A DNA stretch of 64,000 bases, taken from Streptococcus ruminicola (GTDB lineage Bacteria; Bacillota; Bacilli; Lactobacillales; Streptococcaceae). Position numbers and translations under genes: made by a program. Where the stretch lies: contig NZ_CP046920.1 of NCBI RefSeq assembly GCF_011387195.1, positions 22,460 through 86,459 of the forward strand, read 5' to 3'. Numbering within the stretch: position 1 is the stretch's first letter; every line of letters begins with the position of its first letter. Below, piece by piece: positions 1 through 64,000 of this stretch. The notes under the pieces were generated by a model. That model saw only the letters and a program-made list of their open reading frames with translations, had not been told where the DNA came from and made no database searches.

Positions 1-94
1 TTTTTTATGCAAGTGGCTAGAACGAATTGACAGGTGCCGAGGAAGTCTAGTCATTATTTAATGTTAAAAATAAGTAAGCGTAAAACGTTAGGAG
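1..94 (+). repeat. Inverted duplicate of the ssb leader
   Basis: This stretch is the reverse complement of 52029-52122, with a single mismatch (position 88). It runs from a T-run through TTGACA to the SD of the primase-like gene. The other copy leads into ssb, so two operons far apart share one leader. The T-run at position 1 matches the end of the terminator before ssb, so the duplication probably extends past the window edge. A shared regulator or RNA structure is inferred. Confidence 0.85.
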
Positions 95-99
95 AAATT

Positions 100-1437
100 A
101 TGGTAAAAACATTTAGAACAAAAGGTGGAAGCTTATGGTTGCGTGTAGATCATACTTTTCCATGCCCTATTTGTGGGAAAACTGATTGGTGCTGTGTAAA
201 TGAAAATCAAACTAAAGCAGTATGTATGCGTCAAATTGATAATACTAAACCAAGCTATATGGGTGGAACACTTTACGATTTGAAAAACTATCAAAAAGTT
301 AATGTAAAAACCCTAGTAGTAAATCAAGGTGAGAAATTAGCACGCGCTAATGTACTTCATAAAGTATATAGTCTTGTTATTCAAACTTTGGGTTTATCTG
401 ATGAACACTTATATCAATTGATGAATAGAAGAGGTTTGTCACGAGAACAAATTCAATTGCGAGGATATGCTTCTGGTCAACCAGAAAATCTTAGAAAGCA
501 AATTGAAAGTAGTAAAAAGGTTAAAAATAGTCCTGTTCCCCAAATTACAACGGTATGGGAAAAACTATTTTTAGCTAATGGTTTAGAAAAAGATGCTTGG
601 AAAGGCGTTCCAGGTTTCTACTTTAGCGAAAAACAACAAGTTCCTATTTTTGAAACCCAAAGTGGACTTTTAATTCCATGGCGTAATGAGTGGGGGCAAA
701 TCGTTGGAATGCAAGTTAGAGTAGATGATGATAAGCGATATTATTCAGCAAGTTTTGATAGTAGCTATAGAAATCAATATAGAGTATCTATTCAAAACGT
801 AGCAGAAGGCTTTAAATATAAAGTTTATCGTTTACCAGAATTTGAAGTATTTGCAGAGGGCGTAACTAAAGAAACAGAAGTTTCTTTAAATAGTGGTTTT
901 CATTTTACAATTAAAAGCAGTCCCAAATACTTGTATGTTTCTTCAGGTAATAAACCAATGGGAACATCAGGTAACTCAGTACCTCACTATGCTTTTCCCG
1001 ATGAAATCTTAGCTCAAGCAAGATTTGATAATTACGGGAACAGTCGAGTTTATTTAATGAACAAGATTGATAATATTATTATGACAGAAGGGTTATTAAA
1101 AGGTGATATTGTTGCTTCTTTAGCACCAGAATCACGCCTTAATAAATTAGGTTCTGTTTTAGTAATGGCAATGGCAGGTGTTAGCTCGTGGAAATACGTA
1201 GCCAAAGATATTGTGAAACATGGTTTTACAACCGCTTATCTCGCCTATGATCAAGATTTTGCAGATAATGACGCTGTTTACAAAAGTCTTTCTGATTGTT
1301 GTGACTATTTAGCACGTAAAAATGGTGTTTTGACTAGGATAATGCAATGGGACTTTGGTAAAGGACTCGATGATTATCTTTTGTCACCTAAATCAGAAAC
1401 AGAAGAAATTCATTTGTGGAGAGCTAATATGGATTAA
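100..1437 (+). CDS. Toprim/zinc-finger primase-like protein (DUF3854-like)
   Basis: A 445-aa protein. The N-terminus has a cysteine cluster (CPICGKTDWCC... then a further Cys, residues about 21-43) like the zinc finger of CHC2 primases. A Toprim-like half follows, with TEGLLKGD near residue 328 and a YDQD acidic motif downstream. Such proteins on plasmids and ICEs are thought to prime or handle single-stranded DNA during replication or transfer. The start is the ATG at 100, preceded by TTAGGAG. The frame is open 66 bp further upstream, but that part lies in the duplicated leader. First gene of the rightward cluster. Function is inferred from motifs only. Confidence 0.7.
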   Translation: MVKTFRTKGGSLWLRVDHTFPCPICGKTDWCCVNENQTKAVCMRQIDNTKPSYMGGTLYDLKNYQKVNVKTLVVNQGEKLARANVLHKVYSLVIQTLGLSDEHLYQLMNRRGLSREQIQLRGYASGQPENLRKQIESSKKVKNSPVPQITTVWEKLFLANGLEKDAWKGVPGFYFSEKQQVPIFETQSGLLIPWRNEWGQIVGMQVRVDDDKRYYSASFDSSYRNQYRVSIQNVAEGFKYKVYRLPEFEVFAEGVTKETEVSLNSGFHFTIKSSPKYLYVSSGNKPMGTSGNSVPHYAFPDEILAQARFDNYGNSRVYLMNKIDNIIMTEGLLKGDIVASLAPESRLNKLGSVLVMAMAGVSSWKYVAKDIVKHGFTTAYLAYDQDFADNDAVYKSLSDCCDYLARKNGVLTRIMQWDFGKGLDDYLLSPKSETEEIHLWRANMD

Positions 1438-1470
1438 ATCTATTTATAGAGTGATGTGGAGGAAAAATTT

Positions 1471-1695
1471 ATGAGGTTGCCAATTGTTATCTTAATAGCA
1501 TATGCTTTAATAGTGAGCGGAGCTTATTTATTAGTCCTATCGTTATTAGAGATGAATCGCATGGATAGACAAGTAAGTCAAGCACGCGCCAAAACTATTA
1601 AGATATTAGCATTAACTTCGTTTAATCTAATGACATTAGGAGGAGTAATTTATACTACCTCCCAAGTCTTTGTAAACGTCTTAGCAACAAAATAA
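1471..1695 (+). CDS. Small two-TM membrane protein
   Basis: A 74-aa protein with two hydrophobic stretches (residues about 4-24 and 47-70) around a short basic, polar loop. The start follows GGAGGAAAAATTT; the SD itself contains an in-frame ATG 15 bp upstream, which I do not take as the start. It lies 33 bp after the primase-like gene. Family not recognised. A role in transfer or at the membrane is only a guess. Confidence 0.6.
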   Translation: MRLPIVILIAYALIVSGAYLLVLSLLEMNRMDRQVSQARAKTIKILALTSFNLMTLGGVIYTTSQVFVNVLATK

Positions 1696-1762
1696 AAAAT
1701 AAGTAAGGATTTGGAAGGTTAGTTATTGTAGCTAGTCTTTTTTATTTATGGAGGAAAATATT

Positions 1763-3178
1763 ATGGTAAATTTATTAGTTAAAGCAGCAGGTACTATTAC
1801 AGAAAAGAAGATTACTTTTCCAAAATTAAAAGATACTGATTCATCAACTAGCATTTGTCGTAAAATGACGACTTATCTTAGTAAGGTCAGAGCAGTAGAG
1901 CACCAAACGTTTTCTATTGATGATTTAGTAGCAATGGTTCCATCAGAAACCGAAAAAGTTACAATTAACTTTAGAAGATTTAATGATGTAGATACTAATG
2001 TTCAAGAAGCGCTACAAAAATTAATTTGTTACAGTACAACTTTTGATGGTGGGCAAGAGGAGTTTGAAGAAATCACTGACAAAATTGTTGTTATGGTATA
2101 TAGTCCAAAACCAGATAGTGGAATGAGGGAATTAAAGCCAACTTATTTTGCAATTTTTGATGATGTTTTGTTCAAATCAAAAAGTAAGCAAGATATGCAA
2201 CGTTATAATTTTGGGCATCTTAATACAGTCTCATATGCAGTGGTTTCATTTAGCTTTTTTAGCTTAGTTACTGATTCAGACTATCCAGTAGATAAATATG
2301 CTAGTGCTGCTTGGTATATCAGTTTAGAGATTAGTGAATACATTAAACAAAATTATGATATTGCTAAAGCAACAGCACTCAATACTGCTTATTGTCGAAT
2401 GACTCACAAGCAAATTGCTACTGTCTGTGACAATAAAATATATCAAGACGATGAGTTGAATAGAACAACTAGCTTTAATCAATTAGGATTTTGTAAATCA
2501 GAGATTGATACTGAGTATTATCAAGGTCTTAAATTTGATTATAATTTGTTCCGTTTAGTAGAGAGTGATTGGGAATCACTTTGTAATAGAGTACCACATA
2601 GTACTATTGAACCTGAATTGAAAGTACGCAAGTTAGGTAAACACCATGCAACTGGACTATATGTTCCTATGTTAAATATTTTAGCAATCGACGTTAGAGA
2701 TTCATCTTCCTTTATTCATGAATATGGTCACTATTTAGATGATACATATGGAAGAGAAGAAGGAATGATTAGTAGTAATTCTGGAGCGTTTGCTAAGATT
2801 AGAAGTATGTATGCGACTAACCTTCTTGATTGCGCAATGGGGACGAATGAGTATGCTCATATTATTAAATCTTGGGACTACTATACGACACCAACAGAAA
2901 TATTTGCGCGTGCCTTTGAACTTTGGGTACATTATACTATCGATGGTGATACTTGCTTAACAAAACAAACTGAAACATACAATAACCTAGCTGTTTATCA
3001 AGCATTTAAACCGATTTGTCAGCAAGTTTTTGATTATTTTGATGAACTCTTTAAGGATTTTAAAGATATTCAACCTGTCTATACAGTAAAACAATCAGAA
3101 CCAATGACATATCATTTGGTATTTAAAGATGTTGAACCGACTAATGTTGGAGAACAGCTTTCGTTATTTGATTTTTAA
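1763..3178 (+). CDS. HEYGH zincin-like (LPD1-type) protein
   Basis: A 471-aa protein. FIHEYGHYLD near residue 318 is a complete HExxH zinc-binding motif, and PTEIFARAFE about 60 residues later can give the third ligand (Glu). This matches zincin-like 'large polyvalent protein-associated' domains found in mobile elements of Firmicutes, where they are suspected to be injected with the DNA during transfer. No signal peptide or TM segment, so it is cytoplasmic or translocated. The upstream gap holds an imperfect hairpin and a T-run directly before TTATGGAGGAAAA. Peptidase activity is inferred from the motif. Confidence 0.65.
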   Translation: MVNLLVKAAGTITEKKITFPKLKDTDSSTSICRKMTTYLSKVRAVEHQTFSIDDLVAMVPSETEKVTINFRRFNDVDTNVQEALQKLICYSTTFDGGQEEFEEITDKIVVMVYSPKPDSGMRELKPTYFAIFDDVLFKSKSKQDMQRYNFGHLNTVSYAVVSFSFFSLVTDSDYPVDKYASAAWYISLEISEYIKQNYDIAKATALNTAYCRMTHKQIATVCDNKIYQDDELNRTTSFNQLGFCKSEIDTEYYQGLKFDYNLFRLVESDWESLCNRVPHSTIEPELKVRKLGKHHATGLYVPMLNILAIDVRDSSSFIHEYGHYLDDTYGREEGMISSNSGAFAKIRSMYATNLLDCAMGTNEYAHIIKSWDYYTTPTEIFARAFELWVHYTIDGDTCLTKQTETYNNLAVYQAFKPICQQVFDYFDELFKDFKDIQPVYTVKQSEPMTYHLVFKDVEPTNVGEQLSLFDF

Positions 3179-3255
3179 CTAAATTTACAATGAAAATGGA
3201 GAAATGTAAGAAGAGTAACGTTTGGTAACTCTTTTTTATTTATGGAGGAAAAATT

Positions 3256-3957
3256 ATGCTTAACGAATTAAATACAGCTTTGAGAACTTTTAAAAATCAA
3301 TCTGGAGAAATCCTTGCTATCTATGCTGATGACTCTTGCTCATGTGATAGTCCTATGGAATGGGGAACATTATTCCATTATTATACATGGCAGTCAGGTT
3401 ACTATAGTATGCAAGAAAATGATTTTCGTAGTCCTGAAGACTGGATCAATTATGAATTAGAAAGTGACGATGCTTTCGACAAAATTCAAGAAAAATGTCT
3501 GGAAAAAGGTAAAGGAGTTGTAGAGTTTGCAAACGCTCTTTGTGACGCCCTTGATAAGGTCGGTATTATTGCTAAACCAATCCTTTGTTACGATCATTCA
3601 GATATTAAATATTATCTTGGTAATCATATTGATTACTGGGACGGAAGTGTCGTAGGTTTTGTGTGGCAAGAAAAGGAAGTTTTGCGTAACGAATTTAAGG
3701 TTAAACGCCTTAGTAAAAAATGTTGTGAACAAGCCTTTTCTATGGTAGAAGCAAGACTAGAAACTTATACATCATGGGCTAATGGATATGTCTACGGTTA
3801 TCGACTATTTAATAAATTAGGAGAAGAAGTAGATAGTTGCTGGGGGTTCATTGGTAATATTTATGATGAACTCCTTAGCGATATTAAATCTTATGTTGAC
3901 ACTGATGATGATAAATTCATCGAATTTGAACCAGAAAACTTTAAACAAGCTGTATAA
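3256..3957 (+). CDS. Hypothetical acidic protein
   Basis: A 233-aa acidic protein with a Cys/Asp-rich N-terminal region (YADDSCSCDSPMEWG) and many aromatic residues. I do not recognise the family. The acidity and place among genes of the early-transfer type would fit a DNA-mimic or anti-defence protein, but nothing in the sequence proves it. It has its own hairpin plus T-run and TATGGAGGAAAAATT SD just upstream. Confidence 0.5.
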   Translation: MLNELNTALRTFKNQSGEILAIYADDSCSCDSPMEWGTLFHYYTWQSGYYSMQENDFRSPEDWINYELESDDAFDKIQEKCLEKGKGVVEFANALCDALDKVGIIAKPILCYDHSDIKYYLGNHIDYWDGSVVGFVWQEKEVLRNEFKVKRLSKKCCEQAFSMVEARLETYTSWANGYVYGYRLFNKLGEEVDSCWGFIGNIYDELLSDIKSYVDTDDDKFIEFEPENFKQAV

Positions 3958-3982
3958 TTTGAAACAAATAAAAAAGTAAAGT

Positions 3983-4030
3983 AATAAAAAAGCCGAGGTA
4001 ACAAGTGTTACCTCACTTTTATTATATGGA
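3983..4030 (+). promoter_or_regulatory. Hairpin plus SD unit before the PcfK-like gene
   Basis: A perfect 8-bp stem (GAGGTAAC / GTTACCTC), a short T-rich run, then ATATGGAGGAAG, the SD of the next gene. It is the clearest example of a layout repeated before most genes of this plasmid: an intrinsic-terminator-like hairpin immediately followed by a strong SD. It may attenuate read-through or protect a processed 5' end. Confidence 0.55.
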
Positions 4031-4039
4031 GGAAGAAAA

Positions 4040-5557
4040 ATGAATAATAGAAATGAAGAAGTAGTAAATAAAATAGAAGAAGCAGTAGCTAAAAGCGTGC
4101 AAGAAGATATCAAATGGGTTGTTGAATTTAACGAAAATGGTCATGGAGATATCGATATTCCAGATTTTTCAGGTCAAGAAGTGACACAAGAACTCTTAGA
4201 TACAATCAAAGAGTATGACGAGCGTTTGCATTTATCATCACTTCGAGGCTACTTTAAATTCTATTTTGATAAAATGCAAGGAGAAGAAGTAGTCGATCAT
4301 GAACGTCTTGACGTCGGTGACGGTTTAGAAGCTAACCAACGTGTTTACTCTAAGATTGAAAAAGATTTTTCTAAAAATAAAAGTGCAAACAATCACCAAA
4401 TAATTGATGAAATGATTTCGGATATTACCAATGGTGAAATTTATTATTTGTGGCATGATGATCAACTTGAAAATTTAGGAGCTTCTGATGAAGCGTTATT
4501 GAATTTTTCTTTCCATCTACAAGGTTTAGATAATATTCAATATAATCAAAATGGTATTCATCTTTACGTTGCTGATTCTGCAAACGATGACGTTATAGGT
4601 TTCCTTTCAATCGATGGAAGTCCTATTGATTATGATACTATCGAAGATTACCTAGCAAAAAAAGATTTGTCATTTGATGAACAAGTGTCTCTGCTTAGAA
4701 ATCTAAAAGTAGCAGTTGATGAGACTTGGGATAAAGTTACAAATTACTATAACGAACAATTTAATTCAATTGTTGCGCAGTATGGCTTATCTGAAGAAAA
4801 AAGTAATACTACAAAAGAAACTAGTAAAGTAACGGCTAAAGACTTTACAAAGGTTCTGGATGCTGTTTACAATGTTGGGGCTCAAATCGGTAAAATGAAT
4901 CGTGATAATATCCCTGAGGAGTTTTATCCAGCTTGGGACAAATATTATGAGTATGCTGATACTTATAATAACGATTTTGATACCATTGTTAGGGCTGCAA
5001 GAGCAGACGATCTTTTTGATGAAGAATCTGATTTTTATAAAGAAGTATGGCTTCCAAAAATTCAGGAAAAACAACAAAAAGAAGTAGTAACTACATCAGA
5101 TGAAAGCGAAATTACTGAATTTGATAAATTAGTAGCTTTTGATAAATTAACAGCAGAAGTAACAAGTGCAGGATATACTCCTGAATTAGAACGTATTCAC
5201 AATTGGTTATGTGAGCAATCAGACGATTTAGAGTTGATTGCTGGAATTTTAAAGAGTGAACGTACACTGAATGGTGCACTTTCTTACTGTACTAAAAAAG
5301 TTGCTGAAAACTATCTAAAAAGTAATAAGAATCAAGCTGTTATAGTAGATGATGCAGTTGTTTATAATTGGATAAGAGAATACTTCATTAGTGATGATGA
5401 AGTAATTCAAGAGATTCAAGCTCCAAAAGCTGCAGTACAAGTACAGGTAACACCTTCAGTACAAAAAAATGTTTCTGAGAAAGTTCCTGTAAAAGATAAA
5501 TCAGTTGTTGATGGACAATTAGATTTATTTGCTGACTTTGATGGGGGTGAAGAATAA
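4040..5557 (+). CDS. Acidic protein with C-terminal PcfK/AcrIIA9-like domain
   Basis: A 505-aa, strongly acidic protein. Residues about 1-330 are not recognised. Residues about 350-460 (TLNGALSYCTKKVAENYLKS, then AVIVDDAVVYNWIREYF) resemble the PcfK family. PcfK belongs with the Cas9 inhibitor AcrIIA9, which shares the 'AVI-D-VVY-W' pattern. It overlaps the next gene, pcfJ, at ATGA, the same pcfK-pcfJ order as on enterococcal pheromone plasmids such as pCF10. Inferred roles: transfer accessory function and possibly inhibition of a host type II-A CRISPR system. The very long N-terminal extension is unusual. Confidence 0.6.
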   Translation: MNNRNEEVVNKIEEAVAKSVQEDIKWVVEFNENGHGDIDIPDFSGQEVTQELLDTIKEYDERLHLSSLRGYFKFYFDKMQGEEVVDHERLDVGDGLEANQRVYSKIEKDFSKNKSANNHQIIDEMISDITNGEIYYLWHDDQLENLGASDEALLNFSFHLQGLDNIQYNQNGIHLYVADSANDDVIGFLSIDGSPIDYDTIEDYLAKKDLSFDEQVSLLRNLKVAVDETWDKVTNYYNEQFNSIVAQYGLSEEKSNTTKETSKVTAKDFTKVLDAVYNVGAQIGKMNRDNIPEEFYPAWDKYYEYADTYNNDFDTIVRAARADDLFDEESDFYKEVWLPKIQEKQQKEVVTTSDESEITEFDKLVAFDKLTAEVTSAGYTPELERIHNWLCEQSDDLELIAGILKSERTLNGALSYCTKKVAENYLKSNKNQAVIVDDAVVYNWIREYFISDDEVIQEIQAPKAAVQVQVTPSVQKNVSEKVPVKDKSVVDGQLDLFADFDGGEE

Positions 5558-6927
5558 TGACTACAACACCTACTAATCAAAAAATTATCGACAATCATTT
5601 AAAAGCACCTAGAAAATTCTTTGATTGGGCATTTGGAAAATTTCCTATTTATGAGTGGTCTAACAAAGAAAGAAATATTCAATCTTCTGAACGTAAGACA
5701 TTCTCTGAATGTATACATAAACGCTTAACCAAAAATACAAGTTTCAATTTTTACGCTAACAGAGATTACTTTATCTGGTTAGGGGCTACATCTAAAAGAA
5801 TTGAAATTCAGACTTATAGAATTACACAGTATATTGCTGAAGGCAAAGAAAAATTTGATATTAAGTTATATAACTTTGAACAGTTTTCAAATGATAAACA
5901 TATCAAATTAGGATATAAAAGTGGAGAATATTTTAACGGGTTATCAATGCTCGGAATCTTCAAAGGTCCTTATAGCGATTGTTGGGTATACAATGAAGAT
6001 TCATTTATTCAACGATTACAATCTGTGTCTGAATTGAAATATGTTGACCTTAACACTATTTTCGCTCGTCGGTATAGTAGTGTAATAGGTGAATTACCCC
6101 GTATCTATAAATATCGTAATATACTTGAGTATGTTCAAAAAATTGGAGCGCGTGGGTTACAAAAAGACATTTTAGGAGATTGCTATTATGGTATTTCTTA
6201 TAACTACCAGCACGCTGATATGCGACGTTTAACATTTAACTTTGTTAAGAAGCATAAATCGGTTTTTAAAAATAGTGATATAACTTTTGCTGAGGTAAGA
6301 ACAAAACAAACTATCGAAGATAAGTTAGGAAAATGTATCGATGGATTTGAAAAGCTATTCTCTGAAGATGATTTAGACCTACTTCCTAGTTGTGTTAAGC
6401 CTATTAGATTTCAACATTGGGCGCTTCGTGAAGGTGTTTCAGCTGTTGACTATCGCGATTATATCAGATTAGTTACAGCTGTTGGATTAGAATTTAAGGG
6501 GGACTATTTAGTTATTCCTAAAAATTTTAAGCAAGCCCATGGTGAAGCGGTAGCAAACTATGAAGCTATGAATCTTGTAGAAAATAACAAAGAATATGCT
6601 AGTAGATTGAACGATCTAGTGAAATTGGAAACAACTATCGGTTGCTATAAATTTAAAGTTCCTAAACGCTTAGAAGAATTGAAGCAAGAGGGCAAAAGTC
6701 TTCATCATTGCGTTGGTACGTATGTTAAACGTCAACAACAAGGAGAAACTTCAATCTTTTTTGTAAGGAATATTAAAGCTCCTGATACACCTTTGTATAC
6801 TTTAGAAATGCACAAGGGAAAGATTATCCAATTCCGAGCAGATCATAACCAGCAGGTCCCAACGGAAGCTTGGAATGCAGCACGTGCTTTTTTACAATTT
6901 GCTAATAAACAAAATATTTACTATTAA
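5557..6927 (+). CDS. pcfJ: PcfJ family protein
   Basis: A 456-aa protein matching PcfJ in length and in its C-terminal signature: LEELKQEGKSLHHCVGTYV near residue 380, then a segment ending in RADHNQQVPTEAWNAARAF. PcfJ is conserved on Gram-positive conjugative plasmids and phages; its biochemical role is not established. It starts inside the stop codon of the PcfK-like gene, so the pair is probably translationally coupled. A hairpin (AAGACTGA / TCAGTCTT) with T-run lies between it and the next gene. Confidence 0.8.
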   Translation: MTTTPTNQKIIDNHLKAPRKFFDWAFGKFPIYEWSNKERNIQSSERKTFSECIHKRLTKNTSFNFYANRDYFIWLGATSKRIEIQTYRITQYIAEGKEKFDIKLYNFEQFSNDKHIKLGYKSGEYFNGLSMLGIFKGPYSDCWVYNEDSFIQRLQSVSELKYVDLNTIFARRYSSVIGELPRIYKYRNILEYVQKIGARGLQKDILGDCYYGISYNYQHADMRRLTFNFVKKHKSVFKNSDITFAEVRTKQTIEDKLGKCIDGFEKLFSEDDLDLLPSCVKPIRFQHWALREGVSAVDYRDYIRLVTAVGLEFKGDYLVIPKNFKQAHGEAVANYEAMNLVENNKEYASRLNDLVKLETTIGCYKFKVPKRLEELKQEGKSLHHCVGTYVKRQQQGETSIFFVRNIKAPDTPLYTLEMHKGKIIQFRADHNQQVPTEAWNAARAFLQFANKQNIYY

Positions 6928-6991
6928 ATAGGTAAGAATACGGAAGACTGATTTTTTCAGTCTTTTTGTATTTTATGGAGGAAATATAAAA

Positions 6992-9900
6992 ATGGAGAAT
7001 GTAAGAAATTTTAAAATAAGTAAAGATATAACTTTTCCACGCACTAATGTAGAGAAAATAGCAGCTAACCTAGAAGCCATTAGTTTAGTTAAAAAACTTG
7101 AACATAGTGGTAAACAAGCTACAAAAGCTGAGCAAGCAATTCTTGCACGTTATGTTGGGTGGGGAGGAATTAGTAACGATTTTTTTACGTTAAGCCGTTA
7201 TGAAACAGAAAGAAAACAATTACAAGCATTAGTTAGCAAAGATGAATATAAATCATTAGAGGCAAGTTCTCTAACTGCATACTATACTGATCCTATGATT
7301 GCTTCAGAAATGTGGCAAACCTTATTGAATAATGGTTTTAAGGGTGGTAATATTCTGGATCCAGCAATGGGGACAGGGATATTCTTTGCAACTATGCCAG
7401 AAGAAATTAGAGCTAATTCAACCCTTTTTGGAATTGAATTAGATACAATTACAGGCGCTATAGCTAAACAATTGTTTCCAGAAGCTAATATTAAGATTCA
7501 AGGATTTGAAACGATTGAATTTCATGGAACACCTTTTGATTTAGTTATAACAAATGTTCCTTTTTCTGATATTAGAATATATGATAAAAAATATGGCGAT
7601 AAGTCATATCTTATTCATGATTATTTTATTAGAAAATCTTTTGATGTTATTCAAAATAAAGGAATTGTCTCAGTTATCACATCTACGGGAACTGTAGATA
7701 AGCGCCAATCAATTTTAAGTGAGATTCAGGAATTATCAGCATTTTTGGGTGGTGTCAGACTGCCTAATAATGCTTTTAAAAAAATAGCAGGCACAGACGT
7801 TACAACAGATATTCTATATTTTCAAAAAGATTTAGATCATATTTGTATGTCGGATGATAAAATTTATTCACCAGCTGTTCGAAGTACTTTAGATAATGAG
7901 GGACGTATATTCATCAATCCATATTTTTTAAAGGAAAAAGATATCAGAAATAGTCAAGTATTAGGAGATTATGCTATTAAACATTTCAATGGTGCAACAT
8001 TAACGTTGGCTCCTGAAAAAAATACTTCACTACAGTTACAACTTCATAATGCTTTAAATAATGTATCACCATTAAGCAAGTTTGAAAGTAACAGACAAGA
8101 AATTGTTATAGCTGATAATGATTTATCAAAAAGTGAAATTTTAAATGGTTTAAAAATCCGATTAAACGAATATGCCTGCGATGATTTAGGCAACATTTAT
8201 TATCGAGATTCAAATGGAATACAGCAATCTACTCGTTCTGCCGAAATTACTTTCTACCAAAATAGCAATAAAAAAATTGTTAACTGGGAAAAAGATGAGA
8301 AAGCAGTAAATGAATTTCGAGATTCTTATCATAAAAACCCTAATATAGTTACCGATAAATATATTAGTGATACTCCTGTAATAAAGGGAGATAAAAAAGG
8401 CTTATATAAAGGAACTATCTTTTATGAAAAAGAATTACGGAAAAGTGAGAAAGAGCGCATTTGCGGAATGATTGCAATTAAAAATGTATACCAAAAAATT
8501 ATTGATATTCAATCTACATCGCTCTTCTCAAATGATGAATTTGAACAATTACTTAAATTACTTAACAAAACATACGATAGTTTTGTGGAGAAATATGGAT
8601 ATATAAATTCACGAGTAAATTCAAGTTTATTTGAAAGAGATGATCGATATCCATTAATTGCTAGTCTAGAGGAAGAAGTTTTAGACGAAAATGATTCAAC
8701 TAAAATAGTTTACAAAAAGTCAGAAGCTTTCACTAAGCCTTTAATCCGTCCTAAAAAGACTTATAAAAAGGTCTCTACAGCAATTGAAGCTCTAAATATA
8801 AGTCTTTCTGAAAAAGGAGATGTAGACTTAAATTTTATGCTATCGATTTATCCTTGTAGCGAAGAGCAACTTGTAGAAGAACTCGATGATAAAATAATGG
8901 TTAATATAAACAAATATTATCTTACTAATGTTGTCGCGTATAGTGTTAAAGAAGCCGTACTCTCTGGAGACGTGCTTACTAAAAAGAAGATGGTTGAAAA
9001 ACTCCTAGAAAAAGGAGATACAGCCGCTGATTGGAAAAAATATTTAAAAAACTTAGACCAAGTCCTACCAGAACCGATCTTGATTTCAGAAATAAATTAT
9101 AATTTAGGTTCTGTATGGATTCCAGAAAATGTAATTGGAATGTTTGTTTACCAAACATTTGGAGGAGAAAACGATGTTCAACTAGATAGTATATTAGCTA
9201 ATCAAGTTATTTCAACTACACCTCTTGGACGTACGTTAAAAGGTGATTTTGTAAGAAAGATACGATATAGAGCTACCAATCTTCGTTTAGGTTTGAATTC
9301 TGGTCGCTACTCTGAAGGTCATGAGATATTATTATATCTTCTTAATTCAGATAAACCCAACATTATGAAAAATATTGGGACATCAGAAAAGCCCAAAAGG
9401 GTAATTGATGAAGTTGAAACAGCAAATTTACGTGAAGCGGAAAGAAAAATAGAAAATCTTTTCAAAAACTTTGTTGAAGAGCATGATGATGTAAAACGAG
9501 CAATCGAAAATGCTTACAACAATAAATTTAATAGCTATGTTCCACGTAAATATAATGGAGAACACTTAGTTATAGATGGCTTAATTAAAACAGCAAAACT
9601 AAGAACGCACCAATTAAATGCAGTTCAACGAATTATAGAAGATAAACGAGCACTATTAGCCCATGAAGTTGGAACTGGTAAAACATTAACAATGATTAGC
9701 GCTGGTTTCAAAATGAAGGATCTTGGATTGATTCATAAACCGCTTTATGTTGTTCCTTCAAGTTTGACAGCTCAATTTGGGCAAGAAATTATGCGCTTTT
9801 ATCCTACCAGAAAAGTATTTGTCACAACTGAACGAGATTTCGAAAAATCTCGGAGAAAACTTTTCATTTCTCGTGTTGTATCCCATGATTATGATGCAAT

Positions 9901-12265
9901 TGTTATAGGGCATAGTCAGTTTGAAAAGATTAAAGTATCCCAAAAGGAACAATGTAATTTCATTCAAGATAAAATCGCAAAATTGGAAGAAATCATTGAA
10001 TATGCCAAAAAAAATAATGATCGAATTACTTTTAAAAAGGCTCAATCAATGGAAATTCATCTTCAAAAACGACTTGAAAAATTAACTAGCAATCTGAACA
10101 AACGAAGTGATAACTTCATCGATTTTAAATCATTGGGAATTGATATGCTTTTTGTAGATGAAGCACACAAGTTCAAAAATATCCATCCAGTGACAAGATT
10201 AGGCAATGTCGTTGGTATAAGTAGTACTACCGCTCAAAAAAATATTGATATGGAAATGAAAATACGTTCTATTCAACAAGAGCACAATGGTACTAATGTA
10301 GTATTTGCTACAGGAACACCTGTATCAAATTCTATTAGTGAAATGTACACAATGATGAATTACATTCAGCCAGATATTTTAAATAAACTTGAAATAGGTA
10401 ATTTTGATGCTTGGGTTGGTGCCTTTGGAATTATTGAAAATAGCTTAGAATTAAGTCCAACGGGCAAATATGTTTCACGAAAAAGGTTCTCTAAATTTAC
10501 TAATTTACCTGAACTACTGAAAATCTATAAGATCACAGCAGATATTCAAATGACTAAATCACTGCAACTACCTGTACCGGTAGAAAAGCGCATTGCGATT
10601 AAGAGTGAGATGACTTCTGCTCAAAAAGAATATCTACAAGAACTTGTAGAACGTTCAGAAAATGTAAAATCAGGAACTGTCAATCCAAGTGAAGATAATA
10701 TGCTTAAAATCACTGGAGAAGCTAGGAAATTAGCGATTGACATGCGACTACTTGACGATACTATATATTCATCTAAAGATAGCAATAAATTACAACAAGT
10801 AGTTGAAAATGTTGTTAAAATTTACAAAGATGAAGAGTCTAATCGCGGAACACAGATGATTTTTTCAGATATAGGGACACCTAGCAAAAAAGGATTCAAT
10901 CTATATCAAGAATTAAAAAGACTTTTAGTTTTTGGTGGAATTTCTAAAAATGAAATAGCTTTTATTCACGATGCAAAAAATAAAAAGGCACGTTTACAAT
11001 TGCAGCGCAAAGTCAATGCAGGCGAAATAAGAATATTAATAGCCTCAACTGAAAAAGGTGGTACTGGACTTAATGTTCAACGTAGAATGAAGGCGGTCCA
11101 TCACTTAGACGTCCCTTGGAAACCATCAGACTTTATACAAAGAAATGGTAGACTTATCCGACAAGGTAATATTTACGAGAATGTTCTGGTTTATTATTAT
11201 ATTACTACTGGATCATTTGATAATTATTTGTGGCAAATTCAAGAAAATAAGTTGAAATTTATTACACAAATTATGACCGATAAAGCACCAATTCGTATTG
11301 CTGATGATATTGATGAGCAAACCCTAACAGCTTCAGAATTTAAAGCTATAGCAACAGGAAATCCTTATATAAAATTAAAAATTGAAACTGATAATGAAGT
11401 GCAATTACTTAAAAAACAAAAGTCAGCTTGGATTTCTAATTACAGTATCTCAAAACGAAAATTTGAAACGGCTAAAGAAAGACTACTATTATCTAGAAAT
11501 CGCTTAAAACGCTTAAAAGAAGATATTAAATTGAGCCAACAAACCCAGAAAAAAACATCTGAAAATAAATTTTCAATGTTCTTTCCTGAAAGTGGACAAT
11601 TATATACCGATAAAGAACTTGCTGGGAATCAATTACACTATGAAATGCAAAATAATGTAGCAGTGCCTCAAACAATGCGTACCTTAGCGATTTATAGAGG
11701 ATTTAAGCTACGAATGACATCTCTAACAAGCCAATATGTTAGCAATAAAATTATTCAACTAAAAATAGTTGGAGCTAATCAATATTCAGTAGATGTAGAT
11801 TTTTCAAGTCCAAAAATTACGATTAGAAAAATCAATCAAGTATTAGATAATCTACTGACTCAGGCTAAAAAGATTGAAAAAAGCATCATGATTGACCAAA
11901 TTACTGTTAATCGCGGTGTTACTAGTGCCAACTTCCCACAACAAGATAGACTAAACTATTTTTTAGCAAAGCAAAAGGTGATTTCACCATTAGTAGAAAA
12001 TTCTGCAGATATTTCAGAAATAGAAGAAGCGCTTCAAAAATTTGAAAGTGAAAATTATTTTACTGACGATAACACTGCAGATGCTAACAGCTATACTGAT
12101 GAAGAACTAGTAAAAGTTGAACTTAAAAAAGAAACAAAATTTATCAAAAAAGACATTTTTCAATTCTTAGATGAAGTTGATAAATTGTTAATAGATTTTG
12201 AAAATTTCTCTTGTAACAAGATTGTTAAACCAAACAATATAATTACAATTTTTGAATCCGTTTAA
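6992..12265 (+). CDS. N6-adenine methylase / SNF2-type helicase fusion (DarB-like)
   Basis: A 1757-aa protein. An N-terminal methyltransferase domain has motif I DPAMGTGIFFA (residue about 122) and motif IV NVPFSD (about 186), the variant usual in phage and ICE methylase-helicases. A C-terminal superfamily-2 helicase has Walker A HEVGTGKT (about 890), DEAH box VDEAHKFKN (about 1055) and motif VI QRNGRLIRQG (about 1383). Proteins of this layout, such as phage P1 DarB, travel with the DNA and protect it from restriction. SD is ATGGAGGAAATATAAAA-ATG. It ends the rightward cluster at a strong terminator. Confidence 0.8.
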   Translation: MENVRNFKISKDITFPRTNVEKIAANLEAISLVKKLEHSGKQATKAEQAILARYVGWGGISNDFFTLSRYETERKQLQALVSKDEYKSLEASSLTAYYTDPMIASEMWQTLLNNGFKGGNILDPAMGTGIFFATMPEEIRANSTLFGIELDTITGAIAKQLFPEANIKIQGFETIEFHGTPFDLVITNVPFSDIRIYDKKYGDKSYLIHDYFIRKSFDVIQNKGIVSVITSTGTVDKRQSILSEIQELSAFLGGVRLPNNAFKKIAGTDVTTDILYFQKDLDHICMSDDKIYSPAVRSTLDNEGRIFINPYFLKEKDIRNSQVLGDYAIKHFNGATLTLAPEKNTSLQLQLHNALNNVSPLSKFESNRQEIVIADNDLSKSEILNGLKIRLNEYACDDLGNIYYRDSNGIQQSTRSAEITFYQNSNKKIVNWEKDEKAVNEFRDSYHKNPNIVTDKYISDTPVIKGDKKGLYKGTIFYEKELRKSEKERICGMIAIKNVYQKIIDIQSTSLFSNDEFEQLLKLLNKTYDSFVEKYGYINSRVNSSLFERDDRYPLIASLEEEVLDENDSTKIVYKKSEAFTKPLIRPKKTYKKVSTAIEALNISLSEKGDVDLNFMLSIYPCSEEQLVEELDDKIMVNINKYYLTNVVAYSVKEAVLSGDVLTKKKMVEKLLEKGDTAADWKKYLKNLDQVLPEPILISEINYNLGSVWIPENVIGMFVYQTFGGENDVQLDSILANQVISTTPLGRTLKGDFVRKIRYRATNLRLGLNSGRYSEGHEILLYLLNSDKPNIMKNIGTSEKPKRVIDEVETANLREAERKIENLFKNFVEEHDDVKRAIENAYNNKFNSYVPRKYNGEHLVIDGLIKTAKLRTHQLNAVQRIIEDKRALLAHEVGTGKTLTMISAGFKMKDLGLIHKPLYVVPSSLTAQFGQEIMRFYPTRKVFVTTERDFEKSRRKLFISRVVSHDYDAIVIGHSQFEKIKVSQKEQCNFIQDKIAKLEEIIEYAKKNNDRITFKKAQSMEIHLQKRLEKLTSNLNKRSDNFIDFKSLGIDMLFVDEAHKFKNIHPVTRLGNVVGISSTTAQKNIDMEMKIRSIQQEHNGTNVVFATGTPVSNSISEMYTMMNYIQPDILNKLEIGNFDAWVGAFGIIENSLELSPTGKYVSRKRFSKFTNLPELLKIYKITADIQMTKSLQLPVPVEKRIAIKSEMTSAQKEYLQELVERSENVKSGTVNPSEDNMLKITGEARKLAIDMRLLDDTIYSSKDSNKLQQVVENVVKIYKDEESNRGTQMIFSDIGTPSKKGFNLYQELKRLLVFGGISKNEIAFIHDAKNKKARLQLQRKVNAGEIRILIASTEKGGTGLNVQRRMKAVHHLDVPWKPSDFIQRNGRLIRQGNIYENVLVYYYITTGSFDNYLWQIQENKLKFITQIMTDKAPIRIADDIDEQTLTASEFKAIATGNPYIKLKIETDNEVQLLKKQKSAWISNYSISKRKFETAKERLLLSRNRLKRLKEDIKLSQQTQKKTSENKFSMFFPESGQLYTDKELAGNQLHYEMQNNVAVPQTMRTLAIYRGFKLRMTSLTSQYVSNKIIQLKIVGANQYSVDVDFSSPKITIRKINQVLDNLLTQAKKIEKSIMIDQITVNRGVTSANFPQQDRLNYFLAKQKVISPLVENSADISEIEEALQKFESENYFTDDNTADANSYTDEELVKVELKKETKFIKKDIFQFLDEVDKLLIDFENFSCNKIVKPNNIITIFESV

Positions 12266-12273
12266 CATTATAT

Positions 12274-12313
12274 GACACAAAAAAGCTAACATTATTGTTG
12301 GCTTTTTTGTGTC
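12274..12313 (+). terminator. Bidirectional terminator after the methylase-helicase
   Basis: A long stem pairs GACACAAAAAAGC with its complement GCTTTTTTGTGTC around a TTATTG loop region. The A- and T-runs within the arms make it usable on both strands. It closes the 100-12265 cluster. Confidence 0.75.
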
Positions 12314-12481
12314 ATATAAAATATATAAGGCAACTATTCTAATAGTTAAAATTTGTCAAAATATTTTCAAAAATATCAATTTATTATCTACTTTATATAA
12401 ATAATAGGTATCACTAGTTACTTGAAAAGTAACATTTAAAGTATTAAAATTAATAATAGGAAAAAATATAGGAGAAATATT
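12314..12481 (+). promoter_or_regulatory. Intergenic region with GTTACTT palindrome
   Basis: An AT-rich stretch before the next gene. It holds a perfect inverted repeat, GTTACTT-GA-AAAGTAAC (about 12417-12434), which looks like an operator. No convincing -35/-10 pair stands out because the region is almost pure A/T. Confidence 0.4.
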
Positions 12482-13147
12482 GTGAAAGATAACATAGAAA
12501 TTTATAGCATTAATTCTGAACAACTTGTGTTTAACCTTGAAAAATATAGAGATTCCGCCAAAACAGGTACTGTTAAAAATATTATTCAGAATATGATCTA
12601 TGGAATTGGATTACACGGGATTCTAAGCGAATGTGAACTATTATCTAACAATCAATTAGTAGCAGAAAGATCTATTAAAAAGCACTTGTTAAACGACTTC
12701 AAAGATAGCAAAGTGGTCGATGATATCATGCTGAACTATTACAGATTATTGTTTTTCCCAATGTTCGCATCTGCTGAAAAGAAATTAAAAAAATACGTAG
12801 AATATAATGAAATGAATTTCAATAAGGCTAATTTTAAAGTAGCTTGTCGTTCATATTTAAATATTTTGCCCCACAAAATGATTCTTAACTTTATTTCCAT
12901 TCCAGTTTTACTGACGTATTTTACAAGAGCAAACGACTTAGGTCACATTGCAAAAATTATTGGTAAAATAGTCAATCAGAAAGCAAACTTTGGCAAAATA
13001 GCTCCACACATTGGTCTTACACCAGAAATTATTGACGATCTTATCGAAAATAGTCTAATTAAATCAAAAATTGGTGTAAATAAAAAATTTATCTATGATT
13101 CTAAAAATAAATTAGGTATTACCTTTTTAAATGAATTTGAAGAATAA
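12482..13147 (+). CDS. Hypothetical protein next to 9-bp repeat array
   Basis: A 221-aa basic, largely helical protein starting at GTG after TAGGAGAAATATT. A C-terminal stretch (FGKIAPHIGLTPEIIDDLIE) could be helix-turn-helix-like. Family not recognised. Its stop codon abuts the array of fifteen 9-bp repeats that follows, and a DNA-binding or partition role is inferred only from that position. It stands alone, convergent with the XerS-like gene. Confidence 0.55.
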   Translation: MKDNIEIYSINSEQLVFNLEKYRDSAKTGTVKNIIQNMIYGIGLHGILSECELLSNNQLVAERSIKKHLLNDFKDSKVVDDIMLNYYRLLFFPMFASAEKKLKKYVEYNEMNFNKANFKVACRSYLNILPHKMILNFISIPVLLTYFTRANDLGHIAKIIGKIVNQKANFGKIAPHIGLTPEIIDDLIENSLIKSKIGVNKKFIYDSKNKLGITFLNEFEE

Positions 13148-13151
13148 TGAT

Positions 13152-13286
13152 ATTACAACTATTATCAATGTTACATGTATAATAAACATAATAATTATTA
13201 TACTTATTACACTTATAATCAATATTACAACTATGACACATATCATAACTATTGAAATTGTCATACATATTATAGTTATGATATAT
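13152..13286. repeat. Array of fifteen phased 9-bp repeats (centromere-like)
   Basis: Fifteen consecutive 9-mers without gaps fit the pattern RTNAYANNT loosely: ATTACAACT, ATTATCAAT, GTTACATGT, ATAATAAAC ... ATTACACTT, ATAATCAAT, ATTACAACT, ATGACACAT ... A second array of the same type is at 59994-60101, and ATTACACTT occurs in both. Tandem short repeats of this kind are the usual form of plasmid centromeres or operators bound by small dimeric proteins. The open frames through it encode only Ile/Thr-rich low-complexity sequence and are not genes. Confidence 0.6.
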
Positions 13287-13302
13287 GCTGAAGCTATATA
13301 TA

Positions 13303-13332
13303 AAAGCTCTCCAAATATTATTTTGGAGAGCT
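13303..13332. terminator. Bidirectional terminator
   Basis: A perfect stem, AAGCTCTCCAAA / TTTGGAGAGCTT-like arms, between the convergent 221-aa gene and the XerS-like gene, with a T-rich exit in the + direction. Confidence 0.7.
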
Positions 13333-13355
13333 TCTTTGATGTTAATAGAAATAAC

Positions 13356-14462
13356 TTACAATTTACGTACTGCATCAGCTTGTTGATCATCTAATACATG
13401 TGCGTATGTCTGAACTAGATTTGAACTTTCAGAATGACCTAGTTGTTGTGCAGTAAGAATTGTATCTTTGGTAGAACTATATAACCTTGTTGCTAAAGTA
13501 TGTCGTAATTTATGCGGAGTAACCCGAATTTTATATGCTTGAGAATATTTTGCAACTGTCCTTTCAATTGCTGCACCGCCAAGCCTTTTAACAGTTCCTG
13601 ATTGGGTAGTCACAAATAGAGCTGTATCTTGTTGTGCCGTTTTATATCTCTTTTCACGAATTTCAAGATAACCTTCTAAATACTTTTTAGCAAATAAGGC
13701 TATTGGGACCGTATCTAATTTATCGCCCTTTCTTATAACGGAAACTGTCATTGTATTTAAATTTAAATCTTTCAAATCTATATTAACAGTTTCTGAAAGA
13801 CGAATACCTGAAGCAAGCATTAAAGCAATAAATGCAAGATCACGTTCTTTATTTTTTCTATATGAAGATAATGCTCTCGGACTTAAATTAGCTTTAGCGA
13901 CGTATCCTTCTGAGCTATTATCATCGTCTATAAATTCTAAAAATTTCTGAGTCTCATCTCCTAAAAATAATTTATCTTTAATAGCAGAAGCACGGGCAGA
14001 AAGAGTTGCTTTTCTATATTTAAAGGAAATCTTTTTCATGACATTGCGATAAAATAAAGGCTCACCGTCTTCATTTTCTGTTTCTTCAGTTAAATATTTC
14101 CATAAGCTAGAAAGAGCAGCATGACTACGTTTGATAGCAGTTTCAGACAACCCTTTAATTTGTTTTTTCTTATCTGTTGTATTCAGAAGTGGACGTTCCC
14201 TCAAAAAAACAAAGAAAGCCTGAGCATCCTTCAAGGAAAGATTCTCTAATTCTTCAATATCAATTTCAGAAATAGTAGAAGCGTGTGATATATCACTTTC
14301 AATTAACCATCTAAAAAAACGACGGTATTCATTTAAATATTCGTACAATGTCTTTTTACTGTATCTAGCAACATTCTTAGCAAAATAATAATCCTTAACA
14401 TACCAAGGCATGATTTCTAATAAGGATTCTATATTATCTAAAACATTTGTCTCTGAAACCAT
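13356..14462 (-). CDS. xerS: XerS-like tyrosine recombinase
   Basis: A 368-aa protein that resembles chromosomal streptococcal XerS over its whole length (PWYVKDYYFAKNVARYS, RERPLLNTT, FYRNVMKK, SGIRLSE, VTPHKLRHTLATRLY). Catalytic residues are visible: Arg in SGIRLSE (about 219), HKLRH (about 314), and Tyr in VQTYAHV (about 351). XerS acts alone on difSL to resolve dimers, so a plasmid paralogue most likely resolves plasmid multimers; integration into the chromosome is an alternative. SD is AAGGAG. It lies beside a 9-bp repeat array that may be the segregation locus. No difSL-like core was identified with confidence. Confidence 0.85.
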   Translation of the reverse strand: MVSETNVLDNIESLLEIMPWYVKDYYFAKNVARYSKKTLYEYLNEYRRFFRWLIESDISHASTISEIDIEELENLSLKDAQAFFVFLRERPLLNTTDKKKQIKGLSETAIKRSHAALSSLWKYLTEETENEDGEPLFYRNVMKKISFKYRKATLSARASAIKDKLFLGDETQKFLEFIDDDNSSEGYVAKANLSPRALSSYRKNKERDLAFIALMLASGIRLSETVNIDLKDLNLNTMTVSVIRKGDKLDTVPIALFAKKYLEGYLEIREKRYKTAQQDTALFVTTQSGTVKRLGGAAIERTVAKYSQAYKIRVTPHKLRHTLATRLYSSTKDTILTAQQLGHSESSNLVQTYAHVLDDQQADAVRKL

Positions 14463-14487
14463 TTTTTCTCCTTAACCAATAGTACCT

Positions 14488-14811
14488 TTATTTAAAATAT
14501 TTCTGTACCCTTTTTAGACTTTTTATTTCATTATCGAAAATTTCATAAACTCTTTTTTTGGAGGTTTCTTTATCACCAAAAGAATAAATATAATGATCTA
14601 CCTCATTTTTACCTTTTATAATTTTATCAACATTCTTCAAATAAATACTAAGATGTTCTAAACTTCCAGGCATAGCCCCTTCATTGAATAGCATTCCTCT
14701 GTGTTCGAAAACATTGTGATATTCTCTTACAAAAAATTGGGGAGTAGTAGAATCTAAAAATCTAATTGTCCATTTTGTTAAAGTAAGAAATTCTTTTTCT
14801 AAGTTTTTCAT
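14488..14811 (-). CDS. Hypothetical protein
   Basis: A 107-aa charged protein with no recognised motif, no signal peptide and no TM segment. The start follows GAGGATATC. It lies 25 bp upstream of the XerS-like gene on the same strand, so the two are probably co-transcribed. Confidence 0.5.
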   Translation of the reverse strand: MKNLEKEFLTLTKWTIRFLDSTTPQFFVREYHNVFEHRGMLFNEGAMPGSLEHLSIYLKNVDKIIKGKNEVDHYIYSFGDKETSKKRVYEIFDNEIKSLKRVQKYFK

Positions 14812-15172
14812 GATATCCTCTTAAATATTGTTAAAGTAGTAGCCGAATTAATCACTTTATGTTTAGTAACAAAATTCCCGTTTTTCTACTAAACATATCG
14901 ATATAAATATAATATCAAATATTTGCGGGAATTTCCATTATTTTATGATTCGATTATGCTAATGATAAAAAGACACTAATTATTAAAAATTACAATATCA
15001 ATAATCAAACTATCATAGCTTCAATTATAATTAAAAATAAAAAGGCTGATTACTCAACCTTTTTTGAATGACATATTATGGCATATAAACCTCAATTATC
15101 AAATTATTTTAACGTAATATAATTTATGTAAAACACCCAATACAACTATCTCTAAATATATTCAATGTACAA
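14812..15172 (-). promoter_or_regulatory. Intergenic region with two nested inverted repeats
   Basis: No gene is visible. Inverted repeats TGTTTAGTA / TACTAAACA (about 14860-14896) and AAATTCCCG / CGGGAATTT (about 14871-14936) overlap and could be operators or recombination-site arms. A regulon box (CTATGATAG on the minus strand) is at 15010-15018, but no good -35/-10 follows at the fixed distance. A hairpin-like T-run near 15050 may terminate the operon to the right. Confidence 0.4.
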
Positions 15173-16051
15173 TTACATTCGAAAAGCTGCTAAAGGGTCT
15201 TCTTCTTCGAACTCATCTGAAGCCAAAAAATTCGAGGTGTTAAGCGTATTTTCCTCAATTTTATCTTCTAGCTTACTAAATCTTTCAGACATCTGTTTAA
15301 GTTCGGTCAATACTAATTGATTTATATTGGTGAACTCTTCTAATTTTTCAAGTATGCTATCGTTATCATTATTATGCTTACTATTATCTAACGAATATTG
15401 CTCTTCAATAATTAAATCAGAATTTGATAATGTTTTAACAGTGTTATTTACAATTTCAATCAACCTTAATGGTTTATTTGGTTCAGAGAGTATATAATAA
15501 TCACTATTTAAAAAATCCTGCTTGTATAAGTCTACATTGCTTAATTCCCTGAAAAAATCTCTATTATCAACTGTAACTAATAGTGAACTCCAAATACAGT
15601 TAATTCTATTCAAAAAAACAGTACCATTAAAAAATATTCTATCCTCTTGTGTACATTCATTTAAAATCAAAGTTTCAAAAGCCTTGTTTGTCGTAAAATA
15701 ATGAACATCAAATTCGTTTCTAAGTAAATTAAACAAATTATGGCGAATTTCACCAATTTCATCAACAATAAATAAATTAGTAAAGCCCTTATCCTTCACA
15801 GTCTTTAAAGATTTTTCGTTTGAAATTAATACAAGTGAACTGTCAGCCATATTTTTATCATTTGTAGTAAATGATAAACCTGAAGTAATAAAAAAGTTTA
15901 AAACTTTTTGAGATGTTGACTTATTTAAAAATACAGCTGTTTTCAATCCCTGATTTCTAGCAAGTTGATTAAGCTTTTTAAAAAATGGAGAGCTATCAAA
16001 ATTTGCTGAATGTATTGCTCCATCAATGTAAAATGTTGCTGTTTTTGGCAC
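15173..16051 (-). CDS. Hypothetical protein with C-terminal coiled coil
   Basis: A 292-aa protein. The N-terminus (TATFYIDGAIHSANF) looks like the first strand of an alpha/beta fold; residues about 230-270 are a predicted coiled coil; the tail is acidic (DEFEEEDPLAAF). It overlaps the preceding winged-helix gene by one base, so it is translationally coupled to it. Family not recognised. As third gene of an RHH / winged-helix operon it could belong to a mobilisation or partition module. Confidence 0.5.
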   Translation of the reverse strand: MPKTATFYIDGAIHSANFDSSPFFKKLNQLARNQGLKTAVFLNKSTSQKVLNFFITSGLSFTTNDKNMADSSLVLISNEKSLKTVKDKGFTNLFIVDEIGEIRHNLFNLLRNEFDVHYFTTNKAFETLILNECTQEDRIFFNGTVFLNRINCIWSSLLVTVDNRDFFRELSNVDLYKQDFLNSDYYILSEPNKPLRLIEIVNNTVKTLSNSDLIIEEQYSLDNSKHNNDNDSILEKLEEFTNINQLVLTELKQMSERFSKLEDKIEENTLNTSNFLASDEFEEEDPLAAFRM

Positions 16052-17442
16052 TACGCTAATTCTCCTTGAAGTATTTTGCTGAAGGAAAACTTAGCAGTTT
16101 TTAATTTATGCTGTTTATCCTTATTTAATACTAAAACTTTAAGTGAAGACAAAATGTCTTTCTCACTCACTGCAGTCAAATCCAAAAAAAGAATGCTATT
16201 CAAACTATTATAACTGTCTGAGACATGATAATGATCTTCTATTGCTTCTATTTGGCTAGGATTATCAACGATAATCAATAATAGTCTAGTATCTCCGTTT
16301 TCATCAACACCATTTTTTAAATGATGTCCATAATGTTTAAAAACATTTCCTAATTTACTCATATCACTATTGATTTCTGATTTAGTAATAAAAGGATATA
16401 TATCAATTTTTACACTACGACCAGTATTGTTTCGCAATACAAACTGACCATTGAAACGTTGACGGGGTACACGCTTACGTTTCTTAATTAGCTTAAAGTT
16501 TTGTGACTTTTCGCTATTTGGTTTTAACTCCTGAATAATGCGCTGACTTTGTTCAGTATATTTCTTATTCTGGTTGGTAGTATTTCTAGTTAATGGTACT
16601 TTTACTTCTTCCAAATATTCAAAAGCTTCCATATATGAAAACGGAGCATAACTTACAAAATCATCCTTAAGACGAAAACTCAAATAAGCATCAACTGTTT
16701 TCCAACAACGAATAGGAGTAAAACTATCTTCTTCTTTTAGTACCTCTTTCCACTTATATGTATACTCTTTACTAATAAGATTGTGAACTAATAATAGTGT
16801 TGTCCCATGGCTATAAATTGAATAGCAGTCCCCCATCAAATTGCTCTTTTCTTCACCTTCGATTATAGGATCACGATAGAACTTCCACTTATCTATTAAA
16901 AAATAACGATGTAAACGTTCTAATGAACGCTCTACTCTTGCAGTTTGTGCTCCTGTCTCTTTAACAATCTGTAAAAATTGAACATTACGAAAAGTGGCAA
17001 TAAATAGTAAAATTCTTTTATCTAAATCGCTCAATTTATTAAATATAATATTACTATCTGTTTCAGAATAGTAATCTATCAAAATCTTATATTTATCAGA
17101 ACCTTCAGTGTGAATAACTTTGTTCGTTTTTTCTAAATTCTTTTCATTTAAAATATTGCTATTAGAATCAATTAAATCTAATTCAGTAGAATTTAAAGTT
17201 ATAAAAAAGGGAAAAGTGTTCGGATGAGCAATATGTTCCAATTTAAAATTCTTATAGTAAGACTCTGAAAAACGAGATACTGCAGGAGAAACAAAATTAT
17301 TTTCCTCATTTAAAAAGACACCATATTTTTTTAAAGTTTTGCGTTGTGTCACACTTTGTTCATCTTTAGGTGAAGAGGGGGTTAATTTGTGCCATTTTTC
17401 TCTGATATTTGAAAAAAGGTTTTCTACTCTATTATTTGTCAT
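16051..17442 (-). CDS. Winged-helix protein, possibly replication-relaxation-like
   Basis: A 463-aa protein. Residues about 140-190 (LSDLDKRILLFIA ... ARVERSLERLHRYFLIDKW) form a likely winged helix. A basic linker (KKRKRVPRQRF) and a C-terminal alpha/beta part (RLLLIIVDNPSQIEAI) follow. The order resembles the 'replication-relaxation' family, but the match is weak. The start (ATG at 17442, after AGGATAAAGAGG) overlaps the end of the RHH gene by 11 bp; longer upstream starts lack an SD. A relaxase-accessory role is possible. No HUH relaxase motif is present. Confidence 0.5.
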   Translation of the reverse strand: MTNNRVENLFSNIREKWHKLTPSSPKDEQSVTQRKTLKKYGVFLNEENNFVSPAVSRFSESYYKNFKLEHIAHPNTFPFFITLNSTELDLIDSNSNILNEKNLEKTNKVIHTEGSDKYKILIDYYSETDSNIIFNKLSDLDKRILLFIATFRNVQFLQIVKETGAQTARVERSLERLHRYFLIDKWKFYRDPIIEGEEKSNLMGDCYSIYSHGTTLLLVHNLISKEYTYKWKEVLKEEDSFTPIRCWKTVDAYLSFRLKDDFVSYAPFSYMEAFEYLEEVKVPLTRNTTNQNKKYTEQSQRIIQELKPNSEKSQNFKLIKKRKRVPRQRFNGQFVLRNNTGRSVKIDIYPFITKSEINSDMSKLGNVFKHYGHHLKNGVDENGDTRLLLIIVDNPSQIEAIEDHYHVSDSYNSLNSILFLDLTAVSEKDILSSLKVLVLNKDKQHKLKTAKFSFSKILQGELA

Positions 17443-17653
17443 CCTCTTTATCCTGCTCCTCTTTATTTTGGGGTGTAAAGCATATTTGTATATTTCTAGG
17501 ATGATGAACAAAATCATTAATAATCAGGGCTATTAATTGCTTCCTAGCTAACCCTAAAGATGTAGCCTGTTGATCCAATCTTTCTACAACATCTTTATTA
17601 AGTTCAGCAAGAACTTTTACGAAATCTGTGTCATTTCTTTTCGGCTTTGCCAT
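17432..17653 (-). CDS. Small ribbon-helix-helix-like protein
   Basis: A 73-aa charged protein. FVKVLAELNKDVVERLDQQA followed by SLGLARKQLIALIINDFVHH fits a strand-helix-helix DNA-binding fold. It is first in a three-gene operon with the winged-helix and coiled-coil genes. Small RHH proteins in this position are often MobC-like relaxosome factors or partition proteins. Driven by a regulon-box promoter at 17690-17737. Confidence 0.55.
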   Translation of the reverse strand: MAKPKRNDTDFVKVLAELNKDVVERLDQQATSLGLARKQLIALIINDFVHHPRNIQICFTPQNKEEQDKEDDK

Positions 17654-17689
17654 ATAATAAATTCTCCGTCCTTATTAATAATTATATTA

Positions 17690-17737
17690 ATTATACCCCA
17701 AAAAATTATAAAAAGCACCTTAAATCACATATGATAG
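17690..17737 (-). promoter_or_regulatory. Regulon-box promoter of the RHH operon
   Basis: Reading the minus strand: CTATCATAT, 10 bp, GTGCTT as a poor -35, 17 bp, TATAAT. The spacing is the one shared by the plasmid's other box promoters. Confidence 0.6.
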
Positions 17738-17746
17738 CATATTAAA

Positions 17747-17775
17747 AACAAGTTGCAGTATTTGCAACTTGTCTG
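17747..17775 (-). terminator. Terminator of the 206-aa membrane-protein operon
   Basis: ACAAGTTGCA / TGCAACTTGT stem followed on the minus strand by a T-run, directly after the stop codon of the 17781-18401 gene. Confidence 0.75.
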
Positions 17776-17780
17776 TAATG

Positions 17781-18401
17781 TTATTCTGGATTATAACTAA
17801 TTATAACATCAAATAATTTGTATTTATACTTGCCATCTAATGCAAAATTTATCACAATATCTTTATTACCATTTGTATTACTAGTCGTTTTTACGTAGTA
17901 TGCAATAATTTTATTTTTATATTTAGATTTAAATGTGTTAATCGTCGCTCTAATAGCAGCCTTTTCAACTTCTTCATGACTATCATAACTATCTGGTTCA
18001 AAGTTAATCACTTTATTTTTATCAATCACCATCGAGTATACAATTCTTTTGAAATTATTATTATAAATAAATAATAAAATATATATTATACTCAAAATAG
18101 GTAATAAGCGAAATAGCAAATCTACTCCAGTGGTACTCCATTCCGATAAATTAATAATCAATAATAGTGTCATAACTGGTTTAAGTGCATCTTTGGTTAC
18201 GTTAAATTGTGGTAATGCACTAAATAGAGCTAATATAACAACAAAAGCTACTTCAACAAGAGTTGCTACAAGTTTAATATCTTCAAACTTAACACTGAAT
18301 TCTTGACACAAACAAACTGTAGCAACACCAATCAGTACAATACCTAATGCTACCCTAAGAATAGTGATTAATTTTTGCGTTTTAGCTAAAATATTTAACA
18401 T
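17781..18401 (-). CDS. Membrane protein with soluble C-terminal domain
   Basis: A 206-aa protein with four or so TM helices in residues about 10-115 and a soluble C-terminal domain (about 120-206). SD is GGAG-TTTTGAT-ATG. It follows the 219-aa gene by 16 bp. Family not recognised. Position next to the surface-exclusion gene suggests a cell-envelope role. Confidence 0.55.
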   Translation of the reverse strand: MLNILAKTQKLITILRVALGIVLIGVATVCLCQEFSVKFEDIKLVATLVEVAFVVILALFSALPQFNVTKDALKPVMTLLLIINLSEWSTTGVDLLFRLLPILSIIYILLFIYNNNFKRIVYSMVIDKNKVINFEPDSYDSHEEVEKAAIRATINTFKSKYKNKIIAYYVKTTSNTNGNKDIVINFALDGKYKYKLFDVIISYNPE

Positions 18402-18417
18402 ATCAAAACTCCGTACA

Positions 18418-19077
18418 CTATTTCAATTTCATCGTAACAGAATGACGTTTTTTGTTTTTAAATTTTGAATCTTCACCCTTTTCGTCACGAATTCTATTTT
18501 CTTCTAATGTTTGCTCAACAATTTTTTGAGGGTTGATTTCCTTTTGAACATCTTTTAAATGGTTGGTTTGTCTAGCCTTTAGCTTAGGTTTATGTTGAAC
18601 CTTTGTTTTTTCTTTTCCCATCAACCAATTGTTATAGTCTCCATATTGTTGAACTGCTTCAACTTCTGGAATTCGAAATACTTCAGAAGTATAAATTTTG
18701 TAACACTCTGGTAATTCTTCCAACATTTCTGGAGAGAAAAGAGTTGCCTTTTCGAAGGGGACAAAATCAATTTGATTTGTCTCAGACTTAGTCTCTGGAT
18801 CAATGAAAGTATTTAAATAAATAAATTGTTCATCTTTTTTATTATTTGCAATATTATCAGGCTGTTTCAAGTTTAGATAAACAAAATCAGATTTCACTTC
18901 ATAGTTGTTAAAAAGTACAGCTTGAATAAAATCACCAATATTTTCTTCATCATCAAACATTAAATCACGATTAGCGCTAGCTAAAACATATAGTTTGTTA
19001 CTATTTAAAGAAAGATCTTGATCTAGTAAATATTTTGCTTGCTCACGTGTAATATAAGGTACATTCTGAGTATTCAT
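18418..19077 (-). CDS. Hypothetical protein with basic C-terminus
   Basis: A 219-aa protein with an acidic first half (DEENIGDFIQAVL) and a Lys/Arg-rich tail (KFKNKKRHSVTMKLK). No signal peptide or TM. The ATG at 19077 follows AGGAG; the ATG 24 bp upstream has no SD. It leads a two-gene operon with the membrane protein. An imperfect repeat, ATGTCAAAATATGACA, overlaps the likely promoter and may be an operator. Family not recognised. Confidence 0.5.
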   Translation of the reverse strand: MNTQNVPYITREQAKYLLDQDLSLNSNKLYVLASANRDLMFDDEENIGDFIQAVLFNNYEVKSDFVYLNLKQPDNIANNKKDEQFIYLNTFIDPETKSETNQIDFVPFEKATLFSPEMLEELPECYKIYTSEVFRIPEVEAVQQYGDYNNWLMGKEKTKVQHKPKLKARQTNHLKDVQKEINPQKIVEQTLEENRIRDEKGEDSKFKNKKRHSVTMKLK

Positions 19078-19111
19078 ATTATCTATTCTCCTATATATCA
19101 TATGTCAAAAT

Positions 19112-19144
19112 ATGACAAAAGAGTGTTCGATACACTCTTTTGTT
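19112..19144. terminator. Bidirectional terminator
   Basis: ACAAAAGAGTGT / ACACTCTTTTGT stem with A/T runs on both sides, just after the surface-exclusion gene and upstream of the 18418-19077 operon. Confidence 0.8.
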
Positions 19145-19155
19145 ATATCTAATTC

Positions 19156-22100
19156 TTAGTTATTTTTATAACGTTTACGTTCCATCCAACCTAAAATACT
19201 TGTAGTTAAAATAGTACTTAAACCAAGTAATGGCAAATATCCATTGGCATTTTCACCAGTTTCTGGTAAATTATGTGACCAATCTGTAGTGTTAACGAGG
19301 TCTGAAATGTTTACTTTCTCATCAAATACAGAAACATTTGATGTTGGAGTCGTTGCAATTTCGTCTTTAGAACCATCAACATAACCAATTACAACGCCAT
19401 TTTCGTCAGTTACAGGTACTGGAATACCATTTCTAGCTTGAATAGCTTGTAGATCACTAGCGATTTTAGCTAAACGACGTGTTTCAGCTTGGGCTTTAAG
19501 ATACTCATTGTATGCCTTTACAAGTTTAGCATTTTTGGCTAATACTTCTGATTGAATACCTTTTAGCTCTTCAAGTTTACTGATTTCAGTTTCTAAGTTT
19601 TCTTTAGCTGTTGCTAATTTAGCTACTGCTTTATCATAAGCGATTTGAGCATTTTCTAACAGTTCTGGAGCATTGAGGTAATTTGCTAATTTTTCTTTAG
19701 AACTTTCTAAATCACTTTGAGCTTGTTGTAGTTTAACTTGTGCTTCATCCGCTTTAGTTGAAAGAAGAGCATATTGTACTTTAGCGTCAGTTAAAGTTTT
19801 ATTAGCTTCATTTAAAGCAACTTTAGTTTGACCTGCACGTGCCTCAGCATTAACCTGCGCTTTTGATTTCATTGCCAATGTCGCTTGTGCTTGTAACAAA
19901 TCTTGCTGAGCTTTTGCTAAACGATCTTTAGCATTGTTCAAAGCTTGTTCTGCTTTAGTCAAGTTTTCTTGAGCTTCTGGAGTTTGTACTTTAACTGCTT
20001 GTGCTTGTGACAATGTTGCTTGTGCTTGTGACAAGTTAGCTTCTGCTGTTGAAAGGGCTTGTTGTTTGTCGCTCAATTCTTTATTAGCATTGTCTAACGC
20101 TTGACTTGCAGTGTCAAATACTGATTGTGCCTCTTCAAGTCCTTGTTTTGCAGCTTTTAGATTAGCTTCTTTTTGACTGTTATCCGCTGTCAATACATCA
20201 ACTGTTTGTTGGGCTTGAACTAAACGATCTTTAGCATTGTTCAAAGCTTGTTCTGCTTTAGTCAAGTTTTCTTGAGCTTCTGGAGTTTGTACTTTAACTG
20301 CTTGTGCTTGTGACAATGTTGCTTGTGCTTGTGACAAGTTAGCTTCTGCTGTTGAAAGGGCTTGTTGTTTGTCGCTCAATTCTTTATTAGCATTGTCTAA
20401 TGCTTGACTTGCAGTGTCAAATACTGATTGTGCCTCTTCAAGTCCTTGTTTTGCAGCTTTTAGATTAGCTTCTTTTTGACTGTTATCCGCTGTCAATACA
20501 TCAACTGTTTGTTGGGCTTGAACTAAACGATCTTTAGCATTATTCAAAGCTTGTTCTGCTTTAGTCAAGTTTTCTTGAGCTTCTGGAGTTTGTACTTTAA
20601 CTGCTTGTGCTTGTGACAATGTTGCTTGTGCTTGTGACAAGTTAGCTTCTGCTGTTGAAAGGGCTTGTTGTTTGTCGCTCAATTCTTTATTAGCATTGTC
20701 TAATGCTTGACTTGCAGTATCAAATACTGATTGTTTTTGAGATAAATCATCTTTTGCTGTAGATAACTCTTTTTCTACATCGCGTCCTGAAATATTTGCA
20801 GTAACATCAAATTTTGATGCGTCTTCAATACTTCTGTCATCAACCCCTAAAATATGAATACGTCCCGGATTTAGGTAATTGAAATTATCACACATTGCAA
20901 AACCAAGCCCCATATAATGAAGATCGATATCTTCCGATCCTTCATACATTTTAGCTGTATGTTGAATTCCTGCTAGTGATATTGCATGTCCCCAAAATGG
21001 CGCACTGTCGTTGAAGAACATATTTAAAATAGTTTTATAAATACCCTCTTTCAACAAATCCATTGTTATTTTACTTCGGGTATCATAATAACCAACTGAT
21101 AAGTTTTCATAATTGTTTTTACCCATTTCAGAGTGTAGACCAAATTTAGCTGCTGCGGTTGGTATTGCAACAAGGTCATGAGCAGTTTCTTTTGAGGTAC
21201 GAGCAACTTCATCAGCAAAAGCTATTGCAGAGCTATTAGCAACTACTGGTTTTTCACCAATAGCTTTTCTCACTTGGTTGATTAAATCAACAGCAAACAA
21301 CGTTAACTCTTCTCGTTGCTTCTCTGTTAGATTTTCAATTTTATCGATAGCAGTTTCTCTGTCAGCTTTGCTTGATTTATAGCTATTAGCTGCCATTGCT
21401 TCTTTACCTAGTTCAGCTAATTGTTTTCCAGCTTCTGACTCATTGTCCCAATTCCAGTCTTTGTTATATTCTACTAGAGCTTTTCCATAGCCTTCAGGAA
21501 CAACAATTGTATTATGATTTGCTACTTCATCTTCTAATGTTGCTACTTTATCTTTTGCTTTATCTAAATCATCTTTTGCTTTATCTTTAGCTTCTGTTTT
21601 AGCAGTAACATCTGCTTGAGCAGTATCGCGGGCTTCTTCCGCTTTATCTTTAGCGTCAGCTTTAGCAGTAACATCTGCTTGAGCGTTATCAATAGTTTGT
21701 GAACGGTTTGCATCTGCTTCTTGCGCGTCTTGCAATGCTTTTTCTGCTTTGTCTTTAGCTTCAGCTTTAGCAGTTTCATCTGCCTGAGCAGCATCACGTT
21801 CTTTTTGAGCTTCAACCAAGCCAGTACCTTTTAAAGCGTCTTCTGCTGTTTTGACTTGACCTTGTGCTTTGTCTAAATCAGCTTTTGCTTTATCTTTAGC
21901 TTCTGTTTTAGCAGTAACATCTGCTTGAGCAGTATCGCGGGCTTCTTCCGCTTTATCTTTAGCGTCAGCTTTAGCAGTAACATCTGCTTGAGCGTTGTCA
22001 ATAGCTTGTGAACGGTTTGCATCTGCTTCTTGTGCGTCTTGCAATGCTTTTTCTGCTTTGTCTTTAGCTTCAGCTTTAGCAGTTTCATCTGCCTGAGCAG

Positions 22101-22986
22101 CATCACGTTCTTTTTGAGCTTCAACCAAGCCAGTACCTTTTAAAGCGTCTTCTGCTGTTTTGACTTGACCTTGTGCTTTGTCTAAATCAGCTTTTGCTTT
22201 ATCTTTAGCTTCTGTTTTAGCAGTAACATCTGCTTGAGCAGTATCGCGGGCTTCTTCCGCTTTATCTTTAGCTTCTGTTTTAGCAGTAACATCTGCTTGA
22301 GCGTTGTCAATAGCTTGTGAACGGTTTGCATCTGCTTCTTGTGCGTCTTGCAATGCTTTTTCTGCATGAGACACATTGTCAGTATCAGTTTTCACCTCAT
22401 TTTCCACTTGCTTTTCTTGTGAAGTTTTACCATTCACATCATCTTCCGATTCTGCTTTATCTCTTGTTGCTTTTTGAAGTTCTTCCTGAGCTTCTGCGTT
22501 AGCATTTGCTGCGTTTTCTGCTTCAGTTTTGGCTTTACTTACCGCCTCACCTTGTTGTTGTAAAGCTTCTTGCGCATTTTCTTGTTGTTTTTGCGCAACA
22601 GCAACGTTTTCGTTGTTATTTTCTACTTGTTTTTGAGCATTATCAATAGCTTCTGGAGTAGCTTCTTGTGCATTTTCTTGTGCTTGCTCAAGAGCTTTTT
22701 CAGTTTCAGAAACTTCCTGTTTATCAGTATTAACTTCTTTCTGAGCTGAGTTAACAATTTCTTCCTGCTTAGAAACTTCTTGATCAATTGATTTTACTTC
22801 ATCATTTGACTTAGCAACATCTTCTGCAGTTGGAGTTTGTTCAACGTTTTGGCTCTGTGTTGCTTGAGCTGTATCGTAATTATTATTAGCTTCTACATTA
22901 TTTACTTCATCTGCATTAGCAACACCACCAATTACTGAAAGAGCTACTGCAGTAGTTGCCATAACATATTTTTTATTTTTTTTCAT
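19156..22986 (-). CDS. SEC10/PgrA-type surface-exclusion protein, LPETG anchored
   Basis: A 1276-aa wall protein. A signal peptide (MKKNKKYVMATTAVALSVI..., cut near ANA-DEV) is followed by long Gln/Ala/Lys-rich coiled coils. Residues about 505-740 look like the SEC10/PgrA surface-exclusion domain (a CAP-like fold with FAVDLINQVRKAIGEKPV, LHSEMGKNNYENLSVGY and WGHAISLAG). A second coiled-coil block follows, then LPETG (about 1241), a hydrophobic segment and the tail ERKRYKNN. Such proteins block transfer between cells that already carry the plasmid and aid aggregation. Near-identical internal repeats let its length vary. It is downstream of a small RHH-like gene. Confidence 0.85.
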   Translation of the reverse strand: MKKNKKYVMATTAVALSVIGGVANADEVNNVEANNNYDTAQATQSQNVEQTPTAEDVAKSNDEVKSIDQEVSKQEEIVNSAQKEVNTDKQEVSETEKALEQAQENAQEATPEAIDNAQKQVENNNENVAVAQKQQENAQEALQQQGEAVSKAKTEAENAANANAEAQEELQKATRDKAESEDDVNGKTSQEKQVENEVKTDTDNVSHAEKALQDAQEADANRSQAIDNAQADVTAKTEAKDKAEEARDTAQADVTAKTEAKDKAKADLDKAQGQVKTAEDALKGTGLVEAQKERDAAQADETAKAEAKDKAEKALQDAQEADANRSQAIDNAQADVTAKADAKDKAEEARDTAQADVTAKTEAKDKAKADLDKAQGQVKTAEDALKGTGLVEAQKERDAAQADETAKAEAKDKAEKALQDAQEADANRSQTIDNAQADVTAKADAKDKAEEARDTAQADVTAKTEAKDKAKDDLDKAKDKVATLEDEVANHNTIVVPEGYGKALVEYNKDWNWDNESEAGKQLAELGKEAMAANSYKSSKADRETAIDKIENLTEKQREELTLFAVDLINQVRKAIGEKPVVANSSAIAFADEVARTSKETAHDLVAIPTAAAKFGLHSEMGKNNYENLSVGYYDTRSKITMDLLKEGIYKTILNMFFNDSAPFWGHAISLAGIQHTAKMYEGSEDIDLHYMGLGFAMCDNFNYLNPGRIHILGVDDRSIEDASKFDVTANISGRDVEKELSTAKDDLSQKQSVFDTASQALDNANKELSDKQQALSTAEANLSQAQATLSQAQAVKVQTPEAQENLTKAEQALNNAKDRLVQAQQTVDVLTADNSQKEANLKAAKQGLEEAQSVFDTASQALDNANKELSDKQQALSTAEANLSQAQATLSQAQAVKVQTPEAQENLTKAEQALNNAKDRLVQAQQTVDVLTADNSQKEANLKAAKQGLEEAQSVFDTASQALDNANKELSDKQQALSTAEANLSQAQATLSQAQAVKVQTPEAQENLTKAEQALNNAKDRLAKAQQDLLQAQATLAMKSKAQVNAEARAGQTKVALNEANKTLTDAKVQYALLSTKADEAQVKLQQAQSDLESSKEKLANYLNAPELLENAQIAYDKAVAKLATAKENLETEISKLEELKGIQSEVLAKNAKLVKAYNEYLKAQAETRRLAKIASDLQAIQARNGIPVPVTDENGVVIGYVDGSKDEIATTPTSNVSVFDEKVNISDLVNTTDWSHNLPETGENANGYLPLLGLSTILTTSILGWMERKRYKNN
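19915..20735. repeat. Three 303-bp direct repeats in the surface-exclusion gene
   Basis: The segment from ACGATCTTTAGCATT recurs at 19921, 20224 and 20527, an exact 303-bp period (101 residues), nearly identical in DNA. It encodes coiled-coil units containing SVFDTASQALDNANKEL. The high DNA identity suggests recent duplication or homogenisation. Confidence 0.85.
21564..22376. repeat. 309-bp direct repeats in the surface-exclusion gene
   Basis: Two and a half near-identical units with a 309-bp period (103 residues) encode the N-terminal coiled coil (for example ARDTAQADVTAKTEAKDKA). They have a different period from the C-terminal repeats, so the two arrays arose separately. Confidence 0.85.
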
Positions 22987-22994
22987 GTCTTCTC

Positions 22995-23168
22995 CTATTT
23001 ACTATTTCTTATTTTATCAATGGCGTTATCATAAGCACAATCAATTAATAGACCAATTGCCTCTTCTTGAGTAAGTCGCCCTCTTTTTAAATCATAAGTT
23101 TGCAAAAATGATAATTTCTGTTTTCTTTCATTACTTATCATAAACGATAATCTTACTTTCTCACTCAT
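22995..23168 (-). CDS. Small RHH-like regulator
   Basis: A 57-aa protein: VRLSFMISNERKQKLSFLQ then RLTQEEAIGLLIDCAYDNAI suggest a short ribbon-helix-helix fold. Start is the ATG at 23168 after GGGAGGAGTTT. It lies 8 bp upstream of the surface-exclusion gene. The palindrome AATATTAATATATTAATATT just upstream (about 23192-23211) is a likely self-operator, so I infer autorepression and control of the surface gene. Confidence 0.55.
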   Translation of the reverse strand: MSEKVRLSFMISNERKQKLSFLQTYDLKRGRLTQEEAIGLLIDCAYDNAIDKIRNSK

Positions 23169-23244
23169 AAACTCCTCCCTTATCGAGTTCAATATTAATA
23201 TATTAATATTGTATCAAATAATGGAAGTTCAAAAAAGAAGATGA

Positions 23245-23285
23245 TGTATAAAAAGAAGAAAAAACTTAATTTTCTTCTTCCCTTA
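23245..23285 (-). terminator. Terminator of the 283-aa surface-protein gene
   Basis: On the minus strand, GAAGAAGAAAA pairs with TTTTTTCTTCTT around TTAAG and runs into T-rich sequence. Confidence 0.6.
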
Positions 23286-23323
23286 AATTGTACTTATATC
23301 TTAAGTCATTTATAAGATAATAG

Positions 23324-24175
23324 TTAATAGTCTAAACGTTCAATTTCAAATGAAGCTTCTCTATATCCGATAAATTTAATTCCAATAAGCGCTAATAAAG
23401 AACCGATAAAAGTTAACCAAAGGTTGTCTTTTACGGGCGTTTTTGGAAGTGTTTCTTTCTCACCTTTTGAATTTGTTACAGTGATTGTTTGATCTTCATT
23501 TGTAGTACCGCCTACTTTATCTGGACTGACTTTCTCTGTAGAACCATCGGCATTCTGAATAATAACTTGTCCTTCTTCAGTACCTACAATTGTAAAACCA
23601 GTATCAGTTTCTAAAGGTTGGTCTACTGTTACATCGCGAACAACTTGCCCTGTAGAAGAGGAAACAGTTCCGACTTGACTAACGCCTTGAGCATTAGCTT
23701 CATCTGTGGTTTTAGCTACCTGAGATTCAGGTTGTTGAACGGGTTGTTGTACTGAGACTTCTTCTTGAGTGGGAGAAGTCTCAGTCTGTGTGTTAATTTT
23801 ATCTGTGGAATGAGCTACTTCTGGAACGCTACTATCAATGGAAGTTCCTTGAGTATACGAAGCAGAAGAATTTGTTGATTCTTTTTGAGTTTCTTTGGTT
23901 GAGCTATCACTTGTTGTATATTGCTCATTCGCTGATGAATTAACAATAGGTGCATCAGGAAGTTCTGGAAGGTCATTTTGAGAAATTGTTTGTGTAATCT
24001 TACTTTCGTTAAGATCAAATGTTTCTGTTGTTGATGGATCTACAAAATAATCAACAGTTGTATCATTAGTTCCATCTACTTCATCAGCATATGCTACTCC
24101 TCCAGCAGATAGAATAGCAACTGCTAATGCAGCTGTAGTTAATTTTGAAAAGCGATAAGTATTTTGCTTATTCAT
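23324..24175 (-). CDS. Secreted surface protein with LPKTP sorting signal
   Basis: A 283-aa protein with a signal peptide (residues about 1-30, ending AYADEV) and a low-complexity Ser/Thr/Gln-rich middle. A short folded part (TGFTIVGTEEGQVIIQNADG) precedes the C-terminus: LPKTP, a hydrophobic helix and a charged tail. LPKTP departs from canonical LPXTG in its last position. The tail after the TM is unusually long and acidic. It may act as an adhesin or mating-pair factor. It has its own regulon-box promoter and a sortase is encoded at 54944-55675. Confidence 0.7.
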   Translation of the reverse strand: MNKQNTYRFSKLTTAALAVAILSAGGVAYADEVDGTNDTTVDYFVDPSTTETFDLNESKITQTISQNDLPELPDAPIVNSSANEQYTTSDSSTKETQKESTNSSASYTQGTSIDSSVPEVAHSTDKINTQTETSPTQEEVSVQQPVQQPESQVAKTTDEANAQGVSQVGTVSSSTGQVVRDVTVDQPLETDTGFTIVGTEEGQVIIQNADGSTEKVSPDKVGGTTNEDQTITVTNSKGEKETLPKTPVKDNLWLTFIGSLLALIGIKFIGYREASFEIERLDY

Positions 24176-24223
24176 ATGTGCTCCTTATATAAAATATGTA
24201 ATATATAGACTTGTACAGAGTAT

Positions 24224-24271
24224 ATTTTAACTTAAAGCCTATATAAATTAAACAGCATTTTCCTATCATAG
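24224..24271 (-). promoter_or_regulatory. Regulon-box promoter of the LPKTP protein gene
   Basis: Minus strand: CTATGATAG preceded by GTGAAAAAT, 10 bp, TTTAAT, 17 bp, TAAAAT. The transcript would have a leader of about 40-45 nt. Confidence 0.65.
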
Positions 24272-24412
24272 ATTTTTCACCCACTAGTTGTTTATTTTTA
24301 TAGAGTTACTACTGTTTTGTATTAGAAGGTTAATAAAATCTTTATAGCAACAACATTAAAATAATAATAGTTATATTCTATTATTAACTTACAGAATGTT
24401 GATTTTTTTAGA

Positions 24413-24440
24413 ATGTAAAAAAGACGGCACCTTGACCGTC
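24413..24440 (-). terminator. Second terminator after guide-RNA copy 1
   Basis: GACGG / CCGTC stem with loop TCAAGGTG, followed on the minus strand by TTTTTT. It would stop read-through from the array terminator at 24473-24497 before the surface-protein promoter. Confidence 0.65.
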
Positions 24441-24472
24441 AAATTTGTAAATATTCTTCTAAATTTTCACAT

Positions 24473-24624
24473 AAAAAAAGACACCCTAAGGTGTTTTCTA
24501 AACTGGACTAGTGCCAAAACTCGGAAGCTAGTCTTGACAGGGTGGATCCCTTCGGTATGTCCGCAGATGTCCTCAGGAAGAGCCACAATTCTTGTATTGC
24601 TACAACGGGTCCCAAATAACCCGT
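24473..24624 (-). ncRNA. Guide-RNA locus 1: scaffold without spacer
   Basis: A copy of the conserved scaffold RNA (24521 to about 24624) with the same palindromic promoter (-10 at 24631-24636) and the same terminator as the arrays. The scaffold passes straight into the truncated last repeat (GTTTTGGCACTAGTC...). There is no full repeat and no spacer. One G is missing at the junction (CCGAG-TTTTGG instead of CCGAG-GTTTTGG). It could supply scaffold in trans or be an emptied array. Flank 24650-24693 matches the flank of locus 4. Confidence 0.7.
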
Positions 24625-24742
24625 ATCAATATTATACTATAGAATCTATAGTTTCGCTACTTATCTGTTACTTCATATTACTATTCCACGCGCCATTCAA
24701 TCATATAAATCATCTGATTTTCTTTATTCAGTTAGTCACCAC

Positions 24743-27073
24743 TTACCGTTTCTTCTGTTTTTCAAATTCAAAGCTAACAGAATAATCTTTGTTTAAAATC
24801 AAATGTGCATCAAATGTTGATTTTTTATCTTTCTTCTTGAATCCTTTAATAAGACTGGTCTTTCCTTTTGCTAGCAAAGATTCCACTTGCTTAGAAGAAA
24901 TCTTCTTACCTGCAATCGATAAAGGTAAAAAGAAATCACAGTTAGGCTCTACTCCTTTTTCTCTATCTTCTTTAGAAAGTAGGCCATTTTCGCACTTAGC
25001 AACATTTTTTAAATACTTAACTGGAGCGCCACATTTAGGACATGTTCCCACTTCACCAGATTGATTTTGTCTTAAACTAGCAAGCCACTCATTATAACTA
25101 CCATAGTCTGTAGAATTAATCCATTTTGTTAAATTTACAAATAGATTATTATCGGGGTTGTTCTCACCTAAGTAACGCTTAATATTCCCAATAAAACGTT
25201 CTTGTGTATTCTCTTTAGTACTAATCTTACGAAGAGACTGCTCCCATAATGCCGTTGTCTGAGCGTCACAAAGTAGCTTCTCTCCTTCAATTGATTGGCA
25301 AATAAGACGACCTAGGGTTGTTAAATACACTTTCCCTTTTTTTAATGTTATCCAATTATAGTTTTTTAATTTATCTATGGAAGGTGCCCGTGTTGCTTCT
25401 GTCCCTAAACCTTGCGTTTCTTTCATAATTTGGCGTAGTTCATCATCTTTAAAGTGACGTCCAGCATATTCCATAGCTTCCAATAGTTTACCCAAAGTGT
25501 ATGGTGTCGGTTTAACAGTTTGCTTTTCTACAGTATTGAGATGAGGAATAACAGTATCTCCTTTATGAACAGGAATTAATTCTTCCTCCTCTTTCTTATC
25601 TTTTCCTTGGGTATTCCAAAGTATCTTCCACCCTTGATGTTTAGGAACTTTACCAACAGTTTTAAACCGTCCTGCTCCTACTGATGTAATAATTGTAGTT
25701 TGCTCATATTGATATTTAGGTAAAAACATTGCCAGACTACGCTTCAAAATTTCTGTATAAATCATTTGCTTAGCCTTGGACCAACCATTGAAAACTTCTT
25801 GTGTAGGAAAGATTTCAGTAGGAGTTAATGCGGCGTGAACAGCAGCTTTCTTATTATTAACAAAGAACCCATCTGGGTTTTCAGGAATACTTAATACTTC
25901 ATCTGATAGTCCCAAAAAATTAACCATTTGTGACGTAGAATCTTTTAATAGCTCATATCTTTCAGTAGAAATATGTTCAGAGCTAGTACGAGGATAAGTT
26001 ACCACCTTATCTTTTTCATATAATTCTTGAATAACATCTAGTACTGCTACTGGTTCCATTCCCAATCGTTTATCCATTAATTTCTGAATATCACTTAAAC
26101 TCATTAAACGAGGGGCGCGTGATTCTTTTAGTTCTACTTCATGTGTTGTTATAAGTCCCTTAGAGGTGTCACCAATAAATTTAGGGTTTTGAATAAGTTT
26201 TTCCCACTGCTCCTTAGTATCACAATCTCCCTTCCACTTCTCCCCTTTTCGTTCTCCTTTACTGTAAGTAATATCAGCTGGAATGTATTTACCTATATAA
26301 GAACCATTTTCATGATCGAACTGCGCTACTAATTCATAATAAGTTCTAGGAACAAAAGAATCAATTTCTTTCTCTCTTTGATAAACGAAAAATAAAGTTG
26401 GGCTAATAATTCGACCAACAGCAATCTTTCCATCTCGTTGGCTATCTAGTTTAGGCAATCCAAGTCTCTGTTGCAAAGTAAGTGTTAGCAAACGAGAACC
26501 GTTCATTCCTAATAGCCAATCAGAATAAGCACGCGCTTGTGCCTCTAATGCTTGATTATAACGATAATCAATATCTTGCAGATTTTTAAAACCTTTACGA
26601 ATAACTTTAGGAGCTAAGTCGTCAATCCATAAACTTTTAAAGGTTTTGTCTGACTTACCCCATACTCCTGCTAATAAACAAATACTATAGGAAATGTAAG
26701 ACCCCTCACGATCAATATCGCCAGCCCATACAATGGTATCCGCTTTTTCTAGCCAGTATTTGACGGTTTTAAATTGTTTAATTGCTGATTTGCTACTAGT
26801 GGTAGTTTTATATTCAAAAGTTTCTGGGATAATAGGTAGAGTATCCAAAGACCACTTCTCCCATTTTTCATCATATTCTCCCGGATCTTTTAATTCCGTT
26901 AAATGTCCCTTTGCCCATGTAATAATAGCTGTCTGTCCGCCAAAATAATCAGGGGTTCTTAATTGTAGATACCCCTTCATTTTAGCTTCTTTTTCATTTA
27001 CTTGTTTAACATTGGCTAAACTACGGTAATAATCCAATGCTTGACTATCTTTTTCTGCTAATATAACGTACAT
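24743..27073 (-). CDS. topB: DNA topoisomerase III (type IA)
   Basis: A 776-aa protein. The Toprim domain has the DIDREG signature (about residue 117), and the active-site tyrosine is in VVTYPRTSS (about 357). A C-terminal zinc ribbon contains CPKCGAPVKYL and further Cys. Length and order fit TopB-type enzymes on Gram-positive conjugative plasmids, where they unlink DNA during replication and transfer. The ATG has no SD, and the -10 of its promoter (27080-27085) ends 6 bp before it, so the mRNA may be leaderless. Confidence 0.9.
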   Translation of the reverse strand: MYVILAEKDSQALDYYRSLANVKQVNEKEAKMKGYLQLRTPDYFGGQTAIITWAKGHLTELKDPGEYDEKWEKWSLDTLPIIPETFEYKTTTSSKSAIKQFKTVKYWLEKADTIVWAGDIDREGSYISYSICLLAGVWGKSDKTFKSLWIDDLAPKVIRKGFKNLQDIDYRYNQALEAQARAYSDWLLGMNGSRLLTLTLQQRLGLPKLDSQRDGKIAVGRIISPTLFFVYQREKEIDSFVPRTYYELVAQFDHENGSYIGKYIPADITYSKGERKGEKWKGDCDTKEQWEKLIQNPKFIGDTSKGLITTHEVELKESRAPRLMSLSDIQKLMDKRLGMEPVAVLDVIQELYEKDKVVTYPRTSSEHISTERYELLKDSTSQMVNFLGLSDEVLSIPENPDGFFVNNKKAAVHAALTPTEIFPTQEVFNGWSKAKQMIYTEILKRSLAMFLPKYQYEQTTIITSVGAGRFKTVGKVPKHQGWKILWNTQGKDKKEEEELIPVHKGDTVIPHLNTVEKQTVKPTPYTLGKLLEAMEYAGRHFKDDELRQIMKETQGLGTEATRAPSIDKLKNYNWITLKKGKVYLTTLGRLICQSIEGEKLLCDAQTTALWEQSLRKISTKENTQERFIGNIKRYLGENNPDNNLFVNLTKWINSTDYGSYNEWLASLRQNQSGEVGTCPKCGAPVKYLKNVAKCENGLLSKEDREKGVEPNCDFFLPLSIAGKKISSKQVESLLAKGKTSLIKGFKKKDKKSTFDAHLILNKDYSVSFEFEKQKKR

Positions 27074-27079
27074 GCTTCT

Positions 27080-27127
27080 ATTATATCAAGTAACGCTTGG
27101 AAATGCTTATTGTTCTTACTATGATAG
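27080..27127 (-). promoter_or_regulatory. Regulon-box promoter of topB
   Basis: Minus strand: CTATCATAG, 10 bp, AAGCAT, 17 bp, TATAAT. The expected start of transcription coincides with the ATG of topB at 27073. Confidence 0.65.
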
Positions 27128-27148
27128 ATTTAGAAGGACTCACATTTA

Positions 27149-27331
27149 CTATTCTTTTAGTTCTTCTAAAACATCTGCTACTTTCTCGATAGTGATTATT
27201 TCATGTGGTCTTACTGGTTCATTAGGTAACACATAATCAAATACTCTATCATTCTTTCTCACAATTTGAACAGTATCGCCCTTTATATAACCTCTATCAA
27301 TTGCTTCTTTTAGCTCATCATAATATAGCAT
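27149..27331 (-). CDS. Hypothetical small protein
   Basis: A 60-aa soluble protein (MLYYDELKEAIDRGYIKGD) with a beta-rich middle resembling a small barrel. Family not recognised. The start follows AGGAGGGAAAATT. It lies just upstream of the topB promoter. Confidence 0.45.
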   Translation of the reverse strand: MLYYDELKEAIDRGYIKGDTVQIVRKNDRVFDYVLPNEPVRPHEIITIEKVADVLEELKE

Positions 27332-27333
27332 AA

Positions 27334-27538
27334 TTTTCCCTCCTACTTATATATTCGTAAAATCCTTGGAAACTTTTGAATCTTCTATAATAAAAAAAGC
27401 TAGTTTTTAACTAGCTCCTCTATTAATTATCCTTATTGGCATGCGCGTGCCATCAACAAAAAATACAGGTGCCGTTAAGTACCTGTATTTAAAATAAATC
27501 TAATTAATCATAACGCTACATTCATCACAACATCGTTT
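27334..27538 (-). other. Two terminators flanking a Chi-containing hairpin
   Basis: Stem AGCTAGTT / AACTAGCT with T-run (27391-27415) and stem AAATACAGGT / ACCTGTATTT (27462-27491), both acting on the minus strand. Between them is the near-palindrome TGGCATGCGCGTGCCA (27437-27452), with a Chi heptamer. The second hairpin ends the 27539-28096 gene. A small RNA between the two is possible, but no promoter was found. Confidence 0.5.
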
Positions 27539-28096
27539 TTATTCTTCTACTTCTTCACATAACGTGAACTCTTCTGGAACTTCGTTCATCTCAACTTCAT
27601 TACCATATTCATCTTCTTCAAATGTAGTATCTTCATTGTAATCGCTAGGTTCAATATATTCACTAGGATCAATAGGATAAGGTGCATTTATATCCCGCTC
27701 GAATAATATACTTAAAACATCATCTTCATCCTCATCATTTTCAGGGATTTCACCGATACTTGTTTCAGATTTATCTGTTACTTGCTGTGAAACAACGCTC
27801 TCAGTAACTTGAGCGATATCTTCTTCAATTTTACTAGGTCTATAAGGAGAAAGCATAATTAGCGTCAGTAAGAAAGATGTTGCTACCAAAACTCCCCCAG
27901 TTACTAAAACTGGTGTAAAGCCTTTAAAAAATTCAGGGACTTCTAAATCACCATTTTGTATAACAAATCCTATCATTGTAATTACCCAAATAACTACATC
28001 TAAAAATCCTAAATACAAAAACAAACGGACTTGATTATTTTCAAATTCTTTTTTTGCGTTCATATTGCTATCAATTGTGCGTTTATCTTTCTTCAT
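27539..28096 (-). CDS. Two-TM membrane protein with acidic tail
   Basis: A 185-aa protein with two TM helices (residues about 25-45 and 60-85) and a very acidic C-terminal half. Family not recognised. It may assist the transfer complex at the membrane. A box-like TTATCATAG lies upstream at 28137-28145, but without the usual geometry. Confidence 0.5.
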   Translation of the reverse strand: MKKDKRTIDSNMNAKKEFENNQVRLFLYLGFLDVVIWVITMIGFVIQNGDLEVPEFFKGFTPVLVTGGVLVATSFLLTLIMLSPYRPSKIEEDIAQVTESVVSQQVTDKSETSIGEIPENDEDEDDVLSILFERDINAPYPIDPSEYIEPSDYNEDTTFEEDEYGNEVEMNEVPEEFTLCEEVEE

Positions 28097-28185
28097 TTTC
28101 CTACCTTATCAATCTTTCATACCCTTTAAATTAATTTTATCATAGCTATTTCAACTTTCAAAGGTATCTATGTATAATGTTTGCA

Positions 28186-28217
28186 ATAAAAAAGCTCCTA
28201 TTAAGGAGCTTTTTTAT
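28186..28217 (-). terminator. Terminator of the 28292-28927 gene
   Basis: AAAAAAGCTCCT / AGGAGCTTTTTT stem with loop ATTA. It is symmetric, so it can work in both directions. Confidence 0.8.
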
Positions 28218-28291
28218 CCTACAATTCTTTACCGTTTACAGAGTTGCAACACATAACTATTAATAAGTTAAACATGACTACCTTTATGCGA

Positions 28292-28927
28292 TTAACCATA
28301 TGTTGCCCCTAGTTCTCCTCCATGATATGAAATTAAACGAATTTGTTTAGCGTAAATATTGTAATTTCCTGCCCAATAATTTTCTTCTTTTCCCTCTGAC
28401 TTCAATCCTACTACAAATTGAACAACATCAGGATTTTTAGAATTATAAACTTCTACAGTATCTAATGAGTAGTTATTAACTATAACAGCTATTGCATAAG
28501 TTTGAGCCATATCTTGATATGTCATACTCAATTTGTTATCGATAGTACCTTTGAAATCAATAATATCACTAACTTGACATTGCTTAACTGCGTTTTCAGC
28601 AGTTGAAAAAGCCTCTCTAACTTCCTGAACGTACTGATTATCAGCTGGTTCGTCAGATTTTTCCAACGTAGCTAAAGCTTCCAAACGGTGCTCATCATCA
28701 GAACTTAATTCCTCTTCATCAGAAGAACTCGAACTAGGCAATTCTTCTGATGAATTTGATTTCTGATTTTTGATAGACTTAGTTTTTAAAATAGTTGAAG
28801 ATGAATTATTGCTAGTTTTCTGTGCTGAATTAGCGTATTTTTCGATAGCTAAATAGACTACTACTGCACTTAAAGCTACCACAATTATCGCAGCAAAACC
28901 AATAAAAATCTTTCTTGTTTTAGTCAT
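28292..28927 (-). CDS. Membrane-anchored extracytoplasmic protein
   Basis: A 211-aa protein: one N-terminal TM (IFIGFAAIIVVALSAVVVYL), a Ser/Glu-rich spacer (SSEELPSSSSSDEEELSS), then a folded domain (about 85-211) that may have an NTF2-like fold. Conjugation proteins of the TcpC/VirB8 type have this topology, but the link is only structural guesswork. Start is the ATG after GGGAGTACAGG. It has a regulon-box promoter. Confidence 0.5.
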   Translation of the reverse strand: MTKTRKIFIGFAAIIVVALSAVVVYLAIEKYANSAQKTSNNSSSTILKTKSIKNQKSNSSEELPSSSSSDEEELSSDDEHRLEALATLEKSDEPADNQYVQEVREAFSTAENAVKQCQVSDIIDFKGTIDNKLSMTYQDMAQTYAIAVIVNNYSLDTVEVYNSKNPDVVQFVVGLKSEGKEENYWAGNYNIYAKQIRLISYHGGELGATYG

Positions 28928-28966
28928 CCTGTACTCCCACATAATAATATTATCATAACCATAATT

Positions 28967-29014
28967 ATTCTACCATGTTCCCCGCAATAACTAAAGATGG
29001 CTTTACTATCATAG
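28967..29014 (-). promoter_or_regulatory. Regulon-box promoter of the 28292-28927 gene
   Basis: Minus strand: CTATGATAG, 10 bp, TTTAGT, 17 bp, TAGAAT. It begins about 30 bp after the stop codon of the TnpB-like gene. Confidence 0.65.
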
Positions 29015-29044
29015 AAAATCATTTGGAAGGCTCATTGTAGGGTG

Positions 29045-30325
29045 CTACTCTGTAATTTCCAACAATTCTTTTTCTTTATATCCGAGTTTTATTTTCAAAA
29101 TGCTTAAAAATTCGTACGGAGCATTAAACATAATTTCAAACCCCTGCTGTCTACGCTTATCAAACCAATTCATTTCTTCAGGATTATAATCTTTTCGTTT
29201 TTGTAAAGATTTAAAATCTTTTTTGTATATAACAAATTCATCACCCATTAATAAAAGTTCATTAGCAATTTGACCGAATCGATTTTTACGACTTTTAGTA
29301 ATTTTATGCCATAAATATCTCTTTTTATCTCTTAGTTTTTGGTAATTATTACTGTAATTCCAAGTCAATCTACCTTCTTTAATAGTACCGTTGTCGTTGT
29401 AGTTTTGTGGATTACTTAAACGTCGAGAACGCTCAATCTTACGATCTAAGTCGGCTAATTTTTCAGAGTAACCAAAATCGTTAGATAGGTCAAATAATCT
29501 TACAGTGTCATTTTTGGCATTCACTGCTTTAATAGCTAATTTCTTGACATCTAAAAAGATTTTTACCGTTCCTTTGTTTTCTAATTCTTTGTCCACCCCA
29601 TATGGGATTCCCTCAAAAACAAGAAGTAAAGAATATTTATATTTACCATGAACCGCTATACGCTTCAATGCAAATTGAACAAGATCTTGTCTTTCTAAAG
29701 CATAAAGAAAACGTATTTCCATATCTTTTTCAAATTTAAATGGAATAAAAACCTTATTTTTACGTTTTCCAAAATAAACACCAGTGTTGGTAATGTTATT
29801 AAGGCACTTTCTATACCATAGAGTGTTGAAATCAAAATATCTAGGAGATGGTAAAAAATTCTTTGATTCTGCTTGTTTACGACGTTTTAGATAAGCTTGC
29901 TTAACAGTCATAGCAATATCATTAAATGTAGACCAATGTACTGAATCATTATCTGCAGTAAAGCGTTGATACATATTAGTAGCTTGTCCTAACTGAGTGT
30001 ATTTAACAAACTTTCCACTTCCTAATTGATAAGAATTATTTAATTCAATCCATTCTTTTTTCAAGTCACTACCTAAAGCCTTCTTAGCTTCTTTTAATTC
30101 CTGCTTCTTAGCCTTGTCTTTTTCGTCTTTTAATTGTTTTTCTAACTCACTATATGCCTGTTGTTTCTTAGCTAAGATTTTATACTCTTCAGATTCAGTT
30201 CTTAAATGTTCTTGACGATTGAACCATTTAATAACTTCTTTTTTTAGTCTAAAAGCATTACGAAAACGCTTGTCTAAAAATGCTTCATACCCCTTTGGAT
30301 TTAACTTAACTTCTAATGTATACAT
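29045..30325 (-). CDS. Nuclease-dead TnpB/Cas12-like protein, probable guide-RNA effector
   Basis: A 426-aa protein of TnpB descent. The N-terminal half is basic and helical. The RuvC-I strand is recognisable (KIFLDVKKLAIKAV, Asp about 258). The TnpB bridge region is well kept (LDRKIERSRRLSNPQNYNDN, then WNYSNNYQKLRDKKRYL). The RuvC-II segment reads EFVIYKKDFKSLQKR, where TnpB has VIEDLxxxxLQKR, so the catalytic Glu is Tyr. The protein ends shortly after, without zinc finger or RuvC-III Asp. This is the pattern of nuclease-dead TnpB derivatives (TldR) that repress genes by RNA-guided binding. No tnpA or transposon ends flank it. Start chosen at ATG 30325, 7 bp after AAAGG. I infer it works with the four guide loci. 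Confidence 0.75.
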   Translation of the reverse strand: MYTLEVKLNPKGYEAFLDKRFRNAFRLKKEVIKWFNRQEHLRTESEEYKILAKKQQAYSELEKQLKDEKDKAKKQELKEAKKALGSDLKKEWIELNNSYQLGSGKFVKYTQLGQATNMYQRFTADNDSVHWSTFNDIAMTVKQAYLKRRKQAESKNFLPSPRYFDFNTLWYRKCLNNITNTGVYFGKRKNKVFIPFKFEKDMEIRFLYALERQDLVQFALKRIAVHGKYKYSLLLVFEGIPYGVDKELENKGTVKIFLDVKKLAIKAVNAKNDTVRLFDLSNDFGYSEKLADLDRKIERSRRLSNPQNYNDNGTIKEGRLTWNYSNNYQKLRDKKRYLWHKITKSRKNRFGQIANELLLMGDEFVIYKKDFKSLQKRKDYNPEEMNWFDKRRQQGFEIMFNAPYEFLSILKIKLGYKEKELLEITE

Positions 30326-30345
30326 AATATAACCTTTCATAATTG

Positions 30346-30382
30346 AATGAACCCAATTATACTTCAAATCCTACAGGTTCAT
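30346..30382 (-). promoter_or_regulatory. Promoter with inverted repeat before the TnpB-like gene
   Basis: The minus strand has TATAAT (30355-30360 region) enclosed by the 7-bp inverted repeat ATGAACC (30347-30353) / GGTTCAT (30376-30382). A second TATAAT-like -10 lies about 35 bp upstream. No regulon box is present. The repeat may be an operator for autoregulation. Confidence 0.5.
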
Positions 30383-30524
30383 TTATACTTCTATTATACT
30401 AAAGAAAATATAACGTTACTACTTAACCGTTACTAATATATTAATTTTTAAGAAAAAATAATATTAATAACTATTTTCTTCCTATTATATAGTCATTATT
30501 TCTATCTACTTTCCAACTACAAAT

Positions 30525-30562
30525 TAAAAACACCCTAGGAGCTATCCTAGAATGTTTTTTGA
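30525..30562 (-). terminator. Terminator of the VirB4-CHAP operon
   Basis: ACATTCTAGGA / TCCTAGGGTGT-type stem with T-run on the minus strand, 10-45 bp after the CHAP gene. The rest of 30368-30569 is AT-rich with no gene. Confidence 0.7.
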
Positions 30563-30569
30563 GTATCCC

Positions 30570-31910
30570 TTACTTCCAGTTTGGCTTCTTATTATCTGGA
30601 TACGCAAATACAAAATGTTCGCTCTTTAAAGTAGCCGGTCTGACAATACGATAATTCCAAGTATCCTTTTTACCAATTTGAGCACCAGAAAGAGGTGAAT
30701 TTTGTTCAATAATTAAAATAGAGCCATCCTTGAAAACATGTGATACAATCCCAGTATGTCCCGGACCGCTGGCACCACTAGAGAAAATCGCTCCTGATTT
30801 TGGAGTATTCTTAACGCTATTTCCAAATTTTTTAGCCCATGCAGACGCTTGTTGGTAACCATCTCCTACAGTAATACCTGAAAAGCCCCAAATAATATTT
30901 CCTAAACTTTCAGTTAAGTCAACACACTGCCCAGAATGTTCTAACCACCCATCTGGACCACCATATTTTAAACCAACTTTTGCAGGGTCGTGAACATAAG
31001 GTTTCAAACTAGCGATAAGGGTATCTGGAGTATATCCCCAACTTGTAGCATCGGCTGGTACATCTCCGTCACCATCATTGGTATCCTCTTCTTCACAAGG
31101 TTTTAAATCATCATCACCCACACCATCTAAGCCGACTAATGTTGGAGAATCTATTTTTGAAAAATCAACTGGCTTTTCTCCATATTTCTCTATAGCTAGT
31201 TTATCTAACCATTGAAATTGAGAACCTAATGAATCATATGTATTATCGAGCTTAGTTTTATAACTAGGGTCAGTTGCCCACCCCCCAGCTGCAATTGCAT
31301 CTAAAGTAGCTTTTCCATCAGTATTATTTATTGCCGCTACATAAAGTGTTTGGCGACTCATAAATTCTGCTTTTCCGACAATACCAGCATCAAAACTTTT
31401 AAACCAAGTGTAACCTCCACCTGTATTATCCCCTACCCCAGTACCTGCTCCACTTCCACTAACAGCGTCAGAACCATACAGAGCGATTGTTTTAGGATAA
31501 GTTGCAACAGACGTCCATTTTACTCCGCCCATGTTATGCGCAGAAGCAAATGATGGGACTCCCATAGAGAAGGAAGTCTCAATCATAGTTTGGACAATTG
31601 AAGCTGATGGTAAGAAACCACCAACTCCCCATGATTGAATATAGGCCTCTTGGTGTTGCTTTACAAACGTCACCACAGATTCACTAGCTGATGAACTGTT
31701 ATTAGCATCGGTAGGTCCTGCTTCGGTTCCATCATAATTAAGCTGTGTTTGAGATTCACATGCTTCAGCGCCTCCTGCTACTGCTCCTCCAACAATTATC
31801 ATACTTCCTAAAAGAATAGTAGATATAATTAATATTGTCGGTAAAAAGAAGACAAAAATTGGTTTAAAAACTAATTTTGTTACTTTCTTTAATTTATTTT
31901 CAGGTTGCAT
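30570..31910 (-). CDS. Bifunctional peptidoglycan hydrolase of the transfer system (glucosaminidase-like + CHAP)
   Basis: A 446-aa protein. One N-terminal TM (FVFFLPTILIISTILLGSMI) precedes a lysozyme/glucosaminidase-like domain (about 85-235, QTMIETSFSMGVPSFASAHN). A C-terminal CHAP amidase/endopeptidase follows (GQCVDLTESLG with Cys near 327; GHTGIVSHVF with His near 388). Enzymes of this kind (VirB1/TcpG-like) open the cell wall for the transfer channel. Last gene of the operon that starts with the VirB4-like genes. No strong SD is visible. Confidence 0.85.
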   Translation of the reverse strand: MQPENKLKKVTKLVFKPIFVFFLPTILIISTILLGSMIIVGGAVAGGAEACESQTQLNYDGTEAGPTDANNSSSASESVVTFVKQHQEAYIQSWGVGGFLPSASIVQTMIETSFSMGVPSFASAHNMGGVKWTSVATYPKTIALYGSDAVSGSGAGTGVGDNTGGGYTWFKSFDAGIVGKAEFMSRQTLYVAAINNTDGKATLDAIAAGGWATDPSYKTKLDNTYDSLGSQFQWLDKLAIEKYGEKPVDFSKIDSPTLVGLDGVGDDDLKPCEEEDTNDGDGDVPADATSWGYTPDTLIASLKPYVHDPAKVGLKYGGPDGWLEHSGQCVDLTESLGNIIWGFSGITVGDGYQQASAWAKKFGNSVKNTPKSGAIFSSGASGPGHTGIVSHVFKDGSILIIEQNSPLSGAQIGKKDTWNYRIVRPATLKSEHFVFAYPDNKKPNWK

Positions 31911-31944
31911 ATTACTTTTTTTATTTATCGACTAATCTAACGAA

Positions 31945-32304
31945 CTAAATAGTCAATAAATAGATAAACAAACTAAGAATGATCATAAACAATAAAACCA
32001 TAATAAATTTTTTGAAATAAATTTTATTACGATATTCTTGTTGCCTAGTTAACCAATGGCTATCAGCATTACTATAATATTTCTTTTGTAGATTAACATT
32101 ATCTTCATAGTATTGACTGATATCATCAATAGACTCTTGATATAATTCTTTAGTGCGTTTTATAATACCTTTCTTTCTAAGATTTAAAGAAGAATATTCA
32201 TCAGCTACCGTTCGTTCCAGATTTTCCTGCTTCAAATTTTCAAATAGCTTTTCATAGTATTCTTGAGCATTCCATTCATCATCATAAAATTCTGATTGTT
32301 TCAT
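31945..32304 (-). CDS. Tail-anchored transfer-operon protein
   Basis: A 119-aa protein with a charged coiled-coil-like body and one C-terminal TM (FIMVLLFMIILSLFIYLLTI). It lies 2 bp from the gene upstream and 35 bp before the CHAP hydrolase. Family not recognised; by position it is part of the secretion complex. Confidence 0.55.
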   Translation of the reverse strand: MKQSEFYDDEWNAQEYYEKLFENLKQENLERTVADEYSSLNLRKKGIIKRTKELYQESIDDISQYYEDNVNLQKKYYSNADSHWLTRQQEYRNKIYFKKFIMVLLFMIILSLFIYLLTI

Positions 32305-32306
32305 AC

Positions 32307-32984
32307 TTAAATTCCTTTAATCCAAAAATGTTTTCTAGGCATTGTATAAAGTTCATCAACAATAGATATCTTTCCTAAAATTCCTTTGATTTTGAAGGTA
32401 CGATACATAGTTCGTTCAGATAAACCTGTTTTATAATTTTTTACTTGTCGTATTTCTTCACTAATAAGATTAAAATCATCAACATTTAATAAGGCTAGTA
32501 GTCTGTAATCAGATTGATATTGCTTATATTTAACTTTGTTTTTTAAACGTTTTTCATATAGCGGAGAATATTTTTTCGAATACATTGCAACAATCCTAAC
32601 AATATTTTGTAAGTGCCTTTTATCTAAAAAATATACAAAATAACTCATTCCCCAAAATATATCTGCTGTAATACCAAACTCTGATGTTAAAGTTGATGGT
32701 AAGAAACAAATAACTAGCCCTAAAACCAACAGTTGTTTTTGCCTTTTTAACAATTGGAAAAGAGAGTATAGAATACCAAATATTACATATGGCATGTAGA
32801 ACACAATAATAGATTGCTTTCCAAAATTAATCATCATAGAATAATAGTGCATAACATATGCTAACAGCGCTCCACAGCCTAATGCAATACTCAACATAAT
32901 ACTTAGAATATGATAAATTTTCAAAGTCTTTATATCATATAAAAAAGCATTAACAACTCCAGAAAAGCGCATTAAAAAAGCCAC
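32307..32984 (-). CDS. Multi-TM transfer protein (TcpE/conjugal membrane type)
   Basis: A 225-aa protein with about four TM helices in residues 20-130 and a basic cytoplasmic C-terminal part. It starts at GTG after GGGGGATTATAA. It is between the VirB4-like gene and the tail-anchored protein. Its role in the secretion channel is inferred from position. Confidence 0.5.
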   Translation of the reverse strand: MAFLMRFSGVVNAFLYDIKTLKIYHILSIMLSIALGCGALLAYVMHYYSMMINFGKQSIIVFYMPYVIFGILYSLFQLLKRQKQLLVLGLVICFLPSTLTSEFGITADIFWGMSYFVYFLDKRHLQNIVRIVAMYSKKYSPLYEKRLKNKVKYKQYQSDYRLLALLNVDDFNLISEEIRQVKNYKTGLSERTMYRTFKIKGILGKISIVDELYTMPRKHFWIKGI

Positions 32985-33006
32985 TTATAATCCCCCTTTT
33001 CTACTA

Positions 33007-34980
33007 TTATCTTAATGAACTATAACGATCAATTTCCGAATAAACCATTCCCCAAATGTCAATATCGTCACTTGAAGACAATTGTTGTTCAAAAATAAGA
33101 TTTCTAACACTGGCAATATTTAGGAAAAAACGTCCCCTAGGAAGATACTTCAACGTTTCTAATTCAGACTCTGTCAATTCTCCACCTAACGCATTTGATA
33201 AAAGAGGAATAGTCAATTCATCCAATTGAGAGAACAGACGATAACGAGTTGCACTAAATACCTTTCGAGTTGCTAAAACATAATCATTACCAGAAGTATC
33301 ATTACTTGAAATAAGAATATCTTGCAATGATGACATCTCTAAAATAACCGCTGCATAATTTGAACTAATATTTTCAATCATTCTTGCTAGAAATTCCAAT
33401 GATTTTGAATAACGTCTATTAAACAATCGTTCTGCTCCAGTAATTGTAACGATACAGTGAGGAAGCTGATCTTTCTCTAAATCTGTTCCCTCCTCAACAA
33501 TACGTTGATTACGCTTGCCATTAAGCACTGCATAATAAGAAATGAGACTAAGAATTTGATAAAGTTGAATATTCAATAGTGTCGTATCAGCAATTCCTGA
33601 TAAGTCAAAAGTTACTACAGACTCCTCTGATAAATCTTCAAAGTTTGATGTCCTATTCAAATCTCTATTTTCTTGTAGCAAATTATAAAAAGCATCAAAT
33701 AAACGTCTGTAACTATGTGCTTCCTCTATCTCATTATTTGATTCTTTTTGACGACGCATACTATTCAAAAGTTCTACTAAGTTAGCTAAAATCGGATAAT
33801 CTGATTGTCTAGCTTTCGTAATCAAAAGTTCTGACGGCTTCATTGACTGCGCTTTAGCACTCCAAAGACCTCGTTCAGTATATAATTCATCAATCGCAAA
33901 ACCTAAATTATTTAAATCAGAGACACTTAGTTCAGGATTTTTAATTTGAGCAAAAGCTTTTAATTTTTCTCGATGATCTTGGAATGACCCAATCTGATCA
34001 TCTTCGTTAAGAGAATTTTTCATGCTTCTAGTAGCAATGACTTCCATAAGGTTAAGGTAATTATCATTATCAATTCCAGACATTTCAATTATCTTTCCTC
34101 CCTGACGACGAGTTAAATCTCCTAAAATGCCATTTAAATCAATATTAAATTCCTGATGACCCTTAGCAAATAAAACATCTAATTGTTTTGCTAAAAATTT
34201 ATCCTTATCAGTTCGATCACGTCCTGCAATCAACATTGTCGGAATACTTCGAATATCATCTTCTTGTAGCAAATTAAAATTGACAGCACCGCCTGTTAGA
34301 GTCTGCCCAACATATACACCTCGAGTATCCATTAGGGTAGTATGGTTAAATGGATACCCTGCTCCTAAATCGACTACAGAAATAGGTTGACCATGACGTC
34401 TGGTTGGCAAATGACCTTGACGACTTGCAGGGATAAATGCTGTTCCGTATTCAACATCCTGCATACCATCATTAGAAACAATCTTGAATTGATTCAATTT
34501 TGATTTTAAATGGCGTTCTTTTTCACGAAGTTTTTCTTCAGAGTCACCACTAATATAGAAGCTTGTACGAATCTCTTTAACAGGAACGTTATTACCTAAA
34601 GCTGCACGAAAATCTAATAATGATTGAATTTTTGATTTATCATCAACATCATCAGTCTGCTTACGATTTTGAGTATGTAACATATTAGAAATAGCTTTAG
34701 TTGTTTGGTCACTTAGCTTGCTATTCGAACCATGCTCTACAGCGACAAAACTATTGACACCATGCGCAAGCATGATATCTTGAAGCCAAAATTTTCTTAA
34801 TCCTGATTGAGGATATCCATCATTTGGAATATGATCAAGTTTATAATAACCATCTCCTTGCTTCCAATAAGCATCATTTTCACCAAAGTTGACATTACCT
34901 GTAGGTTCAATACGTCCTAACAAATTGAGATCGTATCCTTTATTTAAATATTTTTTTATTTTGCGTTTTGATAACCACAT
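33007..34980 (-). CDS. VirB4-like protein, ATPase part, degenerate nucleotide-binding motifs
   Basis: A 657-aa protein with the layout of the C-terminal part of VirB4/TcpF ATPases (for example VEYGTAFIPASRQG, then DTRGVYVGQTLTGGAVNFN). Where Walker A (GxxGxGKS/T) is expected the sequence reads LIAGRDRTDKDKFLAKQ (about residue 255), with no Gly-Lys-Ser. The Walker B position reads IVTITGAERLF (about 515) instead of the usual DE. I infer a VirB4-like scaffold with weak or no ATPase activity. It follows the 244-aa N-terminal half by 14 bp. Confidence 0.7.
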   Translation of the reverse strand: MWLSKRKIKKYLNKGYDLNLLGRIEPTGNVNFGENDAYWKQGDGYYKLDHIPNDGYPQSGLRKFWLQDIMLAHGVNSFVAVEHGSNSKLSDQTTKAISNMLHTQNRKQTDDVDDKSKIQSLLDFRAALGNNVPVKEIRTSFYISGDSEEKLREKERHLKSKLNQFKIVSNDGMQDVEYGTAFIPASRQGHLPTRRHGQPISVVDLGAGYPFNHTTLMDTRGVYVGQTLTGGAVNFNLLQEDDIRSIPTMLIAGRDRTDKDKFLAKQLDVLFAKGHQEFNIDLNGILGDLTRRQGGKIIEMSGIDNDNYLNLMEVIATRSMKNSLNEDDQIGSFQDHREKLKAFAQIKNPELSVSDLNNLGFAIDELYTERGLWSAKAQSMKPSELLITKARQSDYPILANLVELLNSMRRQKESNNEIEEAHSYRRLFDAFYNLLQENRDLNRTSNFEDLSEESVVTFDLSGIADTTLLNIQLYQILSLISYYAVLNGKRNQRIVEEGTDLEKDQLPHCIVTITGAERLFNRRYSKSLEFLARMIENISSNYAAVILEMSSLQDILISSNDTSGNDYVLATRKVFSATRYRLFSQLDELTIPLLSNALGGELTESELETLKYLPRGRFFLNIASVRNLIFEQQLSSSDDIDIWGMVYSEIDRYSSLR

Positions 34981-34994
34981 GAACTCACTTCTCC

Positions 34995-35729
34995 CTATCT
35001 AAAACTCAATTGACTATCGTTATAATTATAAAATTGTGTTAAAATTTGTTCTTTCTTTTTCGCATCTACAACGTGTGGTTGAAATCCATAAGAGATACTT
35101 TGAGCTGTACGTGTATAGTCAGCTAATTCTTCAAGGGTATCTGCAAAAATCCAAACAAAAAATTCTGTATTGTATTGTTGCATAGCTACAACTTCTTCAG
35201 TAATGATATTTTGACGTAAAATATCTCTTCGTTGATTAAGACGAAATTTTTGTTGTGAAGATAATTTTGGATTTAACAAGGCATATTCTACTTCTTCTAG
35301 CACTCTTGCTAACTCTGTAATTTGTTGTTTGGTATCGGTAGGAAGAGTTGTAGTCTGGAAAGTAACATCAAATGTAGTACCTGCTAACCATTGAGTAAAG
35401 GAAACAATGGCCATTGTTCGTTCATAATCAGATAAAGAAGAAAGATCTTTCCCATAAACTTCCAAAATTTGCATATATCCTGAATATCCATTGGACAATA
35501 CAATTGGCTGATTTCTAACGCTATATAAAATAGATTTAACACTCATGATTTCTACTACATCTAAGAAATCTTTGTCTTCCCATTCTTTATCGTAATTAAA
35601 CTTAAAATCAACAATGTTATCTTTTAGATTTAATTTAACCATTTTAGGAGAATCAGAAGGTAAATCAGATGATTCCTTTTTATTTTTAAATAGTTTATTT
35701 TCAAGCTTTAAAGCCTCTGTAATTCCCAA
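34995..35729 (-). CDS. VirB4 N-terminal-domain-like protein
   Basis: A 244-aa protein (VLSNGYSGYMQILEVYGKD, ERTMAIVSFTQWLAG) similar to the N-terminal domain of VirB4/TraE-type proteins. It is encoded separately, just before the ATPase-like part. Whether the split is ancestral or a gene fission cannot be told here. First gene of a five-gene operon down to the CHAP hydrolase. Driven by a regulon-box promoter. Confidence 0.65.
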   Translation of the reverse strand: MGITEALKLENKLFKNKKESSDLPSDSPKMVKLNLKDNIVDFKFNYDKEWEDKDFLDVVEIMSVKSILYSVRNQPIVLSNGYSGYMQILEVYGKDLSSLSDYERTMAIVSFTQWLAGTTFDVTFQTTTLPTDTKQQITELARVLEEVEYALLNPKLSSQQKFRLNQRRDILRQNIITEEVVAMQQYNTEFFVWIFADTLEELADYTRTAQSISYGFQPHVVDAKKKEQILTQFYNYNDSQLSFR

Positions 35730-35761
35730 AATTGTAACTCCTTTTTTATTGAATATGTTAC

Positions 35762-35809
35762 ATTATAACGCAAATAATAATGTTAAAAAACCCAATAAAT
35801 TTATCATAG
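35762..35809 (-). promoter_or_regulatory. Regulon-box promoter of the VirB4-CHAP operon
   Basis: Minus strand: AAAAAATCTATGATAA, 10 bp, TTTTTT in the -35 place, 17 bp, TATAAT. The non-functional -35 supports the need for an activator. Confidence 0.7.
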
Positions 35810-35867
35810 ATTTTTTGATTTTGAGTAATTGTTAAATTGCAACACTTCTCTCGATATGATATAGTAA

Positions 35868-35880
35868 AAGCGTTTAGAAA
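35868..35880 (+). promoter_or_regulatory. -10 region of the + strand membrane-protein promoter
   Basis: TTGCAA (about 35834-35839), 17 bp, TATAGT: a consensus-like promoter without a regulon box at the fixed distance. It fires opposite to the VirB4 operon. Confidence 0.45.
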
Positions 35881-35905
35881 TCAGATAGATAAAAGGGAAA
35901 AAGGA

Positions 35906-36439
35906 ATGACAAATTATCTAATTAATTTTTGGGAATTATACGAGAAACATTTTATAACAATGCCACTAAATGCGTTTATCTACTTTTTAGTATGGCAAAT
36001 AATAGTGATTGTAATTGGAAGTATTCTCCTATCAATACATCCTTTCTTAGGGAAATTAGTAATGATAGTTCTTTCGATATTAGGAGGTGGATACGGAGCA
36101 TATATAACCTATAAAAAAGCACCTAACAACTTTAAGTCTTATGAAACTCCAAGATTTTTAATTATCATACATTTTGGACTGTTCCTAACAACAGGTATAC
36201 TATTATTAATATTAGGAAATATTACTTTGTTAATAATCGAATTCTTTATAAATATCTTCCTACTCTTTGAATACATATTTAAGCAGGTATATACTGTCGT
36301 AAGTAACTTTACACAAGAAGACTGGTCTTGTACATTTGTAATACTTATTCTACTCTTTTTATTTTCAGGTATCGGATCTGGTCCTCTTTCTTTAGTTACT
36401 TTTATTAGCGCTAAGAAATCCTTCAAAAATAAAAAATAA
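35906..36439 (+). CDS. Multi-TM membrane protein, opposite to the transfer operon
   Basis: A 177-aa very hydrophobic protein with four or five TM helices. The start is the ATG after AAAAGGGAAAAAGGA. It is the only + strand gene inside the secretion module and has its own promoter. A function such as entry exclusion or immunity would fit, but no family is recognised. Confidence 0.5.
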   Translation: MTNYLINFWELYEKHFITMPLNAFIYFLVWQIIVIVIGSILLSIHPFLGKLVMIVLSILGGGYGAYITYKKAPNNFKSYETPRFLIIIHFGLFLTTGILLLILGNITLLIIEFFINIFLLFEYIFKQVYTVVSNFTQEDWSCTFVILILLFLFSGIGSGPLSLVTFISAKKSFKNKK

Positions 36440-36475
36440 AAAAAGCTAGAGCATTATCGCTCTAGCTTTTTTATT
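36438..36475. terminator. Bidirectional terminator
   Basis: AAAAAAGCTAGAGC / GCTCTAGCTTTTTT stem with loop ATTATC between convergent genes. Confidence 0.85.
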
Positions 36476-36484
36476 GATAAATAT

Positions 36485-39058
36485 TTACAAAGAACTGTCT
36501 TCCTCTTTTCCAAAACCGCTAAGACGCTTAGCAACTTTAGGACGATTAACTTCGTAATTTTCTTGTGAGATTTTCTCATTTCCTATGTGAGGAGAATTAA
36601 TTCGTTGTTTTGTAACAGTTTTTTGGGGTGTTGATGTAACACTTTTAGTTGAAACTGTCTTACTTGGGGCAACAACTTCTCTTGGTGTTGAAGTAACTCC
36701 TTTAGTTGAAACTGTCTTACTTGGGGCAACAACTTCTCTTGGTGTTGAGGTAACTCCTTTAGTTGAAACTGTCTTACTTGGGGCAACAACTTCTTTTGGT
36801 GTTGAGGTAACTCCTTTAGTTGAAACTGTCTTACTTGGGGCAACAACTTCTCTTGGTGTTGAAGTAACTCCTTTAGTTGAAACTGTCTTACTTGGGGCAA
36901 CAGCTTCTTTTGATGTTGAGGTAACTCCTTTAGTTGAAACTGTCTTACTTGGGGCAACAGCTTCTTTTGATGTTGAGGTAACTCCTTTAGTTGAAACTGT
37001 CTTACTTGGGGCAACAGCTTCTTTTGATGTTGAGGTAACTCCTTTAGTTGAAACATCCTCTGCTAGTTTAGCTGACGATCCACCTGCTAGTTCTTCTGGG
37101 GTTTCCAAATTCACTGAGTTAGTTGGTAAAACACTTGCTAGCTCTTCTGGGGTAATTGATGATTCAGCTATATTTCGAGAAGACGGTGAAGTAAAATTAG
37201 AGTAAGCAGATGCCTTTCCGCTACTATAAGCGTCTTTTAGGGCGTTAACTCCTGCATTACCTTTACTTTGAAATTTAGATGCAGGAATTTGAGCACCGTT
37301 TCTTAGAGTATCTAATGTTCCAAATGTAGCTCCCTTTAATCCTCCGCCACGTTTATTATAGTTATCTCTAAGTGCACTACCACTGCCATAAAGAGCACCC
37401 ATTTCTGCTGCTGTATTTTTTAGAACAGATCCTCCAAAATCTTTTACTCCTTTGGTCCCTCTTTGAGCAGCATTTCTAATATTTCTCATTTCATGTCCAA
37501 TTGAACCACCATGACGATTTCCATTAATATCTTTACGTCCAATAGAAGCTTGTTCAATAGCTCTTCCAGCCATAACTCCTGCTCCAACTGTAGCTGCCGT
37601 TTGAGCTATACCAGCTTTAGCACCCGTTGATACTCCTAACCAATTTTCAATAGCTCTTGAACCTTGAATAGTAGCATAAAACACTGCAATATAAAGAGCA
37701 ATCGTTGCAATAGTATTACCCCAAAAGCCTAAATTTCCAATAAATGAGCCAAAATTATTATTGTGACTACTAAATGCCATCGTTGGAGCTTTACTTATGA
37801 ACCATAGTCCGTATTTAACAATTAAAATATCAAACCAAATACCAGCAATACCAGCGAATATTGTCCGCAAAAGATCTAAGAATTTTGCAGAATTATCTAC
37901 CGATGTATATCCAACGATAGGTGCAACTACAGAGGATAATAGAGTTCGCATTATTGTTTGTAAAACTGTAATTAACAAACCGATTAGCAATAAAATCAAC
38001 ATTGCTTGTTCAACAAATAAGCCAATCCAGTTGACTTTATAACGTAGGTACACTGGTTTTAAAATATTGTAGCCAACAATAGAAGTTACCTTATAACCAG
38101 CAACTTCCACTTCTACGGGTTTTTGTCCACTATCATCCCAATCGTTTTTTCTTAATTCAGAACGGAACAGAGTTGCTAAACAATAATACATACTATTTTC
38201 ATTATCTCCAGTCGGAATCTCAAAAAATAGGAATTTCGATTTATTCTTAGCAGCATCTGCAAAGTGTTCTAATTCTTCTTTATCATTAGGTCCATATGAG
38301 GTTACGAAATTAGTTGACGCTATATTTTTAGACGATAACCTATTAAGACGAACGCCATTAGCTTCCGCTTTACTAGGATTAATATACCCATCATCGCCTC
38401 TTTGACGACCAAGCTTACTAGCGTTAAAACCAACTCTGGCTAACTGCATAATGTCAACAACATTATCTTGAAATGGCTGTGCTGACAGTGTACTGCCTTG
38501 TTTTGTACCACTAGCAACATAGGTTTGTAAATCTTTAGAACTATCTGCAACTACTTCTGAAAAAGAAGTTAATGCAGCTGGTAGAAAAGCAGTTGCTGCA
38601 GTTACTAATATAGCATGATTGAAAAACTCCTTATATTTAAATGGAGTTCCAATAATCCCGATGACAACACGAACAACTATGAAAGCTATAAAAAGCGAAA
38701 TGCCGACAGTACGCAAACCTGAATATATTTGCCCAATAAAATTATCGTTAGAACCCAACAAGCTAAAGAAACCAAAAAGAGCAAATATTTTGTTAAATAT
38801 TGATTCTAAAGCATTAGAAAAACCATAAAACGTTTTAGCAAACCACTCGGGTATTGTTAAAAATGTTGTAAAGAAATGTGGATGCGGGGTCAGGTATTCA
38901 CTCCACTGTTTATAAAAAGTGGATAAAACTTGAGAATCAGTATCATTTATTTTAAAGTTATGATTTAAATCAAAAGCCTGATCTGATAAGTTTTCCCCCA
39001 TCGACTTTATGTTTTTCCAAAAGGTTCCTTCACCATTTAATCTGGTATCAAATGCCAT
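36485..39058 (-). CDS. VirB6/TcpH-like polytopic transfer protein with tandem-repeat tail
   Basis: An 857-aa protein. Several TM helices lie in residues about 75-165 and 345-480 (SLFIAFIVVRVVIGIIGTPF; LILLLIGLLITVLQTIM). A Gly/Ala-rich stretch follows, then a hydrophilic tail with eight copies of a 19-residue unit (VSTKGVTSTSKEAVAPSKT and variants). The membrane part fits the VirB6/TcpH channel component. The repeat tail is cytoplasmic or exposed and variable in length. It is the last gene of the pilin operon. Confidence 0.75.
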   Translation of the reverse strand: MAFDTRLNGEGTFWKNIKSMGENLSDQAFDLNHNFKINDTDSQVLSTFYKQWSEYLTPHPHFFTTFLTIPEWFAKTFYGFSNALESIFNKIFALFGFFSLLGSNDNFIGQIYSGLRTVGISLFIAFIVVRVVIGIIGTPFKYKEFFNHAILVTAATAFLPAALTSFSEVVADSSKDLQTYVASGTKQGSTLSAQPFQDNVVDIMQLARVGFNASKLGRQRGDDGYINPSKAEANGVRLNRLSSKNIASTNFVTSYGPNDKEELEHFADAAKNKSKFLFFEIPTGDNENSMYYCLATLFRSELRKNDWDDSGQKPVEVEVAGYKVTSIVGYNILKPVYLRYKVNWIGLFVEQAMLILLLIGLLITVLQTIMRTLLSSVVAPIVGYTSVDNSAKFLDLLRTIFAGIAGIWFDILIVKYGLWFISKAPTMAFSSHNNNFGSFIGNLGFWGNTIATIALYIAVFYATIQGSRAIENWLGVSTGAKAGIAQTAATVGAGVMAGRAIEQASIGRKDINGNRHGGSIGHEMRNIRNAAQRGTKGVKDFGGSVLKNTAAEMGALYGSGSALRDNYNKRGGGLKGATFGTLDTLRNGAQIPASKFQSKGNAGVNALKDAYSSGKASAYSNFTSPSSRNIAESSITPEELASVLPTNSVNLETPEELAGGSSAKLAEDVSTKGVTSTSKEAVAPSKTVSTKGVTSTSKEAVAPSKTVSTKGVTSTSKEAVAPSKTVSTKGVTSTPREVVAPSKTVSTKGVTSTPKEVVAPSKTVSTKGVTSTPREVVAPSKTVSTKGVTSTPREVVAPSKTVSTKSVTSTPQKTVTKQRINSPHIGNEKISQENYEVNRPKVAKRLSGFGKEEDSSL
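36618..37055. repeat. 57-bp tandem repeats in the VirB6-like gene
   Basis: Eight adjacent 57-bp units (19 codons), from exact copies to units differing in a few bases. Two subtypes (TSKEA and TPREV/TPKEV) are grouped in blocks, suggesting stepwise duplication. Confidence 0.9.
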
Positions 39059-39073
39059 GTCATCACCACCTTA

Positions 39074-40225
39074 TTAGTTATTTTCATCAGAATCGATGTA
39101 ATCTTCAATAATAGGTTCAGATGTTACAAGCCAATGCCATTGTGATTTCTCTTTTGGAATACAATTAAATGTGAATGTTTTAGTATTTAAAGTATCATTT
39201 TCGTCTCGATAGGTAACAACATACGATAAAGTATATTCGTCATCATCTTTTGTAAAATCATTAAGAGTCAAACTAGAAACTGTTCCTGTTTCAGGTTGAG
39301 TATATTTTGCATCTCCGTCGCTTAAGAACTGGTCTAACTCATCTCTATTTCCAGCAAAATAATAAGCTAAGAAAAATTTACCAAAAGTATCTGCCGAATG
39401 TTCATGAGTTTGTAAATCCTGTATTTCAGTAGTTTTAGAATACAAGTACTCTAATTTTTTCTCCTGCGATATAGTTTTATTTGTCAACATTACCGTAAAT
39501 ACAACAAGAAAAACACTTAGCAGTAGCGCAATAATAGCTGTAACTTTAAAGATTACATCTTTGTTATTATGCTCTAAGTCCTCTACACGAACTTTACCAT
39601 TAGATTTTGCTTTGGGATTTATTTGAGCCGTTCTTTTTGGCGTTACTTGTTCTTTAACAGCAGACTTTCTAGGGAGTTCACCTTCAATAGTACCTGCCAA
39701 TGGGAAGTACGGAAATTCAGATCGTGATAAACCTAAGCTTTTCCCATAACAATCCATCAAGTTATAGTTTACATCGCAGAAGTATCTTGCTAATTCATCA
39801 TAAGAGTAATTTTGAAATCTTTCATCTCTAAATGTTGCTTCGATAATAGGAATTACTAAATTATCATACTTCGCATAGATTTCAAACGGAACAACCTGCG
39901 GACTATTTTCAATTGAAGCTTTTCCTGTTAGTTTTCCATTATCATTTACTTGAGTAGCTAAAGCAATGCCTTTGAACCAAAAATACTCAAATTTATCCCT
40001 TAAACCACGAAATAATATTTCAGCTTGTTTAAATGTTAGAAATGGTAGAGAATTACTAATTGTATATTCTGAATTTGAAAAATGCTCCAAATCTAAATTC
40101 TCAATCAAATCTCTTAATTGAGGAGTATTACTTGGTTTATAATTATCATCCCACTCAACATAAATAAATAAGGGGTCCTCAATTTTAACCCCTTTAGTGC
40201 CTGTGAACCCAAAGTTATTTACCAT
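39074..40225 (-). CDS. TcpC/VirB8-like transfer protein
   Basis: A 383-aa protein. A cytoplasmic N-terminal half is followed by one TM (VTAIIALLLSVFLVVFTVML, about 230-250) and an extracytoplasmic domain (FGKFFLAYYFAGNRDELDQF ... WHWLVTSEPII). This matches the TcpC type, which has NTF2-like folds. The N-terminal part is longer than usual. It lies between the pilin-like gene and the VirB6-like gene, spaced 15-20 bp. Confidence 0.7.
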   Translation of the reverse strand: MVNNFGFTGTKGVKIEDPLFIYVEWDDNYKPSNTPQLRDLIENLDLEHFSNSEYTISNSLPFLTFKQAEILFRGLRDKFEYFWFKGIALATQVNDNGKLTGKASIENSPQVVPFEIYAKYDNLVIPIIEATFRDERFQNYSYDELARYFCDVNYNLMDCYGKSLGLSRSEFPYFPLAGTIEGELPRKSAVKEQVTPKRTAQINPKAKSNGKVRVEDLEHNNKDVIFKVTAIIALLLSVFLVVFTVMLTNKTISQEKKLEYLYSKTTEIQDLQTHEHSADTFGKFFLAYYFAGNRDELDQFLSDGDAKYTQPETGTVSSLTLNDFTKDDDEYTLSYVVTYRDENDTLNTKTFTFNCIPKEKSQWHWLVTSEPIIEDYIDSDENN

Positions 40226-40245
40226 ATTTATACCTTCTTAAGTAA

Positions 40246-40572
40246 TTAGCCAAAAATCTCTTTGAGCCACATAATAAGCGATGTTGCACCAGAAACAAGA
40301 GCGACTCCCCCCACAATGTATGGTAGCCACTTCATTGCTTTATTTTTTCCGATATCTCCAAATGCAAACATTAGACCAGCAACAACTACAGTAGCAATAA
40401 AAACAAAAAATGAAAGATTTCTTACTTTTTCAGTAAAATTAGTAGTTGCACTCTGCACTTTCCCCCATGGATTATCCGCCAATACTGGTGAAGAAATGAT
40501 AGCACTATTTACCATTGCTGTTGCCAAAAGCCACTTAGCTTTTGCAGTATTTTTTACATCTTTAAATTTCAA
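40246..40572 (-). CDS. VirB2/TcpD-like pilin
   Basis: A 108-aa protein: a possible signal segment (residues about 12-33, ending SPVLADN) and two hydrophobic helices (about 52-70 and 83-103) joined by a short basic loop. Size and topology match VirB2/TrbC-type pilins or TcpD. First gene of the operon that continues with VirB8- and VirB6-like genes. SD is AAAGGAG. Confidence 0.65.
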   Translation of the reverse strand: MKFKDVKNTAKAKWLLATAMVNSAIISSPVLADNPWGKVQSATTNFTEKVRNLSFFVFIATVVVAGLMFAFGDIGKNKAMKWLPYIVGGVALVSGATSLIMWLKEIFG

Positions 40573-40602
40573 TTAAGTTTCTCTCCTTTTTTAATTTATT
40601 TC

Positions 40603-40650
40603 ATTGTAATATTTGAGCCCAACCATGTAAAGCCAATTTTCCTATGGTAG
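40603..40650 (-). promoter_or_regulatory. Regulon-box promoter of the pilin operon
   Basis: Minus strand: variant box CTACCATAG, 10 bp, TTTACA, 17 bp, TACAAT. The box overlaps the last codons of the Clp-like gene. A better -35 goes with a poorer box. Confidence 0.6.
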
Positions 40651-42519
40651 TTTTTTGACTTTAATATCTACATGTCGCATATCTGCGATGTTCGTCCTAC
40701 CACTTCCGTCTTTATAAGATCTAGGTGGCAGTCCTTTTAAAACAACTTCAACAACAAAGGAATCATTTTCACGTCTATTAAAGAAATAAAGCTGCTTAGC
40801 GATTGGATCGCTTAAAATATCTGTTATCGCTCGTTCTAACGGACGGGCACCGTTAATAACACTTGTTCCAACATTTTTTAAGTAATCATAAAAATCTTCT
40901 TTATTCTCGTAACCATCCTCGTCTTTATATTCAATTGTTAAATGTTGTTTTTCTTTCCATTGCTGCTCAAGAACGGATAATTTACTAGAGATGATTTCCA
41001 ATGTTATGTCTTCAGTTAACAAATTCATGATAATCATTGAACTCCAGCGATTCAGAAATTCTGGTCTAAAAATTTGTTCTAAGTCGCGCGTTACATTTGC
41101 TACAAAAGATTTGTAAGATTGTGAATCAAGATTTGAAAAATCTCCTGAAATAGCAAATTTGTCGCGAATTGTTTGATGACCCGCATTTGAAGTACCATAA
41201 ATAAAACTTTGCTTAAAGTCAATTTTTCTTCCATAAGCGTCAGTTAAGTGCCCGTCATCTAATATTTGCAACAATAAATTGTGGACACTAGGATCTGCTT
41301 TTTCAATTTCATCAAACATAATCAAAGAATATGGACGATTTTTTACTTGTTCTGTCAGTTGCCCTTTTTCATTGTTAGCAGGATTTCCTATCAAACGTTG
41401 AACACTGTCTTTTGAGTTATACTCTGTACAATCTATACGAATAAATGCTTCTGAATCCCCATAAAATAGACGTGCGACTTGCTTTCCTAACTCTGTTTTA
41501 CCAACACCAGTCGTACCTAAAACAAAAGCAGAAGCTGGACGATTTTCATTTTGCATATCAGTTTTCTTGGAATAAATCTTATGAGAGATAGTTTTTATTG
41601 CAAGTGATTGCCCTTTGACTACTTTTGCCAATTCAGCTTCAATATCAATAGGTTTCCCTCGACTAATGAGCAAAATAGATTCAAGAGGAATTCCTCGTTT
41701 CAGATGAATAAGCCATGCAATATCTTTAAATGTAACAGTCTTTTTATTTTTTATATAAGCATGAGCAACAGCTTCGTCAATTAAATCAATTGCCTTATCG
41801 GGAAGGTGTTTGTCTGCAATATATCTAATAGATAAATCAACTGTAGCTTCTAAGGCTTCTGGAGTGATTGTCACCCCCCTTAATTTCTCATAACGAGGAG
41901 CTATTTTTTTCATGATATAGAGAGCTGATTCACGATCTGGTTCCTCAACTAAAATAGACTGCATACGCCTTTCCATGGCTGGATCTTTTTCGATGATTCT
42001 AAATTCATCTTCAGTCGTTGCAGAAATCAATTTGATTTCACCACGAGACAAAGCAGCTTTCAAAGCATTTCCTGCATCAAGTGCTGATTTTTCAGAAGCT
42101 CCCGTCCCCATAATAGTATGTACTTCATCAATGAACAAAATATTAGTATCATTCGTTTGAGTTAGTTCTTCAATGATTTGATATAGGTTTGCTAATAGTG
42201 CTGACGGGTCACCTTTTTCCATTATTGCACTTAACAATAATGAACGAACCCTTACACCTTGAAGTTCTTCAGGTACTTTGTTACTTAAACAAGCTGCACA
42301 AAAACCCTCGACAATGGCAGTCTTACCTACTCCGGCCTCACCTACTAAACAAGGTGAATTCTTGTCAACACGCAAAAGTGAAGTAACCATACGTTCAATT
42401 TCACGATTTCTTCCGTAGGCAACATACTTTGTTGGATTTTGTCTCACTTTTTCCGTTAAATCAACCGTAAATTTATCCAAAGCAGGCGTTTTATAAAGTG
42501 AATTTACAATCTTTTCCAC
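40642..42519 (-). CDS. Clp/HSP100-type AAA+ ATPase in the transfer operon
   Basis: A 625-aa protein with two AAA+ modules. Walker A motifs are GEAGVGKT (about 60) and GTTGVGKT (about 336). Walker B motifs are ILFIDEVHTIMG and LIMFDEIEKADP. It lacks the N-terminal repeat domain and a long middle coil, so it is shorter than ClpB or ClpC. Found between the TcpE-like and pilin genes, it probably remodels secretion components. It could give energy that the degenerate VirB4-like protein cannot; this last point is inference. Confidence 0.8.
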   Translation of the reverse strand: MEKIVNSLYKTPALDKFTVDLTEKVRQNPTKYVAYGRNREIERMVTSLLRVDKNSPCLVGEAGVGKTAIVEGFCAACLSNKVPEELQGVRVRSLLLSAIMEKGDPSALLANLYQIIEELTQTNDTNILFIDEVHTIMGTGASEKSALDAGNALKAALSRGEIKLISATTEDEFRIIEKDPAMERRMQSILVEEPDRESALYIMKKIAPRYEKLRGVTITPEALEATVDLSIRYIADKHLPDKAIDLIDEAVAHAYIKNKKTVTFKDIAWLIHLKRGIPLESILLISRGKPIDIEAELAKVVKGQSLAIKTISHKIYSKKTDMQNENRPASAFVLGTTGVGKTELGKQVARLFYGDSEAFIRIDCTEYNSKDSVQRLIGNPANNEKGQLTEQVKNRPYSLIMFDEIEKADPSVHNLLLQILDDGHLTDAYGRKIDFKQSFIYGTSNAGHQTIRDKFAISGDFSNLDSQSYKSFVANVTRDLEQIFRPEFLNRWSSMIIMNLLTEDITLEIISSKLSVLEQQWKEKQHLTIEYKDEDGYENKEDFYDYLKNVGTSVINGARPLERAITDILSDPIAKQLYFFNRRENDSFVVEVVLKGLPPRSYKDGSGRTNIADMRHVDIKVKKLP

Positions 42520-42878
42520 TAGTACTTACCTCTTCTTCTACGTTTGATTTCTTCTTGTTTTACCGGATACCCTCCTCTTTCAATTGAAAAATATCTCTTT
42601 TTTCGTTTGATATGAAAATAAGCAATTGCTCTAAAGTTTGATCCACCTGCTTTTGTTGGCAGTACCAAATAGAAAGCCAATATCGTCATTAATATATCAT
42701 TTAAAACAAATTGGAAAAACTGATCAGTTGGGAAGACCGTTCCACTTAACTGCAAACCTAACAAAAAGGTTACTACAATTACTCCAGCTTTCATTACAGG
42801 AACACCATAATATTTAAGTTCCCGATATACACCTCTTGGGATACTAAAACTATAATTATGGTTATCTTGTTTATCCAC
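42519..42878 (-). CDS. TcpE-like small membrane protein
   Basis: A 119-aa protein with two TM helices (GVIVVTFLLGLQLSGTVF; FVLNDILMTILAFYLVL) and basic ends (KEEIKRRRRGKY-like tail). Topology fits TcpE/conjugal PrgI-type membrane proteins. Start chosen at GTG 42878, 9 bp after AAGGAGG. It overlaps the Clp-like gene by one base, so the two are coupled. Confidence 0.6.
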   Translation of the reverse strand: MDKQDNHNYSFSIPRGVYRELKYYGVPVMKAGVIVVTFLLGLQLSGTVFPTDQFFQFVLNDILMTILAFYLVLPTKAGGSNFRAIAYFHIKRKKRYFSIERGGYPVKQEEIKRRRRGKY

Positions 42879-42912
42879 GCAATATTCCCTCCTTATAATA
42901 GAATACAATTTA

Positions 42913-42959
42913 ATTTTATCTAAATTAAATAGGTATGCAAGCTCATATGACTATGATAG
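42913..42959 (-). promoter_or_regulatory. Regulon-box promoter of the TcpE-Clp operon
   Basis: Minus strand: GAAAAATCTATCATAG, 10 bp, TTGCAT, 16 bp, TAAAAT. Box, 10-bp gap and -35 are identical to those at 57392-57416, and both lie 19-20 bp after a guide-array terminator. Confidence 0.7.
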
Positions 42960-42978
42960 ATTTTTCAAAAAAGGGCAT

Positions 42979-43003
42979 AAAAAAAGACACCCTAAGGTGT
43001 TTT
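42979..43003 (-). terminator. Terminator of guide array 2
   Basis: AACACCTTAGGGTGT hairpin and T-run on the minus strand; the same sequence ends all four guide loci. Confidence 0.8.
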
Positions 43004-43357
43004 CTAAACTGGACTAGTGCCAAAACGAACAAGACGATAAAAGATAAGGCAGTGCTCTTTTGGAACCATGTCAAATAGACTAGTGCCAAAACTACCGTTA
43101 ATTGTTCTTTTTTTCTGAACAACTTTTGGAACCATGTCAAATAGACTAGTGCCAAAACCTTCTTGCGCCTTGAGAATTTTATATTGAACTTTTGGAACCA
43201 TGTCAAATAGACTAGTGCCAAAACTTATCGGTTGAAATTCATGATGCACCTTTAACTTTTGGAACCATGTCAAATAGACTAGTGCCAAAACAGCAAACTA
43301 GTAATTTCAGTATGTCGATAACTTTTGGAACCATGTCAAATAGACTAGTGCCAAAAC
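43002..43357 (-). CRISPR. Guide array 2: five repeats, five spacers
   Basis: Transcribed on the minus strand. Five full 36-bp repeats are at 43322-43357, 43256-43291, 43189-43224, 43123-43158 and 43057-43092, plus a truncated repeat at about 43002-43026. In transcript sense the repeat begins GTTTTGGCACTAGTC, has ATTTGACATGG in the middle and ends TTCCAAAAG. Spacers at 43292-43321, 43225-43255, 43159-43188, 43093-43122 and 43027-43056 are 30, 31, 30, 30 and 30 bp, and all differ. The repeat has the length and ends of type II-A repeats, but no cas genes are present. Repeats in this array carry A at position 17; arrays 3 and 4 carry G. Confidence 0.85.
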
Positions 43358-43462
43358 CTCGGAAGCTAGTCTTGACAGGGTGGATCCCTTCGGTATGTCC
43401 GCAGATGTCCTCAGGAAGAGCCACGATTCTTGTATTGCTACAACGGGTCCCAAATAACCCGT
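43358..43462 (-). ncRNA. Scaffold (tracr-like) RNA of guide array 2
   Basis: About 105 nt between the promoter (-10 at 43469-43474) and the first repeat, nearly identical in all four loci. It begins with a GGGTTATTTGGGACCC hairpin and ends with the anti-repeat TGTCAAGACTAG and CTTCCGAG. The anti-repeat pairs with CTAGTC and TTGACA of the adjoining repeat around a 3-nt bulge. The transcript start is estimated from the -10. Confidence 0.75.
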
Positions 43463-43468
43463 ATCAAT

Positions 43469-43492
43469 ATTATACTATAGAATCTATAGTTT
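43469..43492 (-). promoter_or_regulatory. Palindromic promoter of guide array 2
   Basis: TATAAT preceded directly by ACTATAGATTCTATAGT, a perfect inverted repeat that fills the -35/-10 spacer. No good -35 is seen. All four loci keep this palindrome. Confidence 0.6.
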
Positions 43493-43543
43493 CGCTACTT
43501 AATAGTAACTTTATAATTTATTTTAAAAAAGGTAATCGTTTAG

Positions 43544-43572
43544 TTGAAAGCCAATAATAGATAAGCTATAAT
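43544..43572 (+). promoter_or_regulatory. Consensus promoter of the 264-nt RNA
   Basis: TTGAAA, 17 bp, TATAAT on the + strand, with no open frame downstream. Confidence 0.7.
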
Positions 43573-43578
43573 ATACTT

Positions 43579-43842
43579 GTTCCTAATAAAGGAACCTCCA
43601 TTTCATAATTTAGGCTCCTATAAGCCTATCACAAACTTGATAACCGTAGTGGACTACGGGGATAGCTTGGTTAATTAGTTAATTCTCCATAAACTCTACC
43701 CAAGAAGTTTTCTTTATAACACTTTTGTAGGAAAACGTCCTCCACTTTTACCTTTTTTCTCCAAGGAGGTAAAAGAAACTTTACTTATTTTTTAATATGA
43801 AAGCAACAAAAAAGGATAGTCTTAATAAGACTATCCTTTTTT
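43579..43842 (+). ncRNA. Structured RNA of about 264 nt, unknown class
   Basis: It follows a consensus promoter and ends in a strong terminator (AAAGGATAGTCTT / AAGACTATCCTTT, 43807-43842). There is no plausible gene inside. Stems visible by eye are GTTCC / GGAAC, AGGCT / AGCCT, CCGTAG / CTACGG, and a long arm CTTTTACCT / AGGTAAAAG holding TCTCC / GGAG. Class not recognised; it could be a trans-acting RNA or replication-control RNA. Confidence 0.55.
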
Positions 43843-44052
43843 GTATTTCTATCTTTTTTATCAATGAATGAGAAACCACGCGCTCCCCTCATTAGATTTC
43901 TTATTAACTTTATACATTAATACTCTTACCTTTTTTGCTATCGCTAAAACCTTCTCGATACAAATTAAAGGATTTTCTAACATCTTCAATTAGTAAGCTC
44001 TTTCCGAGTGAAATCTCCCTTATAAAGACTACCATTAAATTAATAATCTTTA

Positions 44053-44188
44053 CTATTCGATTTCATACCCCGAAAGCCACGCGCGTGCATATAATTCATC
44101 ATTACAATCCGCTATTAACCAATCTTTAACCTCAAATGGTACATCTTTATCAATTGTTAATTAGTTCTACATTCATTTTATTCTTCAT
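44053..44188 (-). pseudogene. Frameshifted small gene, DUF1642-like end
   Basis: A good SD (GGAGGAAAAAATA) and ATG at 44188 open a frame that stops after 12 codons (MKNKMNVELINN). The next frame continues with protein-like sequence (IDKDVPFEVKDWLIADCNDE, then LYARAWLSGYEIE) to a stop at 44053. The end resembles the C-terminus of phage DUF1642 proteins. A single-base indel near 44155 explains the break. The stretch 43850-44050 holds no gene. Confidence 0.55.
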
Positions 44189-44278
44189 TATTTTTTCCTC
44201 CACAAAAAAGGTTTGTTCATATTGTGAACAAACCTTTTATTTCTATTCTTTTCTAACACTAACATTAATGACTGTTGC

Positions 44279-44857
44279 TTATAAATCATTAACAAAGTTT
44301 CGTTTGTATTTAATATGCCCTTCAACATTTCGTTTAACATCTTTCTTATCCCACAGCTGTAGCTCCCACGGATAAAAGAAATTGCTCCCATTTTTGAAGT
44401 AAATGTGAATTCCCGTGTAATCAGCAGTATCTTTAAGATACCAATTTTTAAGACCAAATTTCACCTGCCAATCATCTAGTTTTTCCATTACTTCAGCAAT
44501 TTCAGCCGATGATAAAATCATACGAGCGCCAAAAATATCATTTAAAATTGAATTAACAGGGTAACCTTCCTGACGCTTCGAAAAACGTTCAATCTTATCA
44601 AGAATTGATTCAGATGTCTTTACTCTATAATAGTAGGCAATATCATCTAAATCTGCTGACATCAGATAATCATTAATTGATTCATGAAGATTCAATCGAT
44701 ATTTCAAAATTTCCTTAGTAGGAACTTTTGAAAAAGTATGTTTTAGGTTAACCTTTTCAACCTTTCCAGTCTCAAAATAATCTTTAGAGTACTCCAAGTG
44801 AATTCTATTTATCTCTGATATCAGACGTTCTACCTTTTGGATGTTGTTTAAGAACAT
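44279..44857 (-). CDS. RelA/SpoT-type nucleotidyltransferase-like protein
   Basis: A 192-aa single-domain protein. NDIFGARMI matches the (D)I-x-G-x-R motif of RelA/SpoT synthetases; DYTGIHIYF matches the Y-x-S/G-x-H region; WELQLWDKKDVKRNVEGHIK matches the E-x-Q-x and H-x-x-YK end. No hydrolase or TGS domain. It may make (p)ppGpp-like alarmones or be a toxSAS-type toxin. The neighbouring 98-aa gene could be a partner, but looks like an LPD11 protein. Activity is inferred from motifs; the usual RS is changed to TG. Confidence 0.65.
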   Translation of the reverse strand: MFLNNIQKVERLISEINRIHLEYSKDYFETGKVEKVNLKHTFSKVPTKEILKYRLNLHESINDYLMSADLDDIAYYYRVKTSESILDKIERFSKRQEGYPVNSILNDIFGARMILSSAEIAEVMEKLDDWQVKFGLKNWYLKDTADYTGIHIYFKNGSNFFYPWELQLWDKKDVKRNVEGHIKYKRNFVNDL

Positions 44858-44922
44858 AACTTTCCTCTTTTCTCCATGGACAAGTATAACTAATGTAATT
44901 ATACCATATCTTTACGGTCCTT

Positions 44923-45219
44923 TTATTTTAAAATCATCTTACGTTTATAATCTTCTAGTTCTTCTTTAGTAAGCCATTCTGGTTTTTCAGTACTAGAAAA
45001 ATTATCCCAAAGTAATTCCATATAAGCTAAATGAAGTTCAACAGTTTCTCCCCAAAGGTACTTCTCACATCGTTCTCCATTGCCAAGATAATAATTACAA
45101 TCATACTGCATACGACTTAATAAACGATATAAAAAACTATCGTTCTTAGGATAATGTTGAATAATATCTTTTTTAAACGTATTGATTTTTTCAGTAACAT
45201 TAATTGTGCTTTCTGACAT
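44923..45219 (-). CDS. LPD11-like small protein
   Basis: A 98-aa protein. LSRMQYDCNYYLGNGERCEKYLWG is the signature of the 'large polyvalent protein-associated' domain 11 found on Gram-positive plasmids and phages; function unknown. The ATG after ATGGAGGAAAAA is taken as start. A hairpin (AAGACTAGCTC / GAGCTGGTCTT) and T-run lie before the SD. Confidence 0.65.
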   Translation of the reverse strand: MSESTINVTEKINTFKKDIIQHYPKNDSFLYRLLSRMQYDCNYYLGNGERCEKYLWGETVELHLAYMELLWDNFSSTEKPEWLTKEELEDYKRKMILK

Positions 45220-45353
45220 TTTTTCCTCCATAAAATAAAGACCAGCTCTTTACGAGCTAGTCTTATTCACTATATTAACTTGTTCTATTATCTACTATGC
45301 CTGCTATTAACTTAATTCCATAACAAAAGAACAGACTTTGAAACACATATCTC

Positions 45354-45626
45354 TTATTCTCCTCGTACATAAATTGTACTTCTGTGTCCAAATTCAAGAG
45401 CCAAAATAACGGCTTTATCATCTTGAATGTCACAAATTAAGCGATAATTTCCAATACGGTAACGCCATTGATTAGCTCTATTAGCAGTTAACCCTTTTCC
45501 GTGTTGCCGAGGATTATCACAGCCTTCTAAATTCTTATCAATCCACGCAAATAATAAACGCTGTACTGATTTATCTAGCTTCTTAATTTGCTTTTTAGCC
45601 CTTTTAGAATACTCTACATGGTACAT
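45354..45626 (-). CDS. relE: RelE/YoeB-superfamily toxin
   Basis: A 90-aa protein: YSKRAKKQIKKLDKSVQRLL, a GKGLTANRANQWRYRIGNYR core and CDIQDDKAVILALEFGHR, the typical RelE-type order. It is probably a ribosome-dependent mRNA endonuclease. It follows its antitoxin gene directly (adjacent stop and ATG). The pair would stabilise the plasmid by post-segregational killing. Confidence 0.85.
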   Translation of the reverse strand: MYHVEYSKRAKKQIKKLDKSVQRLLFAWIDKNLEGCDNPRQHGKGLTANRANQWRYRIGNYRLICDIQDDKAVILALEFGHRSTIYVRGE

Positions 45627-45848
45627 CTAAAGCCCCAATTCTTTTTTGAAATCAGCATGAGAAATCGTTTCAGAATCTTTCTGATACTCTTGATAAGCCT
45701 CTTGATATACTTTGTAATCTAACTCATCTTCAATGTTATTTATAAGAGCTTTTTTTAAAAGAGTTGAGATACTTTCTCCAGAAAGCTCTGAATACCCTTT
45801 AAATAACTCTTCCTCTTTTTGATTTAATCTAACAGTTATAGTACTCAT
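45627..45848 (-). CDS. relB: RelB-like antitoxin
   Basis: A 73-aa protein starting MSTITVRLNQKEEELFKGYS, an N-terminal ribbon-helix-helix for DNA binding, with an acidic C-terminal part that would wrap the toxin. Start is the ATG after GTGGAGGAAAATGTT; the open frame upstream of it has no SD. Confidence 0.8.
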   Translation of the reverse strand: MSTITVRLNQKEEELFKGYSELSGESISTLLKKALINNIEDELDYKVYQEAYQEYQKDSETISHADFKKELGL

Positions 45849-45924
45849 AACATTTTCCTCCACCTCTATACGTAACACATTGTAACACATAGAGTTCACC
45901 TTGTCTATTATAATGTCTTTTATT

Positions 45925-46470
45925 CTAAATATGCTCATCTTTTATGATATGTAACTTTTTAACTAAATCAAAGTACTGCACTTCTTTTAAATCATCAACA
46001 GTAAATAATAAATCATCAAGACTATTATTTTGAGTACCAACATGCCAATAATCATGATCAAAAGAGTGAGAAAGTTCATAAGCAAATTTTATATCATCAA
46101 CATTACTTAAATTTTCCCTATCTAAATCACTAATAGAAAAGGAGTTTCCTTTTTTTACTGTAATCTTTAACGTAGCATTACCTTCTAGCGGAGCTTCAAT
46201 ATCAAATACATCTTTCATTTCATCATAAGAAGTAAATTCAAGTGTATAATCTAACTCTTCTTCAGGCACGCGCTTAGCTACAAGAGGAAGGTAAATAGCA
46301 ACATCTTCCTCAAAAATTACCTTTTGTGATTCATCATCAATAATAGCTTGCCAAGTATCATTTATTTTAAAAGTTGGAATTGCAGCCTCATAAGTATAAT
46401 AAGGCGCTTCAATTTTCATTCCATTTAATTCGCTTATATCAAGTTTTAGAGAAATCATTTTTTTGTTCAT
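45925..46470 (-). CDS. Hypothetical acidic protein
   Basis: A 181-aa acidic, beta-rich protein (LKLDISELNGMKIEAPYYTY; LSHSFDHDYWHVGTQN). Family not recognised; the profile resembles antirestriction or DNA-mimic proteins only in charge. ATG follows GGAGG-ATGTTTACT. Confidence 0.5.
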   Translation of the reverse strand: MNKKMISLKLDISELNGMKIEAPYYTYEAAIPTFKINDTWQAIIDDESQKVIFEEDVAIYLPLVAKRVPEEELDYTLEFTSYDEMKDVFDIEAPLEGNATLKITVKKGNSFSISDLDRENLSNVDDIKFAYELSHSFDHDYWHVGTQNNSLDDLLFTVDDLKEVQYFDLVKKLHIIKDEHI

Positions 46471-46484
46471 AGTAAACATCCTCC

Positions 46485-46619
46485 TTACTCCCAATAAGCT
46501 AGTTTCTTACCAAAAGAACGAGCAACTTCTTGTGCACGTTTGTCAGCTTCAAAAACATCCAAAGGCGCATAAAAAGAGTATTTAGTTCCATCTGTAAAAT
46601 AAGCGATATATTTTTTCAT
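46485..46619 (-). CDS. Hypothetical 44-aa protein
   Basis: Encodes MKKYIAYFTDGTKYSFYAPL and ends RSFGKKLAYWE. A clear SD (TATGGAGGAAATTATA) precedes it, which is why I accept so short a gene. Function unknown; it sits in the row of small genes with the same SD type. Confidence 0.5.
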   Translation of the reverse strand: MKKYIAYFTDGTKYSFYAPLDVFEADKRAQEVARSFGKKLAYWE

Positions 46620-46672
46620 TATAATTTCCTCCATATAAACTTCTATTTAAACAATTATCTTCTTTGAGATTT

Positions 46673-47155
46673 CTACAATGAAAGAGTCTTGATTCCACAT
46701 TCACCTAACATTATATTTACTTCTTCTAACCATTCATCTGAATACATATACGGAATGCTTTCCGCTTTCCCGATTTCATTTAAAAAATCAGTAAGTGTCT
46801 CTCCAGCAAATGCAACTCCACCTTTAGAGGCTTCATCATCCTCTAAAATAGTATTTAGCAGTTTTTCCTTATTTGCGCGTGCAAATCTAGAAAAGCTAAA
46901 AAAGTACGGAGCAAGTTTTTTGAAATCTTGGTAACTAGAATATTTAACAATTTTAGTAATTAAAAAATTCTCTTTATCTGCTTCACTTAGCCCTAAATAA
47001 AAGTCTGATCGGGCAACTTCATCAATAGCTTTAAGTAACATAATGTGGTCACACTTTTCAAATATAGCGTAGTTAAAGCCGACCAAAGTAGCAGAGTTCC
47101 TAACGATTTCTTTCTTCATTACTTTATATTGTTTTTGTGTAAGTGTAATTGTCAT
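46673..47155 (-). CDS. Hypothetical protein
   Basis: A 160-aa helical protein (MTITLTQKQYKVMKKEIVRN). The start follows ATGGAGGAAAAA. Upstream is a hairpin with a Chi heptamer in its loop region (AAAAGACAGGC ... TGTCTTTT). Family not recognised. Confidence 0.5.
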   Translation of the reverse strand: MTITLTQKQYKVMKKEIVRNSATLVGFNYAIFEKCDHIMLLKAIDEVARSDFYLGLSEADKENFLITKIVKYSSYQDFKKLAPYFFSFSRFARANKEKLLNTILEDDEASKGGVAFAGETLTDFLNEIGKAESIPYMYSDEWLEEVNIMLGECGIKTLSL

Positions 47156-47221
47156 TTTTTCCTCCATATAAACAGAAAAGACAAGCACGCGCCTGTCTTT
47201 TTCTATTTCTTTACTAATTTA

Positions 47222-47365
47222 TTATTTACGAACAATGGCAAACAATTCATTGTAGCGATAAATACAATACTCACCATCCAAATTTAAAAATGGTGGTAAC
47301 AAATTTGCTTTATCTTTATATCTACTACTTAAAATTTCTTTTGCCTTTTCATTATTCGTAACCAT
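47222..47365 (-). CDS. Hypothetical 47-aa protein
   Basis: Encodes MVTNNEKAKEILSSRYKDKA and ends YRYNELFAIVRK. SD is AATGGAGAAAGATA. Not recognised; accepted because of the SD and the codon use like its neighbours. Confidence 0.45.
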   Translation of the reverse strand: MVTNNEKAKEILSSRYKDKANLLPPFLNLDGEYCIYRYNELFAIVRK

Positions 47366-47399
47366 TATCTTTCTCCATTATAACTATTATACCTATACC

Positions 47400-47771
47400 C
47401 TATTTAGAACTTGCCAAACTACATGTAGCATGCAATCGTGCTAAAATTTCTTGCATCTCTACTCGTCTTTCTTGGCGCGTGCGAAATAAACCAACAACAT
47501 CCTCAAAAGAAATCTCTCTTGATTCATTTGTGATATATTTACGCTTTTGCTTATCATCGTAAATAATTAACCAACAAAGTGAATGAGAATTTACTTGACT
47601 TCTAATATCAATTTCTAACTCAGAAAATACTTTAAGGTCATTTTCCTCAAGCTTTCTAATACGAACATCATATCCAGCATTGTGAAACTTTTTATACCAA
47701 CGATAAGCTCCTCGATAAGCTCCTGAACTAGGTGCCAAAGTTGAATAGTTATTATAAACAACATTAATCAT
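47400..47771 (-). CDS. Hypothetical protein
   Basis: A 123-aa basic protein (SSGAYRGAYRWYKKFHNAGY). SD is ATATGGAGGAAGAAAA. No known family; no TM. Confidence 0.5.
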   Translation of the reverse strand: MINVVYNNYSTLAPSSGAYRGAYRWYKKFHNAGYDVRIRKLEENDLKVFSELEIDIRSQVNSHSLCWLIIYDDKQKRKYITNESREISFEDVVGLFRTRQERRVEMQEILARLHATCSLASSK

Positions 47772-47801
47772 TTTTCTTCCTCCATATGTCTATTACATTT
47801 A

Positions 47802-48026
47802 CTACTTATTTTTTAAAATTCTTCCATATCCCAACTTAACAAGTTCTAGCAAAATTGTTTGATAAGCATTGTAATTTAAGCCTTCAAAGCGTGCTAACCA
47901 TGTAGAGTAATATCGAGTAGGGGTGCGATAGCCAAAACATTTTTTCATTGCTCCTGCTAAAACACATTCAATATCTTCATTAGGAATCTCAACCACAGCT
48001 TTAGAATCGATAAATGTATGAATCAT
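47802..48026 (-). CDS. Hypothetical protein
   Basis: A 74-aa protein (MIHTFIDSKAVVEIPNEDIE) that overlaps the gene before it by ATGA, so both are coupled. No recognised family. Confidence 0.5.
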   Translation of the reverse strand: MIHTFIDSKAVVEIPNEDIECVLAGAMKKCFGYRTPTRYYSTWLARFEGLNYNAYQTILLELVKLGYGRILKNK

Positions 48027-48262
48027 GCCAACTCACCTCGTATTTCTTCACAAATACGTAGCAAGTTCTCAGAAAAGAGATTAGTGCTACCTTTAAGCCA
48101 TAGTTCAAAAATTCGATCTAATTGCTTGATATCTTTAATTCCCGTCTCAAAAGAAATAATCGCCTTAAAATATGTTTCTTGATCATTAAAAAACATTGAT
48201 TCTAATTTCTTTCGATACTCCACTATATTTTCTTGTCTTGTTGTTAATTTCAAAATTTCCAT
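48023..48262 (-). CDS. Hypothetical protein
   Basis: A 79-aa helical protein (MEILKLTTRQENIVEYRKKL). A hairpin (AAAAGAGTAG / CTGCTCTTTT), T-run and TTATGGAGAAAAAGA lead into the ATG at 48262. Confidence 0.5.
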   Translation of the reverse strand: MEILKLTTRQENIVEYRKKLESMFFNDQETYFKAIISFETGIKDIKQLDRIFELWLKGSTNLFSENLLRICEEIRGELA

Positions 48263-48345
48263 TCTTTTTCTCCATAAAATAAAAGAGCAGTATAAAACTA
48301 CTCTTTTACTAACCTTTTTTATCAAATAACTAGCTTAAAAGTCTA

Positions 48346-48555
48346 TTATTGAGCCGCTTCTTCTTGAGTAAATGACAACTTTTGTAAGTCATTTAATACT
48401 CCACAAATATCACGGTCTACAATTGTTCGTTTTAATATCACTTTCTGATTCTGATTAAATACACGTAAGAGCCAATTACCATTTAACTGGTTTACAACAG
48501 AATAGCTAGCAGCTTTACGATTTACAAATAATTGAAATAATGATTCTCTTTTCAC
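48346..48555 (-). CDS. Hypothetical protein
   Basis: A 69-aa basic protein (MKRESLFQLFVNRKAASYSV) after AGAAGGAGAAAATTCGTG. No recognised domain. Confidence 0.5.
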   Translation of the reverse strand: MKRESLFQLFVNRKAASYSVVNQLNGNWLLRVFNQNQKVILKRTIVDRDICGVLNDLQKLSFTQEEAAQ

Positions 48556-48573
48556 GAATTTTCTCCTTCTAAA

Positions 48574-48885
48574 TTAAGCGACAACTGAAACATTCCATAA
48601 ATGACGAATAGCTTGAACTCGATGATGGGTTTCTAAACGATTTGCTGAAAAATCTTCATCATAATTTGCATGATAGACTTCCGCATAAGCTTGACGCATA
48701 CGTTCTCCTACTTTATCTAATTCTGCTTGTCTAGTTTCATTGACTCTATCCTGAATATTACGTAAATATAAACGATAGGCTTTCTGATAAATAGCATCTA
48801 ATCGTTTTTTATCTTCAAGATACCATTTTAGAGGATAATTTCCGTAGTTTATTTGTAACCATTTAGCCTTTTCTAAATTTGACAT
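48574..48885 (-). CDS. Hypothetical protein
   Basis: A 103-aa Arg/Tyr-rich helical protein (YRLYLRNIQDRVNETRQAEL). Hairpin AGAACCTG / CAGTGTTCT, T-run, then AAGGAGAAAA before the ATG. No recognised domain. Confidence 0.5.
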   Translation of the reverse strand: MSNLEKAKWLQINYGNYPLKWYLEDKKRLDAIYQKAYRLYLRNIQDRVNETRQAELDKVGERMRQAYAEVYHANYDEDFSANRLETHHRVQAIRHLWNVSVVA

Positions 48886-48953
48886 TTTTTCTCCTTAAAA
48901 AGAACACTGATTTAACAGGTTCTCTCTTTACTTATTCTTTAATTTGAAAACAC

Positions 48954-49151
48954 TTATTTTTTAATAAATAACCCAACCACTTCAAGTACTGAAAGAGGAA
49001 TAACTAAAACTAGAAAAGCAAAAATTCTAAATACTTTCTTATTACGAAGAATTGATTTCATCATCATAATTCCAATAAGAAATACAACTAGTTTTAATGG
49101 TCCTTCAGAAAGAAATGCGTACCAAAGCGTTTGTTGTGTTACATAATCCAT
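48954..49151 (-). CDS. Small membrane protein
   Basis: A 65-aa protein with two TM helices (LKLVVFLIGIMMMKSI; FRIFAFLVLVIPLSVLEVVG). SD is ATAGGAGATAGA. Function unknown. Confidence 0.5.
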   Translation of the reverse strand: MDYVTQQTLWYAFLSEGPLKLVVFLIGIMMMKSILRNKKVFRIFAFLVLVIPLSVLEVVGLFIKK

Positions 49152-49187
49152 AATTCTATCTCCTATAAATAATCAATCATATTGCTG

Positions 49188-49877
49188 TCATAGCAAACCT
49201 TCTTCTCGATAGCTTGTGTAATTATTGAAAGTGACAATAATATGATCTAATAGAGTAACTTCTATAGTCCCACAAGCCTTTTCCAATTTTTGGGTAAAGA
49301 TATTGTCATTCTCACTAGGGTTAATCGAACCCGAAGGATGATTGTGAGCAACAATAATAGAAGTTGCCATATTCTGACAAGCATAGTATAAAATCTCACG
49401 TGGCGTAGCAATAGATCTATTAACAGAACCAATAAACACTATTCGTTTATCAATGACTCTATTTTGAGTATCTAAATACAAAACCATTAAATGTTCCTGC
49501 TTTTTATCTCCAATTTCAATCATTAACTGATTAGCAATTCGTTCACTACTCATAATACGTTGAGTTGTTGAATTTGCTTTTGAAGAACGCTTAAATAGCT
49601 CTAAAGCAGATAGAAAACTCGTAGCTTGTTGTTCAGATAATCCATAATCTTTTACAAGACTGCCATAGCCAAGAGAATTAATGCGTGATACTTCTACTCT
49701 ATCCAAAATATTACGAGCTTTATTGAAAGCTTCTTGATCTGATTCTGACATTTGTAAAAAAGCAGCCAGTAGTTCAGTTTCAGATAAAGCATCTACTGTA
49801 TATTCAGTATTTAAAACTGTTTCACAAACATTAAGTGATTTCTCATGATTATTCGTGATAGTATATGACGTTTCCAT
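49188..49877 (-). CDS. radC: RadC/JAMM-domain DNA-repair-like protein
   Basis: A 229-aa RadC-family protein. A helix-hairpin-helix-like N-terminal half is followed by the JAMM core AHNHPSGSINPSEND (about residue 178). Common on plasmids and phages; the biochemical role is not settled (suggested in recombination-linked repair or antirestriction). SD is ATGGAGGAAATTTATT. Confidence 0.85.
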   Translation of the reverse strand: METSYTITNNHEKSLNVCETVLNTEYTVDALSETELLAAFLQMSESDQEAFNKARNILDRVEVSRINSLGYGSLVKDYGLSEQQATSFLSALELFKRSSKANSTTQRIMSSERIANQLMIEIGDKKQEHLMVLYLDTQNRVIDKRIVFIGSVNRSIATPREILYYACQNMATSIIVAHNHPSGSINPSENDNIFTQKLEKACGTIEVTLLDHIIVTFNNYTSYREEGLL

Positions 49878-49931
49878 AATAAATTTCCTCCATTTACTTC
49901 ATAAAAGTAATTACTAATACTTATTACAAAA

Positions 49932-50267
49932 TTAAATATTGTAAGCCCCTGTTCGAATTTCTTCATTAAGCCATTCTAGTTTCCAATCACAACCATTATA
50001 GTTGAAGACAATGGCATTAAATGTTGGAGCTTCTTCAATCGCTAAATAAAAACTATTTTCCAACACGCTCCAAGAAAAGTTATCGTATTTTAAATAAATC
50101 GTTTCGATTTCATCTCTTAACGCTTCAACAAAACTTTCTTGAAAACAATCTCCAAATTTATCTTCAATGGCATTCACAATATACTGAACGCTATAAAATA
50201 AATTTTCTTGTTGAAAAATAACTTCTCCAATTTTAGCTTCAAACTTTGTAATAATAACTGATTCCAT
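49932..50267 (-). CDS. Hypothetical acidic protein
   Basis: A 111-aa protein rich in Glu, Asn and aromatic residues (VFNYNGCDWKLEWLNEEIRT). A hairpin (AAGAATCAGT / ACTGTTCTT), T-run and TATGGAGGAAATT lead into it. Family not recognised. Confidence 0.5.
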   Translation of the reverse strand: MESVIITKFEAKIGEVIFQQENLFYSVQYIVNAIEDKFGDCFQESFVEALRDEIETIYLKYDNFSWSVLENSFYLAIEEAPTFNAIVFNYNGCDWKLEWLNEEIRTGAYNI

Positions 50268-50338
50268 AATTTCCTCCATAAAAAAAGAACAGTCTATTCA
50301 CTGATTCTTCATTTTTACTTATTTAACAGTTAATTGAC

Positions 50339-51298
50339 TTATTGATGAGAACGAACAAAAGTAGCAATTTCACGAATTGTTTCCTGAATATTTGTTGGGT
50401 TTGCCCAAGTAGATAACTGTTCATCAGTCGCACCACACTCTTCTGCTCTTAGTAGTCCTTCTTCTAAAATCTTTTGAGCTTTTTCCATTAATTCTTCTGA
50501 ATTAGGAACCTCTTTAGTTTTTTGTTCTGAAGAAGAAATTGACTTATTATCAGCAATAGTATTAGGTTGGGTAGGTGATTGCATTTCAGCTTCTGTTTGC
50601 GATCCAGAAAGAACATTTTCCTTATCGTCAGAATGATTCTGTTCATTTCTAATAAAGGTAAATCCTTGTTCTTTCTGACCTTTTACTACCTCTGGTGTGT
50701 CATCTTGCTTTAATGCTTGTTGACGATATGTTTTATGATTTGAAAAAGCCTCTTTATGGTCATTCTTCAAGGTAAAATTACCATCATTATCATCGTCAGC
50801 ATCAATTCCAAGAATACGTTTTGCCCCATATCGGCAAAGATAACTTTCTACTGCCCCCATATTTTGAGCATTCTCTGCATTATAAAGCATTGGAACACTC
50901 TCATATGATAATTTTGCGCCACTTTCATGCAACAGCTCTGTAACAACAGTGATATACATACCGTTTGCTGCTGGAGCATATTTAGAATGTTGTGAAAATG
51001 CAATATTATGGGCATTTAATGCTGGAACAGTAGCTTTTAAAATCTCTGGTAGTGTTGCAAATTTGAAGCTATAGCCACGTTTACCATTCTTAGGAAAAAC
51101 TTCAACAGTCGCATTGTTAGAAGGAATCAAAAACTCAGATTGTGCTTTTGCAAAATCACGATATAGTTCCCCCATTTTTGCAGACTTATCTTGTTTTTCT
51201 GCTAATTTTTGTTTTTCTAATGCTACCTCAGCTGCAATAAGACGATTTACTAATACTTCCGTAGTCATCATACCTTGTGTCAATTCTGTGTTTTCCAT
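50339..51298 (-). CDS. erf: ERF-family single-strand annealing recombinase
   Basis: A 319-aa protein. Residues about 30-180 match the ERF family: MGELYRDFAKAQSEF, GYSFKFATLPEILKATVP, and YLCRYGAKRILGI followed by an Asp-rich stretch. The C-terminal part is low-complexity. ERF proteins anneal single strands in phage and plasmid recombination. It is next to ssb in the same direction, a common pair. Start ATG at 51298 after TTGGAGGAAACAACA. Confidence 0.85.
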   Translation of the reverse strand: MENTELTQGMMTTEVLVNRLIAAEVALEKQKLAEKQDKSAKMGELYRDFAKAQSEFLIPSNNATVEVFPKNGKRGYSFKFATLPEILKATVPALNAHNIAFSQHSKYAPAANGMYITVVTELLHESGAKLSYESVPMLYNAENAQNMGAVESYLCRYGAKRILGIDADDDNDGNFTLKNDHKEAFSNHKTYRQQALKQDDTPEVVKGQKEQGFTFIRNEQNHSDDKENVLSGSQTEAEMQSPTQPNTIADNKSISSSEQKTKEVPNSEELMEKAQKILEEGLLRAEECGATDEQLSTWANPTNIQETIREIATFVRSHQ

Positions 51299-51576
51299 TG
51301 TTGTTTCCTCCAAAAAATTAATCAATAATTTTTACAAGTATCTTCGTTCTATACTAACAATTATCCCTTTTTCAGTTCTTCTAACAAGTCAGCAAATTTG
51401 TGATTTGCTATTCCTTTCTCAGGAGTAAACTGATGACAGATAAATTTTTAGATAGTTTTAGATACTAAATTTGTTTTTTCCTACATAACAAAAGGCAAGC
51501 TATAAAGCCTGCCCGTTTTACTCTAAATCAAAATAATAATCTACTATTAAGCGGTAGATTGTGCCTAAATACAACT
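51299..51576 (-). other. Gap with ssb terminator and a coding remnant
   Basis: Stem GGCAGGCT / AGCTTGCC with T-rich exit at 51490-51518 ends ssb on the minus strand. Around 51365-51450 the minus strand reads HQFTPEKGIANHKFADLLEE up to a stop, but with no start codon; this looks like a gene remnant. Confidence 0.45.
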
Positions 51577-52020
51577 TTAAAATGGTAGATCATCCGTAGC
51601 AAAATCTGCCAAAGTATCATCAAGTGAAGAAAGTTCTGCGAAACTATCAAAAGTAGATGTATTTTGTTGATCTACTACCTGATTTTCTTCATTTTGCTGA
51701 CTACGTGGTGTCAAATTATCAAAATGAGAAACCAAAACCTCAACTACATAAACGTGTTGTCCTTGATTGTTCTCATAATTTCGACTACGTAGTTCACCCT
51801 CGACAGAAATTAAATAACCTTTTTTAATCCATTTCGCAAAGTTCTCTGCGCTTTTACCCCAAATAACCAACGGAAAGAAATCCGTTTGGCGCTCCCCAGT
51901 TTCTTTATTTTTAAATCTACGATTTACTGCAATATTTACAGAAGCTACTGGAGTGTTGTTGGGTGTGTAGCGAAGTTCTACATCACGTGTTGTACGGCCA
52001 ATAAGATTTACATTGTTCAT
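51577..52020 (-). CDS. ssb: Single-stranded DNA-binding protein
   Basis: A 147-aa SSB: MNNVNLIGRTTRDVELRYTP, an OB fold (FFPLVIWGKSAENFAKWIKK, SVEGELRSRNYENNQGQHVY) and an acidic tail ending ATDDLPF, the conserved partner-binding tip. Start is the ATG at 52020 after CGCTAGGAGGAATTTTT; a longer open frame runs into the duplicated leader and is not used. It coats single strands during replication or transfer. Confidence 0.92.
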   Translation of the reverse strand: MNNVNLIGRTTRDVELRYTPNNTPVASVNIAVNRRFKNKETGERQTDFFPLVIWGKSAENFAKWIKKGYLISVEGELRSRNYENNQGQHVYVVEVLVSHFDNLTPRSQQNEENQVVDQQNTSTFDSFAELSSLDDTLADFATDDLPF

Positions 52021-52028
52021 AAAAATTC

Positions 52029-52122
52029 CTCCTAGCGTTTTACGCTTACTTATTTTTAACATTAAATAATGACTAGACTTCCTCGGCACCTGTCAATTCG
52101 TTCTAGCCACTTGCATAAAAAA
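52029..52122 (-). repeat. Leader duplicated at window start (inverted)
   Basis: Same sequence as 1-94 on the opposite strand (one mismatch). Here it begins at the terminator of the large ncRNA and ends at the ssb SD. It holds TTGACA with CATTAT-like sequence 19 bp further on, a possible weak promoter. Confidence 0.85.
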
Positions 52123-52555
52123 AGACTAACCGCTCCACTGCAGCTAGACTTTTTTCCAAGACATTTTAGGATTTTGTAAAATAAAAAAAGGTACTCAAAA
52201 AGCCGACCTCGATTTCCCTTTAAAAAAAGAGTCCTCTAGTCGCCATAAGACCCTAACTAAATCTCCATTTAGCGGTTTTTCGACAAGACCCTATTACACC
52301 CCGTGCAATAAGTTACGCCTTGCTAGTCCTATGCAATGTCATGAGTTCCTGTACACATTATTCAACAAAATCGTTGAGATCCATAAGCCCTTGTTGAAAC
52401 GATACGTTCTGGCTCAAGAACATTTTGTATCGTTTAATTACTTTATTCATTAGTAAATCATCTTGATTTAGCTACTCTAATGAATTCTAATTTTAAAGAA
52501 CACCCGTTCTTCTACTTTCGTAGCGAAAAGTAAACTAAATGTAAAATATTTTTAC
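52117..52555 (-). ncRNA. Large structured RNA of about 440 nt, unknown class
   Basis: A promoter with TATAAT (52562-52567) and a regulon box starts it; a hairpin with T-run (AAGTCTAGCTGC ... TTAGTCTT, 52117-52156) ends it. No gene fits inside. Visible stems in transcript order: CTTTTCGCTACGAAAG; TTCATTAG / CTAATGAA; AAACGATAC / GTATCGTTT enclosing GTTCT / AGAAC; TTCAACAA / TTGTTGAA; TATTGCAC / GTGTAATA; CTAAAT / ATTTAG. Size and complexity recall the ornate large RNAs of phages and plasmids (ROOL, GOLLD), but I cannot assign it. Confidence 0.6.
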
Positions 52556-52561
52556 AACCTC

Positions 52562-52620
52562 ATTATAGCTACTTTATTTTCGATTAGCAAGAAAAAACAC
52601 CAATTCTTTTTCTATCATAG
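52562..52620 (-). promoter_or_regulatory. Regulon-box promoter of the large ncRNA
   Basis: Minus strand: AAAATCTATGATAG, 21 bp, TTGCTA, 17 bp, TATAAT. This is one of three promoters with the 21-bp instead of the 10-bp gap. Confidence 0.7.
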
Positions 52621-52629
52621 ATTTTAATA

Positions 52630-52660
52630 AAAAATGCAAGTCAATGACTTGCATTTCAGT
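52630..52660 (-). terminator. Terminator of the replication initiator gene
   Basis: AAATGCAAGTCA / TGACTTGCATTT stem with T-run on the minus strand, shortly after the stop codon. Confidence 0.8.
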
Positions 52661-52673
52661 TATATCTAACTAA

Positions 52674-54209
52674 TTAGTAATCTTCACTCCACAAATCCAT
52701 TGCATCTAGAAAATCATCTGAAATTTCTAAAGGCTGAGTTTTTGCCTGTTCCTCGTTGTCAATTTGTTGCTGAGTTGTAATACCTGCTTTAATCCAATTA
52801 TCTAAGATACCTTTTACATATGTCCAATTGTCTTTAGTATTAAAAATAGCAATCTTAATTGCGGAACTAATAACATTAACCTCAACTTTTTCAGCATATT
52901 TCTGAATATCTTCCAGAATAAGAAGCGAAACATCTTTTTTTAGCATGTTTTTTAGATTTGAAAACAAAGTTTCATAATCAGAATTTGACGCTATCAACTG
53001 CTTTACAATTACAGCTCCCTTATTATATCTTTGTGTTTCATACTCTTTTAAATCATCTAAAGTAACTACACCAGCATCAATTAGATTTTGAATTACTTTA
53101 ACAGTCCATCCAAATCCACGGTTGTTTTTATATCCAGTTCTGATAATTATTTCCTTGATAACATCAGAATTTATTAAGTTTAACCACTCTTTTATTTTTT
53201 TCCGATTTGGATTATTATCTACCTGCCTATCCGTTCCAAAAACGTCATGAAATACTTCTAAAATTTCTTGGTACTCTTCGATATTGGTATCGTCAGAAAC
53301 TTTTGCCATCGGTAAAAGTTTCAAAATCAGATTATTTTTATTGTGGCTGATAACCTCATTCAAATCATTACTGAAACGCGAAAAAGTAAAATAATATTTA
53401 TAAGTACTTCGTCCTCTTTTTTCGACCTTCATATCTAGGTTAGGAATAATAGCGTTACCTTCTTGATCACTTAACTTTTTTAACTCCTCAAAAGCTTCTC
53501 CGATTTTTTTCCTCTTATTCTTTTTGAGCGATGGTGTATTTAACTTCATAATATCATTTTCAAATTCATCAGCTAATTTATAGCAGCTACCATAATTTCG
53601 ATATTCTGAAAGGAATCTATAAAGACGTTTACTATATTTTGATTTTAAAAGATTGTGTATCTCACGACCAAATTTTAAATATTTAATTTGGCTCCAGTTG
53701 TCCTGATTAAATAGCTCATAAACTCTTTTTTCTGGATGTACAATAGTGTTTCCGTCTGAATCTACTTCAATAAACTCTTCTTGATATACTTCATCTGAAA
53801 GTACAACGGTCAATTTTTGTTCTCTATGACTAACTTTATATTTTTTGAATAAAGGATATACCTCGTACTCATCGACTTCGCCCGCATTATCCAGCGATTT
53901 TAACTTTTTATAACTTACTGTTTGAAGCTTATTTTGAAGAGCTTCTATTATTTTATTAAATCTAGCTCCTGTTTGAGCAAAGGTGTTATTATTGCTATCT
54001 ACACTAACTAAACCAGCCATGTGGGCTATTTCAGAATAGGTAAATTCAATATCACCAGTAGAATATCTATCTGTCAATTCTCCTAAAATTGAAAAAGTTA
54101 TATTTTCTTCAACTTTGTTCAAATCACCCAAATCAAATAAAGCAGGAAATTCCCTGCTATATTGTATCTTGTTTCTGAACTTAGATTCTTGTTCAGGATA
54201 CGAAACCAT
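52674..54209 (-). CDS. rep: Plasmid replication initiator (Rep_3-like, two winged helices)
   Basis: A 511-aa protein. The N-terminal half looks like an initiator with winged helices (SREFPALFDLGDLNKVEENI, FTYSEIAHMAGLV, KYKVSHREQKLTVVLSDEVY, YSKRLYRFLSEYRNYGSCYK). The C-terminal half is helical, as in Streptococcus and Lactobacillus theta-type initiators. It lies next to an iteron array, as expected. ATG at 54209 follows AAGAGGTGTCTGTG; the ATG 24 bp upstream has no SD. The acidic tail (DDFLDAMDLWSEDY) is a possible protein-contact site. Confidence 0.75.
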   Translation of the reverse strand: MVSYPEQESKFRNKIQYSREFPALFDLGDLNKVEENITFSILGELTDRYSTGDIEFTYSEIAHMAGLVSVDSNNNTFAQTGARFNKIIEALQNKLQTVSYKKLKSLDNAGEVDEYEVYPLFKKYKVSHREQKLTVVLSDEVYQEEFIEVDSDGNTIVHPEKRVYELFNQDNWSQIKYLKFGREIHNLLKSKYSKRLYRFLSEYRNYGSCYKLADEFENDIMKLNTPSLKKNKRKKIGEAFEELKKLSDQEGNAIIPNLDMKVEKRGRSTYKYYFTFSRFSNDLNEVISHNKNNLILKLLPMAKVSDDTNIEEYQEILEVFHDVFGTDRQVDNNPNRKKIKEWLNLINSDVIKEIIIRTGYKNNRGFGWTVKVIQNLIDAGVVTLDDLKEYETQRYNKGAVIVKQLIASNSDYETLFSNLKNMLKKDVSLLILEDIQKYAEKVEVNVISSAIKIAIFNTKDNWTYVKGILDNWIKAGITTQQQIDNEEQAKTQPLEISDDFLDAMDLWSEDY

Positions 54210-54240
54210 CACAGACACCTCTTCTTGAACCATAGTATGT

Positions 54241-54770
54241 AAGCACCAAAATGTTTGGTGAAACTACCATAATAATATTTTTTTTACACAAAAGCAATAA
54301 AATGTTTGGTAAAAACTCCTATCATAGATTTTTTAACCATGTCAACCAACAAAATGTTTGGTTATATGAGTAAATTACTTTACTTACGTTCTATTTTACC
54401 ATAATACAACCTTATTAACCAAACATTTTGTTGACTTCATCATAAAAAACAGCTTTTTCACCAAAAAATATGTTGCATTACCAAAAATTACGTTGACATT
54501 ACCAAGAAATATGTTGCTATTACCAAAAACTACGTTGACATTACCAAGAAATATGTTGCTATTACCAAAAACTGCGTTGACATTACCAAGAAATATGTTG
54601 CTATTACCAAAAATTACGTTGACATTACCAAACATTTTGGTGCAATCGTAGCTGATAAAGCCTTTAATACCAAGGGATTTCAGCTTCTAATAACTAATAT
54701 AACTAATAATAACTAATAATAACTAATAAATAACTAATATAATAACTATATAATAACTATTATAACGATA
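54241..54770. other. oriV: Replication origin: iterons plus AT-rich repeats
   Basis: ACCAAACATTTTG-type motifs are at 54244-54258, about 54297-54310, 54348-54360, 54417-54431 and 54628-54642. Between 54455 and 54630 there are about eight 21-bp direct repeats of two alternating kinds (ATTACCAAAAACTACGTTGAC and ATTACCAAGAAATATGTTGCT, some with small changes). Next comes an AT-rich block of ATAACTAAT repeats (54690-54765), a likely melting site. The Asn-Phe-Gly-rich open frame across the iterons (54396-54635) is a product of the repeats, not a gene. Confidence 0.8.
54269..54327 (-). promoter_or_regulatory. Regulon-box promoter of rep
   Basis: Minus strand: AAAAAATCTATGATAG, 21 bp, TTGCTT, 17 bp, TATTAT. 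A copy of the iteron core (CAAACATTTT) lies between box and -35, and others flank the promoter, so the initiator may autoregulate here. Confidence 0.65.
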
Positions 54771-54906
54771 AGAGTGCGTACGTTGGTGTATGACTAATTT
54801 AAATAATAATCCCTATCTATACTTCAACTTTTTCTTCTTCCTCTAATTAGTTAAAAAAGCACTCCTACTAAATGCAAATAATAAAAGTACTAAATTCATC
54901 ATGACA

Positions 54907-54943
54907 ACAAAAAACCCCTAATCGCTAAGATTAAGGGTGATTT
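54907..54943 (-). terminator. Terminator of the sortase gene
   Basis: CACCCTTAATC / GATTAGGGGT stem with T-run on the minus strand directly after the stop codon. Confidence 0.8.
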
Positions 54944-55675
54944 TTAATTGTTATACATCTGATTATACTTTCTTTCGAAAGCTTTTCTAACAGTACCATC
55001 TACTTCTTTATATAACGTAGATTTATGAAAAGTTCCAGATACAATTAATCGTTTAGTTGCTGCTTCATCATAACACGTTACAAGTGTAATAGTTCGCCTA
55101 TCAGAAATATCTTGAATGACTTCGCTTTGATCGGGGTCTACTACTTCAATAGAAGAAACGATGTAAGTAAATACCTTTTCTTTATCAGTTATATAAATTT
55201 TCATGCCATTTCGTGCATTATCCAAAGGGGAAAACAGCATACCTGAAGAACCGTTAATTCCAAAAACATGATGGCTGGCTAGTGCATAGTTATTTTTCCC
55301 ACCCATAACTTGCTTTTCTTTCATTGTACCTGCTCCGTAGGATAGTTCAGCATTTCCAAGACCTTTAAAAATTGGTAAATTGATATTTAATTCAGGAATA
55401 GCAATTCCGCCAATGACAGGTAATTTACGATTATCAAACTGATTAGCTAAAATAGATTCTGAGGTGGCAGAATCAACTGCAGAAAAATCAAAACTCGTAT
55501 TTGCTTTCTGATTTTTTTTAAGTGTTGCTTTATCAACGTTTGTAACTTGATATTTATTGGAGTTCTGAGCAATGAGTAAATTTCTAATTTCCTTGTTGAG
55601 GATTAAAGAAAAACCTATAACAAGGAAAAGTATAATCACTACTCCTCGAACATAACTTCTAAATTTACTCTTCAC
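54944..55675 (-). CDS. srtA: Class A sortase (SrtA paralogue)
   Basis: A 243-aa protein. N-terminal TM (VVIILFLVIGFSLIL), then a catalytic domain very close to streptococcal SrtA (KLPVIGGIAIPELNINLPIF, KGLGNAELSYGAGTMKE, NYALASHHVFG with His near 134, ITLVTCYDEAATKRLIVSG with Cys near 200 and Arg near 209). It anchors LPXTG proteins to the wall. A plasmid copy beside two sortase substrates (LPETG and LPKTP) suggests self-sufficient display of transfer surface proteins, perhaps with preference for LPKTP. Starts at GTG with no strong SD. Confidence 0.9.
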   Translation of the reverse strand: MKSKFRSYVRGVVIILFLVIGFSLILNKEIRNLLIAQNSNKYQVTNVDKATLKKNQKANTSFDFSAVDSATSESILANQFDNRKLPVIGGIAIPELNINLPIFKGLGNAELSYGAGTMKEKQVMGGKNNYALASHHVFGINGSSGMLFSPLDNARNGMKIYITDKEKVFTYIVSSIEVVDPDQSEVIQDISDRRTITLVTCYDEAATKRLIVSGTFHKSTLYKEVDGTVRKAFERKYNQMYNN

Positions 55676-55695
55676 TCTAATTATAAAAAACCTTT

Positions 55696-56211
55696 CTAAT
55701 TCTGTGCTACAGCTAGTTGCTGAGTGTCATCATTCCAGTATATAGGACTAATAGAATGATTTTTTGCTACAGAAAATACTGTTTTATGGAGAACATAGCA
55801 TTCTTCTTTTAAATCTAACATCATATCATTATAATTAAGATATTCATAGATTGTAAGATGTATTTCATTATCCTGATATAATTCATGATCAAAATATTTA
55901 TAATGTTCTAAAATGAAATTCCCTTTGCCGTAAAAAGAAAGTTTTTCGTTACCGATATAATTAGGTTGTTGCACCTCATAACGATAATAATTATTTGGAT
56001 TGATTTCATTGACAGAAATTTCTTTAGGAACTGCATAAGCGTAAGAATTACTTATGAGCGCTTCTTCAAAGCTCTGCTCTAATTCAGGGTGGCGAAATCC
56101 TAAATAAATAGAACTAGACATAACATCATAAGCTTTAGTAATTGTTTCATAATAATCATCAGATTTATTTTGATCAAGCCATTGACCAAAATACCGATTT
56201 AAAAGAATCAT
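55696..56211 (-). CDS. Hypothetical protein
   Basis: A 171-aa acidic, Tyr/Asn-rich protein (MILLNRYFGQWLDQNKSDDY; NPNNYYRYEVQQPNYIGNEK). Start ATG at 56211 after GTGAGGAGAAAAAAT. It precedes the sortase gene by 20 bp, so both share the regulon-box promoter at 56229-56276. Function unknown. Confidence 0.5.
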   Translation of the reverse strand: MILLNRYFGQWLDQNKSDDYYETITKAYDVMSSSIYLGFRHPELEQSFEEALISNSYAYAVPKEISVNEINPNNYYRYEVQQPNYIGNEKLSFYGKGNFILEHYKYFDHELYQDNEIHLTIYEYLNYNDMMLDLKEECYVLHKTVFSVAKNHSISPIYWNDDTQQLAVAQN

Positions 56212-56228
56212 ATTTTTTCTCCTCACTT

Positions 56229-56276
56229 ATATTAACCTATCAAATTATGATAAACAAGGTTATAATCTTATCATAG
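56229..56276 (-). promoter_or_regulatory. Regulon-box promoter of the sortase operon
   Basis: Minus strand: GCTATGATAA, 10 bp, TTGTTT, 17 bp, TAATAT. TTGACA just upstream could serve a second promoter. Confidence 0.55.
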
Positions 56277-56282
56277 CTTTTG

Positions 56283-56552
56283 TCAATTTTCTAAAATCAT
56301 TTTCCCTTCTATAAGTTCACTACCTAGTCTCATATACAATGGGAAGGATTTTTCCTTTTTGAGTATCCTTAACGCAGCTTGAGATACGATCAAATAATTC
56401 GTAGTATTGTGCTCTACAAATGGATCTTCAATAAAAATATGCAGCTTTTTATCATCATACGGTAGTTCTGATGAGGTAATCACTACTTCTCCGTTTTCTA
56501 GTAGCTCCTCTAATTGTTTATGGTTAATACTAAAATTTAAACATTTCTTCAT
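56283..56552 (-). CDS. Hypothetical protein
   Basis: An 89-aa protein (MKKCLNFSINHKQLEELLEN) with mixed alpha/beta character; no recognised family. Weak SD (GAAGTGAGATACA). Confidence 0.45.
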   Translation of the reverse strand: MKKCLNFSINHKQLEELLENGEVVITSSELPYDDKKLHIFIEDPFVEHNTTNYLIVSQAALRILKKEKSFPLYMRLGSELIEGKMILEN

Positions 56553-56604
56553 TGTATCTCACTTCTCATTTTAAATATAAATTTCCTGATGAATCTTCAG
56601 GATA

Positions 56605-56650
56605 TGACCACAGCATGAATCGAACATGCTATGAATTGCCATTGTGGTCA
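56605..56650 (-). ncRNA. tRNA-like minihelix (acceptor stem plus T-arm)
   Basis: On the minus strand a 7-8 bp stem (GACCACA / TGTGGTC) encloses 13 nt and a perfect T-arm: stem GCATG / CATGC with loop TTCGATT, matching T54-T55-C56-R57-A58 and G53-C61. Spacing between T-arm and acceptor strand is that of a tRNA, and an A follows at the discriminator position. There is no D-arm, no anticodon arm and no encoded CCA. It may be a tRNA mimic or a deleted tRNA. No promoter was identified. Confidence 0.4.
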
Positions 56651-56794
56651 CTATAACTCCCTAGTTTTTGTTTTCTTGATGATGAATTATTGGAGAATAC
56701 CTCATTTCTAATTTATTTAGGGATATACTGAAGGCGAGGATTGCACGCGCCACCTGCTTAACAGATTCAGTACTGATGAATACTAACTATTCTT

Positions 56795-56935
56795 TTAATC
56801 GTCTTCTCTTAACATTAACTTGCATTGAAATCGTAGTGGTGTACCATCATATTCAAAATCCATCTCCACGGTATCAGCATTTAAAGTTGACATTAGATTT
56901 ATAATATCTAAAATTGAAGTTTTACTTGCTTCCAT
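56795..56935 (-). CDS. Hypothetical 46-aa protein
   Basis: Encodes MEASKTSILDIINLMSTLNA and ends RFQCKLMLREDD. A strong SD (GTGGAGGAAGA) precedes the ATG. Acidic; family not recognised. 56660-56790 holds only a Chi heptamer and no gene. Confidence 0.5.
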   Translation of the reverse strand: MEASKTSILDIINLMSTLNADTVEMDFEYDGTPLRFQCKLMLREDD

Positions 56936-57058
56936 TCTTCCTCCACTAAAAAATCATCTAATTATTATATGTATGTTAATTATATATTTTTTAGGTATTT
57001 AAGTCGATATAATAGTTACTTTTTTAAATGATTAATAAAGTAACAGATAAGTAGCGAA

Positions 57059-57080
57059 ACTATAGATTCTATAGTATAAT
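57059..57080 (+). promoter_or_regulatory. Palindromic promoter of guide array 3
   Basis: ACTATAGATTCTATAGT (57059-57075) overlaps TATAAT (57075-57080). Same element as at the other guide loci. No good -35 and no regulon box. Confidence 0.6.
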
Positions 57081-57086
57081 ATTGAT

Positions 57087-57191
57087 ATGGGTTATTTGGG
57101 ACCCGTTGTAGCAATACAAGAATCGTGGCTCTTCCTGAGGACATCTGCGGACATACCGAAGGGATCCACCCTGTCAAGACTAGCTTCCGAG
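57087..57191 (+). ncRNA. Scaffold (tracr-like) RNA of guide array 3
   Basis: About 105 nt from the predicted start to the first repeat, nearly the same as in loci 1, 2 and 4. The end carries the anti-repeat TGTCAAGACTAG (57174-57185 region) and CTTCCGAG. With the adjoining repeat it can fold as one hairpin: TGTCAA pairs TTGACA, GACTAG pairs CTAGTC, and GG/CC pairs extend both ends. Confidence 0.75.
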
Positions 57192-57347
57192 GTTTTGGCA
57201 CTAGTCTGTTTGACATGGTTCCAAAAGTAAAAATAATTTACGGGGGGTGTCAAAAGAGTTTTGGCACTAGTCTGTTTGACATGGTTCCAAAAGTCTTAAA
57301 AACAGAACTGTCAATTAAAAAATGTTTTGGCACTAGCCTAGTTTAGA
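57192..57347 (+). CRISPR. Guide array 3: two repeats, two spacers
   Basis: Repeats at 57192-57227 and 57258-57293 are identical 36-mers. Spacers at 57228-57257 and 57294-57323 are both exactly 30 bp. A truncated, altered repeat begins at 57324 (GTTTTGGCACTAGCC) and runs into the terminator (hairpin ACACC / GGTGT, T-run to 57372). This is the + strand copy, in opposite orientation to the other three loci. Confidence 0.85.
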
Positions 57348-57391
57348 AAACACCTTAGGGTGTCTTTTTTTTATGCCCTTTTTTGAAAAAT

Positions 57392-57438
57392 CTATCATAG
57401 TCATATGAGCTTGCATATCACTCCTATTTAGATAAAAT
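57392..57438 (+). promoter_or_regulatory. Regulon-box promoter of the 57472-58542 gene
   Basis: GAAAAATCTATCATAG, 10 bp, TTGCAT, 16 bp, TAAAAT. It starts 19 bp after the T-run of guide array 3. The only box promoter on the + strand. Confidence 0.7.
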
Positions 57439-57471
57439 AAGAAGTAATCATTCTACTAAAAAGGAAACTCT

Positions 57472-58542
57472 ATGGAAAGTAACGAATTTTATGATGAAAA
57501 GACAAAACTTGAAATTTTTGGTGAAAAAGTCGAACAATTCTTTACCAAAAATAAATTAGTCGATTTATTGAGACGAAAAGTACTATTACGAAAAACTTTA
57601 GTTTTTTATAGTTTACTAATTCCAATTATAGTATTAATTTGTGGAGGTCTCTTTTCACCACAGAGACAAACTTATACTGATGACCAATTAGCAACAAAAC
57701 GTGAATTTGAAAATGATACTGGTACAGTTCTATTAAAGAGCCAAGAATATTCAGAGAGTAATGATATTATGGTTCTGAACTTTGAAACAGAAGATGCTAC
57801 TTCTAGTATTGATAAAGGAATTAATGCTAACAATTTAGATTGGACCCTTTATACTCCACCGGGACTTGATGCTTCAAAAACTGAAATGGACGTTATTCCG
57901 CTAACTGGTAATAAAGTTTCTGTAGTTATTAAAAACGTTCCTAAAAATTACGGAGCTTTAGGTATTGATATTGCTAATTCTACTGCTAGTGATGCTGATG
58001 TTGATGTTAGCCTAAAAAACTATGATGACTATATCAAAGAGCAAGAGGAAAATGTTTCTGTTGATGGGACTGACTCAAGTGATAATGATGATAAGAAAAA
58101 ATCAAATACTGTTTCATTCTTGATTTCACCTCAGAGCGGACAAATTAAAAACAAGAAGATTAAAAATCTAAGTCGTGAAAAATTTGCTTTGACAATCTTT
58201 AATGAAGAAATGAAATTCCAAAAAGGACAAAAAGACAAGTTAATTACTGCAGCTAAGCGAATCAAAGCTAACATTGCTGAAGATAACGATACAATCGAGC
58301 AATTAGAACGAGAATCACAATATCTTGTAGGTCCAGAGCTTGAAACCAAACAAGATGAAATTGAGGATGTTAGAAATGATATTGATAACAAACAAAAAGA
58401 TGTAACAACAGCAACAGAAAATATTGTTACTGTTAATTCAATTATTACCAATCTCAAGAAATCAATTGCAAAAGTGAAAGATGGATCGTATGAATTTAAC
58501 GCTCCAATCAAATCGGTGCGAAAAGACTTATCACAAGAATAA
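57472..58542 (+). CDS. Membrane-anchored coiled-coil protein
   Basis: A 356-aa protein: cytoplasmic N-terminus, one TM (LVFYSLLIPIIVLICGGLF, about 43-62), a beta-rich outer domain (NLDWTLYTPPGLDASKTEMD), then a coiled coil (about 240-340). No sorting motif. Family not recognised; a mating-pair or envelope role is likely from topology. Weak SD (AAAAGGAAACTCT). Confidence 0.55.
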   Translation: MESNEFYDEKTKLEIFGEKVEQFFTKNKLVDLLRRKVLLRKTLVFYSLLIPIIVLICGGLFSPQRQTYTDDQLATKREFENDTGTVLLKSQEYSESNDIMVLNFETEDATSSIDKGINANNLDWTLYTPPGLDASKTEMDVIPLTGNKVSVVIKNVPKNYGALGIDIANSTASDADVDVSLKNYDDYIKEQEENVSVDGTDSSDNDDKKKSNTVSFLISPQSGQIKNKKIKNLSREKFALTIFNEEMKFQKGQKDKLITAAKRIKANIAEDNDTIEQLERESQYLVGPELETKQDEIEDVRNDIDNKQKDVTTATENIVTVNSIITNLKKSIAKVKDGSYEFNAPIKSVRKDLSQE

Positions 58543-58569
58543 TAATAGATAAGGATGTAAAAGAGAATT

Positions 58570-58662
58570 ATGTTAACTATTAGTATTGTAATTGCTGTAA
58601 GCGCACTTTACTTTTTTATCCCATGGGCTATCGTTTATGGCGGAGATACCAGAAGATATTGA
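58570..58662 (+). CDS. 30-aa membrane peptide
   Basis: Encodes MLTISIVIAVSALYFFIPWA plus IVYGGDTRRY. One TM helix with a short charged tail. It lies 27 bp after the 356-aa gene, before the shared terminator. SD AAGAGA is modest. Confidence 0.45.
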   Translation: MLTISIVIAVSALYFFIPWAIVYGGDTRRY

Positions 58663-58675
58663 TATAATAGTAATG

Positions 58676-58710
58676 AAAGCCAGTTCGTAACAAGAACTGG
58701 CTTTTTTGAT
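58676..58710 (+). terminator. Terminator of the 57472-58662 operon
   Basis: AAGCCAGTTC / GAACTGGCTT stem with loop GTAACAA, then T-run. Confidence 0.85.
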
Positions 58711-58732
58711 AAATATATTATAGAAAAAACAA

Positions 58733-58762
58733 AAAAACCTAGCCGTTTGGACTAGGGGGTGT
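58733..58762 (-). terminator. Terminator of the HTH gene
   Basis: CCTAG / CTAGG stem with loop TCCAAACGG and a T7 run on the minus strand. Confidence 0.7.
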
Positions 58763-58785
58763 TAAAGTATCTTTGCTCTATTTAA

Positions 58786-59169
58786 TTATATCATTTTGGC
58801 AGTATTATCTCTATCTAGTAATCCTTGTGAAGGTAGTTGAGACAAAGTATTTTCTAAACTTTTCACGGCTCCCAACAGTTCATTAACAATTACTTCTGAT
58901 TGTTCTGAAGTACTAATGTACTCTTGGTTGACATCAAAACCTAATAACCAAAATTCATTCACGCGAAAAAGTCTAGCTAGTAACTGTAAGTGTTCTTTAG
59001 TTGGAGTAGCTCCGGACAAGTACTTAGAGAATTCTTTTGCTGTTAGTGAGATGTGTAACTTATTATATAGACATTTTGATAAAACTAAAACGTCATAGCT
59101 TTCAAGTTTTCTTTCTGACATAATACTTTTTAGACGTGTGTGAAACGGAATTTTATTAATTGTTGACAC
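58786..59169 (-). CDS. Cro/CI-type helix-turn-helix regulator
   Basis: A 127-aa protein: FHTRLKSIMSERKLESYDVL then LHISLTAKEFSKYLSGATPTKEHLQLLARLF, a phage-repressor-like HTH of the kind that senses growth phase or antirepressors. Starts at GTG 59169, close to AAAGGAA; an internal ATG would cut the HTH. A candidate regulator of plasmid genes. Its promoter region has ACTATACACGTATAAAT and a Chi heptamer. Confidence 0.65.
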   Translation of the reverse strand: MSTINKIPFHTRLKSIMSERKLESYDVLVLSKCLYNKLHISLTAKEFSKYLSGATPTKEHLQLLARLFRVNEFWLLGFDVNQEYISTSEQSEVIVNELLGAVKSLENTLSQLPSQGLLDRDNTAKMI

Positions 59170-59214
59170 TTCCTTTCTTATGATATTTATACGTGTATAG
59201 TGCGCGTGGAGAAA

Positions 59215-59967
59215 CTAATAAATATTGAGTAGACCTTGTTTAATAGGTAGAACAAAGACGTTCTTTCTAATTGTTTGGATATTCTTTTCAGTATTAGATC
59301 TATCAAAAATTCTTTGTTCCCAGTAGGCAGCATAGGCTTTATCGTTTAGTGGACCTACTAGCAAATATTCATTCTTGCTACCAGATTTAGTGTTATCTGC
59401 TTCTTTTTTAGCTCCTGAATCGGTTGTACAATAAAAGTGCTGAACAGTTCTTAATGTTTTTGTAAACTCTCCAATATTATTGTAGGATACACTACAGATA
59501 ATAGCTTGATTTTTCAAATAAGGTTGAATTAGATAAAAAGTACTACCAGAAAGTACGTTAATGTATGTATCAGCCTTCTCAGAAAGTAGCAAATGTTCGG
59601 TATCAACATCAAGATAATTGTTTTTCTGTTTGTTTTGTACAAGGTAACTATTTTCAGGTATTTGTTGTTTATCCCAGCACCAGCCAATACTTCCAAATTG
59701 TAAATAACAATGAGGAAAAATTCGAGTTAAATAGTCCTCAATTTCTTTTTTACGATCAATAGTTATTAGGCTATAATTTATACCACGAAGTTGCCTTGGA
59801 TTTCGATAGTCACTAGCCATATAAATATTAATGGCGTTGCTGCCTTTCATAGCAAAGTGGAAGTATTCACCCGTGAAGATAACAGAAGATATTTGTTCAG
59901 GTAATAAAGTTAATGGAGTACTGTTCTTTTCGTTATCTTTTAGAACAAGTAATTGTAAAGGTTCCAT
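59215..59967 (-). CDS. Hypothetical protein beside the second 9-bp repeat array
   Basis: A 250-aa soluble protein (MEPLQLLVLKDNEKNSTPLT; YRNPRQLRGINYSLITIDRK). Family not recognised. SD AAGGAG-ATTGA-ATG. Its promoter must lie in the 9-bp repeat array directly upstream, so it may be controlled by the array-binding protein or be that protein. Confidence 0.55.
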   Translation of the reverse strand: MEPLQLLVLKDNEKNSTPLTLLPEQISSVIFTGEYFHFAMKGSNAINIYMASDYRNPRQLRGINYSLITIDRKKEIEDYLTRIFPHCYLQFGSIGWCWDKQQIPENSYLVQNKQKNNYLDVDTEHLLLSEKADTYINVLSGSTFYLIQPYLKNQAIICSVSYNNIGEFTKTLRTVQHFYCTTDSGAKKEADNTKSGSKNEYLLVGPLNDKAYAAYWEQRIFDRSNTEKNIQTIRKNVFVLPIKQGLLNIY

Positions 59968-59993
59968 TCAATCTCCTTCTTATTTATGTTAAT

Positions 59994-60101
59994 ATAGCCA
60001 TTGTTATAAATGTTATAGTGGTTACATTGGTTCTAATTGCTACATGTATTACGTTTATTACACTTGTTATAAATATAACAAATATAATATTGAGTATACG
60101 T
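59994..60101. repeat. Second array of phased 9-bp repeats
   Basis: Eleven or twelve consecutive 9-mers: ATAGCCATT, GTTATAAAT, GTTATAGTG, GTTACATTG, GTTCTAATT, GCTACATGT, ATTACGTTT, ATTACACTT, GTTATAAAT, ATAACAAAT, ATAATATTG and a weaker last one. Same period and pattern as 13152-13286, with the shared unit ATTACACTT. It overlaps the promoter region of the 250-aa gene. A partition-site or operator array is inferred. Confidence 0.6.
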
Positions 60102-60161
60102 GAGGTAAATGGTGTATTTGCTTGACTGCTATTTTGGATAAGTAAAGTTTACGCGTGACTA

Positions 60162-61214
60162 CTAAGGCTCATCTATCAAAAAATGAGCCAATAGTTCCTC
60201 TGATAGGATTTCTTTGAAACGTTTGAATGATTTTTTAACTACTGTATCGTGCTTAAATAGAAAATCGCAAGATAATCGTTCAAAAATCTGATTGTAATCA
60301 TCCTGTGTTGTTTCGTCTGGGAGGTTTTCAATCTCAAAGTACCATTTTCCTGCCCAAGATTTATTTCTTACAAATTGCTGTCTATTTCTATCCCAAAATA
60401 CAACACAAAATTCCTTGAGGTTAAATTGTTTGGTTTCGACTAATTTATCAGCTACTTCTTCTTTATCGCCAAATTGATCTTTAGTAACTTCAAAACCAAG
60501 AGAATCGTATTCTAAAACAGATTTAAGAACATCAACGTCATTCTTTTTAGAGTGTTTTATTTCTTTATAAGTTTGATAGCCCGCGCTAGTGATAATAACA
60601 TTCTCAAGACCGTATTTAATCTGTTTTCCCCTGACATCATGCGTTACCTTTCCTCGATATTCATTAACTTTAGCAACAAATTGAATATCTAGCCCAATAG
60701 CCAGTTGAAAATTAGTTTGATTCGGATCCATTGGGTAACAATCTTTCAAATCAACCCATATATGAGTATCAATCATTCTGAAAATCATATTAGGAGTCTT
60801 TCGACTTAGTGTTATTGTGTTATCTTGGGTGTTGACCGTTCGACAAACCTCAAAGTTTAAGCAAGGGTTAATAATTAATAATTTATCAGCTTGGTAGGTT
60901 TTTTTCTTAGTTAATGGATCATAGCGCTTGAAACGACGTATTCCACCAATTATCCCACGACAATGAATATACTTATCTTTATATTCAGAAAGCAATAGTC
61001 GAGATTTTGGTTGAGATTTATTGTCTTGTGATTTTAAGATTGTTCTAAAATAGAACCCCTTGAGAACCGTTCCCAAAAAATAATCATAACTTTTCTGATG
61101 AGGGGGTAAGTCCATTAGATAATCAATGCGACGTTGTAAGAAGTCTTCAAAATCTTCAGGGCTTTTATAGGTCTTGAAATTAGCTTCTTTTCTAAGTTGA
61201 TTTTTTCGTTTCAA
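60162..61214 (-). CDS. Hypothetical protein
   Basis: A 350-aa basic protein (LLLSEYKDKYIHCRGIIGGI; FEVTKDQFGDKEEVADKLVE) starting at TTG after AAAGGAATAATAAT. Family not recognised. The first 80 residues are helical and basic, and the middle may form an OB- or beta-barrel-like fold, so nucleic-acid binding is possible. It has a regulon-box promoter. Confidence 0.55.
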   Translation of the reverse strand: MKRKNQLRKEANFKTYKSPEDFEDFLQRRIDYLMDLPPHQKSYDYFLGTVLKGFYFRTILKSQDNKSQPKSRLLLSEYKDKYIHCRGIIGGIRRFKRYDPLTKKKTYQADKLLIINPCLNFEVCRTVNTQDNTITLSRKTPNMIFRMIDTHIWVDLKDCYPMDPNQTNFQLAIGLDIQFVAKVNEYRGKVTHDVRGKQIKYGLENVIITSAGYQTYKEIKHSKKNDVDVLKSVLEYDSLGFEVTKDQFGDKEEVADKLVETKQFNLKEFCVVFWDRNRQQFVRNKSWAGKWYFEIENLPDETTQDDYNQIFERLSCDFLFKHDTVVKKSFKRFKEILSEELLAHFLIDEP

Positions 61215-61269
61215 ATTATTATTCCTTTGCTGCTTATATAATCCTTTTCTTATCTTGAATGTTATCCTA

Positions 61270-61316
61270 ATTTTACCATATTGATATAATATTGAAAGCT
61301 TAATTACCTATCATAA
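61270..61316 (-). promoter_or_regulatory. Regulon-box promoter of the 350-aa gene
   Basis: Minus strand: variant box TTATGATAG, 10 bp, TTTCAA, 16 bp, TAAAAT. Confidence 0.6.
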
Positions 61317-61344
61317 AATTTCAAGGTGGTATGCCTTTTACAAC

Positions 61345-61463
61345 AAAAAAGAAAGCTAGCATATTGCTAGCTTTCTTGGGTTAATAACCACTTTTAGGAT
61401 TAGGGTTTATCACGCGCCATTAGGCACGAGATCCACAATAAAAAGAAAAAAGTTTATAGGATT
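61345..61463 (-). ncRNA. Small RNA of about 119 nt
   Basis: Begins 7 bp after a good -10 (TATAAT, 61470-61475) of a regulon-box promoter and ends in the strong terminator AAGAAAGCTAGC / GCTAGCTTTCTT with T-run. No plausible gene inside. The middle contains GGATCTCGTGCC and a Chi heptamer. It may be a regulatory RNA controlled like the transfer genes. Confidence 0.5.
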
Positions 61464-61469
61464 GTTTTT

Positions 61470-61528
61470 ATTATACCTAATAGGAATTCTAAAAACAACA
61501 AACTTGGTCATATTTTCTCCTATCATAG
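61470..61528 (-). promoter_or_regulatory. Regulon-box promoter of the small RNA
   Basis: Minus strand: AAAAAATCTATGATAG, 21 bp, TTGTTT, 17 bp, TATAAT. Confidence 0.65.
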
Positions 61529-61579
61529 ATTTTTTGATTTTGTTAGATACTCCAATATATTTTTAGTACAAAAACTGTT

Positions 61580-62383
61580 TTAAAAGTAATAAACCCAAAT
61601 ATCTTGTTTATCACCCCAAGGAAGTGAATTATTCGAAATTTCTTTAGGGGCAGATACTACATTTGTCCTTTCAATATTTACTTCTAAAGAGGTTTCTTCA
61701 TCGGATTTATTTTTCTGAATTTGATTAAAAATACCTATTTGAAATTCTTGGCTGTACCAAGTGTCCAAACAGTCTTGGAAATATGCAGTGAACTTGATAG
61801 GGGAAGTAAATAGATCAAATTTATCTTCACGATTAAATTCATTTAAATAGCCAATTTTTTCATAAAAACAAAAATTAAGTGTCTCCTTGTGATGAGGATA
61901 TAAAATTGGAGATAGCTTGTAATAATGACCATTTTCATTAAAAGTAAGAGATTCAAAATTTCCTAAACATAAGTTGTATAATTCTCTGTTGCCAACATTC
62001 TCTAAAGATATAGTAATGCTTGGAGTATCTACGTTATCTTTTCTTGGAAGGTGAGGAAAATCTTTTGGAAAAGAAAAATCAATATTTTTATGCCTATAAT
62101 CGTATTCGGAAGCTGAGATGTCAAGCATAGGTTTTACAATTCTCTTGGTATCTTCTAATTGAGCTTCGTATTGACTATTGATTGTTAAAATTACTCCATA
62201 TAGTGTTAGCCCACTCCCTAAAAAAGTAGCATAGATACCCCATATTTCAAAATTTAATACTTTCAAATTAAAGCCAAGTTTTGTTGGAAGATTAATGATA
62301 TCTAATAATAATAATAAAAAAGAAAATATTAAAATAAAAAATCCTACTTTGATAAAATTGTTTTTCTTATTTGACATATTCAC
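61580..62383 (-). CDS. Two-TM membrane protein with large soluble domain
   Basis: A 267-aa protein with two TM helices (VGFFILIFSFLLLLLDII; GIYATFLGSGLTLYGVILTI) and a soluble C-terminal part. Plasmid and phage-defence proteins with this two-TM layout exist, but no specific family is recognised. ATG follows GAAGGGTGAATATG-type sequence. Stands alone between the small RNA and the RepA_N-like gene. Confidence 0.5.
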   Translation of the reverse strand: MNMSNKKNNFIKVGFFILIFSFLLLLLDIINLPTKLGFNLKVLNFEIWGIYATFLGSGLTLYGVILTINSQYEAQLEDTKRIVKPMLDISASEYDYRHKNIDFSFPKDFPHLPRKDNVDTPSITISLENVGNRELYNLCLGNFESLTFNENGHYYKLSPILYPHHKETLNFCFYEKIGYLNEFNREDKFDLFTSPIKFTAYFQDCLDTWYSQEFQIGIFNQIQKNKSDEETSLEVNIERTNVVSAPKEISNNSLPWGDKQDIWVYYF

Positions 62384-62471
62384 CCTTCTAGTCTTATTTT
62401 TATATACTTAAAAATAAGGTATCAGTACTTATTTGGAATTTTTTAGAAACAATATTCGTCAGTAAAGAATA

Positions 62472-63110
62472 TCATGAATCATGCGCGTGTTCTATAAGCA
62501 ATTGCCGATAAGCTTCGTCTAACGCCATTAATGCTTCATCTTCACTTTGATAAAAGTTTCTCCCATCTCCAGATAGTAGAGGTAAAAAATTTCCTTTACT
62601 ATCGTAAGTTAGCGTTTCTAAATCTTTTTTAGTAAACCACTCGTCTATTTCAGCTTCTAAATCCAAGGCTTGTTCACGTAATTTGTTAATACGTAGGTAC
62701 TTCTCTTTAATATATTTAGGCAATTGAGTATTTGAATAATATTTTAAAATATTATCAGTGATATATATACGATTAGGTTCGCCAAAACCTTGTTGTACTT
62801 CGTCGATTAGATTGAGCTGATGTAGAATTTTTTTTGTAGAAATAACCGAATCCTTATTGCAATTAAGAACCTCTCCTAGCTCTTTATTAGTAAAGTAGAT
62901 AAAAGTATTTCCAGCTTCATCATACCCCTTATGAATAAAATCAAGAGGTTCCCTTAATCGATTTAATAGTACAGAATATGCTAAAGCCCCTTTAGATTTC
63001 AAATCACCCATAAGTTGATTAATTATTGGGGTAGGTATATAAATCTGGTCTGAATCTAAATTAGCTGTTGCAAATTCAGGAATATCATGTATAGATGTTA
63101 AATAATTCAT
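62472..63110 (-). CDS. RepA_N-like protein (short)
   Basis: A 212-aa protein. Residues about 20-120 (YIPTPIINQLMGDLKSKGAL, AYSVLLNRLREPLDF, YFTNKELGEVLNCNKDSV) match the winged-helix N-terminal domain of RepA_N initiators, common on large plasmids of Firmicutes. RepA_N initiators are usually over 300 aa with a host-specific C-terminal domain, so this is a short or derived form: a second initiator or a regulator. ATG at 63110 follows GGGAGTAAAACA. Its promoter follows guide array 4. Confidence 0.7.
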   Translation of the reverse strand: MNYLTSIHDIPEFATANLDSDQIYIPTPIINQLMGDLKSKGALAYSVLLNRLREPLDFIHKGYDEAGNTFIYFTNKELGEVLNCNKDSVISTKKILHQLNLIDEVQQGFGEPNRIYITDNILKYYSNTQLPKYIKEKYLRINKLREQALDLEAEIDEWFTKKDLETLTYDSKGNFLPLLSGDGRNFYQSEDEALMALDEAYRQLLIEHAHDS

Positions 63111-63160
63111 TGTTTTACTCCCATATATGTACATCTTTTTTAGTCGAATGATTACTTCTC

Positions 63161-63207
63161 GTTTTATCTAAACGAGAGTGATGTTCAAACTTATATAATC
63201 ATGATAG
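63161..63207 (-). promoter_or_regulatory. Regulon-box promoter of the RepA_N-like gene
   Basis: Minus strand: variant box CTATCATGA, 10 bp, TTGAAC, 16 bp, TAAAAC. It is 12-14 bp from the terminator of guide array 4. Confidence 0.55.
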
Positions 63208-63218
63208 CTTTAAAGATA

Positions 63219-63332
63219 TAAAAAAGACACCCTAAGGTGTTTTCTAAACTGGACTAGTGCCAAAACCAAGCTTTTCTATACAATTTTCTGCTATGACTTT
63301 TGGAACCATGTCAAACAGACTAGTGCCAAAAC
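63219..63332 (-). CRISPR. Guide array 4: one repeat, one spacer
   Basis: Minus-strand unit: repeat 63297-63332, spacer 63267-63296 (30 bp), truncated repeat to about 63242, and the common terminator (63219-63240). Repeat version as in array 3 (G at position 17). Confidence 0.8.
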
Positions 63333-63437
63333 CTCGGAAGCTAGTCTTGACAGGGTGGATCCCTTCGGTATGTCCGCAGATGTCCTCAGGAAGAGCCACG
63401 ATTCTTGTATTGCTACAACGGGTCCCAAATAACCCGT
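63333..63437 (-). ncRNA. Scaffold (tracr-like) RNA of guide array 4
   Basis: Nearly identical to the other scaffold copies, with one change in the first hairpin region (GGTACGGGTT instead of GATACGGGTT). Promoter: TATAAT at 63444-63449 with the palindrome just upstream. Flank to 63506 matches the flank of locus 1 and includes a Chi heptamer. Confidence 0.75.
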
Positions 63438-63506
63438 ACCAATATTATACTATAGAATCTATAGTTTCGCTACTTATCTGTTACTTTATATTACTATTCC
63501 ACGCGC

Positions 63507-63771
63507 TGTATGCCACGTATTGAGTATTTCAATTATTATTTTATATTTTGAAACAAAACTATTTATGTTTTAGCATCATGACAAGTTTGGTATGTATTCA
63601 AAATAGCCTATATATGACATTTGGTATATTTATCATATTTATAATATTTGCTATAACGTATATATTTAGGATACGCATAACGCAGTAGAATTCTTTGAAC
63701 ATCTATAGATAGATGAATTTTAACAATAAAAAGACAGTCTGTTGACTGTCTAATAATTATATAAAGAGGAA
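63507..63771 (-). other. Gap with terminator of the Xre gene
   Basis: No gene seen. AGACAGTC / GACTGTCT stem and T-run (about 63730-63752) end the leftward Xre gene. The rest is AT-rich with ATATGACA- and GGTATATTTATC-like sequence. Confidence 0.5.
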
Positions 63772-64000
63772 TTATGCATCTTTAGAAAAGCTATTAAGGA
63801 TGTCGTCAAGAGAACGATAACGCCCTTTAGAAAGAGAAGACATAGCCTTAAAGGCTTTTTTAGGTGGAAAAACTTTTCCAGATTCATAATCAATAATTGT
63901 AGTAATTGGGATATCATACATAAATGATAAGTGTGCTACAGCAAAGTGACTATTCAATCGAATATGACGCATACGACCACCTAATTGTTTTAAATCAATA
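63772..64000 (-). CDS. Xre-family regulator, cut by the window edge
   Basis: The frame stays open to the window end, so the N-terminus is missing. Visible part: LKQLGGRMRHIRLNSHFAVA, HLSFMYDIPITTIIDYESGK and VFPPKKAFKAMSSLSKG, a typical Xre helix-turn-helix. Possible controller of the regulon or of replication. Confidence 0.65.
   Translation of the reverse strand, partial: IDLKQLGGRMRHIRLNSHFAVAHLSFMYDIPITTIIDYESGKVFPPKKAFKAMSSLSKGRYRSLDDILNSFSKDA

Follow-up and report, generated by a model that had tools for sequence, protein, structure and literature searches.

A streptococcal plasmid with scaffold-led repeat-spacer arrays and a probable nuclease-dead effector of the TnpB lineage

The plasmid to which the DNA analysed here belongs probably carries a small type V-like CRISPR system, in which a dead TnpB-derived protein would bind rival elements rather than cut them. 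The window (the whole stretch of 64,000 nucleotides) corresponds to C2:22460-86459 of an 86,459-bp plasmid contig, which is 99.85–100% identical to the Streptococcus equinus plasmid p1_CNU_G6 over three long alignments. The computational basis of this reading comprises the arrays, covariation in their RNA, the lineage and lost residues of the candidate effector, its co-occurrence with the arrays, the protospacers and the turnover of spacers, each supported at the level of sequence; RNA binding, RNA processing and silencing without cleavage by the effector are what we infer from them.

Scaffold-repeat loci and their predicted RNA

Six scaffold-repeat loci were found on the plasmid (the first-pass annotation had counted four copies), of which A, C, D and E lie in the window, with 2, 1, 5 and 0 spacers, and B and F lie outside it, with 4 and 1. 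A and B end in the same spacer.

57089-57374, + strand: locus A, whole; scaffold, 2 repeats, 2 spacers, truncated third repeat and terminator
57075-57080, + strand: TATAAT, -10-like box of locus A without a consensus -35 (by eye)
57089-57191, + strand: locus A scaffold, 103 nt; 5' hairpin GGGTT[ATTTGG]GACCC, middle helices, anti-repeat, leader end CTTCCGAG
57192-57227, + strand: locus A repeat 1, 36 bp (sequence)
57228-57257, + strand: spacer A1, 30 bp; 30/30 match in the RepA_N gene of the G002 conjugative element, 5' flank CCG
57258-57293, + strand: locus A repeat 2, same as repeat 1 (sequence)
57294-57323, + strand: spacer A2, 30 bp; same as the last spacer of locus B; no target found
57324-57374, + strand: terminal truncated repeat of locus A fused to a terminator; stem 57350-57363 and T-run
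63216-63435, - strand: locus C, whole, 1 spacer (sequence comparison)
63333-63435, - strand: locus C scaffold; scaffold and repeat sequence same as locus A
63216-63332, - strand: locus C repeat, spacer C1, terminal repeat and terminator; C1 30/30 in IMG/VR contig L145, flank TTA
42976-43460, - strand: locus D, whole, 5 spacers (sequence comparison)
43358-43460, - strand: locus D scaffold (sequence alignment)
42976-43357, - strand: locus D array with 5 repeats and 5 spacers, closed by terminal repeat and terminator; D2 and D4 have matches in the conjugative element
24470-24622, - strand: locus E, whole, spacer-less; scaffold and truncated repeat
24521-24622, - strand: locus E scaffold; possible stand-alone tracrRNA-like RNA or emptied array
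24470-24520, - strand: locus E truncated repeat and terminator (sequence)
C2:390-804: locus B, 4 spacers, outside the window
C2:2490-2702: locus F, 1 spacer, outside the window

Arrays with a scaffold are confirmed at 57089-57374, where the first-pass annotation had noticed them, and its description of locus A holds for the two identical 36-bp repeats and two 30-bp spacers, for the terminal truncated repeat joined to a terminator, and for the scaffold preceding the first repeat, which had been put at about 105 nt. The promoter claimed there has the TATAAT box in its favour, whereas a consensus scan lists no promoter pair at that place. The accompanying interpretation, that the arrays carry their own scaffold RNA, is partly supported: scaffold and repeat fall within one predicted transcript, with the scaffold 5' of the repeat and the guide 3', in keeping with the TnpB/type V logic that had been invoked.

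Relatives of the scaffold-arrays exist in three further streptococcal groups, and 36-bp repeats with unique spacers of 30 bp (rarely 29 or 31) characterize the arrays of S. equinus, G059, G225 and S. salivarius; the S. salivarius arrays have a terminator-like end as well. DNA searches with the scaffold itself returned p1_CNU_G6 only from the plasmid collection, nothing from phages or viral contigs, and the own genome only among 284 Streptococcus genomes, and an Rfam scan of the window gave no match. At G059:C2:123934 and 140458 (in L078 and L079) there are repeat-like units without the usual leader end, possibly array remnants.

The evidence for RNA structure is comparative, since single-sequence folding energy was no better than that of shuffles (z about -1). 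Fifteen scaffold plus first-repeat sequences from four diverged groups were aligned, with manual trimming at the 5' hairpin (left out were eqC, the same as eqA, and eqE, with no full repeat). RNAalifold, to which the helix was not supplied, paired columns 9-13 (the 5' hairpin loop) with 156-160 (the repeat end) in 15/15 sequences, and three of the five pairs covary (UUUGG/CCAAA, UUCAG/CUGAA, UUUAG/CUAAA, UUUGU/ACAAA), which favours the reading as a structured RNA. By this comparison the best conserved predicted pairing is that between the 5' hairpin loop and the 3' end of the repeat, correcting the earlier emphasis on the anti-repeat. The anti-repeat TGTCAAGACTAG can nevertheless pair with CTAGTCT..TGACA of the repeat, as had been claimed, and locus F presents a compensatory change there (AACTAG/CTAGTT); its helix is the weaker one, with 88.9% of cells paired.

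For a named structure consisting of the loop/repeat-end helix, the 5' hairpin and the six-pair anti-repeat helix, 95.1% of the cells were paired, against at most 46.4% when it was slid. None of 500 shuffles reached its pairing, its count of double-change cells or its covariation score, while the number of double-change pairs was matched by 6/500 and further pair types by 500/500, all of these being counts in which related sequences can beat shuffles without any structure and for a structure named after the alignment had been viewed. Of 17 loci, 8 (two identical ones included) have a minimum-energy fold that joins the scaffold's 5' end to the repeat's 3' end. When repeats were swapped between groups, the S. 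equinus and G059 scaffolds gave the better loop-end duplex with the repeat of their own group; the S. salivarius scaffold did better with the S. equinus repeat (-10.7) than with its own (-6.2), G225 slightly likewise, and the anti-repeat duplex was not group-specific. A pseudoknot adjoining the guide is usual in the guide RNAs of TnpB and Cas12.

A candidate effector of the TnpB lineage

29045-30325, - strand: probable effector gene, 426 aa; counterpart WP_157328623.1, "hypothetical protein", in p1_CNU_G6

This gene, absent from the first-pass annotation, was spotted through TnpB-like stretches on reading the plasmid proteins. A protein search (7998 candidates scored) gave 98 matches, the plasmid's own protein included. 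Fifty-four of them (P0002-P0055) are 45–60% identical, 309–482 aa long and without Pfam domains; the remainder are mostly IS605-type TnpB-like proteins about 500 aa long, some of which carry the name transposase. When 48 family members and 36 TnpB-like proteins were compared as profiles, the result was probability 100 and E 7e-45 over 399 columns.

The catalytic positions in the alignment, placed from the motifs of one TnpB, separate the two sets: the TnpB-like proteins have the RuvC-I D in 36/36, the RuvC-II E in 36/36 and the RuvC-III D in 34/36, whereas in the family both the RuvC-I D and the RuvC-II E are found in 0/48 and the RuvC-III region is absent from 48/48 (a tally that omits P0048-P0050, P0052-P0055, P0057, P0059 and P0094-P0098). 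P0001 has F in the aligned RuvC-I column, with an aspartate two residues later there and in some relatives, so the RuvC-I loss depends on the alignment; the other two losses do not. The PF07282 profile (TnpB zinc ribbon) was not found in the own genome, because the effector is without the C-terminal part of TnpB. Pfam, NCBIfam and PADLOC gave the effector no firm name (PADLOC Cas12f at E 0.0047), PF01385 appeared in 5/33 family members at E up to 1 (best 1.3e-4), and a PDB profile search with the family returned nothing credible. Judged by its sequence, the protein is a candidate single effector of the TnpB/Cas12 lineage and, as 0/48 keep the first two RuvC residues and the third region is missing, at most an inactivated type V variant.

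The closest full-length TnpB-like relative, P0056 (500 aa, 35% identity), retains the first D as well as the E and has R at the third RuvC position; it is a possible intermediate between TnpB and the dead family, as far as its residues go. In addition, L066:16300-17500, examined by eye in the DNA, seems to hold an IS605-type TnpB with CxxC pairs behind the dead TnpB of G059, in opposite orientation. Nine of 395 genomes of the order, besides the own one, gave matches covering roughly half the profile (E 3e-31 or weaker) in frames of 215–530 aa, which we took as ordinary TnpB. The effector family was found at one locus in the genome contig collection and not in the viral contigs.

Counting from carriers of the protein, the effector occurs in 4 of the 284 Streptococcus genomes scored, all four with scaffold-arrays on the same contig, and from this co-occurrence we infer that it is the partner of these arrays. 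Genome G000 has six scaffold-array loci and the 213-kb contig of G059 has seven found, scattered in both. In S. equinus and G059 the effector gene lies kilobases away from the nearest array; in four records the scaffold starts 60–80 bp past the stop codon of the effector gene, and repeats and 30-bp spacers come after it.

Adjacent records: S. salivarius plasmids NZ_CP015284.1 (= G182), NZ_CP018188.1 (inspected at 1-50000 and 85373-175000) and NZ_MN480762.1; Streptococcus sp. WB01_FAA12 (G225)

Spacer targets and turnover

Compared with 284 Streptococcus genomes, array D had two spacers matching one region of genome G002. This region was found with array D alone, and the matches of A1 and B2 emerged afterwards, when all 12 spacers of the plasmid were compared with it, giving four spacers of three arrays (A1 30/30, B2 30/30, D4 28/30, D2 28/31). 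Spacer D1', at the leader end of array D in p1_CNU_G6 and missing here, also matches the region (30/30), and the five protospacers, three of them perfect, lie within one 5.4-kb stretch. Judged by its genes (relaxase, T4SS coupling protein, RepA_N, LPXTG adhesin), the region belongs to an integrative conjugative element. The RepA_N gene contains two of the protospacers, A1 and D1', and D2 follows shortly downstream of this gene; the D4 protospacer is in a 108-aa ORF, and the adhesin gene contains that of B2. At a limit of 4 mismatches over the 80 kb, 4 of the 12 real spacers matched, against 0/480 shuffled and 0/12 reversed ones.

The 5' flank of these protospacers is CCG at A1 and CCA at the other four, i.e. 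CCR in 5/5; CC at -3,-2 was shared by none of 200,000 random quintuples, and 93 of 200,000 had some dinucleotide in common at one position of the 8-nt flank. No common 3' flank was apparent by eye. Spacer C1 has its 30/30 match in L145, a 12-kb virus-like contig with integrase, primase and repressor families, and since its flank is TTA, CCR rests on five sites of one element. Protospacers are thus available for 6 of the 13 distinct S. equinus spacers, with CCR flanking five of the six.

The sets searched, which for S. equinus covered array D against 284 genomes, B against 88, A against the own genome and parts of four spacers against viral contigs, yielded no secure protospacer for the other seven S. 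equinus spacers or for any spacer of G059, G225 and S. salivarius. Spacers gave no convincing target among plasmids, single spacers (one against plasmids, three against phages) no secure match, and exact scans of viral contigs with parts of three other spacers none; array stretches against phages gave two weak places for G059 and none for S. equinus. We set aside a G059 spacer match to Streptococcus phage helicase genes (Javan220, 25/28; 47 phage records, E up to 1), which we rate as weak since a conserved helicase motif is encoded there, and 26/30 matches of B2 in G093 and G225, which have no CC flank.

In array D the spacer order is D1-D2-D3-D4-D5 here, against D1'-D3-D5 in p1_CNU_G6, so its leader-end spacers differ between near-identical plasmids, and D4 differs internally. 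The leader end is the probable site of entry for new spacers. Perhaps, and as a lead only, acquisition is borrowed from the host type II-A Cas1-Cas2, to which several sequence resemblances point. The plasmid repeats are identical at 21–25 of 36 positions to the CR3-like type II-A repeat of G139 (0–1 of 20,000 shuffles as good) and at 17–20 of 36 to the type II-A repeat of the own chromosome (10–132 of 20,000). The leader junction GAG|GTTT, present in 14 of 17 loci (exceptions eqE, eqF and s1), is also that of both type II-A arrays examined, and the host chromosome encodes Cas1, Cas2 and Cas9. That type II-A Cas1-Cas2 recognises the boundary between leader and repeat is stated in PMC6546361. 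Against borrowed acquisition stands the side of the flanking motif, 5' here and 3' (NGG) in the case expected for type II-A spacers.

Proposed mechanism and alternatives

We propose that a TnpB-derived protein without a RuvC active site would bind RNAs from the small arrays. The array leader would be the scaffold of the guide RNA, 5' of the repeat, with the guide 3', and the leader-proximal spacer would hence leave the promoter already joined to its scaffold. Once loaded, the protein would bind guide-matching DNA beside the 5' motif CCR in rival mobile elements and, with no cleavage, prevent these elements from replicating or expressing their genes, a binding-type immune or competition system being suggested because the nuclease appears gone. 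Spacers would be added at the leader end, perhaps by the host type II-A Cas1-Cas2. That later spacers use the scaffold in trans, as the first-pass annotation had it, is plausible given the spacer-less locus E and three well-matched non-first spacers. A more specific version is tentative, and we would put it somewhat below an even chance: an undescribed type V-like variant found on conjugative plasmids and built from a nuclease-dead TnpB, whose leader is the scaffold, in which each new leader-end spacer would become a natural single guide, acquisition would be borrowed by mimicking type II-A repeat ends and junction, and multiplication of the locus (to six copies in S. equinus and at least the seven found in G059) would keep several of the newest spacers in cis.

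The same effector might instead work with a dual RNA, the scaffold acting in trans on all repeats in the manner of a tracrRNA, RNase III separating the parts and the joint transcript being just a convenient promoter arrangement. Locus E, a scaffold without a spacer, would suit this, as would B2, D2 and D4, three of the six matched spacers and none of them leader-proximal; cutting of a TldR guide into a dual guide by RNase III is reported in PMC13418256. On the other side, though not strongly, stand the full repeat directly 3' of the scaffold in 16 of the 17 loci laid out and the shortness of the arrays (0–6 spacers) together with multiplication of the locus in two plasmids, and we regard the dual RNA as a serious contender that is nonetheless rather unlikely.

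It is very improbable that the arrays serve the host Cas9, as extra type II-A arrays or as decoys against the host CRISPR. The resemblance to the CR3-like repeat and the GAG|GTTT leader end would fit such a use, and so would the Cas9, Cas1 and Cas2 of the host chromosome and the AcrIIA9-family protein encoded by the plasmid. Host Cas9 was rejected as user of the arrays, however, in that it is present but its own array carries another repeat (the one with 17–20/36 identity), and the shared protospacer flank is 5', not 3'. The geometry of a Cas9 tracrRNA, with the scaffold 3', is likewise the reverse of that seen here: in place of a layout with scaffold 3' and spacer 5' of the repeat and a 3' PAM, we found the scaffold 5' and CCR 5' in 5/6. 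The co-occurring TnpB-lineage gene, adjacent in four records, also speaks against it. Nor do we think it at all likely that the protein is a regulator of the TldR type, with guides that control host or plasmid genes instead of fighting mobile elements. TldR is alike in its TnpB lineage and lost RuvC residues and in the order of its guide RNA (scaffold 5', guide 3'), and the first spacer is kept with few changes in three S. salivarius plasmids. Yet this spacer, at no more than 2 mismatches over 24 nt, has a single other close site in the 284 Streptococcus genomes (22/30 at full length), and in the plasmid collection its full matches are its own arrays, with partial ones in enterobacterial plasmids only. 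Moreover, the S. equinus protospacers found belong to a conjugative element and a virus-like contig, there is spacer turnover, and arrays A, D and B have no self-target in their own chromosome. TldRs repress genes, and in PMC13418256 their guides regulate flagellin genes; here there are instead arrays of many 30-bp spacers with turnover, some of them matching mobile elements.

The favoured reading, binding of rival elements by a dead TnpB-derived protein, may be set beside known systems. With TnpB/omegaRNA of IS200/IS605 the plasmid system shares sequence homology, an RNA locus that in four records directly follows the gene, and the omegaRNA order of scaffold then guide; it differs in the loss of the catalytic residues and in a repeat-spacer array replacing the guide, and no tnpA was seen beside the effector gene in the annotations read. 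Streptococcal type II-A arrays are alike in 36-bp repeat, 30-bp spacer and GAG|GTTT junction, whereas here the leader is a predicted structured scaffold covarying with the repeat, the flanking motif is 5', and the plasmid's annotated genes include no cas1, cas2 or cas9. The tracr-L of S. pyogenes Cas9 is also a natural single guide, scaffold and guide in one molecule, but it is Cas9-based, with the guide 5', the scaffold 3' and no array.

RNA-guided binding without cleavage as immunity, proposed here from sequence, is described for type V-M (Cas12m) and for inactivated V-C, predicted V-O, V-P and Cas12b3 in PMC12669027, with V-M and V-C as reported cases of inactive type V effectors that block (same source; Cas12m abstracts) and Cas12b3 likewise on a conjugative plasmid with mini arrays. 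In contrast to the inactivated type V systems, the scaffold here is fused in cis to the array and the effector of about 426 aa is without the TnpB C-terminal part; no named Cas12 family has a firm sequence link to it. PMC12669027 puts the number of inferred TnpB-to-CRISPR events at about 50. In the literature we recognised no paper on a scaffold-leader array with a dead TnpB in streptococci; an earlier listing of the clade is possible. If true, the proposal would provide a direct intermediate between single-guide TnpB/TldR and those CRISPR systems that use arrays and tracrRNA, and would show how a scaffold before the array could precede a split tracrRNA. It would also mean a non-cutting weapon in the competition between plasmids and integrative conjugative elements, an array living off the acquisition machinery of another system, and a compact natural single-guide DNA-binding protein.

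Several other features of the plasmid deserve mention. Tandem 21-bp units (ATTACCAAAAACTACGTTGAC type) at 54435-54686, just upstream of a DnaD-domain gene (52674-54233, - strand), are iteron-like and possibly mark the plasmid origin. The AcrIIA9-family gene at 4040-5557 (C2:26499-28016) lies beside LPD1, PcfJ and SNF2 genes; two S. salivarius plasmids with a related effector have a gene of this family as well. A 99-nt inverted repeat (1-99 and 52024-52122, 98% complementary) stands at the 5' ends of two ORFs, ssb and the one preceding the LPD1 gene, with the common N-terminal reading MPRKSSHYLMLKISKRKTLG. Finally, 57-bp tandem repeats at 36557-37111 lie inside the conjugation membrane protein gene 36485-39058.
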